A stretch of DNA of 44,983 nt from Nitrospira sp. CG24A (GTDB taxonomy: Bacteria > Nitrospirota > Nitrospiria > Nitrospirales > Nitrospiraceae), in assembly GCA_002869925.2 (NCBI GenBank), contig NEWT02000035.1, positions 1 through 44,983 on the forward strand, written 5' to 3'. The position numbers and the translations under genes were made by a program. Under the pieces are notes generated by a model. The model did not search any database. It had not been told where the DNA came from and saw only the letters and a program-made list of their open reading frames with translations. This document shows, piece after piece, positions 1-44,983 of this stretch; the stretch's first letter is position 1; each line of letters opens with the position of its first letter.

Positions 1-68
1 TCATGAACACTTCTGTGACAATCGCCGATCCGTTGCTATAACGAGCTTTCGGCTAGCGGGCTCGCCTC

Positions 69-98
69 TTGCGCCATCATTCCATGCTCTCCTACAAT
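69..98 (+). promoter_or_regulatory. sigma70-like promoter of leader remnant
   Basis: TTGCGC (69-74), an 18-nt spacer and TACAAT (93-98). The stretch aligns with the promoter region of the intact secreted-protein gene at 5211 (TTGCAC-N17-TAGAAT), including the bases between the -10 box and the start codon. It is therefore probably a duplicated copy of that promoter, now placed in front of the DUF2971 gene. Confidence 0.45.
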
Positions 99-119
99 AC
101 GCCACCCTGCGAGGACCCT

Positions 120-182
120 ATGCCCTTCTCGGTTCGTCCCTTCCGTCGTTTCCATGTGTCGGCATTCCTCAATATGCCTTAA
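120..182 (+). pseudogene. Captured 5' end of secreted-protein gene (leader ORF)
   Basis: A 20-codon reading frame begins MPFSVRPFRRFH and ends at TAA (180-182). The first residues match the start of the secreted protein encoded at 5211 (MPFSIRLYCRFY), and about 40 nt upstream also match, so this is the beginning of a duplicated copy that lost the rest of its gene. Its stop codon is 5 nt before the ATG of the DUF2971 gene, which has no Shine-Dalgarno of its own. The remnant may act as a translated leader that couples ribosomes to the next gene. Either that or simple debris is possible. Confidence 0.45.
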
Positions 183-187
183 CCGAT

Positions 188-1054
188 ATGGATATTCTTT
201 ACCACTACTGCTCGACTGCTTCGTTCCATGCAATTATTCAATCGCACGCTCTATGGCTTTCGTCGTTATCTCTCTCGAATGACACGATGGAAGGAAAACT
301 CGTTGCCAGCACTATTGCTCGTCTGGCAGAGAGGGATTCAATTGACCAGTATTCCGTTCGCCGCATTCAGGACGCTTTAGGAATCTTTGAGGAAATTTTT
401 GACGGTTTGGGGTTTTGTCTCTCTGAAGACGGTGATCTCCTCAGTCAATGGCGAGGGTTTGCAGCCAATGCGACTGGAGTGTCCATCGGATTTTCTACTG
501 AATACCTAAACTGGCTCTCCGAAGCGAGTGCGAGTCATGATCGCTCTGGCTTTACTCTCAAAAAGATAGAGTACGAACCTTCCGTCCACGAATCTTGCGT
601 CGATCCGGTATACCTTAAAATCAAGGATTCCATGGCTGCTGGCGCTTTCAAGACACTTGGAAGACGGAGTCTCCTCTTTGATAGCCGTACCGACGAAGAA
701 ATTCAATGTGATGATTCCAGCATTCGGAGCGCGCATTCGAAGCTATTTGAGGACACGCTACAGCTCTTACCAGAATTGTTTCGGTTAAAGGCTCATGCGT
801 TTCGAGAAGAACGAGAATGGCGGGCTTTATCCTATCTTGTGAAGGGTGGAGAGGACGACTGTTCGCATCGCGTCGTCCACGACCGCGTTATCCCTTACCG
901 CAAAATCGAACTCATTGAGTTTGAGCGTCACCCTATCGTCGAAGTTATCCTTGGCCCTAAACATGGGACGCCAACGAAGGTAGTCGAAGACTTCTTAAAG
1001 AAGCAGGGCTACGGCGTAGTGAGCATAAAGAGTTCCGTGGCGAGCTACCGATGA
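188..1054 (+). CDS. DUF2971 domain-containing protein
   Basis: A 288-residue cytoplasmic protein with no signal peptide. It opens with LYHYCS and has the DUF2971 hallmarks SLSNDTMEG (about residues 28-36), GFCLSEDGDLLSQWRGFA (about 75-92) and a GVSIGF segment. A C-terminal part reads VEVILGPKHG. DUF2971 proteins are widespread and functionally uncharacterised; they are often found in accessory and defence-rich regions, but nothing here proves such a role. No ribosome binding site precedes the ATG. The gene follows the stop of a 20-codon leader ORF by 5 nt, so translational coupling is likely. It stands alone, with a repeat-bearing spacer downstream. Family assignment is fairly sure; function is unknown. 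Confidence 0.8.
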   Translation: MDILYHYCSTASFHAIIQSHALWLSSLSLSNDTMEGKLVASTIARLAERDSIDQYSVRRIQDALGIFEEIFDGLGFCLSEDGDLLSQWRGFAANATGVSIGFSTEYLNWLSEASASHDRSGFTLKKIEYEPSVHESCVDPVYLKIKDSMAAGAFKTLGRRSLLFDSRTDEEIQCDDSSIRSAHSKLFEDTLQLLPELFRLKAHAFREEREWRALSYLVKGGEDDCSHRVVHDRVIPYRKIELIEFERHPIVEVILGPKHGTPTKVVEDFLKKQGYGVVSIKSSVASYR

Positions 1055-1177
1055 GCAGGCCTATGTAAAAATGCGGCACGCGAAGGGTTATCCGCCCCCT
1101 TGTGTCACCGTGGACCAATCGCGTGAGCAAGCAGGCTCACTGCTTCGCGTTGGCGCGCTTCAAGTCAACCTGCGCCA

Positions 1178-1227
1178 CTCTCAGCGAGACGCGAATTGTG
1201 GAGCAGAATAAGTTCGGTTGATCGTGC
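1178..1227 (+). repeat. Dispersed direct repeat, copy A
   Basis: A 50-nt segment that matches 2259-2308 at 47 of 50 positions, in the same orientation. Weaker similarity extends about 50 nt further upstream (GCAGGCT and GCGTTGGC blocks). The two copies flank the lipoprotein gene at 1347-2057. Otherwise the 292-nt spacer between 1054 and 1347 holds no visible gene. Confidence 0.75.
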
Positions 1228-1346
1228 AGAGAGTTGGATACAACTGGGCTACTGTCGGGGCGGCCCGTCACCATGAAAACGCACGTCAAAACCCTGTCCG
1301 AATCGCGTAGAGGCTGTTTCGGTCCGTTGCCGCCCGGTTGGTCATC

Positions 1347-2057
1347 TCATTTCAGGTAGAGATCGCTCACATGGTGAGCGAAGACCGCCGGGTCCGTATA
1401 GACCTGTGAGAGCGCCTGGATCTTGCGTCGTGCGTCCGACTCTTGGTCTTTTCCGATATGTAACAGCTCCAATACGGAACTTAACGATTCCCCGCTTCCC
1501 TTACTGATATCAGCGATCAAGCTCGTATAGCCATGAACAATAAACTCACGGGCTTTCTCGCGTGAATTGGCTGAGGTTGCGCGTTCGATCGGGGTCGCGG
1601 TCTCAGGAATTAGCGTCACGAAATACTGGCTCGGAACATACTCATAGATGGCACCCGAGATGCCGTCGGTGGTGGACCCGAATAATCCCCCCAGCAGAAT
1701 GTTGCCCCAAAAGGCTCCATTTATGGTGGTGGTAAGATTCATGGTCAGGGGCTTGAAGCCCTCTTTCGAGAACACGATTTGTTGCCCTTCTATCCGATCA
1801 AGCTGGAGTGTAAACGGGGTTTTGCCCAGGATACGCATCTCGTCTCGCATGGGCGTCGGCGACCAATCACGACCTGTCTTTTTTGTCCAATCGCCTTCTT
1901 CGTCGAGGGCAGGAACGCTTCGGATCAGCGAGACGACCACATTCTCCGGGTTGGTTTGAAAGCTCATTTCCTGGGTGGTGCCACTGGTCATCGTGGCACA
2001 GCCACCTAATACGGCAGTACAGATCCAGAGCGTGAGACCGAGTATTCCCGTTTTCAT
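1347..2057 (-). CDS. Outer-membrane-type lipoprotein
   Basis: A 236-residue protein with a lipoprotein signal: MKTG start, hydrophobic stretch to about residue 18, and lipobox LGGC with the acylated Cys near residue 20. The mature start CATMTSGTTQ resembles a common class of small lipoproteins in which CAT..tGt.Q is followed by a PEGA-like beta segment (ILGKTPFTLQLDR, then VFSKEGFKPLT). A hydrophobic Gly-rich segment (GAFWGNILLGGLFG, about 113-126) could be an amphipathic or membrane-associated stretch. A clear GGAGGACTCG precedes the ATG. It is transcribed alone and is bracketed by 50-nt direct repeats. Precise function is not recognised. Confidence 0.75.
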   Translation of the reverse strand: MKTGILGLTLWICTAVLGGCATMTSGTTQEMSFQTNPENVVVSLIRSVPALDEEGDWTKKTGRDWSPTPMRDEMRILGKTPFTLQLDRIEGQQIVFSKEGFKPLTMNLTTTINGAFWGNILLGGLFGSTTDGISGAIYEYVPSQYFVTLIPETATPIERATSANSREKAREFIVHGYTSLIADISKGSGESLSSVLELLHIGKDQESDARRKIQALSQVYTDPAVFAHHVSDLYLK

Positions 2058-2258
2058 CGAGTCCTCCGATTAATAACCTCTGTGAACTGAGCAAAGTGCC
2101 ACTCATGACCATCCTAGCCCCTCAGGTTTGCCTCGCCAATTACCCTAAGGGGGTATTCCCCGGCGCTGGAAGCACGGGAAGGGTTTATTGCCATGGGAGT
2201 GGCGGAAATAGGCAGGCTTATGTCCTGGCGTTGGCCCGCTGGGCTTCAGCCTTCATTG

Positions 2259-2308
2259 CTCTCAACGAGACGCGAATGGTGGGGCAGAATAAGTTCGGTT
2301 GATCGTGC
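2259..2308 (+). repeat. Dispersed direct repeat, copy B
   Basis: Second copy of the 50-nt repeat (three mismatches to 1178-1227). Much weaker look-alikes sit near 3207-3250 and 4968-5015, each with a TCTCAG and a degenerate GAGACGC-like core. The spacer 2058-2312 contains this element and no convincing gene. Confidence 0.7.
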
Positions 2309-2312
2309 TTAC

Positions 2313-2675
2313 TCAAGGACTAAGTATGGACTGACTTGGTGAGCAGTATTTGATGGCAGGCCCGCTTCGGAGAGAAAGATTCTCAGACGACGATTCCTCG
2401 GCTATTTCAGGACCGACGGGGTGCTCCTCTTGTGGAACGATCGGTCTGGCAGGCGTTCCCACTTGGTCACCAATCAACGCCCGTTGATTCATATCTGACT
2501 CTTTTTTTGTGATGCCTCGACGGGGTAACTGACAAACGGACATCGCGGGATGGCAATTCTGGCGATAGGTCGGGATGGGTGAATTTTTGTGACTCCAGTC
2601 GCCGTAATCCCGTGGAGCCAGTGCATCCGGCGAAAGGCAAAGCCCCACGAGTATGACCACTGCCATTCCATCCAT
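2313..2675 (-). CDS. Possible small secreted protein
   Basis: A 120-residue frame starting MDGMAVVILVGLCLSPDALA, which looks like a short signal peptide. The rest is hydrophilic and carries no motif I recognise (PTPARP-like and Pro/Ser-rich segments). A GAGGAG lies about 13 nt before the chosen ATG, which is a long spacing. There is no homologue in the window. It may be a genuine small exported protein or a chance frame in a remnant-rich spacer. Confidence 0.35.
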   Translation of the reverse strand: MDGMAVVILVGLCLSPDALAPRDYGDWSHKNSPIPTYRQNCHPAMSVCQLPRRGITKKESDMNQRALIGDQVGTPARPIVPQEEHPVGPEIAEESSSENLSLRSGPAIKYCSPSQSILSP

Positions 2676-3125
2676 TAAATAACATTGTCTCCTCTACCTA
2701 ACGACCCGTCAACGGATAGACTCTTTTTTGCCTTTCTTCGCTTCGGGGTGTTCGTAGCGGCACCCGAATCGGTGGGATAAAATAAAGCAGGTTGTGGGTG
2801 CCCTCCACCAAACCAAGCTCGCTCGTGCCGGCGGCTCACCAGGCGAAGCCTCTCTTCATTGTTGCCGCCAGATAAATCCCTCCAGCAGTCATTTCAGAGA
2901 TTATGCTTACGCGTGCCGCGCGCTATTCTCCCATCGTTGCGCGCGGATAAACCCATCCGGTCTCCGTATTTTCTCTTCCGCATGGTTTTTCCTTCTTTTA
3001 CCTCCGATACACCCGCGTTTCCTTATCCCGTCCAGATGACGATCCGGGACATCTGGGTACTTATTATCGGTCTGTGTTTTTATTCCCTCCAGCAGACGTT
3101 GCGCAACAAAATCGTCCTGAGAACT

Positions 3126-3173
3126 GGCCGCAAAGGTAATCCACAGCCGGTACCGATTTGGGAATGGCGGACA
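3126..3173 (+). pseudogene. Thermonuclease (SNase) C-terminal scrap
   Basis: Translates to RKGNPQPVPIWEWR, which matches the end of SNase-like nucleases (family pattern RKGLWADPQPVPPWEWR) with a small deletion where LWA/LWAD would be. No SNase fold remains upstream in any frame. The surrounding 2676-3278 spacer (about 600 nt) has no other recognisable gene. I read this as debris of a duplicated nuclease gene, related to the two larger fragments at 4030 and 4831. Confidence 0.45.
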
Positions 3174-3278
3174 GGACCTCACGGTATGAGGCAGGCATCA
3201 TTTCATGGCATTGGCCTGCCTTGTTCTCAGCAGGACGCAAATCGTTGGTTTAGATAAATCAGTTAGCGGAACGGAATT

Positions 3279-3782
3279 CTACTGAGCGGGATGCACATGC
3301 GTATGAGCTCGGCAGACCTGAAGAAATGAGAGGTTGTTTTTCTGATCCGGAAAGCCCGACATCGGATACGCACACAACAGGGAGAAGGCGTGTTGGGATG
3401 CCAACTCATTCCCCAGTTCCTCCAGACGAATGGCCGCCCGCGTCTTTCCTTCTGCCCACAGTACCGCCGCCATTTCACCAAAAATGCGGACTGGACCTTT
3501 CAGAGAGGCCCGTTGAAGGAGGGGCCCAACCGTCGAGATGAATCGTGTCTCATTCGGCCAATCATCCACCATGAAAGTTGATAATAGCTCAACAGCATCG
3601 ATGTATGTGATCGAGGAAGTGCTTGCCGCCTGCAGGGTATTGCGGAACTCCTCACGATGTTGTGCCGTCGCTATCACGATAATTGCCCCGTTTTCCTTGA
3701 GGCCAGCTGTGATGAAAGCGGATACAGTATCAATCAGAAACACGTCATCGTTGTAAAATTGAACCGCATGGGGTGGAGTCAT
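3279..3782 (-). CDS. MEDS-domain sensor protein
   Basis: A 167-residue cytoplasmic protein that is essentially one MEDS (DcmR-type sensory) domain. It has HAVQFYNDDVFLID at the N-terminus, IVIATAQHREEF (about 35-46), the DWPNETRF segment (about 74-81), VRIFGEMAAVLWAEG (about 98-112) and the closing AFSLLCAYPM (about 132-141). The domain is a divergent RecA/KaiC-like fold found alone or fused to histidine kinases and regulators, where it is thought to sense ligands or partners. Here it is stand-alone with no kinase beside it, so any partner is encoded elsewhere. Confidence 0.8.
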   Translation of the reverse strand: MTPPHAVQFYNDDVFLIDTVSAFITAGLKENGAIIVIATAQHREEFRNTLQAASTSSITYIDAVELLSTFMVDDWPNETRFISTVGPLLQRASLKGPVRIFGEMAAVLWAEGKTRAAIRLEELGNELASQHAFSLLCAYPMSGFPDQKNNLSFLQVCRAHTHVHPAQ

Positions 3783-3828
3783 ATCTCGTCCCTTAGAAGC
3801 AACTCCGTAACATATTTAAATTACTAAT

Positions 3829-4026
3829 TCAAATACTACTATACGATCCTGCCGCGAAAAGATGCCCGCGCGATTGCTCCGGTGACGCCACTTCAACCGC
3901 CGGATAGAGTTCTGAGCTGTCCCCTATAGCACGGAGGACGATCTCTTTTCCGAACAGCTCCCGCAGCAGACCGCGTCGGAGTTGGTTTCTTGAAAAGACG
4001 TCACACGCCAAACCTACAAGTCTCAT
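3829..4026 (-). pseudogene. Possible truncated response-regulator N-terminus
   Basis: A 65-residue frame beginning MRLVGLACDVFSRNQLRR and containing ELFGKEIVLRAIGDSSELY. The pattern resembles the first half of a LuxR-type receiver domain (beta1, alpha1, beta2), but the phosphorylatable Asp strand and everything after it are missing. The start has only a distant AGGAAGG. It lies back-to-back with a nuclease fragment at 4030. It could be a gene stub or a chance frame. Confidence 0.25.
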
Positions 4027-4029
4027 TAG

Positions 4030-4263
4030 TTCAAGCGTACCCTTCCTGATGTGTTGTTACCGGACGGGATGAACATCAATCAGGAACTCGTCAAACAAGG
4101 CTGGTGCTGGAGGTATCGGCGCCATGTGCCGGGGGATACAGTGATGGAAGGACTAAAGAAGGAAGCGCGAGAGGCGAGGAAAGAATTGTGGGCCGATCTG
4201 CAACCGTGTGCCCCAGTAGGGTATTGCGGAGGGCACGAGTCTCCACCTGTTGAGACGTTATAG
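4030..4263 (+). pseudogene. Thermonuclease (SNase) C-terminal fragment
   Basis: An open frame after the stop at 4027 encodes LPDVLLPDGMNINQELVKQG, then WCWRYRRHVPGD and EARKELWADLQP. This is the C-terminal third of an SNase-like nuclease: the substrate-side PDG.N.N..LV..G segment, the WCW.YR..PGDT loop and the LE.L..EAR...LWA helix. The N-terminal beta barrel with the catalytic Arg/Asp/Glu residues is absent. The product could not be a nuclease. The frame has no start codon with a ribosome site (GTG at 4051 is the only candidate). The tail after LWAD diverges from the family. Confidence 0.65.
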
Positions 4264-4275
4264 GGATTTTCTCTG

Positions 4276-4749
4276 CTAATCTCCTTTGCGCCTCTTTTGC
4301 TTCCCGCCTATGCGGTTGCGCTCCTGCTCGTAGCCTACGGCGGCGTAGTACAGCACGCGATCGAAGAACCGACCGAGCAGGTACAGCAGTTCCAGCTCTC
4401 CATGCAGTTCCATGGCGCTCTCGGACAGACCTTCGCGCTGGACGAAGTCGCGCACGTGTTCCCTGGTGGAGATGATGGCCCAGACGAAGTGACTATAGTC
4501 CACGCCCTGCTGAGCGCGCGCCGCACCCAACTCGGTGTAACGCCGCTCCAACTGTGCCTCGCCCTTATCCATATCCAGCAGCCATTCGCTCAGATTACGG
4601 TAGATCTCGCGGGTGCGGGCTTGGAGTTCGCTCGCCGGGACTTTGCTCAAATCGCTGCACCGGGGAGAGTTCCACACCTTCTCACTGAGGTCGCGGGAAA
4701 GTTGTTCGATGTTACTCTCGATAAGTCGCACCAATTTGACGGCCAGCAT
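4276..4749 (-). CDS. RsbRD N-terminal-like sensor protein
   Basis: A 157-residue, all-helical, cytoplasmic protein. It follows the pattern of the N-terminal sensory domain of RsbR-type co-antagonists: MLAVKLVRLIESNIEQLSRD, a central ERRYTELGAARAQQGVDYSH, then VDYSHFVWAIISTREHVRDF and a long closing helix (LELLYLLGRFFDRVLYYAA). No STAS domain follows, so it is a stand-alone version. In the family this domain is globin-like without haem and controls stressosome-type or kinase partners; which partner is used here cannot be told. The gene is separated from the nuclease fragment by 12 nt on the opposite strand. Assignment is moderately sure. Confidence 0.6.
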   Translation of the reverse strand: MLAVKLVRLIESNIEQLSRDLSEKVWNSPRCSDLSKVPASELQARTREIYRNLSEWLLDMDKGEAQLERRYTELGAARAQQGVDYSHFVWAIISTREHVRDFVQREGLSESAMELHGELELLYLLGRFFDRVLYYAAVGYEQERNRIGGKQKRRKGD

Positions 4750-4830
4750 TGCGCACCTCCAGGTGGAACAAGCGTCTGCGTAGGGGAATTCGCGGACCCC
4801 TCATTCTGGGCGAGACATTACTAGATCGCT

Positions 4831-4946
4831 GGCACCGACGTCAATCACTCGCTCGTCAAAGAGGGCCGGTACTGGAAGGACTGGAGAAGAAAGCGAGAGA
4901 AGCCAGGAAAGGCCTGTGGGCCAATCCACAGCCCGGACCACCGTGA
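4831..4946 (+). pseudogene. Frameshifted thermonuclease (SNase) fragment
   Basis: The first part reads GTDVNHSLVKEG in one frame, then the match continues in the next frame as VLEGLEKKAREARKGLWA followed by NPQPGPP and a stop. The WCW.YR..PGDT loop between them is missing, so a deletion of roughly 13 codons also shifted the frame. This is a clear pseudogene scrap of the same nuclease family as the fragment at 4030, but from an independent copy because it differs in sequence and breakpoints. Confidence 0.6.
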
Positions 4947-5161
4947 GAAAGCGCAAGTTTCTTTCTTAGCGTTGGCGCTCACCAGCGTGGCTCTCAGAGG
5001 CACTCGGATCATGGGGAAACATCAAGCCGGCTGCGCCAGCCTTCTACCAAACCACGCTCGCGAGACGCGGAATCCATACGATGGTTCTTCGCGACGAGAT
5101 ACGCCCCTCCGAGGAGAGAAATCTATGCCGGATTATTTTCAACGCAGTCGCACATAAACTC

Positions 5162-5190
5162 TTGCACTGTCGTTCGTACCATTCTAGAAT
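5162..5190 (+). promoter_or_regulatory. sigma70-like promoter
   Basis: TTGCAC (5162-5167), 17-nt spacer, TAGAAT (5185-5190). It lies 20 nt before the ATG of the secreted protein at 5211. Spacing and the partial duplicate at 69-98 support it. The preceding 4947-5160 stretch holds only a degenerate copy of the dispersed repeat. Confidence 0.45.
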
Positions 5191-5210
5191 GCCCGCCTAC
5201 GAGGCCCCCT

Positions 5211-5687
5211 ATGCCCTTCTCGATTCGCCTCTACTGTCGCTTCTACAGCATCGCATTATTCATCGTGTGCCTACTCAGCCTGAGCTCAATGGTGAGGGCT
5301 GACAGTCTGTGGAGTGGGGCATGGGTTCTGCGTGAACCTCCGCAAGGAGGTCGTCTCATCATGACCGTAGAGGAGGTGGACACCGGATGGAACCTGACCT
5401 ACAAGGTTGTCGGTCCGGATGCGCCAGCAAGCACTGTCTCGACCATCCAGACACCGCTCAACGGCAAAGAGGTCCCTCTCTTGGTCAATGGCAAACCATC
5501 GGGCCAGACGATGGGAATAAAAAGGATCGACACGCACCGCACAGTCACTGTCTTGAGGTTTAAAGGGAAGGAGACCGGTGTCTCAAAGGCGGAAGTGTCA
5601 CCCGATGGCAAGGTCCTCAAGATCGAGACCGATTATGTGAGCTCAAACCCCATCGGGAAAGAAATCCAATACTGGGACAGGCAGTAA
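5211..5687 (+). CDS. Secreted beta-rich hypothetical protein
   Basis: A 158-residue protein with a Sec signal peptide (hydrophobic core FYSIALFIVCLLSLSSMVRA, cleavage likely after ...VRA near residue 30). The mature part is beta-rich: SLWSGAWVLREPPQGGRLIM, GWNLTYKVVG, TVTVLRFKGKETG and a final KEIQYWDRQ. The pattern of W.G.W.L...P..G..... strands recalls small lipocalin-like or ligand-binding periplasmic proteins, but I do not recognise the family. Start chosen at 5211 because GAGG lies 6 nt upstream and a promoter precedes it. Its 5' end is duplicated at 69-182. Confidence 0.7.
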   Translation: MPFSIRLYCRFYSIALFIVCLLSLSSMVRADSLWSGAWVLREPPQGGRLIMTVEEVDTGWNLTYKVVGPDAPASTVSTIQTPLNGKEVPLLVNGKPSGQTMGIKRIDTHRTVTVLRFKGKETGVSKAEVSPDGKVLKIETDYVSSNPIGKEIQYWDRQ

Positions 5688-5781
5688 GGACTCTCGCCTT
5701 GCCGTGAGATCAACGACAGCGAATATGTCCAATGCTCCATGTTCATTCGGAGTTATGCTCAACACCTCACGAGAAGCAGGA

Positions 5782-6864
5782 TTAGGTTTTTCTCCACTCC
5801 CTCCAGTCGCTGGTCGTCACATCTGCCATCTGTTTCGCAGCCCGATGCAGCCATTTGGACGTTCGTGTGGCGAGGTCTCGCTGGATCGCTCTGATCGCCT
5901 TGTGGGTTCCCAGATGCACGTTGGCCGTCTCCCGTCCCATCGCGTACAGGAGATGGTCCTCCTCTCGTTTCCTCGGCAATGTGGCCAGCTCAATGCGCGA
6001 GCAGTAGGGGGAAAGCCGTCGTACAAGCCAGCCACCTTGTACCCGCACAAAAGGATCTTGGCCCCGAACAGCCTGGTCCAATATAGACTGATAGAAGATG
6101 GTGTCGGGTCCATCGTGCGCTCCCGCCCACACACAGGCTGAGAGCCCCAGGGCTTTCGCCTCACGGGCAATCTTACCCCCTTGCCAATCGGCCAACGCGA
6201 TAAACCGCGGGCGCCCCAGGCTTCCCAACCCTGACACCCGCCGCTTCAGGCGATATGACAGACCAGATTCCGGCATCAGATGGTCGAGGGCTATCTTCAC
6301 ACTGTGAGGAACAGCCCCCCTCACTGGCGGCAGCGCCTCCATATTCCCCCAAAACTTGACTGGGTCACGGAGTGCGTTGGTGGCAATGTCTCGCAACCAC
6401 CAGTGCTCCTCGGCCAATACAAACGGTTGGCCTCCAGAATTCAACCCGTCTGTGTAGCCAGTCAGGAGCGCGTCACAGGCAGCCTTAGGCTTGATCACCA
6501 GCTGCTTCGTATCGGAAGCCAACGTCGCGCTGACGGCTAATCGCACCAGATCGTTGGTGTACGGGAGTGGATAGGCCTCGTCAAAATCATTGGTTCCCCA
6601 AACTAAGCGGCCTTCACTGTCACGCCATGTTCCGAAGTTCTCGACGTGCGCATCGCCAATCGCCAAGAGCAACGGTGCCGTAACGACGTCACGACAGACT
6701 TCTGGCCACACCTGCATCCATCGGTAAAATGTAGATCGGAAAAAAAGAAAGGCATCCCGTTTCATTGCCTTGTGCTTGAGGGCAAGATCGCTGGGGACAA
6801 GATGGATCTGTTTCGCCAGCCAGGCTTCATAAAGGTGGGTGGCCCGATGGATCTTCATCAGCAA
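5782..6864 (-). CDS. DUF2252 family protein
   Basis: A 360-residue cytoplasmic protein. It has the DUF2252 signature GDAHVENFG (residues 70-78) and NDFDE (92-96), which in this protein-kinase-like family lie where catalytic and metal residues would be. It continues with LADWQGGKIAREAKALGLSA, then the CVWAG segment and a late YAMGRETANVHLGTH. Length is somewhat shorter than the usual 400-450 residues. The family is uncharacterised; a phosphotransferase-like fold has been suggested by motif similarity, which I treat as inference. The gene is monocistronic, with a 360-nt spacer on its 5' side. Confidence 0.8.
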   Translation of the reverse strand: MLMKIHRATHLYEAWLAKQIHLVPSDLALKHKAMKRDAFLFFRSTFYRWMQVWPEVCRDVVTAPLLLAIGDAHVENFGTWRDSEGRLVWGTNDFDEAYPLPYTNDLVRLAVSATLASDTKQLVIKPKAACDALLTGYTDGLNSGGQPFVLAEEHWWLRDIATNALRDPVKFWGNMEALPPVRGAVPHSVKIALDHLMPESGLSYRLKRRVSGLGSLGRPRFIALADWQGGKIAREAKALGLSACVWAGAHDGPDTIFYQSILDQAVRGQDPFVRVQGGWLVRRLSPYCSRIELATLPRKREEDHLLYAMGRETANVHLGTHKAIRAIQRDLATRTSKWLHRAAKQMADVTTSDWREWRKT

Positions 6865-7182
6865 TACGGCAGTCGGATGAACTGGGCTCGCACAGAGCGC
6901 ACCAACAAGGCTTGTCTATCGAATAGACGGAAGGATACGTCAATGCGCGAGAAATATCGACCTGAATGTCCTCTACCAACTGAGTGGTCCCATGTGGGCT
7001 GGCCCTCGCTCAGTCGGTAAGAGCACATCGGCAATGATGGTTCATCCTTGCGCCAATCGGAGATCACGCCATCTCTCAGTAGCCGGTGGCACCTGTTCAA
7101 TGCTAGGATTCAGCGTTTCGCATGCGTTGACCCGACGCAAGAGCATAGATAGTTGGAGGATGTCAGTTGGCTGTCAAGTTTT

Positions 7183-7202
7183 GTACCGACATGAAACGGT
7201 AC
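7183..7202. promoter_or_regulatory. Short inverted repeat upstream of 57-aa gene
   Basis: GTACCG (7183-7188) and CGGTAC (7197-7202) form a perfect 6-bp inverted repeat 26 nt before the next start codon. It could be an operator or a small hairpin in the leader. The rest of the spacer 6865-7227 shows no gene. Confidence 0.3.
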
Positions 7203-7227
7203 AGGATCAGCGTCAAGAAGGGAGCGT

Positions 7228-7401
7228 ATGAAAACGTTTCAGCTGCGACAAAGCATTCATTATGATCTGATGATCGCCGCGGGCTCGGAGCAGGAAGCGA
7301 TTCTGAAGGCCGGAGGGATCCCGTTGACTCAGTGGGAAACCGAAAAGACCGAGATCACAGCCGAGTTAATCGATGAAACTGAAGAAATAGACGATTACTG
7401 A
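7228..7401 (+). CDS. Small hypothetical protein (57 aa)
   Basis: ATG at 7228 with a good AAGGGAG 4 nt upstream, stop TGA at 7399-7401. The product, MKTFQLRQSIHYDLMIAAGS and onward, is soluble and strongly acidic at its end (EITAELIDETEEIDDY). It has no signal peptide, Cys or membrane segment. The acidic tail and HYDLMIAAGSEQEAI pattern suggest a compact alpha/beta fold with a disordered end. I recognise no family. The ribosome site and preceding inverted repeat argue that it is real. It converges with the adhesin-E-like gene at 7478. Confidence 0.5.
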   Translation: MKTFQLRQSIHYDLMIAAGSEQEAILKAGGIPLTQWETEKTEITAELIDETEEIDDY

Positions 7402-7477
7402 CGCCCACACTGCGGACTGTTCTCGTCTTGGCTCTGTTCTATCTCCACGACACTCACACGAGGCAGAGGGTGTGTCG

Positions 7478-7870
7478 TCAGTCCTTTTGACACGCAACTT
7501 TCCACACGATGTGACCAATACTGCCGGGCGCGACTGGTAGCCATTTACCAACCTGGGAATTGGTATACACCACGGTTCCGCTTCCCATATTTCCCGAGTA
7601 CTCCTTGAGCCCAAGCGATCGACTGCGCTCTTCAACGCAGTCGAATTCCCATTCTTCCTTGTTACTTAAAAACCTCGTGCCTCCCACCGTTTGTACCGTC
7701 TTATAATCGAAGAATTGCCACATCTTGACCAGATTGCTGTTACGACGTATGGTGGCAGGATCCATATAGACCGTCTTCCCCGCCTCGTCGCGATCACTCA
7801 CTTTCACCCACTCCGCATACGCGGCGCTGCTATTCAGGACCAGGAGTGTGAGAAAGATCAGTCGTACCAT
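7478..7870 (-). CDS. Secreted surface-adhesin protein E-like protein
   Basis: Start taken at the internal ATG (7870): a GAGGG lies 6 nt upstream and the protein then begins with a clean signal peptide, MVRLIFLTLLVLNSSAAYAE, cleaved near residue 19. The 130-residue product matches the small exported family of surface-adhesin protein E: EWVKVSDRDEAGKTVYMDPA, then VKMWQFFDYKT, EWEFDCVEERSRSL, YSGNMGSGTVV and the closing IVWKVACQ. Two conserved Cys (EFDC and ACQ) probably form a disulfide. In most bacteria this family is simply an uncharacterised periplasmic protein; an adhesin role is not implied. Confidence 0.7.
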   Translation of the reverse strand: MVRLIFLTLLVLNSSAAYAEWVKVSDRDEAGKTVYMDPATIRRNSNLVKMWQFFDYKTVQTVGGTRFLSNKEEWEFDCVEERSRSLGLKEYSGNMGSGTVVYTNSQVGKWLPVAPGSIGHIVWKVACQKD

Positions 7871-8098
7871 GTGAATCCCTCGATCAGCCGAAATCTCTCG
7901 TGTATCTTCCACTGTCTATTCCCCTGACGGATTATTCGCGTCGATACTCTGAGCAGGAGCTGTTGTATACCCATTGGTCTTTATCTCGACTCTGGTCGGC
8001 AACGTCCATCTGCATGGCACCCATCGAGTTGGCCGATGCGATGTTGTATCACAGTATACACGCACATCATCCTGATCCTGTATAGGCCACATCGGAAT

Positions 8099-8311
8099 TC
8101 ATCGGATGCTCCAAGGTTGTTCGATACAGTGGCCTTGGGCGAGCGCGTTCTCGTACCATTGCCTCACCGAAGCATCGTATTGTGGGGTGCCCTGCTTGTT
8201 GGCAAAGAGAAGGACGCCTTGTCAGAACGCGGTGAAGGAGGAGACCAGGGGCGAGGGGTATGGTGGGAGCGATTCCAGCGAGCGTACACAAGTCACGAGT
8301 TGATGAGCCAT
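8099..8311 (-). pseudogene. Small gene interrupted by one in-frame stop
   Basis: From ATG (8311-8309) the frame gives MAHQLVTCVRSLESL and on to SSFTAF, meets TGA at 8224-8222, then continues QGVLLFANKQGTPQYDASVR, then QWYENALAQGHCIEQPWSI, to a final TGA at 8099. The second half has the composition of real coding sequence (mixed charged and aromatic residues, no low complexity). A single CGA-to-TGA change would explain the break. It is either a decayed gene of about 70 codons or only the downstream part of one. The family is not recognised. The rest of 7871-8437 is empty. Confidence 0.35.
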
Positions 8312-8437
8312 TTGGCTATGCTGCCAGTACAACCACTCGGATGTCAACGCAGAGATGTGGGAGTACCCTTAATTGATCGCCTCCCCTCCATGTCGCCCAC
8401 AGAGAGTATGCGATGCATGCCGCATAGGTCTTTTTCC

Positions 8438-8767
8438 TTATCGCTGGTACACCACTGTGACCCTGGCAAGAAAATCGATAAGTTCGGTGATATGGCGGCG
8501 TATTGCGCTCGAGTCTTCTCGTGCTGCCGCTTGCTCCAAAGCGGTCCCCATCATACTGATGGCGTCGAAACCGTACCCGCCTCCATCCCCTCTCATCCGA
8601 TGTCCAATGATTTGAATCTGGACCAGATTATTTTCTTGCAATGCGGCTTCGAGTATCTGCACATCACGGCGACGGTTTTCTAGAAATCCCGGGATAATTT
8701 CTTCAAGCCCTTGGTCGACATACACGGTGATGATGTTGTTGGCGTTTCTGTCTGGTCCCGTCGTCAT
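8438..8767 (-). CDS. HPt domain phosphotransfer protein
   Basis: A 109-residue single-domain HPt protein. The phosphorylatable His is H56 in [13 protein letters not shown], which fits the HPt motif H..KG.....G. It is a four-helix protein that shuttles phosphoryl groups between receiver domains. Start at 8767: this ATG overlaps the stop of the hybrid kinase gene upstream by 4 nt (ATGA), so the two are translationally coupled. The long frame that runs further upstream is out-of-frame overlap with the kinase. Its most likely partners are the C-terminal receivers of the two hybrid kinases encoded just upstream. No dedicated output regulator follows it. Confidence 0.88.
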
Positions 8768-11319
8768 GATATATGCCGTCCTTTGCAAGCCCGGAGAACC
8801 TCCAGGAGGGTGTGTTTCTTGATGGGTTTCGTCAGATGCGCATCGCAGCCGGCATCGAAAATCTTCACTCCGTCCTCTTTTAGCGCCTGGGCAGTCAAGG
8901 CGATCACCTGTATGGGAAAGAGATGATGCTCCCGTTCCCATGCTCGAATGGCTCGTGTCGCCTCATAGCCATTCATCACCGGCATTTGCATATCCATCAG
9001 GATGAGATCGTAGTCGCCGGCCTTGAATCGCTCCACTGCGATGGCGCCGTGATCCGCGATATCAAGGCAATACGGAGTCTGCTTCACATAGGCACGAATG
9101 AGCATCTGATTATCTGTGGAATCTTCAGCGAGTAAGATGCGAAGCGTCTTGAGTTCAGTTGGAGTTGTGGACGCCACTGATGAGAACCCAGCCGTCTGTT
9201 GAATCCCCTTCGAACGGTCGAATGCGATGCTGATGGTCTGAATCAGATCCGATCTCCTGATAGGCTTGATTAAATAACCGCCTAGTCCCATGTCGTAGGT
9301 GCGGGCGATATCGTCGGCCCAATGACGAGAGGTCAGCATCACAATCGTCGGCCCTTGGGAAGGGTCGGCCCGTTTAATCTGTTCGGCAACGTGAAACCCA
9401 TCCATCTCCGGCATGCGACAGTCGAGAAGTACAAGCTGGTAGGGTCGCGACGACTCAGCAGCTCGCCGCCATGCTTCGATGGCATCGTGACCGGAGGCAG
9501 TATCCGTTACCTCAGCACCCAAGGCCGCCAAGGATTCGTGAAGAATCAAACGGTTGATGGCATGGTCATCGACGACAAGAGCTCTGATCCCATGAAGATC
9601 GAGCGGGATGTTGTTATGGGTTGTGGTCTGGCCGGATGGCACCGCAAGCCGCACGCAGCAATGAAAGGTGCTACCCTCTCCTAGAGTGCTCTCCACCCAG
9701 ATTCGTCCCGCCATGCGTTCTGCTAATCGCTTTGAAATGGCCAACCCTAACCCGGTGCCCCCATACATGCGCGTTGTCGAGGCGTGGGCTTGCGTAAAGC
9801 TTTCGAATATGGAGGCAAGCTTATCCGATGGAATGCCGATCCCTGTATCACTCACTGCGAATCGAATGGCGCCAAGGGAGGGGACGTCAGGATCCGGCTT
9901 CACCCACACCATGACGGACCCGCTGTCGGTGAATTTGATCGCGTTACTGATGAGATTCAAGAGGATCTGGTGGAGCCGGTGCGGGTCTCCAATCACCGCA
10001 CAGGGGACATCAGGGGAAATATGACAGGCAAGTTCGAGGCCTTTTTCATTGGCCCGCAGGGCGAGAATCTCGATGGCCTTTTCAATCAAGTCGCTTAAAT
10101 CAAATTCGGTTGATTCCAGTTCCAGATGGCCGACCTCGACTTTCGACAAGTCGAGAATATCATTGATCAGATTTAATAGATTTCCGCCGGCACGGCGGAA
10201 AATACGCAGGTATTTTCGTTGCTCTGGCACCAGATCTGTTTCCCATAAGAGATCAGCCATACCGACAATGGCATTCATGGGCGTGCGGATCTCGTGACTC
10301 ACGCTGGCAAGAAATTCGTTCTTGGCTGCACTCGCCTTTTCTGCTCGTTCCTTGGCCTGGCGGAGGGCTTTCTCCGACTCCCGACGTTCCATCGATTCCA
10401 TCGCAAGCGTCACCATCATGGCTAGTGATGTGGCAACAGTCATGTCATGGCTGGTCCATGTGCGGGGTGAGCCGAGGTGTTCATGACACAAGACACCCAC
10501 CGTCTTTCCTCTATGCCTGATCAATGCATCGAGCCTTGCGCCGCTTCCAAATGGCGTGAGATACGATGATGAATGTTCACGGGTACGTGAATCTACGTGG
10601 GCGTCGAGGGCCGCACGCGTCTGTTCTTCCCGATCCAACGCCTGAAGATACGACGGGAATTGGTCGGCCTGGAGAACAGCTCCAGCACTGTGCTGACAGG
10701 TGGAAGCCTCATACAGATCCTGCATCTGGACGGTTGAGCGATCTTCATGGAATAGCCAGATACTGGCGCGCTCGACCGCCAACACACGGCTCGCTGTCTC
10801 GGTGATAGCCTGAGCCGCAAGGTGAAGTTCTCCTGAGATAATCGCCTTGTTCTGAGTCAATTCGAGCAACCCGTCCTGATACTCCTCGAGCAAACTGGCG
10901 CGCCGGATTTCTTGTCCGGCAATTCGCTCATTGAGGTCCGTCATCAGCCGCTTCCGCTCGACGGCTGTACAGAGAGCACGGCAGATCGCTCCCCCATCGT
11001 ATGGCCTCTTCAACAGATAATCCTGCGCTCCGCTCTGAACGGCTAACGTCGCAAGAGGTTCGGCATTCGGATCTGTGAAAAGCACGACCGGAAGCTCCGG
11101 CGCCCGCGCGTGCACGCGTGCGAGCGTGTCGAGGCCAGCGCTGTCTGGCAGGTTAAGGTCCAGGAATATGGCATCGAACTGCCTGACGGCTAGGTAAGAA
11201 AGCGCGACTGACAGCCGATCCGCATGCTCAACCAGAATGGGAGGATTCCTGAAATTAAGGAGTGCCTCTCGCAGCAGAGCCATCTCCTGCGGGTTATCCT
11301 GGATGGCGAGGACAATCAT
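8764..11319 (-). CDS. Hybrid histidine kinase, REC-GAF-HisKA-HATPase-REC-REC
   Basis: An 851-residue soluble hybrid kinase. Receiver 1 covers about 1-125 with D54 in [10 protein letters not shown] coiled stretch follows, then a GAF domain (about 165-310). HisKA has H342 in [10 protein letters not shown]. The ATPase domain has the N box SNAIKFTD (458-465), G1 DTGIGI (491-496) and G2 [10 protein letters not shown]. Receiver 2 has D633 ([10 protein letters not shown]) and receiver 3 has D776 (ILMDMQMP). All phosphosites are intact. AAGGAGA lies 9 nt before the ATG. It sits 46 nt after the related kinase gene and overlaps the HPt gene by 4 nt. The N-terminal receiver suggests that it takes input from another phosphodonor instead of a membrane ligand. 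Confidence 0.93.
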
Positions 11320-11365
11320 AGACGCGTTCTCCTTCGAGCTCTTCTAACAGATACCTAACCCTACT

Positions 11366-14300
11366 TCACGGCTTCAGGGAGTTAACCCCTCCCGTATGGC
11401 TGAGAATGGCTTCCAGCAAGGCAGCTTTCTTGATGGGTTTGGCCAAGACGCCATTGCATCCGACGGCTTTGATTCGTCGCTTGTCTTCAGGGTACGCGTA
11501 CGCCGTCAACGCAAGAATCGGAGTCGGCGGAATGCCCTGTTTCATTTCCCATTCCCTGATGGTCGCAGTCGTGGTATAGCCATCCATCACCGGCATATGG
11601 ATGTCCATCAGAACCAGATCGTAGCGGCCGACGGTCACCATGTCACAAGCAATGCGACCATTTTCCGCGATGTCCACCTTGTACGGCGTCGCTTTCAGGT
11701 AGGCCTTGACCAAGAGCTGGTTATCCGTCGAATCCTCCACCACGAGAATTCTTAGCGCTCGGTGATCCACCAATGCCACGGGTGCCTCAACCTGCCTTGG
11801 CAACGGAGACAACCCTTGCGTTCGTCTATGAGCGATCGCAAGTGCGCGGCGGAGCTCGGACCGCTTAATGGGTTTCTCCAAATATCCGGCCAAACCCAGA
11901 TCATAGGTGCGAGCCACCTCACCGGACCGGTGGGTGGACCCGCCAAAGTCCGATGTGAGCATCAAGATGGCCAAGTCTTGTAGGGACGGATCCGCTCGAA
12001 TCCGTTCGGCAACCTCGAATCCGTTGAGATCGGGCATACGGGAGTCGAGCAGCACAAAGTCATATGACTCACCGGCCTCGCGCGCCCGTTTCAGTTCAGT
12101 CAACGCGGTCAGACCGTCCGGCGCTTCCCCCGCCTGCATGGCCCAGGCGGTCAGAGCCTCCCGAGCGATGAGTCGGTTCGTCGCATTATCATCGACAACC
12201 AGCACGCGAAGTGCATTCAAATCCGCGAGGGCGGAAGGTGGAGCCTCCGGGGTCTCCAGCTCGACGTCGAATCGCAGTGCGCACGAGATGGTGCTTCCAT
12301 GGCCAACTCGACTCTCAGCCCAGATGCGGCCGCCCATCAGGATGGCGAATTGCTTGCTGATAGCGAGACCCAGACCCGTTCCGCCGTATTTGCGCGCAGT
12401 AGACACATGCGCCTGCGTGAAGCTTTCGAAAATCGATTCCAGCTTATCCGGAGGAATGCCGATTCCGGTATCTGTGACAGAGAACAGCAGCGCGCCCGGT
12501 TCTGAGACCTCGGGATTCGGCACCACACGCAATTCGATGGAGCCCTGGTCGGTGAATTTGATGGCATTACCGACCAGATTCACCAGAATCTGCTGGAGAC
12601 GGGTTGGATCACCATAGAGGAATCGAGGGACCGCAGGGGATACGTAGCACGTCGGCTCTATGTTCTTATCTCGCGCCCGCAAGGCCAGTAGGTCGATCAC
12701 ATTGTCAATCACGTCCTGCAGATCGAAGCGGATCCGTTCTAGCTCAATGTGCTTCGCTTCCACCTTGGAGAGATCGAGAATATCGTTCAACAGGGTCATG
12801 AGGTTCTGGCCCGCATTTCGGAAGATACGGACATATTTACCCTGTTCGTCGGTGAGAGAAGTCTCCCCCAGCAAATCAGCCATTCCGACTATCGCATTCA
12901 TCGGCGTGCGGATCTCATGACTCATGTTGGCCAGAAACTCGCTCTTGGCCCTGGTGGCTGTCTCAGCCGCGTCTTTCGCCTGGAGCAAGGCTTCCTGAAT
13001 TCGCTTCCGCTCCGTAATCACTTCCGTGAATATGATGATCCCGCCGATGACGCCGTGTTCGTCATGCCAGGGACGCACTTCCCAGCGCAGCCAGTCGGTG
13101 CTACCGTTTGCGCGCACGAAAAGATCCTCTTCCCGCCGCTCAATCGCACCGGCCAGGCATCGTTGATAGATATCCTGCCATTTCCTCATGTCACGAATTT
13201 CAGGAAACACGTCATAATGATATTGCCCGATGATATCCCGTTCGCCAAGCTGGTAATCCTGATACCAGCGCTGACTGACAGCCACATACCGAATCTGCTG
13301 GTCTAGCATCGCAACAGCGACCGGTGCGTGTTCAACAAAGGATAGGAACAGCGACCGGCTGTGTTCAAGTGACTGCACGACTCGCGTGCGCTCCTGCTCC
13401 GCCGCAATGCGCGAGGCAAACGCCTGCAAAATCGGGATCGCCAACTTCCCGTCCGGCATCGGCTTGTTGTCCATGAGGGCGATATGCCCAATCACCTGCC
13501 CTGTCCTGTCCGTAACTGGTACCCCACAATAGCTAACAACCCCTAAGTCGGCGATCATGCGGACATGGGGATAGATGGCGTGAAGTTGATCCGGATGGTA
13601 GACGGCCTGCCCTGTTAACACTGCCTCGCAAGGACTGCCCATCGGCACCACAAACGGCTCGATGAAAGCGCCTGCCCTCCATGCGGCGATGGACCGAAAA
13701 TACGTGCCTTCAGCATTTCTCTCAGAAAAATAGGCGAACTGGACATTGAACGCCGCTGCCATGCGACGGACCAAGGAGGAGAAAAAGTCCTCCCCTGTCT
13801 GTGTCGCGACCCCTTCGACCACAGCCAGCAGCGCGTCCTCTCGCTTTTTTCGTTCAGTGATGTCATTGGTCACGGCTAACTGTTCGGTGCACCCGGTGAC
13901 AGGGTTTCTCAAGGGCACGGCCTGAGTCTCCATCCACCGGCTGGAGCCCTTGAGACCATGAATTTTAAACTGGACTGTTCGCTCGTGACCAGCTATCACG
14001 TCGTCATGCATACTCACGAATGCGGCGCGATCCTCAGGGGCCACCAGGTCGAACATTGAAAGGCCGATCGCATCCTGCTCGTTGCACGCTTCAATGAATC
14101 GTAGTCCGACAGGATTTATTTGCAGCAATGTTCCATCGGAAGCAACGCGGGTGATGCCGCTAGGTCCGGTGCTCAACATAATCATGTTGAGCAATTCCTG
14201 CTCCCCCCGTTTCTTAGCTACGTGCTTGAATGCGGTCACGTCTTCGCAGGCAATGAGCGCGACTGGAGTGTCTACGCCACGCGCTATTCGAACGGTCTCA

Positions 14301-15064
14301 CTGACCCAGGTCGTCGTTCCATCCTTCTTCACCATCCTGAATGTCCACCAGGCGGTGCTGGAGGGATGGCCGAACGCTTCAGCCAACTTTCTGACGACCG
14401 CATCCCTGTCCTCTTCATAAAAGACCGACAAGATAGAACGCCCGATTAGCTCTTCCAGTGTGTATCCCAACTGTGTCGCACCAAAACTGTTGGTGGAGAG
14501 CACCGTGCCTTGTTGATTCACAGTGAAATGCATGAACGGAGTTTCGTCATAGAGGGCACGGAACCGTTCTTCACTGTCGCGCACGGTCTCTTCCATGCGC
14601 TTCAGGTCCATCCTGTCGCGTAGGAGAGATTGATGGGCAGCCGCGAGCTCAGCCGTACGGTCGGCAGCGCGCGCCTCGAGATCCGTCAGCAACCGTTTCC
14701 GTTCAATGGCAGTGCACAGGGAGCGGGAAAGTAGCCCTCCGTCGTACCCCCCCTTCACGACGTAGTCCTGAGCTCCGGCTCGGATTCCGTCCATCGCCAG
14801 CCGTTCGTCATCCATGCCCGCCATAATCACCACCGGAATCCCCGGCGCCGACGCTTGCACACGTGCGAGCGTATTGAGGCCGGTGCTATCGGGCAGGTTG
14901 AGATTCAAAATAATCGCGTCAAAACGCCCCGCAGCTAGACAGGTAGATGCAGCTGACAGCTGATCCACATGCACCACCCGAATGGGGACGTTCGTGACAG
15001 CAGAAAGGGCTGTTCGCAGCAGGATCATCTCCTCCCGGCTGTCCTCAATGACAAGGATGATCAT
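11366..15064 (-). CDS. Hybrid histidine kinase, REC-PAS-PAS-GAF-PAS-HisKA-HATPase-REC-REC
   Basis: A 1232-residue soluble kinase. Its N-terminal receiver (1-125) is paralogous to that of the next gene, but residue 54 is Asn (ILNLNLPD), so it should not be phosphorylated. PAS domains lie at about 165-280 and 290-405. A GAF domain (about 415-565) contains [11 protein letters not shown] and SYCGVPV, and a third PAS is at about 570-690. HisKA has H716 ([10 protein letters not shown]). The N box is GNAIKFTD, G1 is DTGIGI and G2 is [11 protein letters not shown]-terminal receivers carry D1007 (LLDSRMPD) and D1154 (LMDIHMP). No membrane segments are seen. The start lacks a strong ribosome site. It probably arose by duplication with its neighbour and then diverged in the sensor part. 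Confidence 0.93.
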
Positions 15065-15749
15065 AGGTCGCTTTCCACTTCACGCTCCTCTGAATAGGAG
15101 GATGGGCTACTTACTGACCCGAATCGAAGCAATGAGGTTCTTGACCAACGTGAAGATCGCTCTCACACCGGAATCCAGGTCTCGTGTGAGACAATAAGAG
15201 TTTCTGGAACCTGAGAGCGAATCGTTTTGTAGACCTGCGTGAAACGATGGACAGACCTTGAGGCTATATGTGAAGACCGTCAGCATGTCGATTGTGTTGA
15301 GGCTCCGCCGCTATAACAAGGAGCGGCCACTGCGACTTACCCCACGATGCGAGGGATCTTTTGCATCGCTCAGACGCCAATTGACGATAACCCAACAGCC
15401 GTCAACGACCCAGACAATTCGTCATTCACGCGGCCATCGTCCGATCGCTGTCATGCGAAATGAAAATTGAGTCCTCACGATTTTATCGCCCTCCGCAGTC
15501 AACGAGAGCGGAGGAACGGCTGGCATGGGATCGTACAGAGGAGAGCGAATCGGCAATACACGCGAGTTACGAGGGGTAGCGGAGACTTGCGAGATTTAGC
15601 GGCATGATTTTGTCGTCTCACGCCCGTCTAGCGAAACATTGATCCCTTATTTACAGCACACTCTTAGGATCGTTTGATCGTATGAGCGGGTGACTCCTGG
15701 CAGTCGGCTCGATGTAGGCATGGAGCCGCCACGATTGATCGCCGAGGTG
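15065..15749. other. Spacer without a recognisable gene (685 nt)
   Basis: Lies between the start of the large kinase gene and the stop of the diguanylate cyclase gene. Frames up to 70 codons exist on the plus strand but lack ribosome sites and protein-like composition. A TTGACG...CGTCAA inverted repeat is present near 15379-15404. It presumably contains the promoter of the minus-strand kinase-HPt operon, which I could not place. Confidence 0.4.
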
Positions 15750-16757
15750 CTACGTGTCACGAGTGTTGGGGACAAGAGAGAGCGTACCGGCTTGTTTAGC
15801 CCGATTGCGGCCTTCTTGCTTCGCTTGATACAGCGCTTGATCCGCCGCCTTGATCAAATCGGTGGGAGAGTTATTCCGGCTGGGAATCGTACTGGCGAAA
15901 CCTGCGCTGATAGTGGTGCAGCCACCGTCGGAATGCGTAATACCCAACGCCTCAATTTTTTGCCGAAGCGTTTCCGCCACCTGTGCCGCGCCGTCCGTAC
16001 GGGTGCCGGGGAGCACCACCACGAATTCGTCCCCACCGTACCGGGCAACCAGGTCTCCAGGTCTGTTGACGGCACCCGAAATTGCAGCCGCCACCTGCCG
16101 AAGACACTCATCACCCGATGTATGGCCAAGGGTATCGTTGTAGGATTTGAACCGATCAATGTCGAGCATAATCAGAGAGAGCGGCGTCAATTCGCGGACA
16201 GCTCGTCGCCATTCCTGGTCCAGAAAGTCGTCAAACTGTCGACGATTCGTAATGCCGGTAAGGCCGTCAAGACACGACAGTCGCAGCAACATCTGGTTCG
16301 CTTCCTGAAGTTGACGCATGACCTCAAGAAGCTCCTGCTCATGTGTCCGCCTCCGTTCGATTTCGTGAACGAGCCGCAATACCGACCGGACACGAGTCAA
16401 GATCTCGATTTTATTGATGGGTTTCCCGATGTAATCGAGTGCACCTGCGGCAAAGGCGAGCTGGAGATCGACGGGATCTGTTTTTACCGTCACCATCATA
16501 ATCGGCGTATCGCGGAATCGTTCGACCGCCTTGATTTGGCGGCAGGCTTCGATGCCATTCATGCCCGACATGACTATATCCATGAGGATCAGATCGACTC
16601 GAGAAGCGGAGCTGTGCTTCCCGTCATCAAGACCCAGCATGCGGAATGCAGAGGCAGCCGAGTCAGCGATCAGCAGGTCATCATAGCCGGCAGCTGAGAG
16701 GATCGACTGCACCAAGAGGCGGTCGTCCGCCGAATCATCAACGATCAAGATGCTCAT
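15750..16757 (-). CDS. Receiver-GGDEF diguanylate cyclase
   Basis: Start set at 16757, where the receiver begins [12 protein letters not shown]. The upstream open frame overlaps the preceding gene and is not protein-like. The 335-residue product has a receiver domain (1-125, phosphosite D60 in LILMDIVM, Lys in GKPINK), a short coiled linker (about 130-160) and a GGDEF domain with the intact motif GGDEF at 241-245. An inhibitory I-site RPGD (232-235) lies five residues before it. It therefore makes c-di-GMP from two GTP under control of receiver phosphorylation, with product feedback. This is a PleD/WspR-like layout. It follows the other response-regulator gene by 50 nt, probably in one transcript. 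Confidence 0.92.
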
Positions 16758-16807
16758 GTGCTCAAAATCCTCGCAAGCCGAGTGAAGCGCATGAGGAATC
16801 GTAGCAG

Positions 16808-17446
16808 CTAGTCCTGGTAAACTCCAGGATAAAGCTTTTTGACGCAAGGTTGACAGATACCGTGGCTGAATTCGGCCTCGGAATGTTCGCCGATGTATTC
16901 TTCCAACTGTTGCCAAAACCCTCCGTCATTGCGAATCTTTTTACAGGATGCGCAGATAGGGATGAGTCCTCTGAGGACTTTGACATCCCGTAGAGCTTTC
17001 TGCAGCTCGTCGTTGCTTCGACGAAGCTCTTCTTCGCGCGCTTTGCGGCAGTCCATTTCTTTTTTCAGCGCAAGCGCGGAAGAGGCCCGTGCCAAAAGTT
17101 CCAGGCTATGCACCGGTTTGGTAATGTAATCATTCGCGCCCGCCGCAAAGGCCGCTTGGAGATTCGAACGGTCGTTGTTGGCCGTCACCATGATGATGGG
17201 AATATCGCACAGATGCGGTCGGCGCTTGATCTGGCGGCAGGCCTCCACTCCGTCCAACTCCGGCATGAGAACATCCATCAGAATCAAGTCAATCTGGGTA
17301 GGCGTTGTTTCGCCATCCATGTCGAGCATGGAGAACGCCATCTTTGCAGATTCAGCGCTCAGGAGATCCGGATGGCCGGCTTGCTTAAGAATTGTGCGAA
17401 GGAGCGTCTGTTGGTCCGGGGAGTCATCGATAATTAGAATGCCCAT
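16808..17446 (-). CDS. Response regulator with C-terminal Cys/His-rich tail
   Basis: A 212-residue protein: receiver domain at 1-122 (phosphosite D58 in [18 protein letters not shown] loop), a coiled coil (about 125-157) and a 55-residue tail with C165, C168, H195, C198 and C201. The tail pattern is [17 protein letters not shown], then FSHGICQPC. This tail recurs in response regulators and PAS kinases of many phyla and looks like a small metal-binding domain, but its function is not established. There is no DNA-binding domain. AGGAA precedes the ATG at a good distance. It is probably the first gene of a two-gene unit with the diguanylate cyclase, and yqeY lies 71 nt upstream. Confidence 0.85.
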
Positions 17447-17517
17447 ACCGGTTCCTGCCAGGCGTTCGCACAGATGGGGCGAGCGATTCTCCTTCAGTAT
17501 AGCAGATGCCGGTTGGG

Positions 17518-17964
17518 CTATTGGAACTTGGCACGGACGAGGTCGCTGATCAGTTTGCCGTCGATCGGTTGACCGACCACGCGGGCCATCACGGCTTTCA
17601 TCACCATGCCCATCTCCTTCAGTGATTGAGCGCCGGTTTCCTGAATAACCGCATCGACAACGGCTGAGAGCTGTTCAGGAGAGAGGGCCTGAGGGAGATA
17701 GGACTCGAGAATGGTGATTTCCTGTCGTTCCTTCGCAGCAAGCTCTGCTCGGTTACCTTTTTCAAATTGCTCGACGGATTCCCGGCGTTGCTTGATCATC
17801 GTCGTCATCACACGGCTCATTTCGGCATCGTCGAGATCTTTCTTGATTTCCATTTCCTTGTTCATCACGGCGGCCTTGATCATACGAATCACATCCATCC
17901 GCAATTGATCACGAGCCTTCATGGCCAGTTTCAGATCTTCGGTTAGCCGGTCGTGCAAAGACAT
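17518..17964 (-). CDS. yqeY: GatB/YqeY domain-containing protein
   Basis: A 148-residue protein that matches YqeY over its full length. It starts MSLHDRLTEDLKLAMKARD, has the LRMDVIRMIKAAVMNKEME helix, the VEQFEKGNR and ILESYLPQ-L segments, and the typical end GKLISDLVRAKFQ. YqeY resembles the tail domain of the GatB subunit of the tRNA amidotransferase and is thought to bind tRNA; its exact role is unsettled. It is usually near rpsU, dnaG or rpoD, but here it is upstream of signalling genes. The following spacer (17965-18244) shows no gene. Confidence 0.9.
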   Translation of the reverse strand: MSLHDRLTEDLKLAMKARDQLRMDVIRMIKAAVMNKEMEIKKDLDDAEMSRVMTTMIKQRRESVEQFEKGNRAELAAKERQEITILESYLPQALSPEQLSAVVDAVIQETGAQSLKEMGMVMKAVMARVVGQPIDGKLISDLVRAKFQ

Positions 17965-18244
17965 AAGGCCTCGAGAAGGAGCGTGATTGCGAGTACGAAG
18001 AATACCCCTTCATTCGACCCCAGTCAACGTGCGAACATCACGGCGTAACGCTCTAGCTCACGTGGCTTTCATGCCGAACAGAGAGTATGATATTGCGAAA
18101 GTCATATTGCGCCTCAACGCAAGATGAGAAAACATTGGAAGGGCCGACTCGCAGCTCAGTGATTGTGCGGATGACTGTCCTCACAGCGACAGTGTTTGTT
18201 GTGAGCCGCACGTGATCAACAATACGGACAAGAAGAGGACGCGA

Positions 18245-18460
18245 ATGAATCATCGACAAAGCCTGATGCAACAACGTGGAGCCGCTATGGTCGTAGGTGT
18301 CTTTGTTCTCTTACTCATCACGGCTTGTGCTAGCGACCAATCCAAACCTCTTCCGCAATCGACTCCAGACCAAGTACGGGGCCATACCGATCGGGCTTTC
18401 GAGAAGCTCAAACAAGAAGAGCAAGAGCGAGGCGCCCAGCCGCCGACGCCTCGTTACTAA
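18245..18460 (+). CDS. Small lipoprotein, duplicated copy A
   Basis: Start set at ATG 18245 (GAGGA 6 nt upstream). That gives 71 residues, exactly the length of its paralogue at 19466. The signal peptide MNHRQSLMQQRGAAMVVGVF ends in a lipobox LITAC. The mature part is short and polar: ASDQSKPLPQSTPDQVRGH, then a helical FEKLKQEEQERGAQ and PRY at the end. About 70% of residues are the same as in copy B. The DQVRGH.DR.FEKL core is probably an amphipathic helix; no known family is recognised. It converges with an MFS fragment whose stop is 17 nt downstream. Confidence 0.75.
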   Translation: MNHRQSLMQQRGAAMVVGVFVLLLITACASDQSKPLPQSTPDQVRGHTDRAFEKLKQEEQERGAQPPTPRY

Positions 18461-18477
18461 GTTACTGAGCTGGAAAC

Positions 18478-19213
18478 CTAACGATTTAGTTTTGGCAGGG
18501 TCCAGGCTACAAACTTAGCAACCGGTTTCACAAGCGGCAATTCCCAGAGAAGTTGTCGCCGAGACGCCCGTTCTACTTGACGCGCTTCATGAAAGCTGCC
18601 GAGAAGACTGGACGAAACCAGCAGCCGCAGGACGCCTGAGAGAAAAAAGACAAACGGCAAATTTGAGGCAGGCTGGAGAACGACCCCTCCCCACTCGATG
18701 CGTGCAGGAAGGTGCTCGACTAGCCAGCTCCCAAACAAAGCTCCCATCGACCACCCTATTGCATTGACCGTGCTATACAACGCAATAGCTTTTGCGCGAT
18801 CCGCTGGCCTGACCGAATCGAACACATAGTTTTGCAGCCCCAATCCCAAGCCGGCCCAAATGACGCCGCCCAAAAAATTGACGATCAACAGAAAGCCTAG
18901 ATTCGTGCTCACAAGGTAGAGCATCGGCAAAAATGGCACCGTGAAGCCGGTAATAGACAACAACGCTTTGTTTCCAAATCGGTCCCCGAAGTGACCCCAG
19001 GCTTGCAGGGCAAGAAGTTGACCCAGGAGGCCGGTAGCCAACCATCCACCGTATCCGATATAGGACAGATGAATATCTTGAAGGAGGTACAGCACGAAAA
19101 ATGGGCCTGCGATCAATACGGACGCATGCATAAGGCCTGAAAAAAGCAGAAAGCGGCGGAAGTCCCTTGTCGCGCCCTGCCGGAAGAAACTGCGAAACCC
19201 TTGCAGCGCCTCA
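18478..19213 (-). pseudogene. N-terminally truncated MFS transporter, copy A
   Basis: Protein-like sequence runs from about 19213 down to the stop at 18478. It covers only the C-terminal half of an MFS permease: FRRFLLFSGLMHASVLIAGP, a GHFGDRFGNKALLSITGF loop, GLGLGLQNYVFDSVRPADR and a final LVKPVAKFVAWTLPK. About six membrane segments remain of the expected 12, and the N-terminal half with its start is missing. Upstream of about 19213 the minus frame loses membrane character, while the plus strand begins to encode a different protein fragment, so this is a rearrangement junction. A longer minus frame to 19389 exists but is not transporter-like. Such a half-permease is unlikely to function. 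Confidence 0.7.
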
Positions 19214-19214
19214 C

Positions 19215-19442
19215 GGTGAGCGGTTGGATGTCGATCTTGAACTGGTGACAAGGCCAGCGCCGAAAGGATGCGCGCAGAGCGGAGAAGTCGTCTATCACAA
19301 TGTGGTATCGGCGCGGGCAGACGAGCCTGAGCGATCCGCTTGGTCACTCTCAGACAATGTCGACTATCACCGCTGGAGCCGCGAGGCATTAGACCGGAGC
19401 ATCAGGCAGACGGTCGACGATTTGCATCGCGCATTTGATTAA
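19215..19442 (+). pseudogene. C-terminal fragment of an unrelated protein
   Basis: The plus frame encodes ERLDVDLELVTRPAPKG, then CAQSGEVVYHNVVSARADEP, then ERSAWSLSDNVDYHRWS, and ends ALDRSIRQTVDDLHRAFD before the stop. The composition is that of a real soluble protein and the last helix resembles ends of periplasmic lipoproteins. The start is lost at the junction with the truncated MFS gene on the other strand. Function is unknown. Boundaries are approximate on the left. Confidence 0.4.
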
Positions 19443-19465
19443 CTGTCCGTACAGGGAGCTCGCAC

Positions 19466-19681
19466 ATGATTCATTGCCGGAACTGCTTTCAGCAACGGGG
19501 GGCCGCTATTGCCGGGAGTCTGTTTATCATTTGGCTGGTCACGGCTTGCACCAGCGACCAATCTAAACCCCTTCCACCGCCAACGCCGGACCAAGTACGG
19601 GGTCATGCCGACCGGACCTTCGAAAAGCTCAGGCTAGAGGAACAGGAACGAAGCGGTCAGCCGGCGGTACCACGATACTAG
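19466..19681 (+). CDS. Small lipoprotein, duplicated copy B
   Basis: A 71-residue paralogue of the protein at 18245, with AGGGAG 8 nt before the ATG. The signal peptide (MIHCRNCFQQRGAAIAGSLF onward) ends in lipobox LVTAC. The mature part is TSDQSKPLPPPTPDQVRGHA, then FEKLRLEEQERSGQ and PRY. Its stop codon TAG (19679-19681) is the first three bases of the 18-bp terminal inverted repeat of the element at 19679-19799, so the element was inserted at or next to the stop. Both copies remain open and well conserved, which argues that both are under selection. Confidence 0.75.
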   Translation: MIHCRNCFQQRGAAIAGSLFIIWLVTACTSDQSKPLPPPTPDQVRGHADRTFEKLRLEEQERSGQPAVPRY

Positions 19682-19799
19682 CCCGCATTATTCAGGACGG
19701 TTCGTCGCGAAATCGTTGGGCCGCGTCGCGAGAGCGGCAGGCTCGTCGTAGCAGCGGATCGGCGATTGCAGCAGAAATCCCCCTGAATAATGCGGGCTA
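19679..19799. mobile_element. MITE-like element with 18-bp perfect terminal inverted repeats
   Basis: Left end TAGCCCGCATTATTCAGG (19679-19696) and right end CCTGAATAATGCGGGCTA (19782-19799) are perfect inverted repeats. The 121-bp unit encodes nothing. The 12-bp tip recurs at 23740 and 33378. This is the structure of a non-autonomous insertion element mobilised by a transposase encoded elsewhere. No clear target-site duplication is visible (flanks CGATAC and AACTTAG). Confidence 0.6.
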
Positions 19800-19802
19800 A
19801 AC

Positions 19803-20178
19803 TTAGGCCTGCCTATTTGATCTGGACAGTGTCCATCCCACAAACTGGACAAACGGTTTCACAAGCGGTAATTCACAGAGAAGTTGCTGGCGAGATGCCC
19901 GCGCTACTTGGCGCGCTTCATGAAATGTGCCAAGAAGGCTGGACGAGACCAGCAGCCGAAAGACGCCTGAGAGAAAGAAGACAAAGGGCAAATTGGAGAT
20001 AGGATGGAGGACAACCCCTCCCCACTCGATTCGGGAGGGAAGATGCTCAACCAACCAGCTTCCAAGCAAGGCTCCTATCGACCATCCTAGAGCATTGACC
20101 GTACTGTACAGCGCGATGGCTTTCGCTCGTTCCTCCGGTCTGACCGAATCGAACACATAGTTTTGCAGGCCTAAGGCC
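19803..20178 (-). pseudogene. Truncated MFS transporter, copy B
   Basis: Diverged duplicate of the transporter at 18478 (similarity is obvious in DNA and protein). Only the last four or so membrane segments remain: GLQNYVFDSVRPEERAKAIA, then ALYSTVNALGWSIGALLGSW, and the tail LVKPFVQFVGWTLSRSNRQA. The match to the other copy stops at about 20172-20178, directly where the NXR-associated gene begins on the plus strand. The minus frame beyond that point is merely antisense to the NXR gene. This fixes the left border of the NXR block as a rearrangement junction. Confidence 0.7.
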
Positions 20179-20181
20179 CCG

Positions 20182-20583
20182 ATGCTGAGGAAAGAAGACC
20201 GGTTCAAAGAGTTTCGCTCCTGGTACCGCAAGATTCCCGCGCCGCAATTGAAATCGGTGTTTGAGGGGTTGTGGCAGACGAGTTTCTTTACCCACTCGGA
20301 ACTGATTGAGATGGCGTCGGATACCTTACGTGTCATGGATCGTGCGGTGGATGTCGAGGGAGGCGAGGTTCCGGAAACAGAAAATAAAGTCATGCTGATG
20401 CCGGGATTTCCCTGCCCGCTGTGCCGGTTCCCGACTTATTCGTGGGTCGAGGATATGGGCAACAAGCTCGAGTCCTATGTGCTCGATTTCATCCGTGAGA
20501 ATCACCCTGGCTGGGACATCGAGTTCGGGGCCTGCGATCGTTGTGTCGAGGTCTATAAGCTGCGTGCCGATGGTGTTATGTAA
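20182..20583 (+). CDS. NXR-cluster Cys-rich hypothetical protein
   Basis: A 133-residue soluble protein with two CxxC pairs, FPCPLCRFPTY (about residues 76-86) and GACDRCVEVY (about 117-126). They probably bind one metal ion in a rubredoxin- or zinc-ribbon-like way. In Nitrospira a protein of this kind accompanies nitrite-oxidoreductase genes, between nxrB and the ferredoxin (from memory of such loci). The ATG at 20182 is preceded by TAAGG. The reading frame is open upstream to a stop at 20158, inside the truncated MFS copy, so the true N-terminus and promoter may have been lost at the junction. The next gene starts 13 nt after the stop. Confidence 0.7.
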   Translation: MLRKEDRFKEFRSWYRKIPAPQLKSVFEGLWQTSFFTHSELIEMASDTLRVMDRAVDVEGGEVPETENKVMLMPGFPCPLCRFPTYSWVEDMGNKLESYVLDFIRENHPGWDIEFGACDRCVEVYKLRADGVM

Positions 20584-20596
20584 CGGGGGCATCATT

Positions 20597-21196
20597 GTGG
20601 CCACCGATCCGATCTATGGGCGTCGCGACTTCCTCAAAGACTCTGTGGTGTCCGTTGCCAAAGCGGCACAAGAGTTTTCCAAACACCAACATGCTGCACC
20701 GGAACAACCGGCTCCACCCCCGGTGCGAATCGATTGGCTGCGCCCGCCAGGCGCGGCTGACGAAGCGTTATTTTTAGAGCGATGCACTCAATGCGGTGAC
20801 TGTGCCAAGGTCTGTCCGTACGGGTCGATTTCCTTTCATCCGCAGAACGGGACCCCGATAATTTTTGCCGATCAGATGCCGTGCTATCTCTGTGAGGACG
20901 TGCCCTGTATTACGGCCTGTGCGACTGAAGCGTTGCTTCCGGTCGAAGGGCCAGAGCAGATACGAATGGGCCTCGCAGTGGTGTCGCACCGTGTCTGCAC
21001 GGCAGGGCAAGGCTGCCATGCCTGTGCATCGAAATGTCCCACGGATGCCTTATCGATGGACTTTGATCAACAGCGTCTTGTGGTGAAAGCTGAACATTGC
21101 GTGGGATGCGGGTTGTGTGAACAGGTGTGCCGGACCGTGAACGATCGCGTGGCCATTCGGGTTACACCCGTGAGATTATTGGCGTCAGCGCATTGA
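20597..21196 (+). CDS. Tat-type ferredoxin with four Fe-S cluster motifs (NapG/MauM-like)
   Basis: Start set at GTG 20597 (CGGGGG 7 nt upstream), giving 199 residues and placing the twin-arginine motif GRRDFLK at residues 8-14. Four cysteine clusters follow: CTQCGDCAKVCP, CYLCEDVPCITACA, CTAGQGCHACASKCP and CVGCGLCEQVCRTV, the layout of NapG/MauM-type polyferredoxins. The N-terminal hydrophobic stretch is weak, so export, or simply proof-reading by Tat, remains uncertain. It would pass electrons between haem and molybdopterin subunits of a nitrite-oxidoreductase-type complex. It lies 13 nt after the Cys-rich gene and is probably co-transcribed. Confidence 0.85.
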   Translation: MATDPIYGRRDFLKDSVVSVAKAAQEFSKHQHAAPEQPAPPPVRIDWLRPPGAADEALFLERCTQCGDCAKVCPYGSISFHPQNGTPIIFADQMPCYLCEDVPCITACATEALLPVEGPEQIRMGLAVVSHRVCTAGQGCHACASKCPTDALSMDFDQQRLVVKAEHCVGCGLCEQVCRTVNDRVAIRVTPVRLLASAH

Positions 21197-21318
21197 TGAT
21201 TCACAAGGCCGGTCTGAATGTGAGAGGGGAAATCTTGAAGAGATGCCGCGGCTGCTGAGAGAAAATATTTTGAATAATCCTGAGTTGAGATTATCTCTTG
21301 TGAGTGGGAAGATCGTGC

Positions 21319-21347
21319 TTGACAACCCTTGAGCCGATACCTACGAT
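21319..21347 (+). promoter_or_regulatory. sigma70-like promoter of chaperone-nxrC unit
   Basis: TTGACA (21319-21324), 17-nt spacer, TACGAT (21342-21347), 81 nt before the chaperone start. A consensus -35 box with optimal spacing and a 4/6 -10 box. It implies that chaperone, small membrane protein and NxrC can be expressed separately from the two genes upstream. Confidence 0.5.
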
Positions 21348-21428
21348 ACGGGAGTTTTATGCCAATGGTTTGGCTCGCATGTTCGGGAAATATTCCGGGC
21401 ATGAGGGCAAACCGAGGAATCGATTCGC

Positions 21429-22394
21429 ATGACGAGTAAGCAGCCTGTACAAACACATTCTCAGGCCGGGGTCATCCCGGCGTCGCCAGCCTTGAAAGAT
21501 TCACCCGCAGTCGAACGTGCGCTTAATCGCAGTAAGCTCTATCTCCTGGTGTCGTGGAGTCAGTTGTATCCGGAGGATGAAGAGTTTCTCGATTACGTGC
21601 AATGTGGAGAGTTTATTGAGGATGGACGAGCGGCGCTCGATACCTTAGATGCGACGCTTGACGGCATCGGCGGCGAGAGGGCCAAGCTTAAATTGGTATT
21701 GCTGCGTAAACAGTTCGATCAGATTGAGAAAGTGATCGCGTCGGAATGTGTCAACTGGCAACTGACCGATCTACAAGCCGAGCATCGCCGAGTCTTCAGT
21801 AACGTCATCACGCTCGATTGTCCTCCTTACGAAACCCTATTCGGAAACGACCACGTATTCGCACAATCGCAAGTGATGGGTGATATCGCCGGGTTCTATC
21901 GTGCGTTCGGTGTGGAGTTATCTAAAGATATCCATGAGCGACTGGATCATTTGAGCGTCGAATTCGAGTTTATGCATTTTCTGGCCTACAAAGAATCGTA
22001 TTCCCGCTGCCACGATGGAGCAGACAAGACACAGATTGTCCTGGACGCGCAGAAAAAATTTGTCAAGAATCATATCGGTCGATGGGTCCCGCTGTTTTGC
22101 CGGATGTTGGTCAAGAAAGCCGGGTCAGGGTTTTACAAACACGTGGCGGACTTGATGGCGGAATGGATGGATTTTGAAGTGGCGTTCCTCGGCGTCGCGC
22201 CTCAGCCCTACTCAGAGACCGATTATCGTCCGGCGACGTTCAATTCGCCGGAAGGCCAGACCTATGAGTGTGGTGCGCAGGATCAGGGGAACGAGCTGAG
22301 TCTGTTGTTGAACGAAGTTGGAGCAGAGTCGTTCTTGGACAAGAAGGATCAAGGCAAAGACAAAGAGGGAGAGGGGCCAGTCGGTACGGCCTAA
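21429..22394 (+). CDS. TorD/NarJ-family molybdoenzyme chaperone
   Basis: A 321-residue cytoplasmic protein. After a disordered N-terminus (1-30) comes the all-helical TorD fold: SKLYLLVSWSQLYPEDEEFL (about 35-54), LTDLQAEHRRVFSN (about 111-124), DCPPYETLFG (the conserved P.Y.t....G region), QVMGDIAGFYRAFGVEL and DHLSVEFEFMHFLAYKE. This is the pattern of chaperones that hold the catalytic subunit of DMSO-reductase-type enzymes until the Mo cofactor is inserted. The protein is longer than typical TorD (about 200) owing to N- and C-terminal extensions. In this block it presumably serves NxrA, which is not encoded in the window. Confidence 0.85.
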   Translation: MTSKQPVQTHSQAGVIPASPALKDSPAVERALNRSKLYLLVSWSQLYPEDEEFLDYVQCGEFIEDGRAALDTLDATLDGIGGERAKLKLVLLRKQFDQIEKVIASECVNWQLTDLQAEHRRVFSNVITLDCPPYETLFGNDHVFAQSQVMGDIAGFYRAFGVELSKDIHERLDHLSVEFEFMHFLAYKESYSRCHDGADKTQIVLDAQKKFVKNHIGRWVPLFCRMLVKKAGSGFYKHVADLMAEWMDFEVAFLGVAPQPYSETDYRPATFNSPEGQTYECGAQDQGNELSLLLNEVGAESFLDKKDQGKDKEGEGPVGTA

Positions 22395-22489
22395 CCCACG
22401 TATCAGTTCAATCGACCCTCGTATTGTGTTATATGATGACGATTTTTGGGCCGCCGCTCTTTATTTTTCATTAAGAAGAGGCGTATTCT

Positions 22490-22609
22490 ATGAAAACAGA
22501 AGAGAAGCCAAAGCCTCAAAGCAACCGTTTAAGAATTGGTCTTCTGGTTGTGTCGGTGATCGTGGGCGTACTGTTAGCCATTTTCTCTATGATGAATGAT
22601 CCGCGTTAA
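22490..22609 (+). CDS. 39-residue single-span membrane protein in NXR block
   Basis: ATG at 22490 with AAGAAGAGG 8 nt upstream, TAA at 22607-22609. The product is a charged N-terminus (MKTEEKPKPQSNRLRIG), one hydrophobic span (LLVVSVIVGVLLAIFSMM) and a four-residue tail. By the positive-inside rule the N-terminus faces the cytoplasm. It lies 95 nt after the chaperone gene and 52 nt before nxrC, all on the same strand. No family is recognised. Its position suggests a small anchoring or accessory subunit of the nitrite-oxidoreductase complex, which is inference. Confidence 0.6.
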   Translation: MKTEEKPKPQSNRLRIGLLVVSVIVGVLLAIFSMMNDPR

Positions 22610-22661
22610 TCGTCGGCCTGACATTGAGCAGTCTTTTTTTACTTGAGAGGAGGGGTATCCT

Positions 22662-23612
22662 ATGAGTGTAGTGCAGACACACAGTAAGGGTGTGGTGCTC
22701 GGCATTCTTCTCTCTGCGTTGATCGTGGGCGTCATGCTGACGATTGGGCAGGTTCCGTTGGCTGTCAGCCAGCCGGTCACCATTCCGGCGAAGATGGTCA
22801 AGGGTGCGATTCCGATGGATGGCGCCAACCCGGTATGGGAGGGCGTGCCTGGGGTGATCGTGCCATTGAGCGGTCAGTTGATCACCACGCCGATGCACCC
22901 GAATATTTCGGTCAAGTCGGTGTTCGTGAAAGCCATGACGAACGGCAAAGAGATGGGTCTTCGTATCGAATGGCAGGATCAGACCAAGAACGATACCACC
23001 ATCGGTCCCCAGGATTTCAGGGATCAGGCGGCGGTTATGTTCCCGGTCAACACGGCTGGCGCGCCACCATTCCAGTGCATGGGTCAGTCAGGCGGTACGA
23101 CCAACATCTGGCGGTGGAACGCCGAGTGGCAGAAGGATATCGGCAAAGATAGCGCAGGTATCTGGGACGTTGACGACCAATACCCAGGCATTTTCTGGGA
23201 CTATTATTTCGAAGAGCCGGCGGGCGGCGTGACCTATCCTGACCGGATCGGCCGAAGCCTCGGGCCCTTCAATCCTGGCATCTGGTCTGGCAACATCATG
23301 TCTGATCCGACGTTGCGTGTGAGCTCGGTTGAGGATCTGAACGCCAATGGGTTCAGCACCCTCACCACGCAAGCACATCAAGATGTCATCGGAAACGGTG
23401 TGTGGGAACCTGCCGGTTCCATCAAGGGCGGTGGATACAACGGTCCAACGTGGCGCGTGGTCGTGAAGCGCACCTTGGAAACCGGCGATGCCAACGATAC
23501 CCAATTCAAAGCGGGAATGTCTGTACCTATCGCGTTTGCGGTATGGGATGGGAACAACATCGAGCGTAACGGCATGAAGGCGCTCTCCACCTGGTTTACT
23601 CTGAAGCTGTAG
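22662..23612 (+). CDS. nxrC: Nitrite oxidoreductase gamma subunit (haem b-binding), NxrC-like
   Basis: A 316-residue exported protein with a strong GAGAGGAGG before the ATG. The N-terminal signal (GVVLGILLSALIVGVML) is followed by IPAKMVKGAIPMDGANPVWE. The rest matches the gamma subunit of type II DMSO-reductase enzymes (ethylbenzene-dehydrogenase-like haem-binding fold): RIEWQDQTKNDTT, DQAAVMFPVN, TNIWRWNAEWQKD, the acidic DVDDQYPG segment and VVKRTLE near the end. Such subunits carry one haem b and pass electrons from the catalytic unit. In Nitrospira NxrC is on the periplasmic side with NxrA and NxrB. No nxrA or nxrB is present here. A terminator follows. Confidence 0.85.
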   Translation: MSVVQTHSKGVVLGILLSALIVGVMLTIGQVPLAVSQPVTIPAKMVKGAIPMDGANPVWEGVPGVIVPLSGQLITTPMHPNISVKSVFVKAMTNGKEMGLRIEWQDQTKNDTTIGPQDFRDQAAVMFPVNTAGAPPFQCMGQSGGTTNIWRWNAEWQKDIGKDSAGIWDVDDQYPGIFWDYYFEEPAGGVTYPDRIGRSLGPFNPGIWSGNIMSDPTLRVSSVEDLNANGFSTLTTQAHQDVIGNGVWEPAGSIKGGGYNGPTWRVVVKRTLETGDANDTQFKAGMSVPIAFAVWDGNNIERNGMKALSTWFTLKL

Positions 23613-23676
23613 TCGTAAGGACGTTGGTCATGAGAGGCTGACGCCCTCTAGAGTTCAGAGCGATACACAGCGAAAG

Positions 23677-23715
23677 CCCCAGTTCGGCGTCAAGCCGGGC
23701 TGGGGTTTCTTATTT
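23677..23715 (+). terminator. Rho-independent terminator after nxrC
   Basis: CCCCAG (23677-23682) pairs with CTGGGG (23700-23705), and an inner CGGC pairs with GCCG. A T-rich run TTTCTTATTT follows. It lies 65 nt after the nxrC stop and closes the NXR unit. Confidence 0.75.
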
Positions 23716-23739
23716 GTGTGCCGACGGAAGAGGGGATAC

Positions 23740-23751
23740 TAGCCCGTATTA
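23740..23751 (+). repeat. Isolated element tip, TAGCCCGTATTA
   Basis: Matches the terminal repeat of the element at 19679 in 11 of 12 bases. The similarity continues (TCATGATGGTTCGTC here, TCAGGACGGTTCGTC there), so about 30 nt of the element end are present without a partner end nearby. It is a solo remnant. Confidence 0.45.
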
Positions 23752-23895
23752 CTCATGATGGTTCGTCAAGACGTCACGCCGTCGCTACGCATAACAGATG
23801 CGCGAGTGGCAAGAACTATGTGGCCGGATCTTGTAATATAGTACTGCGCAATTTCTCCCATTCGATCTTTGTGGCTCGACTCCACGCTCACCTCG

Positions 23896-23924
23896 TTGAC
23901 ACGCCCTGTTTCGGACAGTAACCT
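23896..23924 (+). promoter_or_regulatory. Promoter adjacent to start codon
   Basis: TTGACA (23896-23901), 17-nt spacer, TAACCT (23919-23924). The -10 box is weak but keeps the key T-A...T. It ends only 8 nt before the ATG at 23933, so transcription would begin at or beside the start codon. No ribosome binding site is visible, consistent with a leaderless message. Confidence 0.35.
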
Positions 23925-23932
23925 CTTTTGAC

Positions 23933-24625
23933 ATGATGATGGGATTGATGATTGTCGGGCGGACTCGACTGCGTGCCCTGTTTGAACGTCCAGCGTTGCT
24001 TGTGCGGGCAGGAATGGTCTGCCTCGGCATAGCAATGATACTGTGGTTAGGCGGTGCGCTGGCGTTTGCCCAAGGCCGCTTCACGGATGTGTTGGTGTCG
24101 GTCGTCAAAAACAAAGTGGTTGCAGTCAATGGAGTGGGGCCGTCCGAGATTGACCTCGGAGTGGGCGAAACCGTTGTGAGCACCAAGGCATTCGGTTTGA
24201 CGGGACTGGCAATTACTTCCACGAGATTATTGGGATTCTCATCGCAACTTCGCCACTGGGGCGAACAGTCACTGAGCGTGGACGAGCATGTCAACCGGTC
24301 GGAGGTCCTCCGAGAATTATGCGTTGTGGCTACGGAGCGGAGCCTCTATGGGTTTCAGGAAACCCTCGCGCATTGGACGACTGAGGGCTTAGGCATGTCT
24401 GAACGGGTTCAGGAGCTGCGTGCCCATGGCCACGTGGCGTTGGTTGTGACGACGGAACGGTTAGTGGCATTCTCGGCGTTCATGAGCCGGTTTCACGCGA
24501 TGCCACTTCAAGGAGAAGAACTGGTACAGGGCATTGAGAACACCGGCGATGCTGTTCTTGTCAAGACAAGCCGACGGACGTTAATGTTTCGTAGTCGTAT
24601 TTCCGGCTGGACCGAAATGCGCTGA
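23933..24625 (+). CDS. Secreted four-repeat beta protein, copy A
   Basis: A 230-residue exported protein. A long N-terminal region ends in a signal-peptide core (MVCLGIAMILWLGGALAFA) cleaved near residue 47. The mature part has four imperfect repeats of about 40 residues, each with the core T..RL.GF.S.......: TSTRLLGFSSQLRHW, TERSLYGFQETLAHW, TERLVAFSAFMSRF and TSRRTLMFRSRISGW. This suggests a small beta-propeller-like or stacked-sheet fold. It is paralogous to the protein at 33560, on the opposite strand 9 kb away. The family is not recognised and nothing indicates an enzyme. The start is uncertain because no ribosome site is visible. Confidence 0.7.
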   Translation: MMMGLMIVGRTRLRALFERPALLVRAGMVCLGIAMILWLGGALAFAQGRFTDVLVSVVKNKVVAVNGVGPSEIDLGVGETVVSTKAFGLTGLAITSTRLLGFSSQLRHWGEQSLSVDEHVNRSEVLRELCVVATERSLYGFQETLAHWTTEGLGMSERVQELRAHGHVALVVTTERLVAFSAFMSRFHAMPLQGEELVQGIENTGDAVLVKTSRRTLMFRSRISGWTEMR

Positions 24626-24786
24626 AGGTGGGTGGTGTACGCGACGAACACGTGCTGCTGGATCGCATGATTCATGATCGTTCGCCAGCGAGATCGCAGA
24701 GCGGCGTGCGGAGCGCGTCCGCGCATGTTGCGATTGTCGAATGGCTGAGGGTGCCATGTGCTCGCGTTGGGCTGTGGGAGGGAACT

Positions 24787-25569
24787 ATGAAGCGGATATA
24801 CATTATGGTGGTTGCAGCGGTGCTCTTGGCCTCGTCGGGAGCTTCGGCTGAAGTTCAAACAAGGGAAATTGAATACAAAGAGGGCGAGACGGTTCTGCAG
24901 GGGCTCATGGCCTGGGATGACGCCTCGAAAGCTCGACGTCCCGGCGTGCTCGTCGTCCACGAGTGGTGGGGCCACAACGAGCATGCGCGGCATCAGGCGA
25001 AACGACTTGCGGGGGCCGGCTACGTTGGCTTTGCACTGGATATGTATGGGAAAGGCAAGGTCACCACGCATCCGAAGGACGCCCAGGGTTTCATGGCCGA
25101 GGTCAAGAAAGACCCTATGGTGATCCCGGCGAGATTTCACGTGGCGCTCGAGCTCGTCAAACAGGATCCCCACGTCTCGGCAGAGAACATTGCCGCGATC
25201 GGATACTGTTTCGGTGGGGCTGTGGTTCTTGACGAGGCACGTGCCGGGGCCGATTTGGATGCGGTGGTCAGTTTTCACGGTGCGCTCGCGACGAAGAGTC
25301 CTGCGGAACCGGGTAAGGTTCGGGCTCGGGTTCTCGTGCTGACCGGCGCAGCCGATCCGTTTGTTCCGAAGGACCAAGTGGAGGCTTTTACTCAGGAGAT
25401 GAAGGCGGCGAGGGCGATGTTCCGCGTGGTCACCTATCCGGGCGTGAAGCACGGATTCACCAATCCGGATGCCGGCGAGGCAGGGATGGATGCCCTCGAG
25501 TACAATGCGGAGGCCGACCAGAAGTCTTGGACAGCGATGCTGGAGCTATTGAAAGACGTGTTCCATTGA
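24787..25569 (+). CDS. Exported dienelactone hydrolase family protein
   Basis: Start set at 24787 (GGGAGGGA upstream); the longer open frame is not protein-like. The 260-residue product has a Sec signal (MKRIYIMVVAAVLLASSGAS) cleaved near residue 21. The alpha/beta-hydrolase domain has nucleophile C141 in GYCFGG, D190 in GAADPFVP and H222 in KHGFTNP, plus the family's E59 in VVHEWWG. All triad positions are intact. Dienelactone hydrolases open cyclic esters; the exported, Nitrospira-type versions have no known substrate. There is 160 nt to the preceding gene, and the next gene is an unrelated hemerythrin. Confidence 0.9.
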   Translation: MKRIYIMVVAAVLLASSGASAEVQTREIEYKEGETVLQGLMAWDDASKARRPGVLVVHEWWGHNEHARHQAKRLAGAGYVGFALDMYGKGKVTTHPKDAQGFMAEVKKDPMVIPARFHVALELVKQDPHVSAENIAAIGYCFGGAVVLDEARAGADLDAVVSFHGALATKSPAEPGKVRARVLVLTGAADPFVPKDQVEAFTQEMKAARAMFRVVTYPGVKHGFTNPDAGEAGMDALEYNAEADQKSWTAMLELLKDVFH

Positions 25570-25726
25570 AGACGTCCATCCGTGTGCGGGGGATATGCCG
25601 TTCATCGAATAGAGCATCAGTCGGAGCCGGTTAGCATGAGGCGGTCGTGTCTCGGAATTCTCCAGTGTGGAGTCATTCTCCGCGCAGGAACGTCAATTGT
25701 GCCAACGGCATAATCGGAGGCGACGG

Positions 25727-26254
25727 ATGAACCCGGGAGAGACCAAAAAGGCCGGGCCTATCACAGACTTTCTGGTGAAAGACCATGGGCGACTGGAAGG
25801 CCTGCTGCAATCGGCTATGGCTCAGGCTGGTGCTGTCGATCAGAACACGTATGATCAATTTCGAGCCGGACTGCTCCGCCACATCGGTATGGAGGAAAAA
25901 ATTCTCCTGCCCGCCGCCCAGCGGCTGCGAGGCGGGGCGCCACTTTCTATTGCGGCCAAGCTCCGGCTGGATCATGGGGCCATCGCGTCGTTGCTCATGC
26001 CTCCTCCCGCGGCTTCCGTCATTGCGACGATCCGTGCTGTTCTTAAGGTCCACAATACAATAGAAGAAGGCCCTGGAGGCCTGTATGAAACCTGCGACGA
26101 GCTGGCCGTCTCAGAATCTACAGAGCTTCTGGCCAAACTCCAGGCGGCACCGGAGCTGGCTGTGCTGCCCTGCTCCGATAGTCCCGTCGTGATGCCCGCT
26201 GTTCAGCGGGCACTGGAGCGAGCTGGGTATGGCTTCATCGAAGGTACAATATAA
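25727..26254 (+). CDS. Hemerythrin HHE-domain protein
   Basis: Start set at 25727 (GGAGG 7 nt upstream). The 175-residue cytoplasmic protein has a four-helix hemerythrin-like domain. Candidate iron ligands are DHGRLEGLL (about 22-30), LRHIGMEEKIL (about 51-61), LRLDHGAIASLL (about 80-91) and KVHNTIEEGPGGLYE (about 109-123). The His/Glu pattern is that of di-iron HHE proteins used in O2, NO or iron sensing and storage. A C-terminal stretch (AVLPCSDSPVVM onward) is outside the domain. A decayed copy of its middle part lies at 27958. Confidence 0.85.
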   Translation: MNPGETKKAGPITDFLVKDHGRLEGLLQSAMAQAGAVDQNTYDQFRAGLLRHIGMEEKILLPAAQRLRGGAPLSIAAKLRLDHGAIASLLMPPPAASVIATIRAVLKVHNTIEEGPGGLYETCDELAVSESTELLAKLQAAPELAVLPCSDSPVVMPAVQRALERAGYGFIEGTI

Positions 26255-26318
26255 AAGATTCCAGCGAGGTAGAAGCATTCCTGAAATCGCCGTTGTCCGT
26301 TTCCTTAGGAGGTCACCG

Positions 26319-27941
26319 ATGACCGCATTGTTGCCGACCATACCATCGCAGTGGTTCCTCGTCCGGGCTGCGACATTACTGGTGGTTCTTCTGTCGCTCT
26401 TCACAAGCGGATGCATGACGTATCGAGTCAATAGTTTGGTGGATGCGCCGGATGCGAATCCCGGTGACCGCGCGTGCGCACGGGCGGTTCCTCCTGGTAC
26501 GGAGGCCGGAGTGCCGGGCGGCCTGTGTACGCTACGCGCTGCTGTGATGGAATCGAATGCTTCGGTGTGGAAAGACACAATCGAAGTTCCCAGTGGGCTC
26601 TATCAGCTGACCCTTCCGGTGGCAGAGGGGGGAGGGCATCTCGCAATCACGGATGGCCTCAAGATTCAGGGTGCTGGTGCCGCCACCACTATCATCGATG
26701 GCAACCATGCCAGTCTGGTGATTCGAGTTCAGAGCGAGGGCCTCGAGTTGAATAATGTCACGATCCAGGGTGGTAATAGCCAGTTTGGGGGAGGGATTCG
26801 CGTCGATGCCGGTACGTCCGAATTCAATAACCTGGTTATTCGGCAAAACGAGGCTTTTACTGGGGGAGGTGGACTTCTAGTCGATAGTAGCGCGACGCTT
26901 CGAATGCGGCGGAGTGCCATTATTGACAATATAGCCACGGGTGCGTTTGGCGGTGGCATTTGGAACAAGGGGGAACTGTGGGTGTACGATTCGACGATTG
27001 CCAACAACAATTCGAATCGGGCTGGAGGGGTCCGCAATGAAGGGCAACTGAACCTCCGCAATGTGACCGTCAGTGGCAACAGTGCCCATTCACCGGACGC
27101 GGGGACCGGAGGCATCTCTCAGAATGGGTTTGCGGTGCTGTATAACGTGACCATCACGAATAACACCGGTGTGGGGAATAATGCGGGGAGTTTCCGTGGC
27201 GGAGGCATTCAAACCTCGTCAGGACAGACGACCGTGCTGAAGAACAGTATCATTGCGGGGAATCACGGCGGGAGCGGCCCCCATGATTGTGTAGGACAGG
27301 TGAGTGGAGATAGTAAGTACAATCTGATCGGCGACACGAATGCGTGCACAATCCCCTCCTTTGTCTCGACTTTCCTGCTGAATGTCGATCCTCTCCTGGG
27401 ACCATTAGCGAGCAATGGAGGCCCCACGCAGACACATCTTCCGGCGGCGAATAGTCCAGTCCTCGAGGCGGGCTACCAGTTTCCGCCACCTGCTGCAGAC
27501 GGTTGCGAGGTGCGAGATCAGCGAGGGGTGCCGAGGCCACAGGGTGGAGGTGTGTGCGATATGGGTGCGGTCGAAGTCACGAACGCGAATACATTCGTGA
27601 CAGGTTTTATTCTCGTGAATGCGGCGTCAAATACCGACATTCGTCCGGTGCTCCACGGAGATACATTGGTGCTGTCCGAGCTTCCACCTGAGTTATCCCT
27701 CAGAGCTGTGGTAACGGGAGGAGTCGGAAGCGTGGTCTTCGGGTACGATGACACGCCGTCTATTCAAACGGAAAATATTTCTCCCTACGCGCTCGCCGGA
27801 GATAGCCCTGCTGGTGATTACATTCCATTCAACCTGAGTGCGGGCAGTCATACACTCACCGCGACACCATTTGCCTCGATAGGGGGAGGCGGGGCCGCTG
27901 GTGGGAGTCAGACGATTACGTTCACGGTTCGTAATAATTGA
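26319..27941 (+). CDS. CSLREA-type beta-helix lipoprotein
   Basis: Start set at 26319 (TTAGGAGGTC upstream), giving 540 residues. The signal ends in a lipobox-like LFTSGC (Cys near residue 32). The mature start is the CSLREA motif region: VNSLVDAPDANPGDRACA, then CTLRAAVMESNA. A right-handed parallel beta-helix follows (about 100-330) with repeated LNNVTIQGGNS, GGGIRVD, RRSAIIDN and LRNVTVSGNSA rungs. A stretch ending GCEVRDQRGVPRPQGG, then CDMGAVEV, is typical of the family's choice-of-anchor proteins. The last 90 residues look Ig-like (SLRAVVTGGVGSVVFGYDD). It is probably a surface-exposed cell-envelope protein of unknown ligand. Confidence 0.85.
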   Translation: MTALLPTIPSQWFLVRAATLLVVLLSLFTSGCMTYRVNSLVDAPDANPGDRACARAVPPGTEAGVPGGLCTLRAAVMESNASVWKDTIEVPSGLYQLTLPVAEGGGHLAITDGLKIQGAGAATTIIDGNHASLVIRVQSEGLELNNVTIQGGNSQFGGGIRVDAGTSEFNNLVIRQNEAFTGGGGLLVDSSATLRMRRSAIIDNIATGAFGGGIWNKGELWVYDSTIANNNSNRAGGVRNEGQLNLRNVTVSGNSAHSPDAGTGGISQNGFAVLYNVTITNNTGVGNNAGSFRGGGIQTSSGQTTVLKNSIIAGNHGGSGPHDCVGQVSGDSKYNLIGDTNACTIPSFVSTFLLNVDPLLGPLASNGGPTQTHLPAANSPVLEAGYQFPPPAADGCEVRDQRGVPRPQGGGVCDMGAVEVTNANTFVTGFILVNAASNTDIRPVLHGDTLVLSELPPELSLRAVVTGGVGSVVFGYDDTPSIQTENISPYALAGDSPAGDYIPFNLSAGSHTLTATPFASIGGGGAAGGSQTITFTVRNN

Positions 27942-27957
27942 AGCTCAGGGAGCGCTT

Positions 27958-28110
27958 GATCAATTCTGAACCGGGCTGCGTTGCCACATTGGTATGGTGG
28001 AAGCAGGGTGATGCTACATTTTTTATCGCCCTGCTTGCGCACGGTGGCCACATTCCATCCCGCATGATGAGACTCTGATTCTTCTCCTTATGTGCAAGAG
28101 CCTGGAGGGT
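27958..28110 (+). pseudogene. Decayed hemerythrin gene fragment
   Basis: DNA at 27958-28002 aligns with the hemerythrin gene around 25855-25900. In the matching frame it reads DQF, stop, TGLRCHIGMVE, against DQFRAGLLRHIGMEE in the intact gene. A second matching patch near 28095-28110 reads QEPGGYD, against EEGPGGLYE. The part between is shortened and frameshifted. It is an old, broken second copy. The GGAGGG that could serve as ribosome site for the next gene lies inside it. Confidence 0.5.
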
Positions 28111-28120
28111 ACGATTTATC

Positions 28121-29674
28121 GTGAACGACTCTCGTGATATCCAGAGCCAACTTCGTGGGTGTAGTCGGCGGCAGTTTCTCTCGTCGGCTATTGCGCTGGC
28201 GCTTCTCCCTCTGGCTCGACCGTCGCTTGTCGACGCGTGCAGTTCCCATCCTTCTCCTGCCGGCACATGTGTTCCGAACTCCTGGTTGGATGGAGGGCGA
28301 CTAGCCGTCGAGGGGTATACCGATCAAAGAAGCTATCTGCCGGGGGAACGAGTCACGCTCTTCATGTCGTCGCAGGCACGCACCAGAGCCACAGTGACCA
28401 TCCATCGCCTTGGTGTGCAGGAAGACTTAGTCTGGTCAGCGCCGGTGTGGGTGCAGCCGAACGTGATCCCAGCTGATGCGTCTGAACATGGGTGCAGATG
28501 GGAACGTGGAGAAGACGGGGCGGTGTCGTTTGAAGTGCCGGCCGTATGGCTGTCGGGATTTTACCGTATTACGATGAGGGCGCCGTCCAGCGGCGACCGT
28601 GAACGCGATGGTGAGGCGTTCTTTGTCGTTCGTTCGATGAACCCCGGTCGGCAGTCGAGGATTCTTCTCATGCTCTCGACCAACACGTATTGTGCCTACA
28701 ACAATTATGGTCTGACGGCCACGCCTGGGCTCGCAACTACCCATGGGAGCTTCTACGACCAGGTGCGTGTTGCGTCTTTCCTTCGACCCCTCCCGTTGGG
28801 ATTTCTCTCGTCGTATAACTGTGGCGTCGGAGAGGCGCGGAGTCGACAACAACGATATGCGGGGTGGGACAAGTGGGAATGGCCGTTTGTGAAATGGGCT
28901 GAGCGGGAAGGTCTCGCACTCGATTATGCGACGAATGAAGATCTCGATAGGCATCCCGATCTCTTATCCTCGTATCGTGTAGTTCTGAGCGTCGGCCATG
29001 ACGAGTATTGGTCTGCCGGCATGAGAACGGCACTCGATCAATACATCCGCGCTGGAGGGAACGCGGCATTTTTCAGCGGGAATGTTTGCTACCGACAGGT
29101 AGGGATGGATCTGCCGGACTCGCGGCTCACCTTAGAGGGCGATATGGACGGTCGTGCGCTGTGGAGTCATCACCAAGGCCCGAATCGACCGGAGAATCTG
29201 TTGACCGGAGTGAGTTTCTGTTACGGGGCGATCCATCCCGATCCAATTCCGTACACGATTTACCAACCTCAGCATTGGCTGTTCGAGGGGCTCTGGCCAG
29301 GCGGCGGCAAGCCCAAACAGTTCCCTCAGGTGGGTTGCATCGGCTATGAGTGCGACGGCTGCGATTTCGAATGGGTCAGTGGTGCTCCAGTGGCGAGCCA
29401 TCGGGACGGTACGCCTGAAAATTTTCAGATCCTTGGGCTCGCCTCAGGGCGGATGCGGGAGTATGAGGCGGTTGTGCATTCAAGAGCGCTCTTCGGTCGC
29501 GATGACGGGTTCACGCCTTGGGGAAGAGATCTGCGACAGGGGGCCGCGGTGTTGGGTGTATGGACCGAAGAAGGAACGGTCGTGACGGTCGGATGCACCG
29601 AGTGGGCTCGGCACCTCGACGATCCTCTGGTGGCCCAGATTACGAGAAACATCCTCGGACGATTGTCGCAGTGA
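28121..29674 (+). CDS. Tat-exported N,N-dimethylformamidase beta-subunit-like protein
   Basis: A 517-residue protein starting at GTG 28121 (GGAGGG about 11 nt upstream). The N-terminus has a twin-arginine signal, SRRQFLSSAIALALLPLA (residues 15-32). An Ig-like region (about 60-170, YTDQRSYLPGERVTLFMSSQ) precedes a glutamine-amidotransferase-like domain with LLMLSTNTYCAYNNYG, VVLSVGHDEYWSAGMR and GGNAAFFSGNVCYRQ. This matches the large subunit of N,N-dimethylformamidase and its uncharacterised exported relatives. Whether it acts on formamides is not known. No small subunit gene is adjacent. The SVGHDEYW segment is the conserved active-site-like part. Confidence 0.8.
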   Translation: MNDSRDIQSQLRGCSRRQFLSSAIALALLPLARPSLVDACSSHPSPAGTCVPNSWLDGGRLAVEGYTDQRSYLPGERVTLFMSSQARTRATVTIHRLGVQEDLVWSAPVWVQPNVIPADASEHGCRWERGEDGAVSFEVPAVWLSGFYRITMRAPSSGDRERDGEAFFVVRSMNPGRQSRILLMLSTNTYCAYNNYGLTATPGLATTHGSFYDQVRVASFLRPLPLGFLSSYNCGVGEARSRQQRYAGWDKWEWPFVKWAEREGLALDYATNEDLDRHPDLLSSYRVVLSVGHDEYWSAGMRTALDQYIRAGGNAAFFSGNVCYRQVGMDLPDSRLTLEGDMDGRALWSHHQGPNRPENLLTGVSFCYGAIHPDPIPYTIYQPQHWLFEGLWPGGGKPKQFPQVGCIGYECDGCDFEWVSGAPVASHRDGTPENFQILGLASGRMREYEAVVHSRALFGRDDGFTPWGRDLRQGAAVLGVWTEEGTVVTVGCTEWARHLDDPLVAQITRNILGRLSQ

Positions 29675-29817
29675 TCGAGGGTTGAAGAAAGGGTTGCGCC
29701 TCTGAGGTGTGCGTTGAAGTCAGTATGCGGGATCGGGGCGCGGGGATCCCTCAGTGCTTGGCCTGGAGGCGATGCGGGCGATTGAGCACCGGCGGCGCCC
29801 CAGTCATCTCGACGTCA

Positions 29818-30009
29818 TTACACGACTCTGCGAAGATGTGTTTTTCTGCGCGTTAGGATCTGCTGCTCAGCTTGTAGCCAGTATTCGAGATCACGACCAC
29901 CCTGATAGCCTCCTTCGCAGTATAGTTGATAGGCAAGAGATCGGATCTCATCGTCCAACGATTCACGCGTAGGCGATGATGCTCCCGCTGCTTTGTGCTG
30001 TTTTGCCAT
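29818..30009 (-). CDS. DUF2934 domain protein
   Basis: A 63-residue cytoplasmic protein with a GAAGGAGAG just before the ATG. It has the DUF2934 pattern: IRSLAYQLYCEGGYQGGRDL, then EYWLQAEQQIL. The family is short, helical and of unknown function, frequent in Nitrospirota and rhizobia. The gene converges with the Tat-exported protein at 28121. A GGGATC/GATCCC hairpin lies between them at 29729-29750 and may help end transcription. Confidence 0.8.
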   Translation of the reverse strand: MAKQHKAAGASSPTRESLDDEIRSLAYQLYCEGGYQGGRDLEYWLQAEQQILTRRKTHLRRVV

Positions 30010-30447
30010 GGCCTCTCCTTCTTTGTTGTGGGAATCACACTAACGAGTGTGTTGTTGAACTATAGCATCTGACTTCAGGGTCGGCGAGAAAACATGGATA
30101 ATCGACTTCTCTGATCGACTCGCCCGCGTGCGAGCAGTCAGCCCTGGTGATGATGGAGATGTTCCTGGCGTGGGATGGTTCCATCGAAATCCCTTTCAAG
30201 CGCGACAAGTTTTGGTGTGAGCTTGGCATCGACAACGTCTTCCATCGGTTCTCCGCCCAGTCTGTGCGGGGTATCAACTGCCAAAATGCTTCTGAGGCGA
30301 TACGTCTTGAGGTAGGCTATGACCCATGGCAAACATTGCCGGGATTGAGTAGAGAAGTAAAACGGTCGCGTCGTTGTTGGCTCGCCTGCCCGCACGGGGC
30401 CGTTCGCATCGTATCAGGGGCTATTACTCATAGAGAAAGGCGCGTTC
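30010..30447. other. Spacer without a recognisable gene (438 nt)
   Basis: Between the divergently transcribed DUF2934 gene and the secreted protein at 30448. Open frames cross it in several directions, but none has a ribosome site plus a protein-like product. It should contain the two divergent promoters. Confidence 0.35.
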
Positions 30448-31047
30448 ATGAAAGGGATCATTGCCACTCTTGCGCTGCTGACGATCTTGCCGTGCTTGGT
30501 CGCGGCCGACGAATGGCCGGCTGCGAAGGTGCAGCATGTGTTCAGTGGAAATGGACTGCACTTCGTCCGGATTGTGCCGGGGGAGGGTTATGGCGATACA
30601 GTTGGATTTAAAGGCTCGAAGATGGGAGCGTATGCGCGAGGGGAGTTCTATGAAAAGCAGCCTGATCGATCGTACAAGTTGACGGCAGATGTAGTGCTGC
30701 AGAATCCAGTGGCTCCTGTGGACATGCTGCTCAGCAACCGCGGATACTTGTTGACGTTCGACAATTGGCACAATGCGGGCTATGGAAAAGTGGTTGCGAT
30801 TTATAGACCGAATGGTGAACTGGTCCGCGCGTATGAGGTTGATGCGCTGTATCCCGCGAAACAACTAGAGACGATTCCAGAATCCGTGTCGTCGCGTTGG
30901 TGGCGATGCCGGCCTTTCGGTTTTGTCGATCCAGACGAGCAGACGAAGGTGTATGTCTTTGAATACTTCGGTGGCACATTCGCCTTTGACCTTTCCACGG
31001 GAACACATGAGTACCAAGCAGGGCGTTCAAAGTGCCAGACGAAGTGA
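30448..31047 (+). CDS. Secreted hypothetical protein
   Basis: A 199-residue protein with a clear Sec signal peptide (MKGIIATLALLTILPCLVAA, cleavage before DEWPAAK). An AGAAAGG lies before the ATG. The mature part is beta-rich, with repeated blade-like strands: GFKGSKMGAYARGEFYE, MLLSNRGYLLTFDNWHNAGY, KVVAIYRPNGELVRAYEVD and VYVFEYFGGTFAFDLSTG. The last two resemble half-propeller strands. Three Cys in the mature part (WRCRPF and SKCQTK, none paired for certain). I do not recognise the family; a periplasmic or surface location is likely. The stop is followed by the convergent cytochrome P450 gene. Confidence 0.7.
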   Translation: MKGIIATLALLTILPCLVAADEWPAAKVQHVFSGNGLHFVRIVPGEGYGDTVGFKGSKMGAYARGEFYEKQPDRSYKLTADVVLQNPVAPVDMLLSNRGYLLTFDNWHNAGYGKVVAIYRPNGELVRAYEVDALYPAKQLETIPESVSSRWWRCRPFGFVDPDEQTKVYVFEYFGGTFAFDLSTGTHEYQAGRSKCQTK

Positions 31048-31125
31048 GCCGGTCGATGTACAGCTCTGTAGGCGCCTCGTCCACACGGCGAGGCTCTTGT
31101 CGGTCTCACGTTCGCGTCCGACCGA

Positions 31126-32541
31126 TTAGACTGTCGTAGGATAGCGTTCGGGGGTCGCGACTGATTCAATGGTCATATGCACCGGGATATTCGGTCGTAA
31201 TGTAAACAGAGGATTCGGAAGGATGGCCTGTCCGTCTACTAATCGGAGTCGAACCTTTGAGGCCAAGGTTGCTATAATCAGCAGCCCTTCTAATTCCGCA
31301 AACGATTCGCCCAGGCAGCGGCGCCCACCTCCGCCAAACGGAATATAACTGAAGGCCGGCCGCGCCTGTTTGGCTTCCGGCGAGAAACGGTCTGGATCAA
31401 ATCGATTGGGATCAGGAAACCACCGTGCGTTCCGGTGCATGCTCCAGGGGCTGATGAACACGATAGCGCCGGGAGGGAGCAGAGCCCCGGATGGCAGCCG
31501 GTCCTCAGCATGGCCCACCCGAGAATGGAGTAGCCAGGCAGGAGGGTAGAGACGAAGTGCCTCGTCCCAGACCATTTTGGTATACACCAAGCGAGGCACA
31601 TCTGCTGCTGTCGGGAGACGGTTGCCCAGCACAGTTTCTAACTCATGAGCCAGGCGTGCGCGCACGGTTTGGGATTGGGAGAGGAGAAACCATGTCCATG
31701 TCAGCGCATTGGCCATGGTTTCATGGCCGGCTAAGAGGAACGTGACAAGTTCATCCCGAATTTCCTTGTCGTTCAATGGCTGGCCTGCCTCGTTAGTGGC
31801 CGCGAGTAAGAGTGCGAGCACGTCTTGGTCCCCGTGATGCCCCGCCCTCCGATTCTGAATCATTCCTGTGATTCTTCCATCCATAAACTCCTGGCCACGA
31901 GAAAATTCTCGATGCCGTGCCGTCGGAACCCACAAGGGCGTGATCCAGGCGAGCAGGGAGTTGTATTGCTTTGTGATGAGGTGTTGCCCGGTGGTGACGG
32001 CCTCCGCTATTTGCGCGGCGTCGGAACTCACGTCCTGCCCGAAGAGGAGGCGCCAAATGACCGACAGAGTGAGCGTCGTCATCTCACGTTCGATGTCGAC
32101 GGTGGCGCCGTTGTGCCAGCTTGCGACAAGGGCGCTTGTTTTTTCGGTAATCAGACTTGTGTAGGAGGCCACATGGTCTCCGTGGAAAAATGGGAGAAAC
32201 AGCCGTCGTTGATGGTGATGGGTCTCGCCCTCCGTATGCAACACGCCTTTTCCAAAAATACGGGCTTCAACAGGAGGGACTGGATTTTTCGTGTAATGAT
32301 GTTGGTTCGTGACCAGAACGTGTTTGACATCCGCCGGATTGTTGAGCAGGTACATTGCGAAATCCTGCTGGCGGAAGAGCAGCTCGGCCATTCTGCCCAT
32401 CGGGAGCTTCACGACGTCGCCGTAGGAATGACAGCGTAACAAAAAGCCGAGGCTATCCTGTCGAAATTCAGGAAAGAATCCAAGCCAGCGAGATACAGGT
32501 GGGCTGGAGAGCGATGCGGTAAAAATGGCTTGTTCCGTCAT
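31126..32541 (-). CDS. Cytochrome P450
   Basis: Start set at 32541 (MTEQAIF; AGAGGTG about 9 nt upstream). The 471-residue protein has every P450 hallmark: I-helix AGHETM (271-276), K-helix ExxR at E327/R330 (EALR), the RFDPDRF meander, and haem loop FGGGGRRCLGESFA with the thiolate Cys at C409. The N-terminus has no membrane anchor, so it is probably soluble. No ferredoxin or reductase gene is adjacent, so the redox partner must come from elsewhere. It resembles bacterial relatives of fatty-acid and alkane hydroxylases of the CYP102/CYP110 type, but the substrate cannot be told. It is unusual but not unknown in nitrifiers. Confidence 0.93.
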   Translation of the reverse strand: MTEQAIFTASLSSPPVSRWLGFFPEFRQDSLGFLLRCHSYGDVVKLPMGRMAELLFRQQDFAMYLLNNPADVKHVLVTNQHHYTKNPVPPVEARIFGKGVLHTEGETHHHQRRLFLPFFHGDHVASYTSLITEKTSALVASWHNGATVDIEREMTTLTLSVIWRLLFGQDVSSDAAQIAEAVTTGQHLITKQYNSLLAWITPLWVPTARHREFSRGQEFMDGRITGMIQNRRAGHHGDQDVLALLLAATNEAGQPLNDKEIRDELVTFLLAGHETMANALTWTWFLLSQSQTVRARLAHELETVLGNRLPTAADVPRLVYTKMVWDEALRLYPPAWLLHSRVGHAEDRLPSGALLPPGAIVFISPWSMHRNARWFPDPNRFDPDRFSPEAKQARPAFSYIPFGGGGRRCLGESFAELEGLLIIATLASKVRLRLVDGQAILPNPLFTLRPNIPVHMTIESVATPERYPTTV

Positions 32542-32707
32542 GCGTGAAGCACCTCTTTCAACCAACATACTGCAGTGACAGTACGGGTTGCCAACAATCT
32601 TGCGAGGGAAGGAAAAGAGAATAGACGTGCTGCTGAACGATGGCGTGGCCTCCAGTAATGGATCAGCGCTGCGACTGAATCGCCCTGCCCCGTAATAGGA
32701 AACCCGA

Positions 32708-32737
32708 TTGACAGCGGTCCACCGTATCCCATAGGCT
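32708..32737 (+). promoter_or_regulatory. sigma70-like promoter
   Basis: TTGACA (32708-32713), 18-nt spacer, TAGGCT (32732-32737), 19 nt before the ATG at 32757. Perfect -35 box, weak -10 box that keeps T-A...T. Confidence 0.4.
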
Positions 32738-32756
32738 GAAAACAGAAGGAGGGCTC

Positions 32757-33083
32757 ATGATGCCAATTCTTCTGACGCTCATTCTCCTCTTCGCAGTCGT
32801 CACACACGCAAACGCCTTGGAGGGTTCTCAGCCGACTGCCACGTCTTCGGTCAACGGTGATGTGCTGTATTGGGAGGGCGAAGAGGTGGTTGTGAAGGAG
32901 ATCTCTGGTCGGGAAGTGCGCCTGCATGTGACCGCTGAGACGAAAGTTGAAGGAGTGGCAGGGGGGCGATTGAAAACCGGTGATAAGATCGCGGCGAAGG
33001 TCGACTCCGATGGGCAGGCCCTCTCCATCACACTACAGATTCACGACAGCGGGGCCGGTGTCACCCCGCCCGGCTTGCGCTAA
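32757..33083 (+). CDS. Small exported beta protein (DUF5666-like)
   Basis: A 108-residue protein with a signal peptide (MMPILLTLILLFAVVTHANA), preceded by AAGGAGG. The mature part GDVLYWEGEEVVVKEISGRE, then VRLHVTAETKVEG and LKTGDKIAAKVDSDGQALSI, is an OB-like small beta barrel similar to DUF5666-type exported proteins. It resembles in layout the protein at 36658 (ETKVEG..GRLK.GDKI.. compared with .RPDLFKGLSVGERIAVRLD). No catalytic motif. Location is periplasmic or envelope; function unknown. Confidence 0.65.
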   Translation: MMPILLTLILLFAVVTHANALEGSQPTATSSVNGDVLYWEGEEVVVKEISGREVRLHVTAETKVEGVAGGRLKTGDKIAAKVDSDGQALSITLQIHDSGAGVTPPGLR

Positions 33084-33122
33084 CAGCGACACTCCGCATT
33101 GGTTTCGCTCTTGAGGAGCACC

Positions 33123-33380
33123 ATGGCCTACCTTCGATATTCACCAGACTGCGATTGGCATGTTTTCGAGGACGCCATGACAGACGAGGGTGAGAGCCGT
33201 TTGGCTGTCTGGCACAAAGATCATGAGGCTGAGGGTGCGTCCTATACGGTGAGCATGATTCAGACGATGTTGGAGTTGGAAGATTACTCCGGCATCCCCG
33301 GGTACCAACCGCACCATAGACGCATGCTCCGTGATGCGTTTGAAGTTTGGCTCGACGAACAGTCAAGTGCGGAGATCTAG
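33123..33380 (+). CDS. Small hypothetical protein
   Basis: Start set at 33123 (GAGGAGC upstream), giving 85 residues: MAYLRYSPDCDWHVFEDAMT, then ESRLAVWHKDHEAEGASYTV and a C-terminal helix RRMLRDAFEVWLDEQ. It is soluble, acidic and compact. No family is recognised. It follows the exported protein at 32757 by 39 nt and may be co-transcribed. Its stop TAG is the first three bases of another copy of the TAGCCCGCATTA element tip. Confidence 0.6.
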   Translation: MAYLRYSPDCDWHVFEDAMTDEGESRLAVWHKDHEAEGASYTVSMIQTMLELEDYSGIPGYQPHHRRMLRDAFEVWLDEQSSAEI

Positions 33381-33389
33381 CCCGCATTA
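33378..33389 (+). repeat. Isolated element tip, TAGCCCGCATTA
   Basis: Identical over 12 bases to the end of the element at 19679, in the same orientation and again starting at a gene's stop codon. No second end is seen in the following 170 nt, so it is a solo tip or chance. Confidence 0.4.
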
Positions 33390-33559
33390 GTGATAAACAC
33401 GTCTGCTCCTATTGCCGCCGCTGCTCGTGCGTGTGAAGCGTGACGCGCATCACAGAATGAGTGTGTCTGATCGTTGCATACGAGATACGGTCCATGCGCA
33501 ACGCCCTTTGGGGAGATGTTGCGACGAATTGTCACAAATATTGCGGGGTAACAGACGCA

Positions 33560-34213
33560 TCACTCGAATTCATCCCATCCGCTTAAGCGGCTTCCGAAGA
33601 CGAGTGTGCGGGTGCTGGTGGTGACGATGATGAGGCCTTTCTCGTTGTCCAATCGCGTGATGTCCTCGTGGATGCCGAGTGCCTTTGAGGAGAAGTCGCC
33701 GAGCAGGGAGGCAAACCCCACGAGCCGTTCGTTCGTGACGAACACCGCCCCATAATCAGTTGTGTGAGTGACCTTGACTGTTTCTCGCACCCCGAGAGGT
33801 TCATCGAGCCAGACTCCATTCGCTCCACGAAATCCGTACAGATGCTTATCCGTTCTCACCACGCTGAACGTGGGCAACAGCCGCCGCTCGAGTACCTTTT
33901 CATTGAGATCACGATCCGTTTCACTCCAAGACAGGGTGCGGCTGGAAAAACCCAGCAGTCGGCGCGAGGTGACGACAATGGCGTTGATGCCGCTCGCACT
34001 TGAGCTGATCACGGTTTCATGCGCGTCGAGAGGGATCGTCCGACGACCGCTCAACTGACTGGTGGCGACGGCTTGGCGCGGCTCGATCAGGACGGTGACC
34101 TCGTTGCCGTAGTCGGCCGCTTCTGTGACGTTTGGACAGAAGACCCAGGCAAGTGTTGCCAGCAGAAGCTGGGCGGTGAGGAACGTCCAGTGCTCTCCGC
34201 GGGTTGTAGACAT
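33560..34213 (-). CDS. Secreted four-repeat beta protein, copy B
   Basis: Paralogue of the protein at 23933. With start at 34213 (MSTTRGEHW) the product has 217 residues and a signal peptide core FLTAQLLLATLAWVFC cleaved near residue 33. The same four repeats follow: TSRRLLGFSSRTLSW, TDKHLYGFRGANGVW, TNERLVGFASLLGDF and TSTRTLVFGSRLSGW. The last repeat is the best conserved between copies. No ribosome site precedes this ATG or the upstream GTG (34237). A TACAAT -10 box at 34229-34224 ends 10 nt before the ATG, again fitting a leaderless message as in copy A. Function unknown. Confidence 0.7.
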   Translation of the reverse strand: MSTTRGEHWTFLTAQLLLATLAWVFCPNVTEAADYGNEVTVLIEPRQAVATSQLSGRRTIPLDAHETVISSSASGINAIVVTSRRLLGFSSRTLSWSETDRDLNEKVLERRLLPTFSVVRTDKHLYGFRGANGVWLDEPLGVRETVKVTHTTDYGAVFVTNERLVGFASLLGDFSSKALGIHEDITRLDNEKGLIIVTTSTRTLVFGSRLSGWDEFE

Positions 34214-34255
34214 AGTTGGGACGATTGTACCGTACACCCACGCACAGCGGTGGTT

Positions 34256-35569
34256 TTAATTGTCCGGGGCCAAGGCCGGTTGTGCAGGCCCTCTGTTTCG
34301 AAGCGTGAGTAGGATGGTGAGGGACACGGTTGCGCACAAGCTCAAATAGAAGGCGGGTGCCAAGACGTTGCCACTCCATTCGATGAGGAACGTGGCAACT
34401 AGTGGGGCGGTGCCGCCGAACAGGGCTGCCCCGATGTTGTAGCCGACTGAGAGGCCGGTATAGCGTTGCGATGTGGGAAACAGCTCGGTCACAGTGGCAA
34501 AGAACGGCCCCATGTAGCAGGCGACCAGTAGGGTGAGGAGTACTTGCGCTGCGATCATACGGGGCAGGTGATTGCTCGTGAGCCAGAGAAAGCATGGATA
34601 CGCCAGGAGTGCAATTCCCGCGGCTCCCGTTATCAGCAGAGGGGCCTGTCCGATCCGATCAGACCAGGCGCCCATCAAAGGGATCAGCAGAGCCAGCAGT
34701 AGCATGCATCCCGTATTAAGCACGAGTAGGGTTGCGAGGGGAACCTGTGTCACGGTCGTCAGATAGGTCGTGAGATAGACATACAGGAGGTAGAACGCCA
34801 CTCCGTGCAGCGATACGAGACCGGCGAGTTTTGCCACGGCAAGCCGCTGTGTCATGAAGACGTCACGAATGGGGGAAGACGCGAGCCCCCCTGCCTGGCG
34901 AATGGTTTCGAAGGCGGGTGATTCTGGAACCCCTGTTCGCACGTACCATCCTACCACGGCGATGAGGCCACCCATCATGAAAGGGATTCGCCAGCCCCAC
35001 TGATGGAGTGTGTCGTCAGCGAGGTTTGCGGCGAGCACCGCTCCCACGCCGGATCCTAACAGTGCGCCGATCTGAGCACTAAAGCCTGCCCAACTCCCAA
35101 CATAGCCGCGTCGCGAAGCGGGTGCATGTTCGACGAGAAATGTGGCGGACCCGGTGAATTCGCCGCCGACTGACAATCCTTGGAGAAACCGGCAGAGCGT
35201 CAGGGCGATGGGGGCAACCACTCCAATGGTCTCGTACGTCGGTAGCAGCCCTACCAGGCACGTCGGCACAGCCATGAGGAGGATTGCCCAGGCCAACGCG
35301 TTGCGTCGTCCCAGTGTATCGCCCCAATAGCCGAACAGCATGGCCCCCAGGGGCCGTGCGAGAAAGCCAATAGCAAAGACCCCAAACGCGGAGATCAACG
35401 ACAACGCGGGAGAGTCGGAGGGGAAGAACAAGGTCGCGAACACAGGCGCGAAGTAACCATAGAGTGCGAAGTCGTACCACTCCAGCACGTTGCCGACTGC
35501 ACCGGCCAGGAGTGTTCTCTTCTTCATCGCTGAGGTCGTGGGCATACCCATGCGGTGCTCGAGACTCAT
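34256..35569 (-). CDS. MFS transporter, metabolite:H+ symporter (MHS) type
   Basis: Start set at 35569 (MSLEHRMGM; TAAGG upstream), giving 437 residues and 12 predicted membrane segments. The N-terminal LLAGAVGNVLEWYDFALYGY motif is diagnostic of the MHS subfamily, which includes proline/betaine and dicarboxylate carriers. The typical cytoplasmic loop FGYWGDTLGRR (motif A) and RFLQGLSVGGEFTGS in segment 4 are present. The mid-loop TGVPESPAFETI fits too. Unlike the two MFS fragments at 18-20 kb this gene is complete and unrelated to them. The substrate cannot be deduced. The 42-nt gap to the secreted gene at 33560 is on the same strand. Confidence 0.9.
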   Translation of the reverse strand: MSLEHRMGMPTTSAMKKRTLLAGAVGNVLEWYDFALYGYFAPVFATLFFPSDSPALSLISAFGVFAIGFLARPLGAMLFGYWGDTLGRRNALAWAILLMAVPTCLVGLLPTYETIGVVAPIALTLCRFLQGLSVGGEFTGSATFLVEHAPASRRGYVGSWAGFSAQIGALLGSGVGAVLAANLADDTLHQWGWRIPFMMGGLIAVVGWYVRTGVPESPAFETIRQAGGLASSPIRDVFMTQRLAVAKLAGLVSLHGVAFYLLYVYLTTYLTTVTQVPLATLLVLNTGCMLLLALLIPLMGAWSDRIGQAPLLITGAAGIALLAYPCFLWLTSNHLPRMIAAQVLLTLLVACYMGPFFATVTELFPTSQRYTGLSVGYNIGAALFGGTAPLVATFLIEWSGNVLAPAFYLSLCATVSLTILLTLRNRGPAQPALAPDN

Positions 35570-36054
35570 ATGTCGGAACCTTACGGGTCGTAACGTGCGA
35601 TAAAGTTGATCGCCGAAACAAGTCTTTTCTCGGTGCACGACATCCGACCGCATGATTTCCATTCTGTGGACGAGATTCTTATGGGCGTCGGGGGGCACGG
35701 ATTATTGCGATCGGCCTGAAAGCGAGAATGGTTTTGCGCTCCGTAGCCGGAAAGTTTCCTTGGGGGAATATTCCTCTCCGATATGCAACGAGAGGACATA
35801 CAACAGAGACCTACCCTCAGCCAGGGTGGGTGTTATATGAGTAACGATAGATCCAATTCGCAGTGAGCAATATTGAACAGGCAGAAGAGAGGTTTTCACC
35901 TATGATGATATTATCTCGCAATAAGGGCGAAGTTGCTGACGGCGATATTCGCACTGAGGGGTTTGTCGTCTACTGAGGAATTTGACTGCACCGATTACCT
36001 TTCTCGGTAAAGAGTAGCGCGCACAGGAGTTCAACGCGAAAAACGGAGGTGCGT
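35570..36054. other. Spacer without a recognisable gene (485 nt)
   Basis: Divergent region between the MFS transporter and the copper-protein operon. A 24-residue frame at 35902 (ATGATGATATTATC start) has a passable AGAGAGG, but no evidence of being a gene. It should contain promoters for both sides; I see no clear consensus. Confidence 0.35.
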
Positions 36055-36426
36055 ATGTCTAAAGATCGTCTGACCCAGACAAAGCATTATCAGGAATGTA
36101 TTGCCGCCTGTTTCGCCTGTGCCCAGACCTGCGAGACGTGCAGCGACGACATGATCGGCATGGACCATCATGGTGATCAGAAACTCATGGCACAATGCAT
36201 TCGGTTGTGCCGCGAGTGCGCGGATATCTGCGTGTTGGCCGGCCAATGGATGAGTCGAGGCTCCGTGATGGCTGATCGACTGTGCGGCCTCTGCGCCGAC
36301 ATCTGTGACGCATGTGCCGAGGTCTGTGAACAGCACGCCCCCCATCATGCTTTGTGCGGACCCTGCGCTACAGAATGTCGTCGGTGCGCAGAACTGTGTC
36401 GAAAAATGATACATGCGGCAGCCTAG
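36055..36426 (+). CDS. DUF326 four-helix-bundle copper-binding protein
   Basis: Start set at 36055: ACGGAGG is 5 nt upstream, and the earlier GTG lies inside that site. The 123-residue protein carries 19 Cys, arranged along four helices in CxxC and CxxxC steps: CIAACFACAQTCETC, CIRLCRECADIC, CGLCADICDACAEVC and CGPCATECRRCAELC. Helix-borne Cys of this kind line the inside of Csp-type copper storage proteins, which hold many Cu(I) ions. No signal peptide, so it is cytosolic (Csp3-like). A copper buffer makes sense in a cell that builds copper-dependent ammonia monooxygenase. First gene of a three-gene unit. Confidence 0.85.
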   Translation: MSKDRLTQTKHYQECIAACFACAQTCETCSDDMIGMDHHGDQKLMAQCIRLCRECADICVLAGQWMSRGSVMADRLCGLCADICDACAEVCEQHAPHHALCGPCATECRRCAELCRKMIHAAA

Positions 36427-36447
36427 CCGTCGAGGTAAGGAGCCATC

Positions 36448-36648
36448 ATGAAACGCGGAATGATCGAGTTGATGGTATTGTCGGCGCTTTTTCTCCAGGG
36501 ACCTATCGGCAATGCGATTGAGACGAGTCAGTCCATCCGGCCCGTGTCAGGCCCGACAGATCCTTTACCGCCAAAACCGTTACCCTCTCCACCGTCACCA
36601 GGGCCCACTGAGCCGAAGCTGCCGAACCAGGTTCTGCCGCGTGCCTAA
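36448..36648 (+). CDS. Small exported proline-rich protein
   Basis: A 66-residue protein with AAGGAG before the ATG. The signal peptide (MKRGMIELMVLSALFLQGPI) is followed by a mature part made largely of Pro, with PTDPLPPKPLPSPPSPGP as the core. It is not an enzyme; such tails bridge or anchor envelope components. It is 21 nt after the copper protein and 9 nt before the next gene, so the three form one operon. No Cys or His for metal binding in the mature part. Confidence 0.6.
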   Translation: MKRGMIELMVLSALFLQGPIGNAIETSQSIRPVSGPTDPLPPKPLPSPPSPGPTEPKLPNQVLPRA

Positions 36649-36657
36649 GGAGATATT

Positions 36658-36975
36658 ATGTCCGTGAAGATAATCGTCCTGCTTGCCATGCTACTCAGTG
36701 TTCCTTTTTTATCGATGACGATGGCAGCGTCGCCTGAGCATACGGGCCAGGGTACGCATGTCGTCATCGGGACACTTGAGGAACTCGATATGTCCAAGAT
36801 GAGTGGAAAGATTAAAACAGATCTAGGCCAGCCGGTCGTATTCACGGTGACGAGGCCGGACTTATTTAAGGGACTGTCGGTAGGAGAACGCATCGCCGTC
36901 CGTCTGGATGATCAGGGACACGTGATAAGGGTCATGGATACGACCGTTCCGGAACTGCCAAGCCCTGAGAAGTAA
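36658..36975 (+). CDS. Small exported beta-barrel protein
   Basis: A 105-residue protein with TAAGGAG before the ATG. Signal peptide MSVKIIVLLAMLLSVPFLSM, cleavage after ...MTMA. The mature part, VVIGTLEELDMSKMSGKIKT then FTVTRPDLFKGLSVGERIAV, resembles DUF5666/OB-like exported proteins and loosely the protein at 32757. The family is often near metal-handling genes, but no metal ligands stand out here. Third gene of the copper-protein operon; expression is probably linked to it. Confidence 0.65.
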   Translation: MSVKIIVLLAMLLSVPFLSMTMAASPEHTGQGTHVVIGTLEELDMSKMSGKIKTDLGQPVVFTVTRPDLFKGLSVGERIAVRLDDQGHVIRVMDTTVPELPSPEK

Positions 36976-37118
36976 GCCGATCAATCACGACTTATCTCTC
37001 ACCATGCCTGCTCCTTCCTGTGATCAAGCAGCATCTACAGCCGCATTAATAGCAAGATGGGGATGGCCGGCTGGGACAGCAACAATCTCATCAGAGAAGC
37101 GCTGCGTCCTCAACAAAC

Positions 37119-37295
37119 CTATTCGAGGGTCTTGGCGTCGAAGCTAGCGAGGGCGTCGTCTTGAACGGTATAGCTGATCTCGATGGGGGTGCAGCAGACC
37201 TCACAGTCCTCGATGTAGGTGTGACGGCTTACTGAGAGATCCAGAACCATCGAAATCTCTTCCCCACAAGAGGGGCAGGTGAAGGTGTGTTCCAT
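37119..37295 (-). CDS. CPXCG motif-containing protein
   Basis: A 58-residue protein from ATG 37295; another in-frame ATG at 37322 would add nine residues and neither has a clear ribosome site. It matches the small CPXCG family: EHTFTCPSCGEEISMVLDLS, then YIEDCEVCCTPIEISY. The two pairs CPSC and CEVCC probably bind zinc as a ribbon. The family is conserved in many bacteria but has no assigned role. The gene is isolated, between the copper operon and a lipoprotein. Confidence 0.85.
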   Translation of the reverse strand: MEHTFTCPSCGEEISMVLDLSVSRHTYIEDCEVCCTPIEISYTVQDDALASFDAKTLE

Positions 37296-37578
37296 TGACC
37301 GAGAATGGTACTGCAAACCCATGTGGATGACAATAAAGGTCGCCGGACCCTGTGATTCTTCGCTGACGTACTACCCAACCTCTCTGGGTTCACAGACAGA
37401 GGTCCGGGTTTGCAATTACGCATGGCGGAACTCGTCTATGCGCAGCTCTTCGATGCCGAGGTTTTCTGCATGAGAAGTCTGCTGCCCTGCATAATGGTGG
37501 GATCGGATTGGTGCGCGGTGTGGTTGAAGGGCGCGGTCGCCACGGTGATCCGCGGGTGGGCTTTGAGCTGTGGCCCGG

Positions 37579-38784
37579 TCACTTCGCAATCGTGATGCTG
37601 GGGACTCCAACGCGAGGGACTTCGCTCACGGTCATTTGAAACAAGAGATACAGCATTTGGAAGGCTTCACGGTTCCAGCGGGCCAGTGGTCCGGTAGTGT
37701 TCACGGCGTAATAATTACCGTGGGACTTGATCGATACGTCGGCTCCTGGCGGCGCTGCATCCGATAGCAGGAGTTCCATGGTATGGACGGGATTTTCATG
37801 AACTGCCGGGCTCCGCGGATCCTTATCGACGTGGTATTCGGGTTCTTCTTCGAGCGAGCGACCCAGAAAGTTGAGAATGCTATTGAAGCTTCGCAGCCGG
37901 AACTCTCCCTTGAGAGGGTATTCACCCCCGATATGCCCTGGGCGGATGTCGAAGGACACATCGCTGAGTTGCCCTTCTTCCGTCTCGTCGATCAACCGAG
38001 CCCGTTCATCGGGCGAGAGTATATTGGGGTCGTAGTTGGTGATGAGAATTTGCCCCGTGATCTGTTTCCGAAGGGTGTAGCTGTTGTCTTTCTGGTTATA
38101 GGTGACGAGATACTCTTTCTGTAATGCTTGAAAGCCTTCGGCTGTCACCGAGTTGGCGGGAATGGTCCAGGTCCGATCGTAGACGAGCGGTTCGGCATAC
38201 AGCTGGTTCTCGTCTTGAATGGCTGAGAGGTGTGTCACTACCCTGCGGAATTTCTCGTAGCCTGTTCGGTCTGCGGGGGTATTGCGGTAGGCGACCTCCT
38301 GGCCATGCTCCTTGATCCGCAGTTCCTGCGCCATCAGGCGGAGCAACAGATCGATGTCGTATCGCTGCCGGAGGAGGAGAAGAAACTTGGTTTCCTGAAA
38401 GGGGGTCAAGAGCCGCTTGGTGAACTCTTCCCCTTCGATCGGCGCAATACTGATGGTGGGGTTTTCCGCCACGCTCCCGCCGAAGATCGGCATGAGTCCT
38501 CTGCTCGCCTCTCCTGTGAGTGCTGGAGTGGCGCCGGCGCTGACACGGAAATCGAAGGTTGCGGCGATATTCGAGACGCCGGTGAAGTGAACCGGTTGAT
38601 GCTGATGGGCACGGGCGATGTTGATGAGCAGTTGTTTGGAGATGGCATCCGTGATCGCCTCATCATAGGTCGTCACGGCTCGATTCAGCGTGATGGGGGA
38701 GAGGCAACCGGTCAGGGCAAGGCTGCAGAAGGTTCCCCCGAGGATCAACCGCGTGAGAGATTGTGAGCGTAGCCTCATTGCCAT
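37579..38784 (-). CDS. Conserved large lipoprotein
   Basis: A 401-residue protein with a lipobox LTGC at about residues 24-27 (MAMRLRSQSLTRLILGGTF signal). The mature N-terminal part, NRAVTTYDEAITDAISKQLL, then INIARAHQHQPVHFTGVSNI, is helical and then beta. A long, mixed region with LLLLRQRYDIDLLLRLMAQE and LGRSLEEEPEYHV follows, and a final beta part (GNYYAVNTTGPLARWNREAF). This is a family known only from environmental Nitrospira- and Proteobacteria-type genomes in my memory, without a function. It is probably on the inner face of the outer membrane. It is monocistronic. Confidence 0.7.
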   Translation of the reverse strand: MAMRLRSQSLTRLILGGTFCSLALTGCLSPITLNRAVTTYDEAITDAISKQLLINIARAHQHQPVHFTGVSNIAATFDFRVSAGATPALTGEASRGLMPIFGGSVAENPTISIAPIEGEEFTKRLLTPFQETKFLLLLRQRYDIDLLLRLMAQELRIKEHGQEVAYRNTPADRTGYEKFRRVVTHLSAIQDENQLYAEPLVYDRTWTIPANSVTAEGFQALQKEYLVTYNQKDNSYTLRKQITGQILITNYDPNILSPDERARLIDETEEGQLSDVSFDIRPGHIGGEYPLKGEFRLRSFNSILNFLGRSLEEEPEYHVDKDPRSPAVHENPVHTMELLLSDAAPPGADVSIKSHGNYYAVNTTGPLARWNREAFQMLYLLFQMTVSEVPRVGVPSITIAK

Positions 38785-39042
38785 ATGAACAACCTTCGTG
38801 CGAGCCCGGCCATCCTCCGGCAGGTTTGTAGCATAAGTGGCACGAGAAGCCTAGCGAGTCGCATGCACGTCGTCTTAAAAGAAACGAAAGTGGACGAGCG
38901 TCTTTGCTGAAGGGTATGAGATCGCTAAGGACTGATTGATGTGGAGGGAAAATATGGAAGTGTGACGAACACCAAGATGGTCGGAAGTCTTTTCTCGCCT
39001 GCTTAGGGCAATGAAGACTCCCGACCAACTTGGTTGCCGCAT

Positions 39043-40785
39043 CTATTGCAGCGGTGGTACCACTTCGTCCAACGGGGGCACCACATCGGTCGGCGAGGGT
39101 TCCACCTCGTCCAACGAGGGCACCGCATCAGTCGGCGGGGCCAGCACCGCGTCCAGCGGCGGCACCACGCCGGCAAAGGTCAACAGATCGGTGATGCGAA
39201 AATCACCTCGTCTCGCAGCGGGCAGCACCGGTTTCCATCTTGGTTGAGCGGACAGATAGGATGTCTCATCGGCTTTCAGCAGGCCGATAAACACTTCACC
39301 GACGATGCGGCCCCCCACCGGTCCTAAGCGGAGACCATTCTCCATGAGCTCCGCCTCTTTCCAAATGTAAAACAAGAGCGGCGTGCTTTTCTCCATGTCA
39401 AAGGGTTTGAGCATATCCAGCTGTGCGGGGGTCAATGCTGGAACCCCCATCCTCTTCGCAATCGCCTGGCCGGACGGCATCCCGACATTGACGTGGCGCA
39501 TCAGACTGCGTGAGGGCAACGATTGTACTCCGTCGGCAGGCAGGCCCGGAGCAGACCCACGTGAACCTGGAAGCAACATCAGCACGCTGGAAAGCTTGCC
39601 GTCAATCTGTTTGTTGGGTCGGAAATTGCCATCGCCGAAATTGAAGAAGGTTTGCCAGTCGACAAACCGACGCGGTGCGCGTTTCCCTCCACGCATATCG
39701 TCTGGATCCGGGTTGTTGGGGTCTTGCGTATCGTCGAAGAGAAAGGCGAAGACCGGGGATCCGCCAGTGGGGCCGAAGTTCAGACGATAGCTCGGACGAA
39801 TTTGCGAATGACCGAAGCGGTAGGCGGCCACTGAAAACTCGATGGGGATCAACGGATCCTTTGAACGTCTGGCGCGCCGACCGTCTGGACCTTCGTCTAC
39901 CTGGTAGAATCGGGGCCCCTTGTTGAGGATGTCAGCGACGCGTGCCTGCCCAATCGTCAGCGGCAGGAACTCATGCACGATGATCCACTGATAGTGCCAG
40001 CGGACCTGGCGTTGGGCCAACTTGAAGATCTGCTCAGCCGATTGAGTCGCGCTCGCGGGGTCCTTGCGTAAGTGGTCGACGACCGCGTTATGAAAACGCA
40101 GGAATGCCGTGTGAAGCTGAGCAAGGATCACGTGTTCATCGTTCCGGCTGTCGCCGAGAATGGCGGCATTGTTTGGGTCACGCGGGAGGTCAAAACGGGG
40201 CGCTCCATTGCGAGAGACGGCCTCTGCGCCTGGAATAGTCTCGACCTTCAGCTTGATCTCGCCGGAACTCAGGTCATACAACTCCGGGGAGCCTTGAGGC
40301 CCATTGCCGTACACGCTGTCAAGATCGAATGCAGCGGTGCGGAAGTTCGTCGTTTTCTTGGGGTTGCTTGGTTCGAGCAACGGGGATCTTGGGTCGAGCG
40401 TGATATCGTGGTCCAGGAACTGACCCAGGAAGGTTACGCCAGCCGTCATGTTGGGATTGTCGGGATTGTTTGGACTGAATACCGCGGGATTCGTGATGGA
40501 TTGAATCGGATCGGTCAGGTTATCCAACGCGTCGATGACGCCTCCTTTTTCGCCCAGCTTTTTGGCCTGGGTACGTGCCTCATCGGTCGGCGGGGCGTAG
40601 GGGGGTAAATCAGGAAACATGCGCGTAAAGGTATTGTTCGGAGTCTGAGGCCGTTCCCGCAAGCCGGGAAGGTTTAAATTGTTTTTTCCGCCAGCAGGTT
40701 GAGCCATGGTGAGACCAACTAGTGCGGTAGAACACAGCATTCCTGCTAGACCGGCCGATAGATATTTTTTGCCACGACGCGACAT
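39043..40785 (-). CDS. Exported animal-type haem peroxidase with repetitive Pro-rich tail
   Basis: A 580-residue protein with AAAGGAG before the ATG and an export signal (MSRRGKKYLSAGLAGMLCST onward). The peroxidase domain has the distal-His/Ca segment GQFLDHDIT with H126, the AQLHTAFLRFHN helix (about 222-232) and the proximal-His segment YRFGHSQIRP with H326. These are the landmarks of animal-type (myeloperoxidase/peroxicin) haem peroxidases. The mature start TPNNTFTRMFPDLPP is typical of the bacterial peroxicins. The tail (about 540-580) is repeats of LDEV and PTDVVPP, encoded by 42-nt tandem repeats. It would use H2O2 to oxidise halides or organic substrates outside the cytoplasm. Confidence 0.9.
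   Translation of the reverse strand: MSRRGKKYLSAGLAGMLCSTALVGLTMAQPAGGKNNLNLPGLRERPQTPNNTFTRMFPDLPPYAPPTDEARTQAKKLGEKGGVIDALDNLTDPIQSITNPAVFSPNNPDNPNMTAGVTFLGQFLDHDITLDPRSPLLEPSNPKKTTNFRTAAFDLDSVYGNGPQGSPELYDLSSGEIKLKVETIPGAEAVSRNGAPRFDLPRDPNNAAILGDSRNDEHVILAQLHTAFLRFHNAVVDHLRKDPASATQSAEQIFKLAQRQVRWHYQWIIVHEFLPLTIGQARVADILNKGPRFYQVDEGPDGRRARRSKDPLIPIEFSVAAYRFGHSQIRPSYRLNFGPTGGSPVFAFLFDDTQDPNNPDPDDMRGGKRAPRRFVDWQTFFNFGDGNFRPNKQIDGKLSSVLMLLPGSRGSAPGLPADGVQSLPSRSLMRHVNVGMPSGQAIAKRMGVPALTPAQLDMLKPFDMEKSTPLLFYIWKEAELMENGLRLGPVGGRIVGEVFIGLLKADETSYLSAQPRWKPVLPAARRGDFRITDLLTFAGVVPPLDAVLAPPTDAVPSLDEVEPSPTDVVPPLDEVVPPLQ
39056..39172. repeat. 42-nt tandem repeat in peroxidase gene
   Basis: About 2.7 units of 42 nt (39056-39097, 39098-39139, 39140-39172), each encoding 14 residues of the pattern LDEV..PTDVVPP on the minus strand. 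The units differ at about 15-25% of positions, and the last one is most diverged. The repeat stays in frame. Confidence 0.65.
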
Positions 40786-41846
40786 TCGATATCTCCTTTA
40801 ATAAATAATAGTTAATGTATATGTTATCCATGGACGCATCCATGGCTCTCTGTCATGACGTATGCAGTAGGGGCAGGCAAGAACTGTTCCATGGAGTGCG
40901 AGTGTTTTGTCGCGTACATATCTTCTTGGGAAGAAAGAGAAGAGCTTGTGGGAGTATGTCCTCGAAAGGATACAGTAGGCGAACGGATACAGTAGGCGAA
41001 AGAGTCCATCGATTCTCATAGACATACAGTGTGGCCTTTCATCGGGCGTAGTCGAACGAGAGGAGCGCGGGTCTATTTGGTCTGTCCAATTCAGCCAAGC
41101 ACATCAATCAGACCAGATGCACAAGAGAGAGCCATCTGCCTTTACATGTCACGGGCCACGGTCTCTATCGTTTGCGGACTCTTGCCGTAATCTGCTGAAG
41201 ATGGTGACCATTTAATATATTGATCGGGAGACCGATCTCTTCAAGGGGTTGGCTATCTGGATGGTCTGTCGTAAGGCCGACTATCCCATCTTGTTCTGGC
41301 AATGATGAAGTTTGGGTTTCTCGGGATGTTGGGGGCAGTGTTCGTGAGCGATATGTACTGCGCACGCTTCTTTCTCTGCTGACTTGCTCTCTACGCGAGC
41401 CCAGATTTTCGTAGGGCCTGCCACACCGAATGGCTCTGCCGGCAAAACCACACCAACTAATCGAGATTTCAAGAATGGTCTACGGCGCGGTTTACTTGTG
41501 CTGCCCATTCGGCGGTAAAAATTTTGAGAGCTCGTGAGTGTGTCTCCCGTCATTCATGAGGATGATTGCTAGTTGATGTGAAGGATTTCTTTGCGGCTGT
41601 ATGTCCCAGGATACACTCTGAAGGCTTCTGTGAAGTCAACTGGATGCACGAACTCTGATATGGGCGATGAACTCATTTCCCTTCGGACAGGATGCGCCTC
41701 CTAAGTGTGGAGAGCGAGGTCACACATTAGAAAAGCCTTGCAACTACAACGTTGCTAGTTTTCATCATGCTGAGGCGCGATGCTTGCTCTTCCGTATGTA
41801 TGGAGTTCTAGTAGGCTAAGGAAATAATGAGACTGGAGGTTCAGTC
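40786..41846. other. Long spacer without a recognisable gene (1061 nt)
   Basis: Frames of 61-90 codons exist on both strands, but none has a ribosome site or a recognisable product. It contains a CCATGGA...TCCATGG inverted repeat near 40829-40846 and a 16-17-nt tandem repeat at 40968-41000. The region is AT-richer than its neighbours near 40800 and 41550-41700. It should hold the divergent promoters of the peroxidase and PilZ-like genes. Confidence 0.4.
40968..41000. repeat. Two-copy 17-nt tandem repeat
   Basis: GGATACAGTAGGCGAA occurs twice in direct succession, with one base between the copies. Confidence 0.7.
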
Positions 41847-42299
41847 ATGGCGACACACATTAGTGATAAAATGCTCTCCCATTTCGTCCCCGTTACTCCA
41901 CGAGAACAGGACGTAGAAAATAAAAAGGATGCCGGCCACGCGTCTGCTGTGATGCCGCCTAAAGCGAGCTTTTCGCAACGGCGGTGTGAGGAGCGTAAAG
42001 ACTATCGGTACATGTGCTCGTGTGCGATACGTGAGGCTATTGGAGGGGAGTTCGTCGTCATCGGGGAAGCAGGGGCTTTCGTGGTCAATCGAAGCAAGGA
42101 AGGAATACTTCTTCTCATGGCTCTAGCGCCTCAGGCGAAGCAGTTAATTGAAGTGCACATCTCTCACTCCGGATGGCGTAAGACCCTCAGTATCTTTGAG
42201 CCCCGATGGACGAAACTCCGACAGGTGGAATCACACGGAGATATCTACCTGGTGGGATGCCGACGGAAATTCGGCCCCTGTGCCTATCTGTCTTTCTAG
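41847..42299 (+). CDS. PilZ-like domain protein of Nitrospira type
   Basis: A 150-residue cytoplasmic protein with GGAGGT before the ATG. After a disordered start (1-40) comes RRCEERKDYRYMCSCAIREA, then FVVNRSKEGILLLMALAPQA and RWTKLRQVESHGDIYLVGCR, ending FGPCAYLSF. The R....R.......NRS..G layout and the beta-barrel end fit a degenerate PilZ domain; the canonical c-di-GMP-binding RxxxR/DxSxxG residues are replaced by RCEER/NRSKEG, so binding is uncertain. Many such paralogues occur in Nitrospira (memory). It could be an output for the c-di-GMP made by the cyclase at 15750. Confidence 0.6.
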   Translation: MATHISDKMLSHFVPVTPREQDVENKKDAGHASAVMPPKASFSQRRCEERKDYRYMCSCAIREAIGGEFVVIGEAGAFVVNRSKEGILLLMALAPQAKQLIEVHISHSGWRKTLSIFEPRWTKLRQVESHGDIYLVGCRRKFGPCAYLSF

Positions 42300-42381
42300 C
42301 ATCTCTACGAAACGAACAATCGATTTTCTTTGTGGAACACACGAAGCATAACGTTTCCGCTTGCCAGCCACGCATCCTCAC

Positions 42382-42410
42382 TTGCCCTCACTGATCTAGA
42401 AGGGTAAAAT
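42382..42410 (+). promoter_or_regulatory. Promoter and overlapping inverted repeat of CBS gene
   Basis: TTGCCC (42382-42387), 17-nt spacer, TAAAAT (42405-42410), 37 nt before the ATG at 42448. The -10 box lies within GGGTA...TACCC (42402-42418), an inverted repeat that could be a repressor site. Confidence 0.45.
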
Positions 42411-42447
42411 TGGTACCCTCACTCACCCCTATCGACTAGGAGGTGCT

Positions 42448-43215
42448 ATGGCCATCCGCACCACTCCCTCAAAACCACGGGTTTCTCTCGACAGAAGCAT
42501 CGAGCGGATGCGGAAACAGCTCGCAGAATTCGCTCCGTTCTTGGGCAAGGGTAGGCCGACGCGTAGTTTGGAAGAGTTCGATCTGGAAGCCGAACGCCTG
42601 ATTGAGGAGCTGCTTGGGCAGACGTCCGACTTGCTCCACGCCTATGAGTATGCTGAGCTGGGTGAGGCGGCAGGATTGGTGAATATGACGGACGAGGCGC
42701 CGGAAGGTACAGGCATGGATAGTGAGCGGCAAAGTCTGCTGCAGCGAGGCCGTGTGTTGGAAAGCTGCGTGGCAGAATTGGAGGCGCGTCGGTCTGCTGG
42801 GCCGAAGAAGTCTAAGGTCGGACGCACTCTCATCGGCCCGCAGATTGCCGAGCATATGTCTTCCGAGATCCGGAACGTATCGCAGGATGCCAGTCTGCGA
42901 CAGGCTGGGCAGCTGATGCAGCAATGGAAGCTCGGGTCTTTGCTTGTCACAGACCACCAATCATATGTCGGTGTGATTACCGATTCGATCTTGGCCCGCG
43001 AGGTGGTAGCCAAAGGTCTGGATCCCAGTACGACCATTGTCAAAACCTGTATGCGGACTCCGGTGGCAGCCATTGAAGGTAGCCGGCCTATCATCGACGC
43101 AGTCCGTATGATGAAGGAGCGGGCTACCCGGCATCTAGCTGTGACGCAAGATGGACAGATTATCGGCGTGATATCCGTCTCCAATATTCTGCGGTATTAC
43201 TCCGGCATCGTCTGA
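42448..43215 (+). CDS. Two-CBS-domain protein with helical N-terminus
   Basis: A 255-residue cytoplasmic protein with AGGAGGT before the ATG. The first 120 residues are helical and charged (SIERMRKQLAEFAPFLGKGR, LEEFDLEAERLIEELLG), probably a coiled coil. Two CBS domains follow: SSEIRNVSQDASLRQAGQLM with LLVTDHQSYVGVITDSILAR (about 138-195), then MRTPVAAIEGSRPIIDAVRM with HLAVTQDGQIIGVISVSNIL (about 200-253). CBS pairs bind adenine nucleotides and often sense energy state. The N-terminal partner domain is not recognised. Possibly co-transcribed with the zinc-ribbon gene 86 nt downstream. Confidence 0.85.
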   Translation: MAIRTTPSKPRVSLDRSIERMRKQLAEFAPFLGKGRPTRSLEEFDLEAERLIEELLGQTSDLLHAYEYAELGEAAGLVNMTDEAPEGTGMDSERQSLLQRGRVLESCVAELEARRSAGPKKSKVGRTLIGPQIAEHMSSEIRNVSQDASLRQAGQLMQQWKLGSLLVTDHQSYVGVITDSILAREVVAKGLDPSTTIVKTCMRTPVAAIEGSRPIIDAVRMMKERATRHLAVTQDGQIIGVISVSNILRYYSGIV

Positions 43216-43301
43216 CAATACCTTGCGCATCGTCTGCATGGCGTGTTCTGAGCCGTCGGTTAATAGAATCTTTGCTTCCTGTAGAAAGGGAGGTGAGAGA
43301 G

Positions 43302-43661
43302 ATGGGACCAACCAAAGCGATCGTGAAAGAGAATACACTCTTTGAAGCGGTAGGGGGAAAGCTGATTAAGGACGGGTTCGCCAGCCGGCAAGAACTTGAA
43401 GACTACGTAAATCATCATTATGTCACGTTGCCGGTGGTCGACAATGCAGGAAACCCGTGGTTGCTTGATGGAAAGCCCGTATATTGTCTCCGCGGCACGC
43501 AATACGAAACTGTAGACGATCAGAGAGTCCACCTTGCACGCTGTTCGGATTGCGGAGGCATGGGAGTCAGATCTGACGAATTTACGGTCGAATCGGATTG
43601 CATTCGTTGCACGGTCTGTGGGCATGAGTTCGATGCGCGGTTGGAAATGATGGAAACCTAA
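43302..43661 (+). CDS. Zinc-ribbon protein of unknown function
   Basis: Start set at 43302 (GGGAGG about 8 nt upstream), giving 119 residues. The N-terminal half is alpha/beta (ENTLFEAVGGKLIKDGFASR, LEDYVNHHYVTLPVVDNAGN, YCLRGTQYETVDDQ). The C-terminal half has CSDCGGMG and CIRCTVCGHEFDARL, a four-Cys zinc ribbon. No membrane segment. The family is not recognised. Its stop is immediately followed by the large hairpin at 43662, and the next gene is amoC after 540 nt, so it probably belongs to a different transcript. Confidence 0.65.
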   Translation: MGPTKAIVKENTLFEAVGGKLIKDGFASRQELEDYVNHHYVTLPVVDNAGNPWLLDGKPVYCLRGTQYETVDDQRVHLARCSDCGGMGVRSDEFTVESDCIRCTVCGHEFDARLEMMET

Positions 43662-43758
43662 AGGGGGCAGCTTGGTGGCCCCTTACGCTCGCAGAGGCGC
43701 ACGATCAGGATATGCATCCCTCGATGCTCGCGGTGAGGGGCCTACCAAGCGGCCCCCT
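43662..43758 (+). other. Large hairpin element directly after zinc-ribbon gene
   Basis: Left arm 43662-43686 and right arm 43733-43758 pair over 23 Watson-Crick pairs in blocks AGGGGGC, GCTTGGT, GGCCCCT and AC, plus one G-U, with one mismatch and one bulge. The loop is 46 nt. No T-run follows, so it is not a standard terminator. It could stabilise or end the upstream mRNA, or be the folded end of a short mobile element. Confidence 0.65.
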
Positions 43759-43847
43759 GGAGGAAGAAGGGGCAAGCTCGGCAGGATCATTTATATGTTT
43801 GCATGCCGCACGATGAGAGTATGCATCGATCGATACGCGAGAGGTGG
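43699..43847 (+). repeat. Pair of degenerate 40-nt direct repeats upstream of amoC
   Basis: Units 43699-43738 and 43808-43847 start GCACGAT, share ATGCATC and TCGAT, and match at about 29 of 40 positions, 109 nt apart. The first unit lies inside the loop and right arm of the hairpin; the second lies outside. Both are in the 539-nt spacer in front of amoC. Confidence 0.45.
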
Positions 43848-44061
43848 TTCCATTTGTGTTGTGGATAACAGTGATCGGGCGTAAAAGATCCCCCAGTTAG
43901 CATTCAAATCATACAATCGAGGGTCAAGTGCAGATACTGTAAAGATGGTGGTGTTCCTCTCGATGGCATTGTATGTCCAAGCGCTTTATTCTTCGTCAGA
44001 ATCTGTGTGAGACACAAGATATGCCCATGTATTTCTGGGAGAAAATTTGTATATGGCTGTA

Positions 44062-44090
44062 TTGACACATAAGTTAAAGAGAGTTAGGAT
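44062..44090 (+). promoter_or_regulatory. Strong sigma70-like promoter of amoC
   Basis: TTGACA (44062-44067), 17-nt spacer, TAGGAT (44085-44090). The -35 box is perfect and the -10 box matches four of six. The predicted start is near 44097, giving a leader of about 100 nt before the ATG at 44201. The same TTGACA-N17-TAnGAT form precedes the NXR chaperone gene. Confidence 0.6.
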
Positions 44091-44200
44091 TTCACTATCG
44101 ATGAATCAGTAGAGGGGTGCCTAGGCCTACAGGGTAAACATAGGAGGCTTCATAAACGCATAGGGGTGGGTCTCAATCACTTAATCAAGGAGGTCAGTGT

Positions 44201-44983
44201 ATGGCGAGTACAACCACATGGGGGGCTAGCGACAAGAGCGGCTATGACATGTCGCTCTGGTACGATTCCAGGCCCCTCAAGATCGGCTGGTTTGCAATGT
44301 TGGGGGCGGTCGGCGCCGAAGTCGTCTTTCAGCGCGTCTTCGGGTATTCCCATGGGCTGGACTCCATGACGCCGGAGTTCGAGACCGTCTGGATGGGCCT
44401 GTGGCGGTTTAACGTGATTTCCAACATCATCTTCTCGGCGGCGACGCTCGGGTGGATCTGGCAAACGCGCGATCGCAATATCGCCAATGTGGATCCCAAG
44501 ACCGAGCTGAAGCGGTACTTCTACTGGATGATGTGGCTGGCGATCTATGTGTTCGGGGTCTATTGGGCCGGCAGTTATACGCTGGAGCAGGATGCGTCGT
44601 GGCATCAGGTGATCATCCGGGATACGAGCTTCACCGCGAGCCATATCATTGCGTTCTACTTCACGTTCCCGCTGTACATTACGTGCGGCGTGTCGAGCTA
44701 TCTGTATGCGATGACGCGGTTGCCGCAGTTCAGCAAGGCGGTGTCGTTCCCGTTGGTGGGGGCGATCGTGGGGCCGATGATGATTCTCCCGAACGTGGGC
44801 CTCAACGAGTGGGGGCATGCATTCTGGTTCGTCGATGAACTCTTTGCGGCCCCGTTGCACTGGGGCTTTGTGACCTTGGGCTGGTGCGGGTTGTTTGGCG
44901 GGACGGGCGGCGTGGCGGCACAGATTGTGGCGCGCATGTCGAACCTGTGCGATGTGGTCTGGAACAACGAGAGCAAGGACTGC
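44201..44983 (+). CDS. amoC: Ammonia monooxygenase subunit C, 3' end cut by window edge
   Basis: ATG at 44201 with AAGGAGGT 6 nt upstream. 261 residues are present and the family is about 270, so only about ten residues are missing. The start [40 protein letters not shown] and [20 protein letters not shown] are AmoC hallmarks. D131, H135 and H148 have the spacing (4 and 13) of the CuC copper ligands of PmoC/AmoC. Six hydrophobic spans are visible. It lies in the membrane with AmoA and AmoB and is needed to oxidise ammonia to hydroxylamine. Whether amoA follows cannot be seen; comammox Nitrospira often have extra solitary amoC copies as well. Confidence 0.95.

Follow-up and report, generated by a model that had tools for sequence, protein, structure and literature searches.

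A small membrane protein gene beside nxrC in clade B comammox Nitrospira and its descent from the nxrC 5′ end

Introduction

Small membrane proteins are known companions of bacterial respiratory enzymes. TorE forms complexes with TorC and strengthens TorC anchoring, and both TorE and NapE strengthen the membrane anchoring and multimerisation of their partners (PMC6134056). CydX-type subunits of respiratory oxidases are likewise very small single-span proteins encoded beside a respiratory gene. New bacterial proteins can arise by overprinting, in which a stretch of an existing gene is read in another frame (PMC4683798). In Nitrospira, nxrC_2 ranks with the most strongly transcribed genes of N. 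moscoviensis, and NxrC_2 is predicted to be soluble, yet NXR is reported to be membrane-associated (PMC6606698).

Here, we analysed a small open reading frame (ORF) between a TorD-like chaperone gene and nxrC in a 44,983-nt stretch of Nitrospira DNA (hereafter the window). The frame resembles TorE and NapE in that its product is small, has one membrane helix and is encoded beside a TorD-type chaperone and a molybdoenzyme part in 16 genomes. In contrast to TorE and NapE, it has a separate origin, its partner would be NxrC or NXR, and its neighbour nxrC does not encode a NapC-type cytochrome. The NapE profile PF06796 gave no match at E<=1 in the 16 members and none anywhere in the genome, and homology to NapE or TorE was rejected on this basis. 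The likeness would be an analogy in action, not one of descent. The similarity to CydX-type subunits in size, span and position is not accompanied by homology in any family search or by an oxidase partner in the gene group. Known small-protein families (Pfam, NCBIfam) were rejected as well, as they gave only sub-threshold matches to unrelated membrane segments.

The direct parent is instead the N-terminal signal sequence of NxrC itself (EB_dh/DMSO reductase type II gamma), with which the leader, the ribosome site and the first ~25 codons are homologous in DNA. Compared with NxrC, the small protein lacks the EB_dh domain and the signal-peptidase region, carries a new out-of-frame tail and is predicted to be an uncleaved anchor. 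The gene is of a known kind, a small membrane protein by a respiratory enzyme, and its family and origin are new; its function can be proposed from its descent and setting. We found no description of the frame in the open-licence literature searched, and it is apparently an undescribed, lineage-specific microprotein gene.

Results and discussion

The small ORF runs on the + strand from an ATG at 22490 to a TAA ending at 22609 and encodes the 39-aa product MKTEEKPKPQSNRLRIGLLVVSVIVGVLLAIFSMMNDPR. Its ribosome-binding site AAGAAGAGG (22473–22481, + strand) is located 8 nt upstream of the ATG. A Lys/Glu/Pro-rich N-tail containing MKTEEKPKPQSNR is followed by a single membrane span and a short C-tail. 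The hydrophobic span comprises residues 16–34 (mean Kyte-Doolittle 2.83), and AlphaFold2, with the family alignment as input, predicted a single helix from residue 10 to 36 (mean pLDDT 81). The good ribosome site and the one clean membrane span claimed in a first-pass annotation of this DNA were thus confirmed. Its further statement that the frame falls below the length limits of gene calling is doubtful, since the default minimum gene length of Prodigal is 90 nt and the frame measures 120 nt.

Upstream of the small ORF lies the gene for a 321-aa TorD-like NXR chaperone (21429–22394, + strand; PF02613, E 6.1e-21), which also matches TIGR03482 (DMSO reductase II chaperone) with an E of 6.2e-22, below the model cut-off. 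It is preceded on its 5′ side by a gene for a 4Fe-4S ferredoxin-type protein (20477–21196, + strand; PF12838, E 1.8e-15). Downstream follows the gene for a 316-aa nxrC-type gamma subunit with an EB_dh domain (22662–23612, + strand; PF09459, E 9.8e-28), whose match to TIGR03477 (E 2.1e-41) is likewise below the model cut-off. The 'NXR block' of the first-pass annotation therefore holds for nxrC and the TorD-like chaperone and for nothing more: neither nxrA nor nxrB is present within the window. Contig C19 encodes a NarH/type II DMSO reductase beta-like protein of 429 aa, which we read as NxrB, preceded by an NxrA-like C-terminal piece. This agrees with the finding that Nitrospira nxrC candidates are sited away from nxrAB (PMC6606698). 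As for the wider surroundings, two large adjoining hybrid histidine kinases (GAF/PAS, three receiver domains each; window 8764–11319 and 11366–15064) are encoded upstream of the nxrC group, and a cytochrome P450 (31126–32568) and an animal-type haem peroxidase (39043–40785) downstream of nxrC.

In 16 Nitrospira genomes of one genus, the gap that separates the TorD-like gene from nxrC holds a homologous frame. The homologues have 35–44 residues, with identity to the window protein down to 30%. Start, ribosome site, an N-in charge pattern and the span are kept, and G17, G26 and V27 are invariant. The refuting condition named in the first-pass annotation, a lack of conservation of frame, start or span in related NXR loci, was thus not borne out in the carriers. 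The ribosome site is of the GAGGAGG type in 14 of the 16 relatives and of a weaker GAAAGA type in loci L013 and L014. The named carriers are metagenome-assembled genomes; the frame was found in 16 separate assemblies with a consistent junction. One sub-branch of carriers, formed by L013 and L014 (genomes G030 and G005) together with L011 and L016, is evolving fast. Its members have IIIASV(V/L)FGVAWA or ILIASLIFGVAWA as the span sequence and ILIGKN/D as the tail; in G030 the small ORF has a GTG start and a weak ribosome site.

Among seven independent sister pairs, 51.7 synonymous changes per 193.7 sites and 54.3 non-synonymous changes per 610.3 sites were counted, which corresponds to a dN/dS of 0.29 (Fisher p 1.4e-9). 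Five close pairs gave a dN/dS of 0.15 (p 1.2e-11). The span is the most constrained part (0.21, versus 0.32 for the head and 0.58 for the tail). While the synonymous rate of the small ORF (0.33) is close to that of its neighbours (0.29), the ORF is less constrained than nxrC (dN/dS 0.03) or torD (0.06). The conserved start, ribosome site and frame and the excess of synonymous change show that the small ORF codes for protein and is kept by purifying selection. The overlooked membrane protein gene of the first-pass annotation is genuine: 16 genomes share the frame at this position, it is under selection and it encodes one span.

A functionless, decaying duplication scar whose frame is open by chance would agree with the restriction to one lineage, with an evolution faster than that of the neighbours, and with one basal pair (G014–G006) in which the dN/dS is about 1.1, a value that perhaps reflects an early relaxed or adaptive phase. 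However, when neutral evolution was simulated on the carrier tree at the synonymous rate of the neighbours, all 16 frames were open in 0 of 3000 runs (mean 3.3 open), and at a quarter of that rate in 41 of 3000. Given in addition a dN/dS of 0.15–0.29 and the retained start and ribosome site, we consider a scar very unlikely. Instead of a protein, the frame might also mark a conserved RNA element that acts in cis within the nxrC leader, since it is located in the leader of a gene with a very highly expressed homologue and the duplicated leader is conserved. But changes cluster at synonymous sites and lengths differ in steps of whole codons, a signature of coding DNA that leaves very little probability for an RNA element.

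The origin of the gene can be read from its surroundings. Gaps between torD and nxrC that hold no such frame measure 61–100 nt (all cases measured), versus 246–279 nt in carriers. In all 16 genomes, the small ORF and its leader align to the nxrC leader and 5′ coding region of the same genome (z 4.0–31.4 over shuffles, with the maximum in L010). In the window, this first tandem copy (22458–22582, + strand) matches 22632–22745 with z 10.7. It contains 33–34 nt of leader including the ribosome site and about 25 nxrC signal-peptide codons; the hydrophobic signal core of nxrC, codons 10–28, is the source of the small gene. The second copy of the 33-nt leader (22629–22661, + strand) carries the nxrC ribosome site GAGAGGAGG (22645–22653) and matches the end of the leader in G008, the ORF-free sister of the carriers, at 29/32 to 30/32 positions in the basal carrier loci L010, L012 and L015 and at 26/29 in the window. 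In turn, the leader of the small ORF (22395–22489, + strand) corresponds to the ancestral torD–nxrC leader, the presumed nxrC control region: 58 of 77 positions in the window are identical to the G008 leader, and 84/93 and 83/92 in the basal carriers L012, L015 and L010.

When the 160-nt gene DNA of the basal carrier G006 was searched against its own genome, only the nxrC 5′ end was found besides the query itself (80% identity at E 7e-21, the next best match having an E of 0.26). In that genome, the copies directly adjoin each other (contig positions 3590/3589). In the gene-free genomes G008 and G018, the same DNA matched the nxrC leader and 5′ end (83%, E 9e-24 and 7e-24). A protein profile of the small-protein family was applied to 175 genomes of the taxonomic family. 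In about 60 genomes other than the carriers it matched the N-terminus of NxrC, these matches being recognised by their range and an open frame of 314–484 aa. Beyond the 16 genes and NxrC N-termini, no match at E 0.001 was obtained in the 175 genomes. A 46-aa open frame in G179 was rejected as a small gene, because the match runs to the contig end and represents a cut-off nxrC. The small protein and NxrC share the ancestry of their N-termini, and the homology is limited to the signal region: a Pfam search of the small protein gave no match, with the EB_dh/gamma-subunit domain absent. These comparisons show that the small gene was born by tandem duplication of the nxrC leader and first ~25 codons. 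This origin, like the restriction to clade B comammox described below, is absent from the first-pass annotation.

A nested, frame-shifted copy of nxrC codons ~10–26 (22568–22628, + strand) supplies the tail, the stop codon and the spacer; it covers the last ~14 codons of the small ORF and the spacer up to the second leader. Worn in the window, it is clear in L009, L010, L012 and L015, where it ends at nxrC nucleotide 78–79. Scores in the slow basal lineages reach 52–60 against a null of 16–18, with a 38-nt ungapped match in L015. The copy is also worn in several faster lineages, and in L006, L013 and L016 it does not exceed the null. The nested DNA encodes ...LALFSILSPH, and its TTGATC provides the stop. 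Because of a one-base offset at the joint, the nested copy is out of frame, so that the product consists of the in-frame NxrC signal core and an overprinted tail, with the cleavage region lost. The C-terminal end of the span, like the tail and the stop, was supplied by this nested out-of-frame duplication. The copies are read directly; the order of the duplication steps is reconstructed and should be taken as probable. As in overprinted genes (PMC4683798), the tail arises from reading in another frame; unlike in those genes, a duplicated copy was used, the parent is intact and most of the span is an in-frame copy. Bacterial gene birth is unusually legible in this case: the parent gene, its two copies, the old leader and the tail in its shifted frame are all still recognisable.

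The arrangement also bears on expression. Since the duplicated leader is only ~33 nt long, whatever control sequence lies farther 5′ now comes ahead of the small ORF. A sequence scan of the + strand found no terminator-like site between the TorD-like gene and nxrC, and a terminator-like hairpin after nxrC (23674–23708, + strand). A sigma-70-like promoter was not found in the leader. Taken together, the leader layout, the gap free of terminator-like sites and the hairpin after nxrC make the small ORF the likely first cistron on the nxrC transcript. Its stop precedes the nxrC start by 49–52 nt in the carriers.

Such a position raises the question of whether translation itself is what counts. A leader cistron could act through its nascent anchor, which would recruit SRP/Sec and bring the nxrC message to the membrane, or it could tune nxrC translation. 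The predicted place 5′ of nxrC on one message, 49–52 nt ahead of it and with the leader and signal core of nxrC, fits this idea, and so does the greater variability of head and tail compared to the span (dN/dS 0.32 and 0.58 versus 0.21). On the other hand, nxrC retains its own full, strong ribosome site, the gap is long for translational coupling, and the maintained charge pattern and small-residue face of the helix suggest that the product matters. We therefore regard a pure leader cistron as improbable.

The face in question, [S/G]xxxGVxx[A/G], is found in 16/16 small proteins, while NxrC of the same genome has AxxxGVxxT. Its last small residue derives from the nested copy and not from a point change. 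Small-residue faces allow helices to pack; against reading much into this one, small-xxx-G motifs are common in membrane helices. The extra Lys/Arg before the span and the missing cleavage region point to an uncleaved N-in anchor. We propose that the product is an uncleaved signal anchor with N-in/C-out topology, in which the NxrC signal core is kept and the cleavage region lost. Its conserved face would pack on another helix, which could belong to a second molecule of the small protein, to the signal peptide of NxrC while this is exported, or to a membrane protein close to NXR. This packing might aid the export, assembly or membrane attachment of NxrC or NXR where ammonia and nitrite oxidation run together, and the action would resemble that by which TorE and NapE steady their cytochromes in the membrane.

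The first-pass annotation had suggested a small subunit or assembly factor of NXR, and the descent from nxrC and the co-location with it are compatible with such a role, which may be taken as a candidate function. We take help to NXR at the membrane, as read from sequence and setting, to be the likeliest role. Several observations count against it: the periplasmic tail of 3–6 residues is too short to grip a soluble protein alone, constraint is weaker than on nxrC or torD, with a dN/dS of about 1.1 in the basal pair G014–G006, and most NXR-bearing Nitrospira lack the small gene, which is therefore not essential to NXR. Our best explanation as a whole, a clade B gene derived from nxrC and expressed as the first cistron of its message, whose product is an anchor aiding NxrC or NXR at the membrane, is accordingly tentative, and we give it slightly less than an even chance. 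For NXR membrane attachment in Nitrospira, a small protein made from the membrane-inserting segment of NxrC is nevertheless a concrete and testable candidate.

A further reading is a small membrane-active peptide of the type I toxin type. Weak, sub-threshold matches to the Fst model were obtained for 6/16 members (best E 0.0052). But the window protein scored 11.4 bits versus a cut-off of 26, and descent from the NxrC signal core accounts for the hydrophobic similarity, so that a toxin-like peptide is exceedingly improbable.

Turning to distribution, the carriers are monophyletic in the torD+nxrC tree (ultrafast bootstrap 98), with the ORF-free G008 as sister. Loss instead of gain was rejected on three grounds: outgroups lack the ORF, the carriers form a single clade, and the small ORF is led by a sequence that matches the nxrC leader of the outgroups. 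The small gene thus arose in a single event, in the ancestor of the clade B comammox Nitrospira. The clade B identity of the carriers rests on genome names, which include 'Rifle clade B' (L040), and on the pattern of amo genes. At the torD–nxrC gap, the small ORF is absent from the clade A loci L062 (Rifle clade A) and L083, from N. moscoviensis (L058) and from N. defluvii (L099). Since the gene is missing from the majority of Nitrospira, namely clade A comammox, N. moscoviensis, N. defluvii and canonical members of the same genus, it is not a general part of NXR, and a general NXR subunit was rejected, most Nitrospira torD–nxrC gaps being frameless and 61–100 nt long.

The junction is assembled in 28 genomes of the genus; among these, the ORF was present in 16/16 with any amo gene and in 0/12 without amoA and amoC. 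Of the carriers, 12/16 have amoA; amoB or amoC was found in G006, G023, G026 and G031. The comammox genomes G015, G017, G028 and G029 were rejected as truly lacking the gene, because their junction is not assembled; in G015, G017 and G029 the family profile does not even find the start of nxrC. In G028 (RSF11; L033:5896–5995), the torD–nxrC junction is a run of N with unrelated sequence before it, likely a scaffolding join at the duplicated leader. GTDB places comammox clades A and B in separate genera, both also with non-comammox species (PMC12342949), and the genus of the carriers mixes comammox and non-comammox members here, too. As a marker, the small ORF in the torD–nxrC gap told clade B comammox apart from the canonical species of their genus wherever the junction was assembled.

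The exact match with amo within the genus (16/16 versus 0/12) could mean that the gene inherited nxrC expression and serves another target in clade B, such as ammonia monooxygenase, inner membranes or the respiratory chain. However, the match goes back to one event on one branch and therefore shows shared ancestry, not function; the coincidence is indistinguishable from that with any other clade B trait. Clade A comammox, moreover, lack the gene, and its position next to nxrC is constant in all 16 carriers. We thus think another target improbable as well. To return to an anchor acting on NxrC or NXR, its boldest version, that the signal peptide of a central respiratory subunit turned into a free-standing membrane microprotein which assists the protein it came from, in NxrC export or in NXR anchoring, and did so as the lineage became a complete ammonia oxidiser, as a new NXR part private to clade B, is conceivable, though we hold it rather unlikely.

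In the window, amoC begins at 44201 and runs to the window end at 44983, continuing to C29:45058, and amoA is located at C29:45191–46087. The amo genes thus share a contig with nxrC and are separated from it by about 21 kb; among relatives, this separation varies, with 82 kb in G007 and about 216 kb in G025. In G000, a second amoC copy was found apart from the amo cluster (C40:79319–80044).
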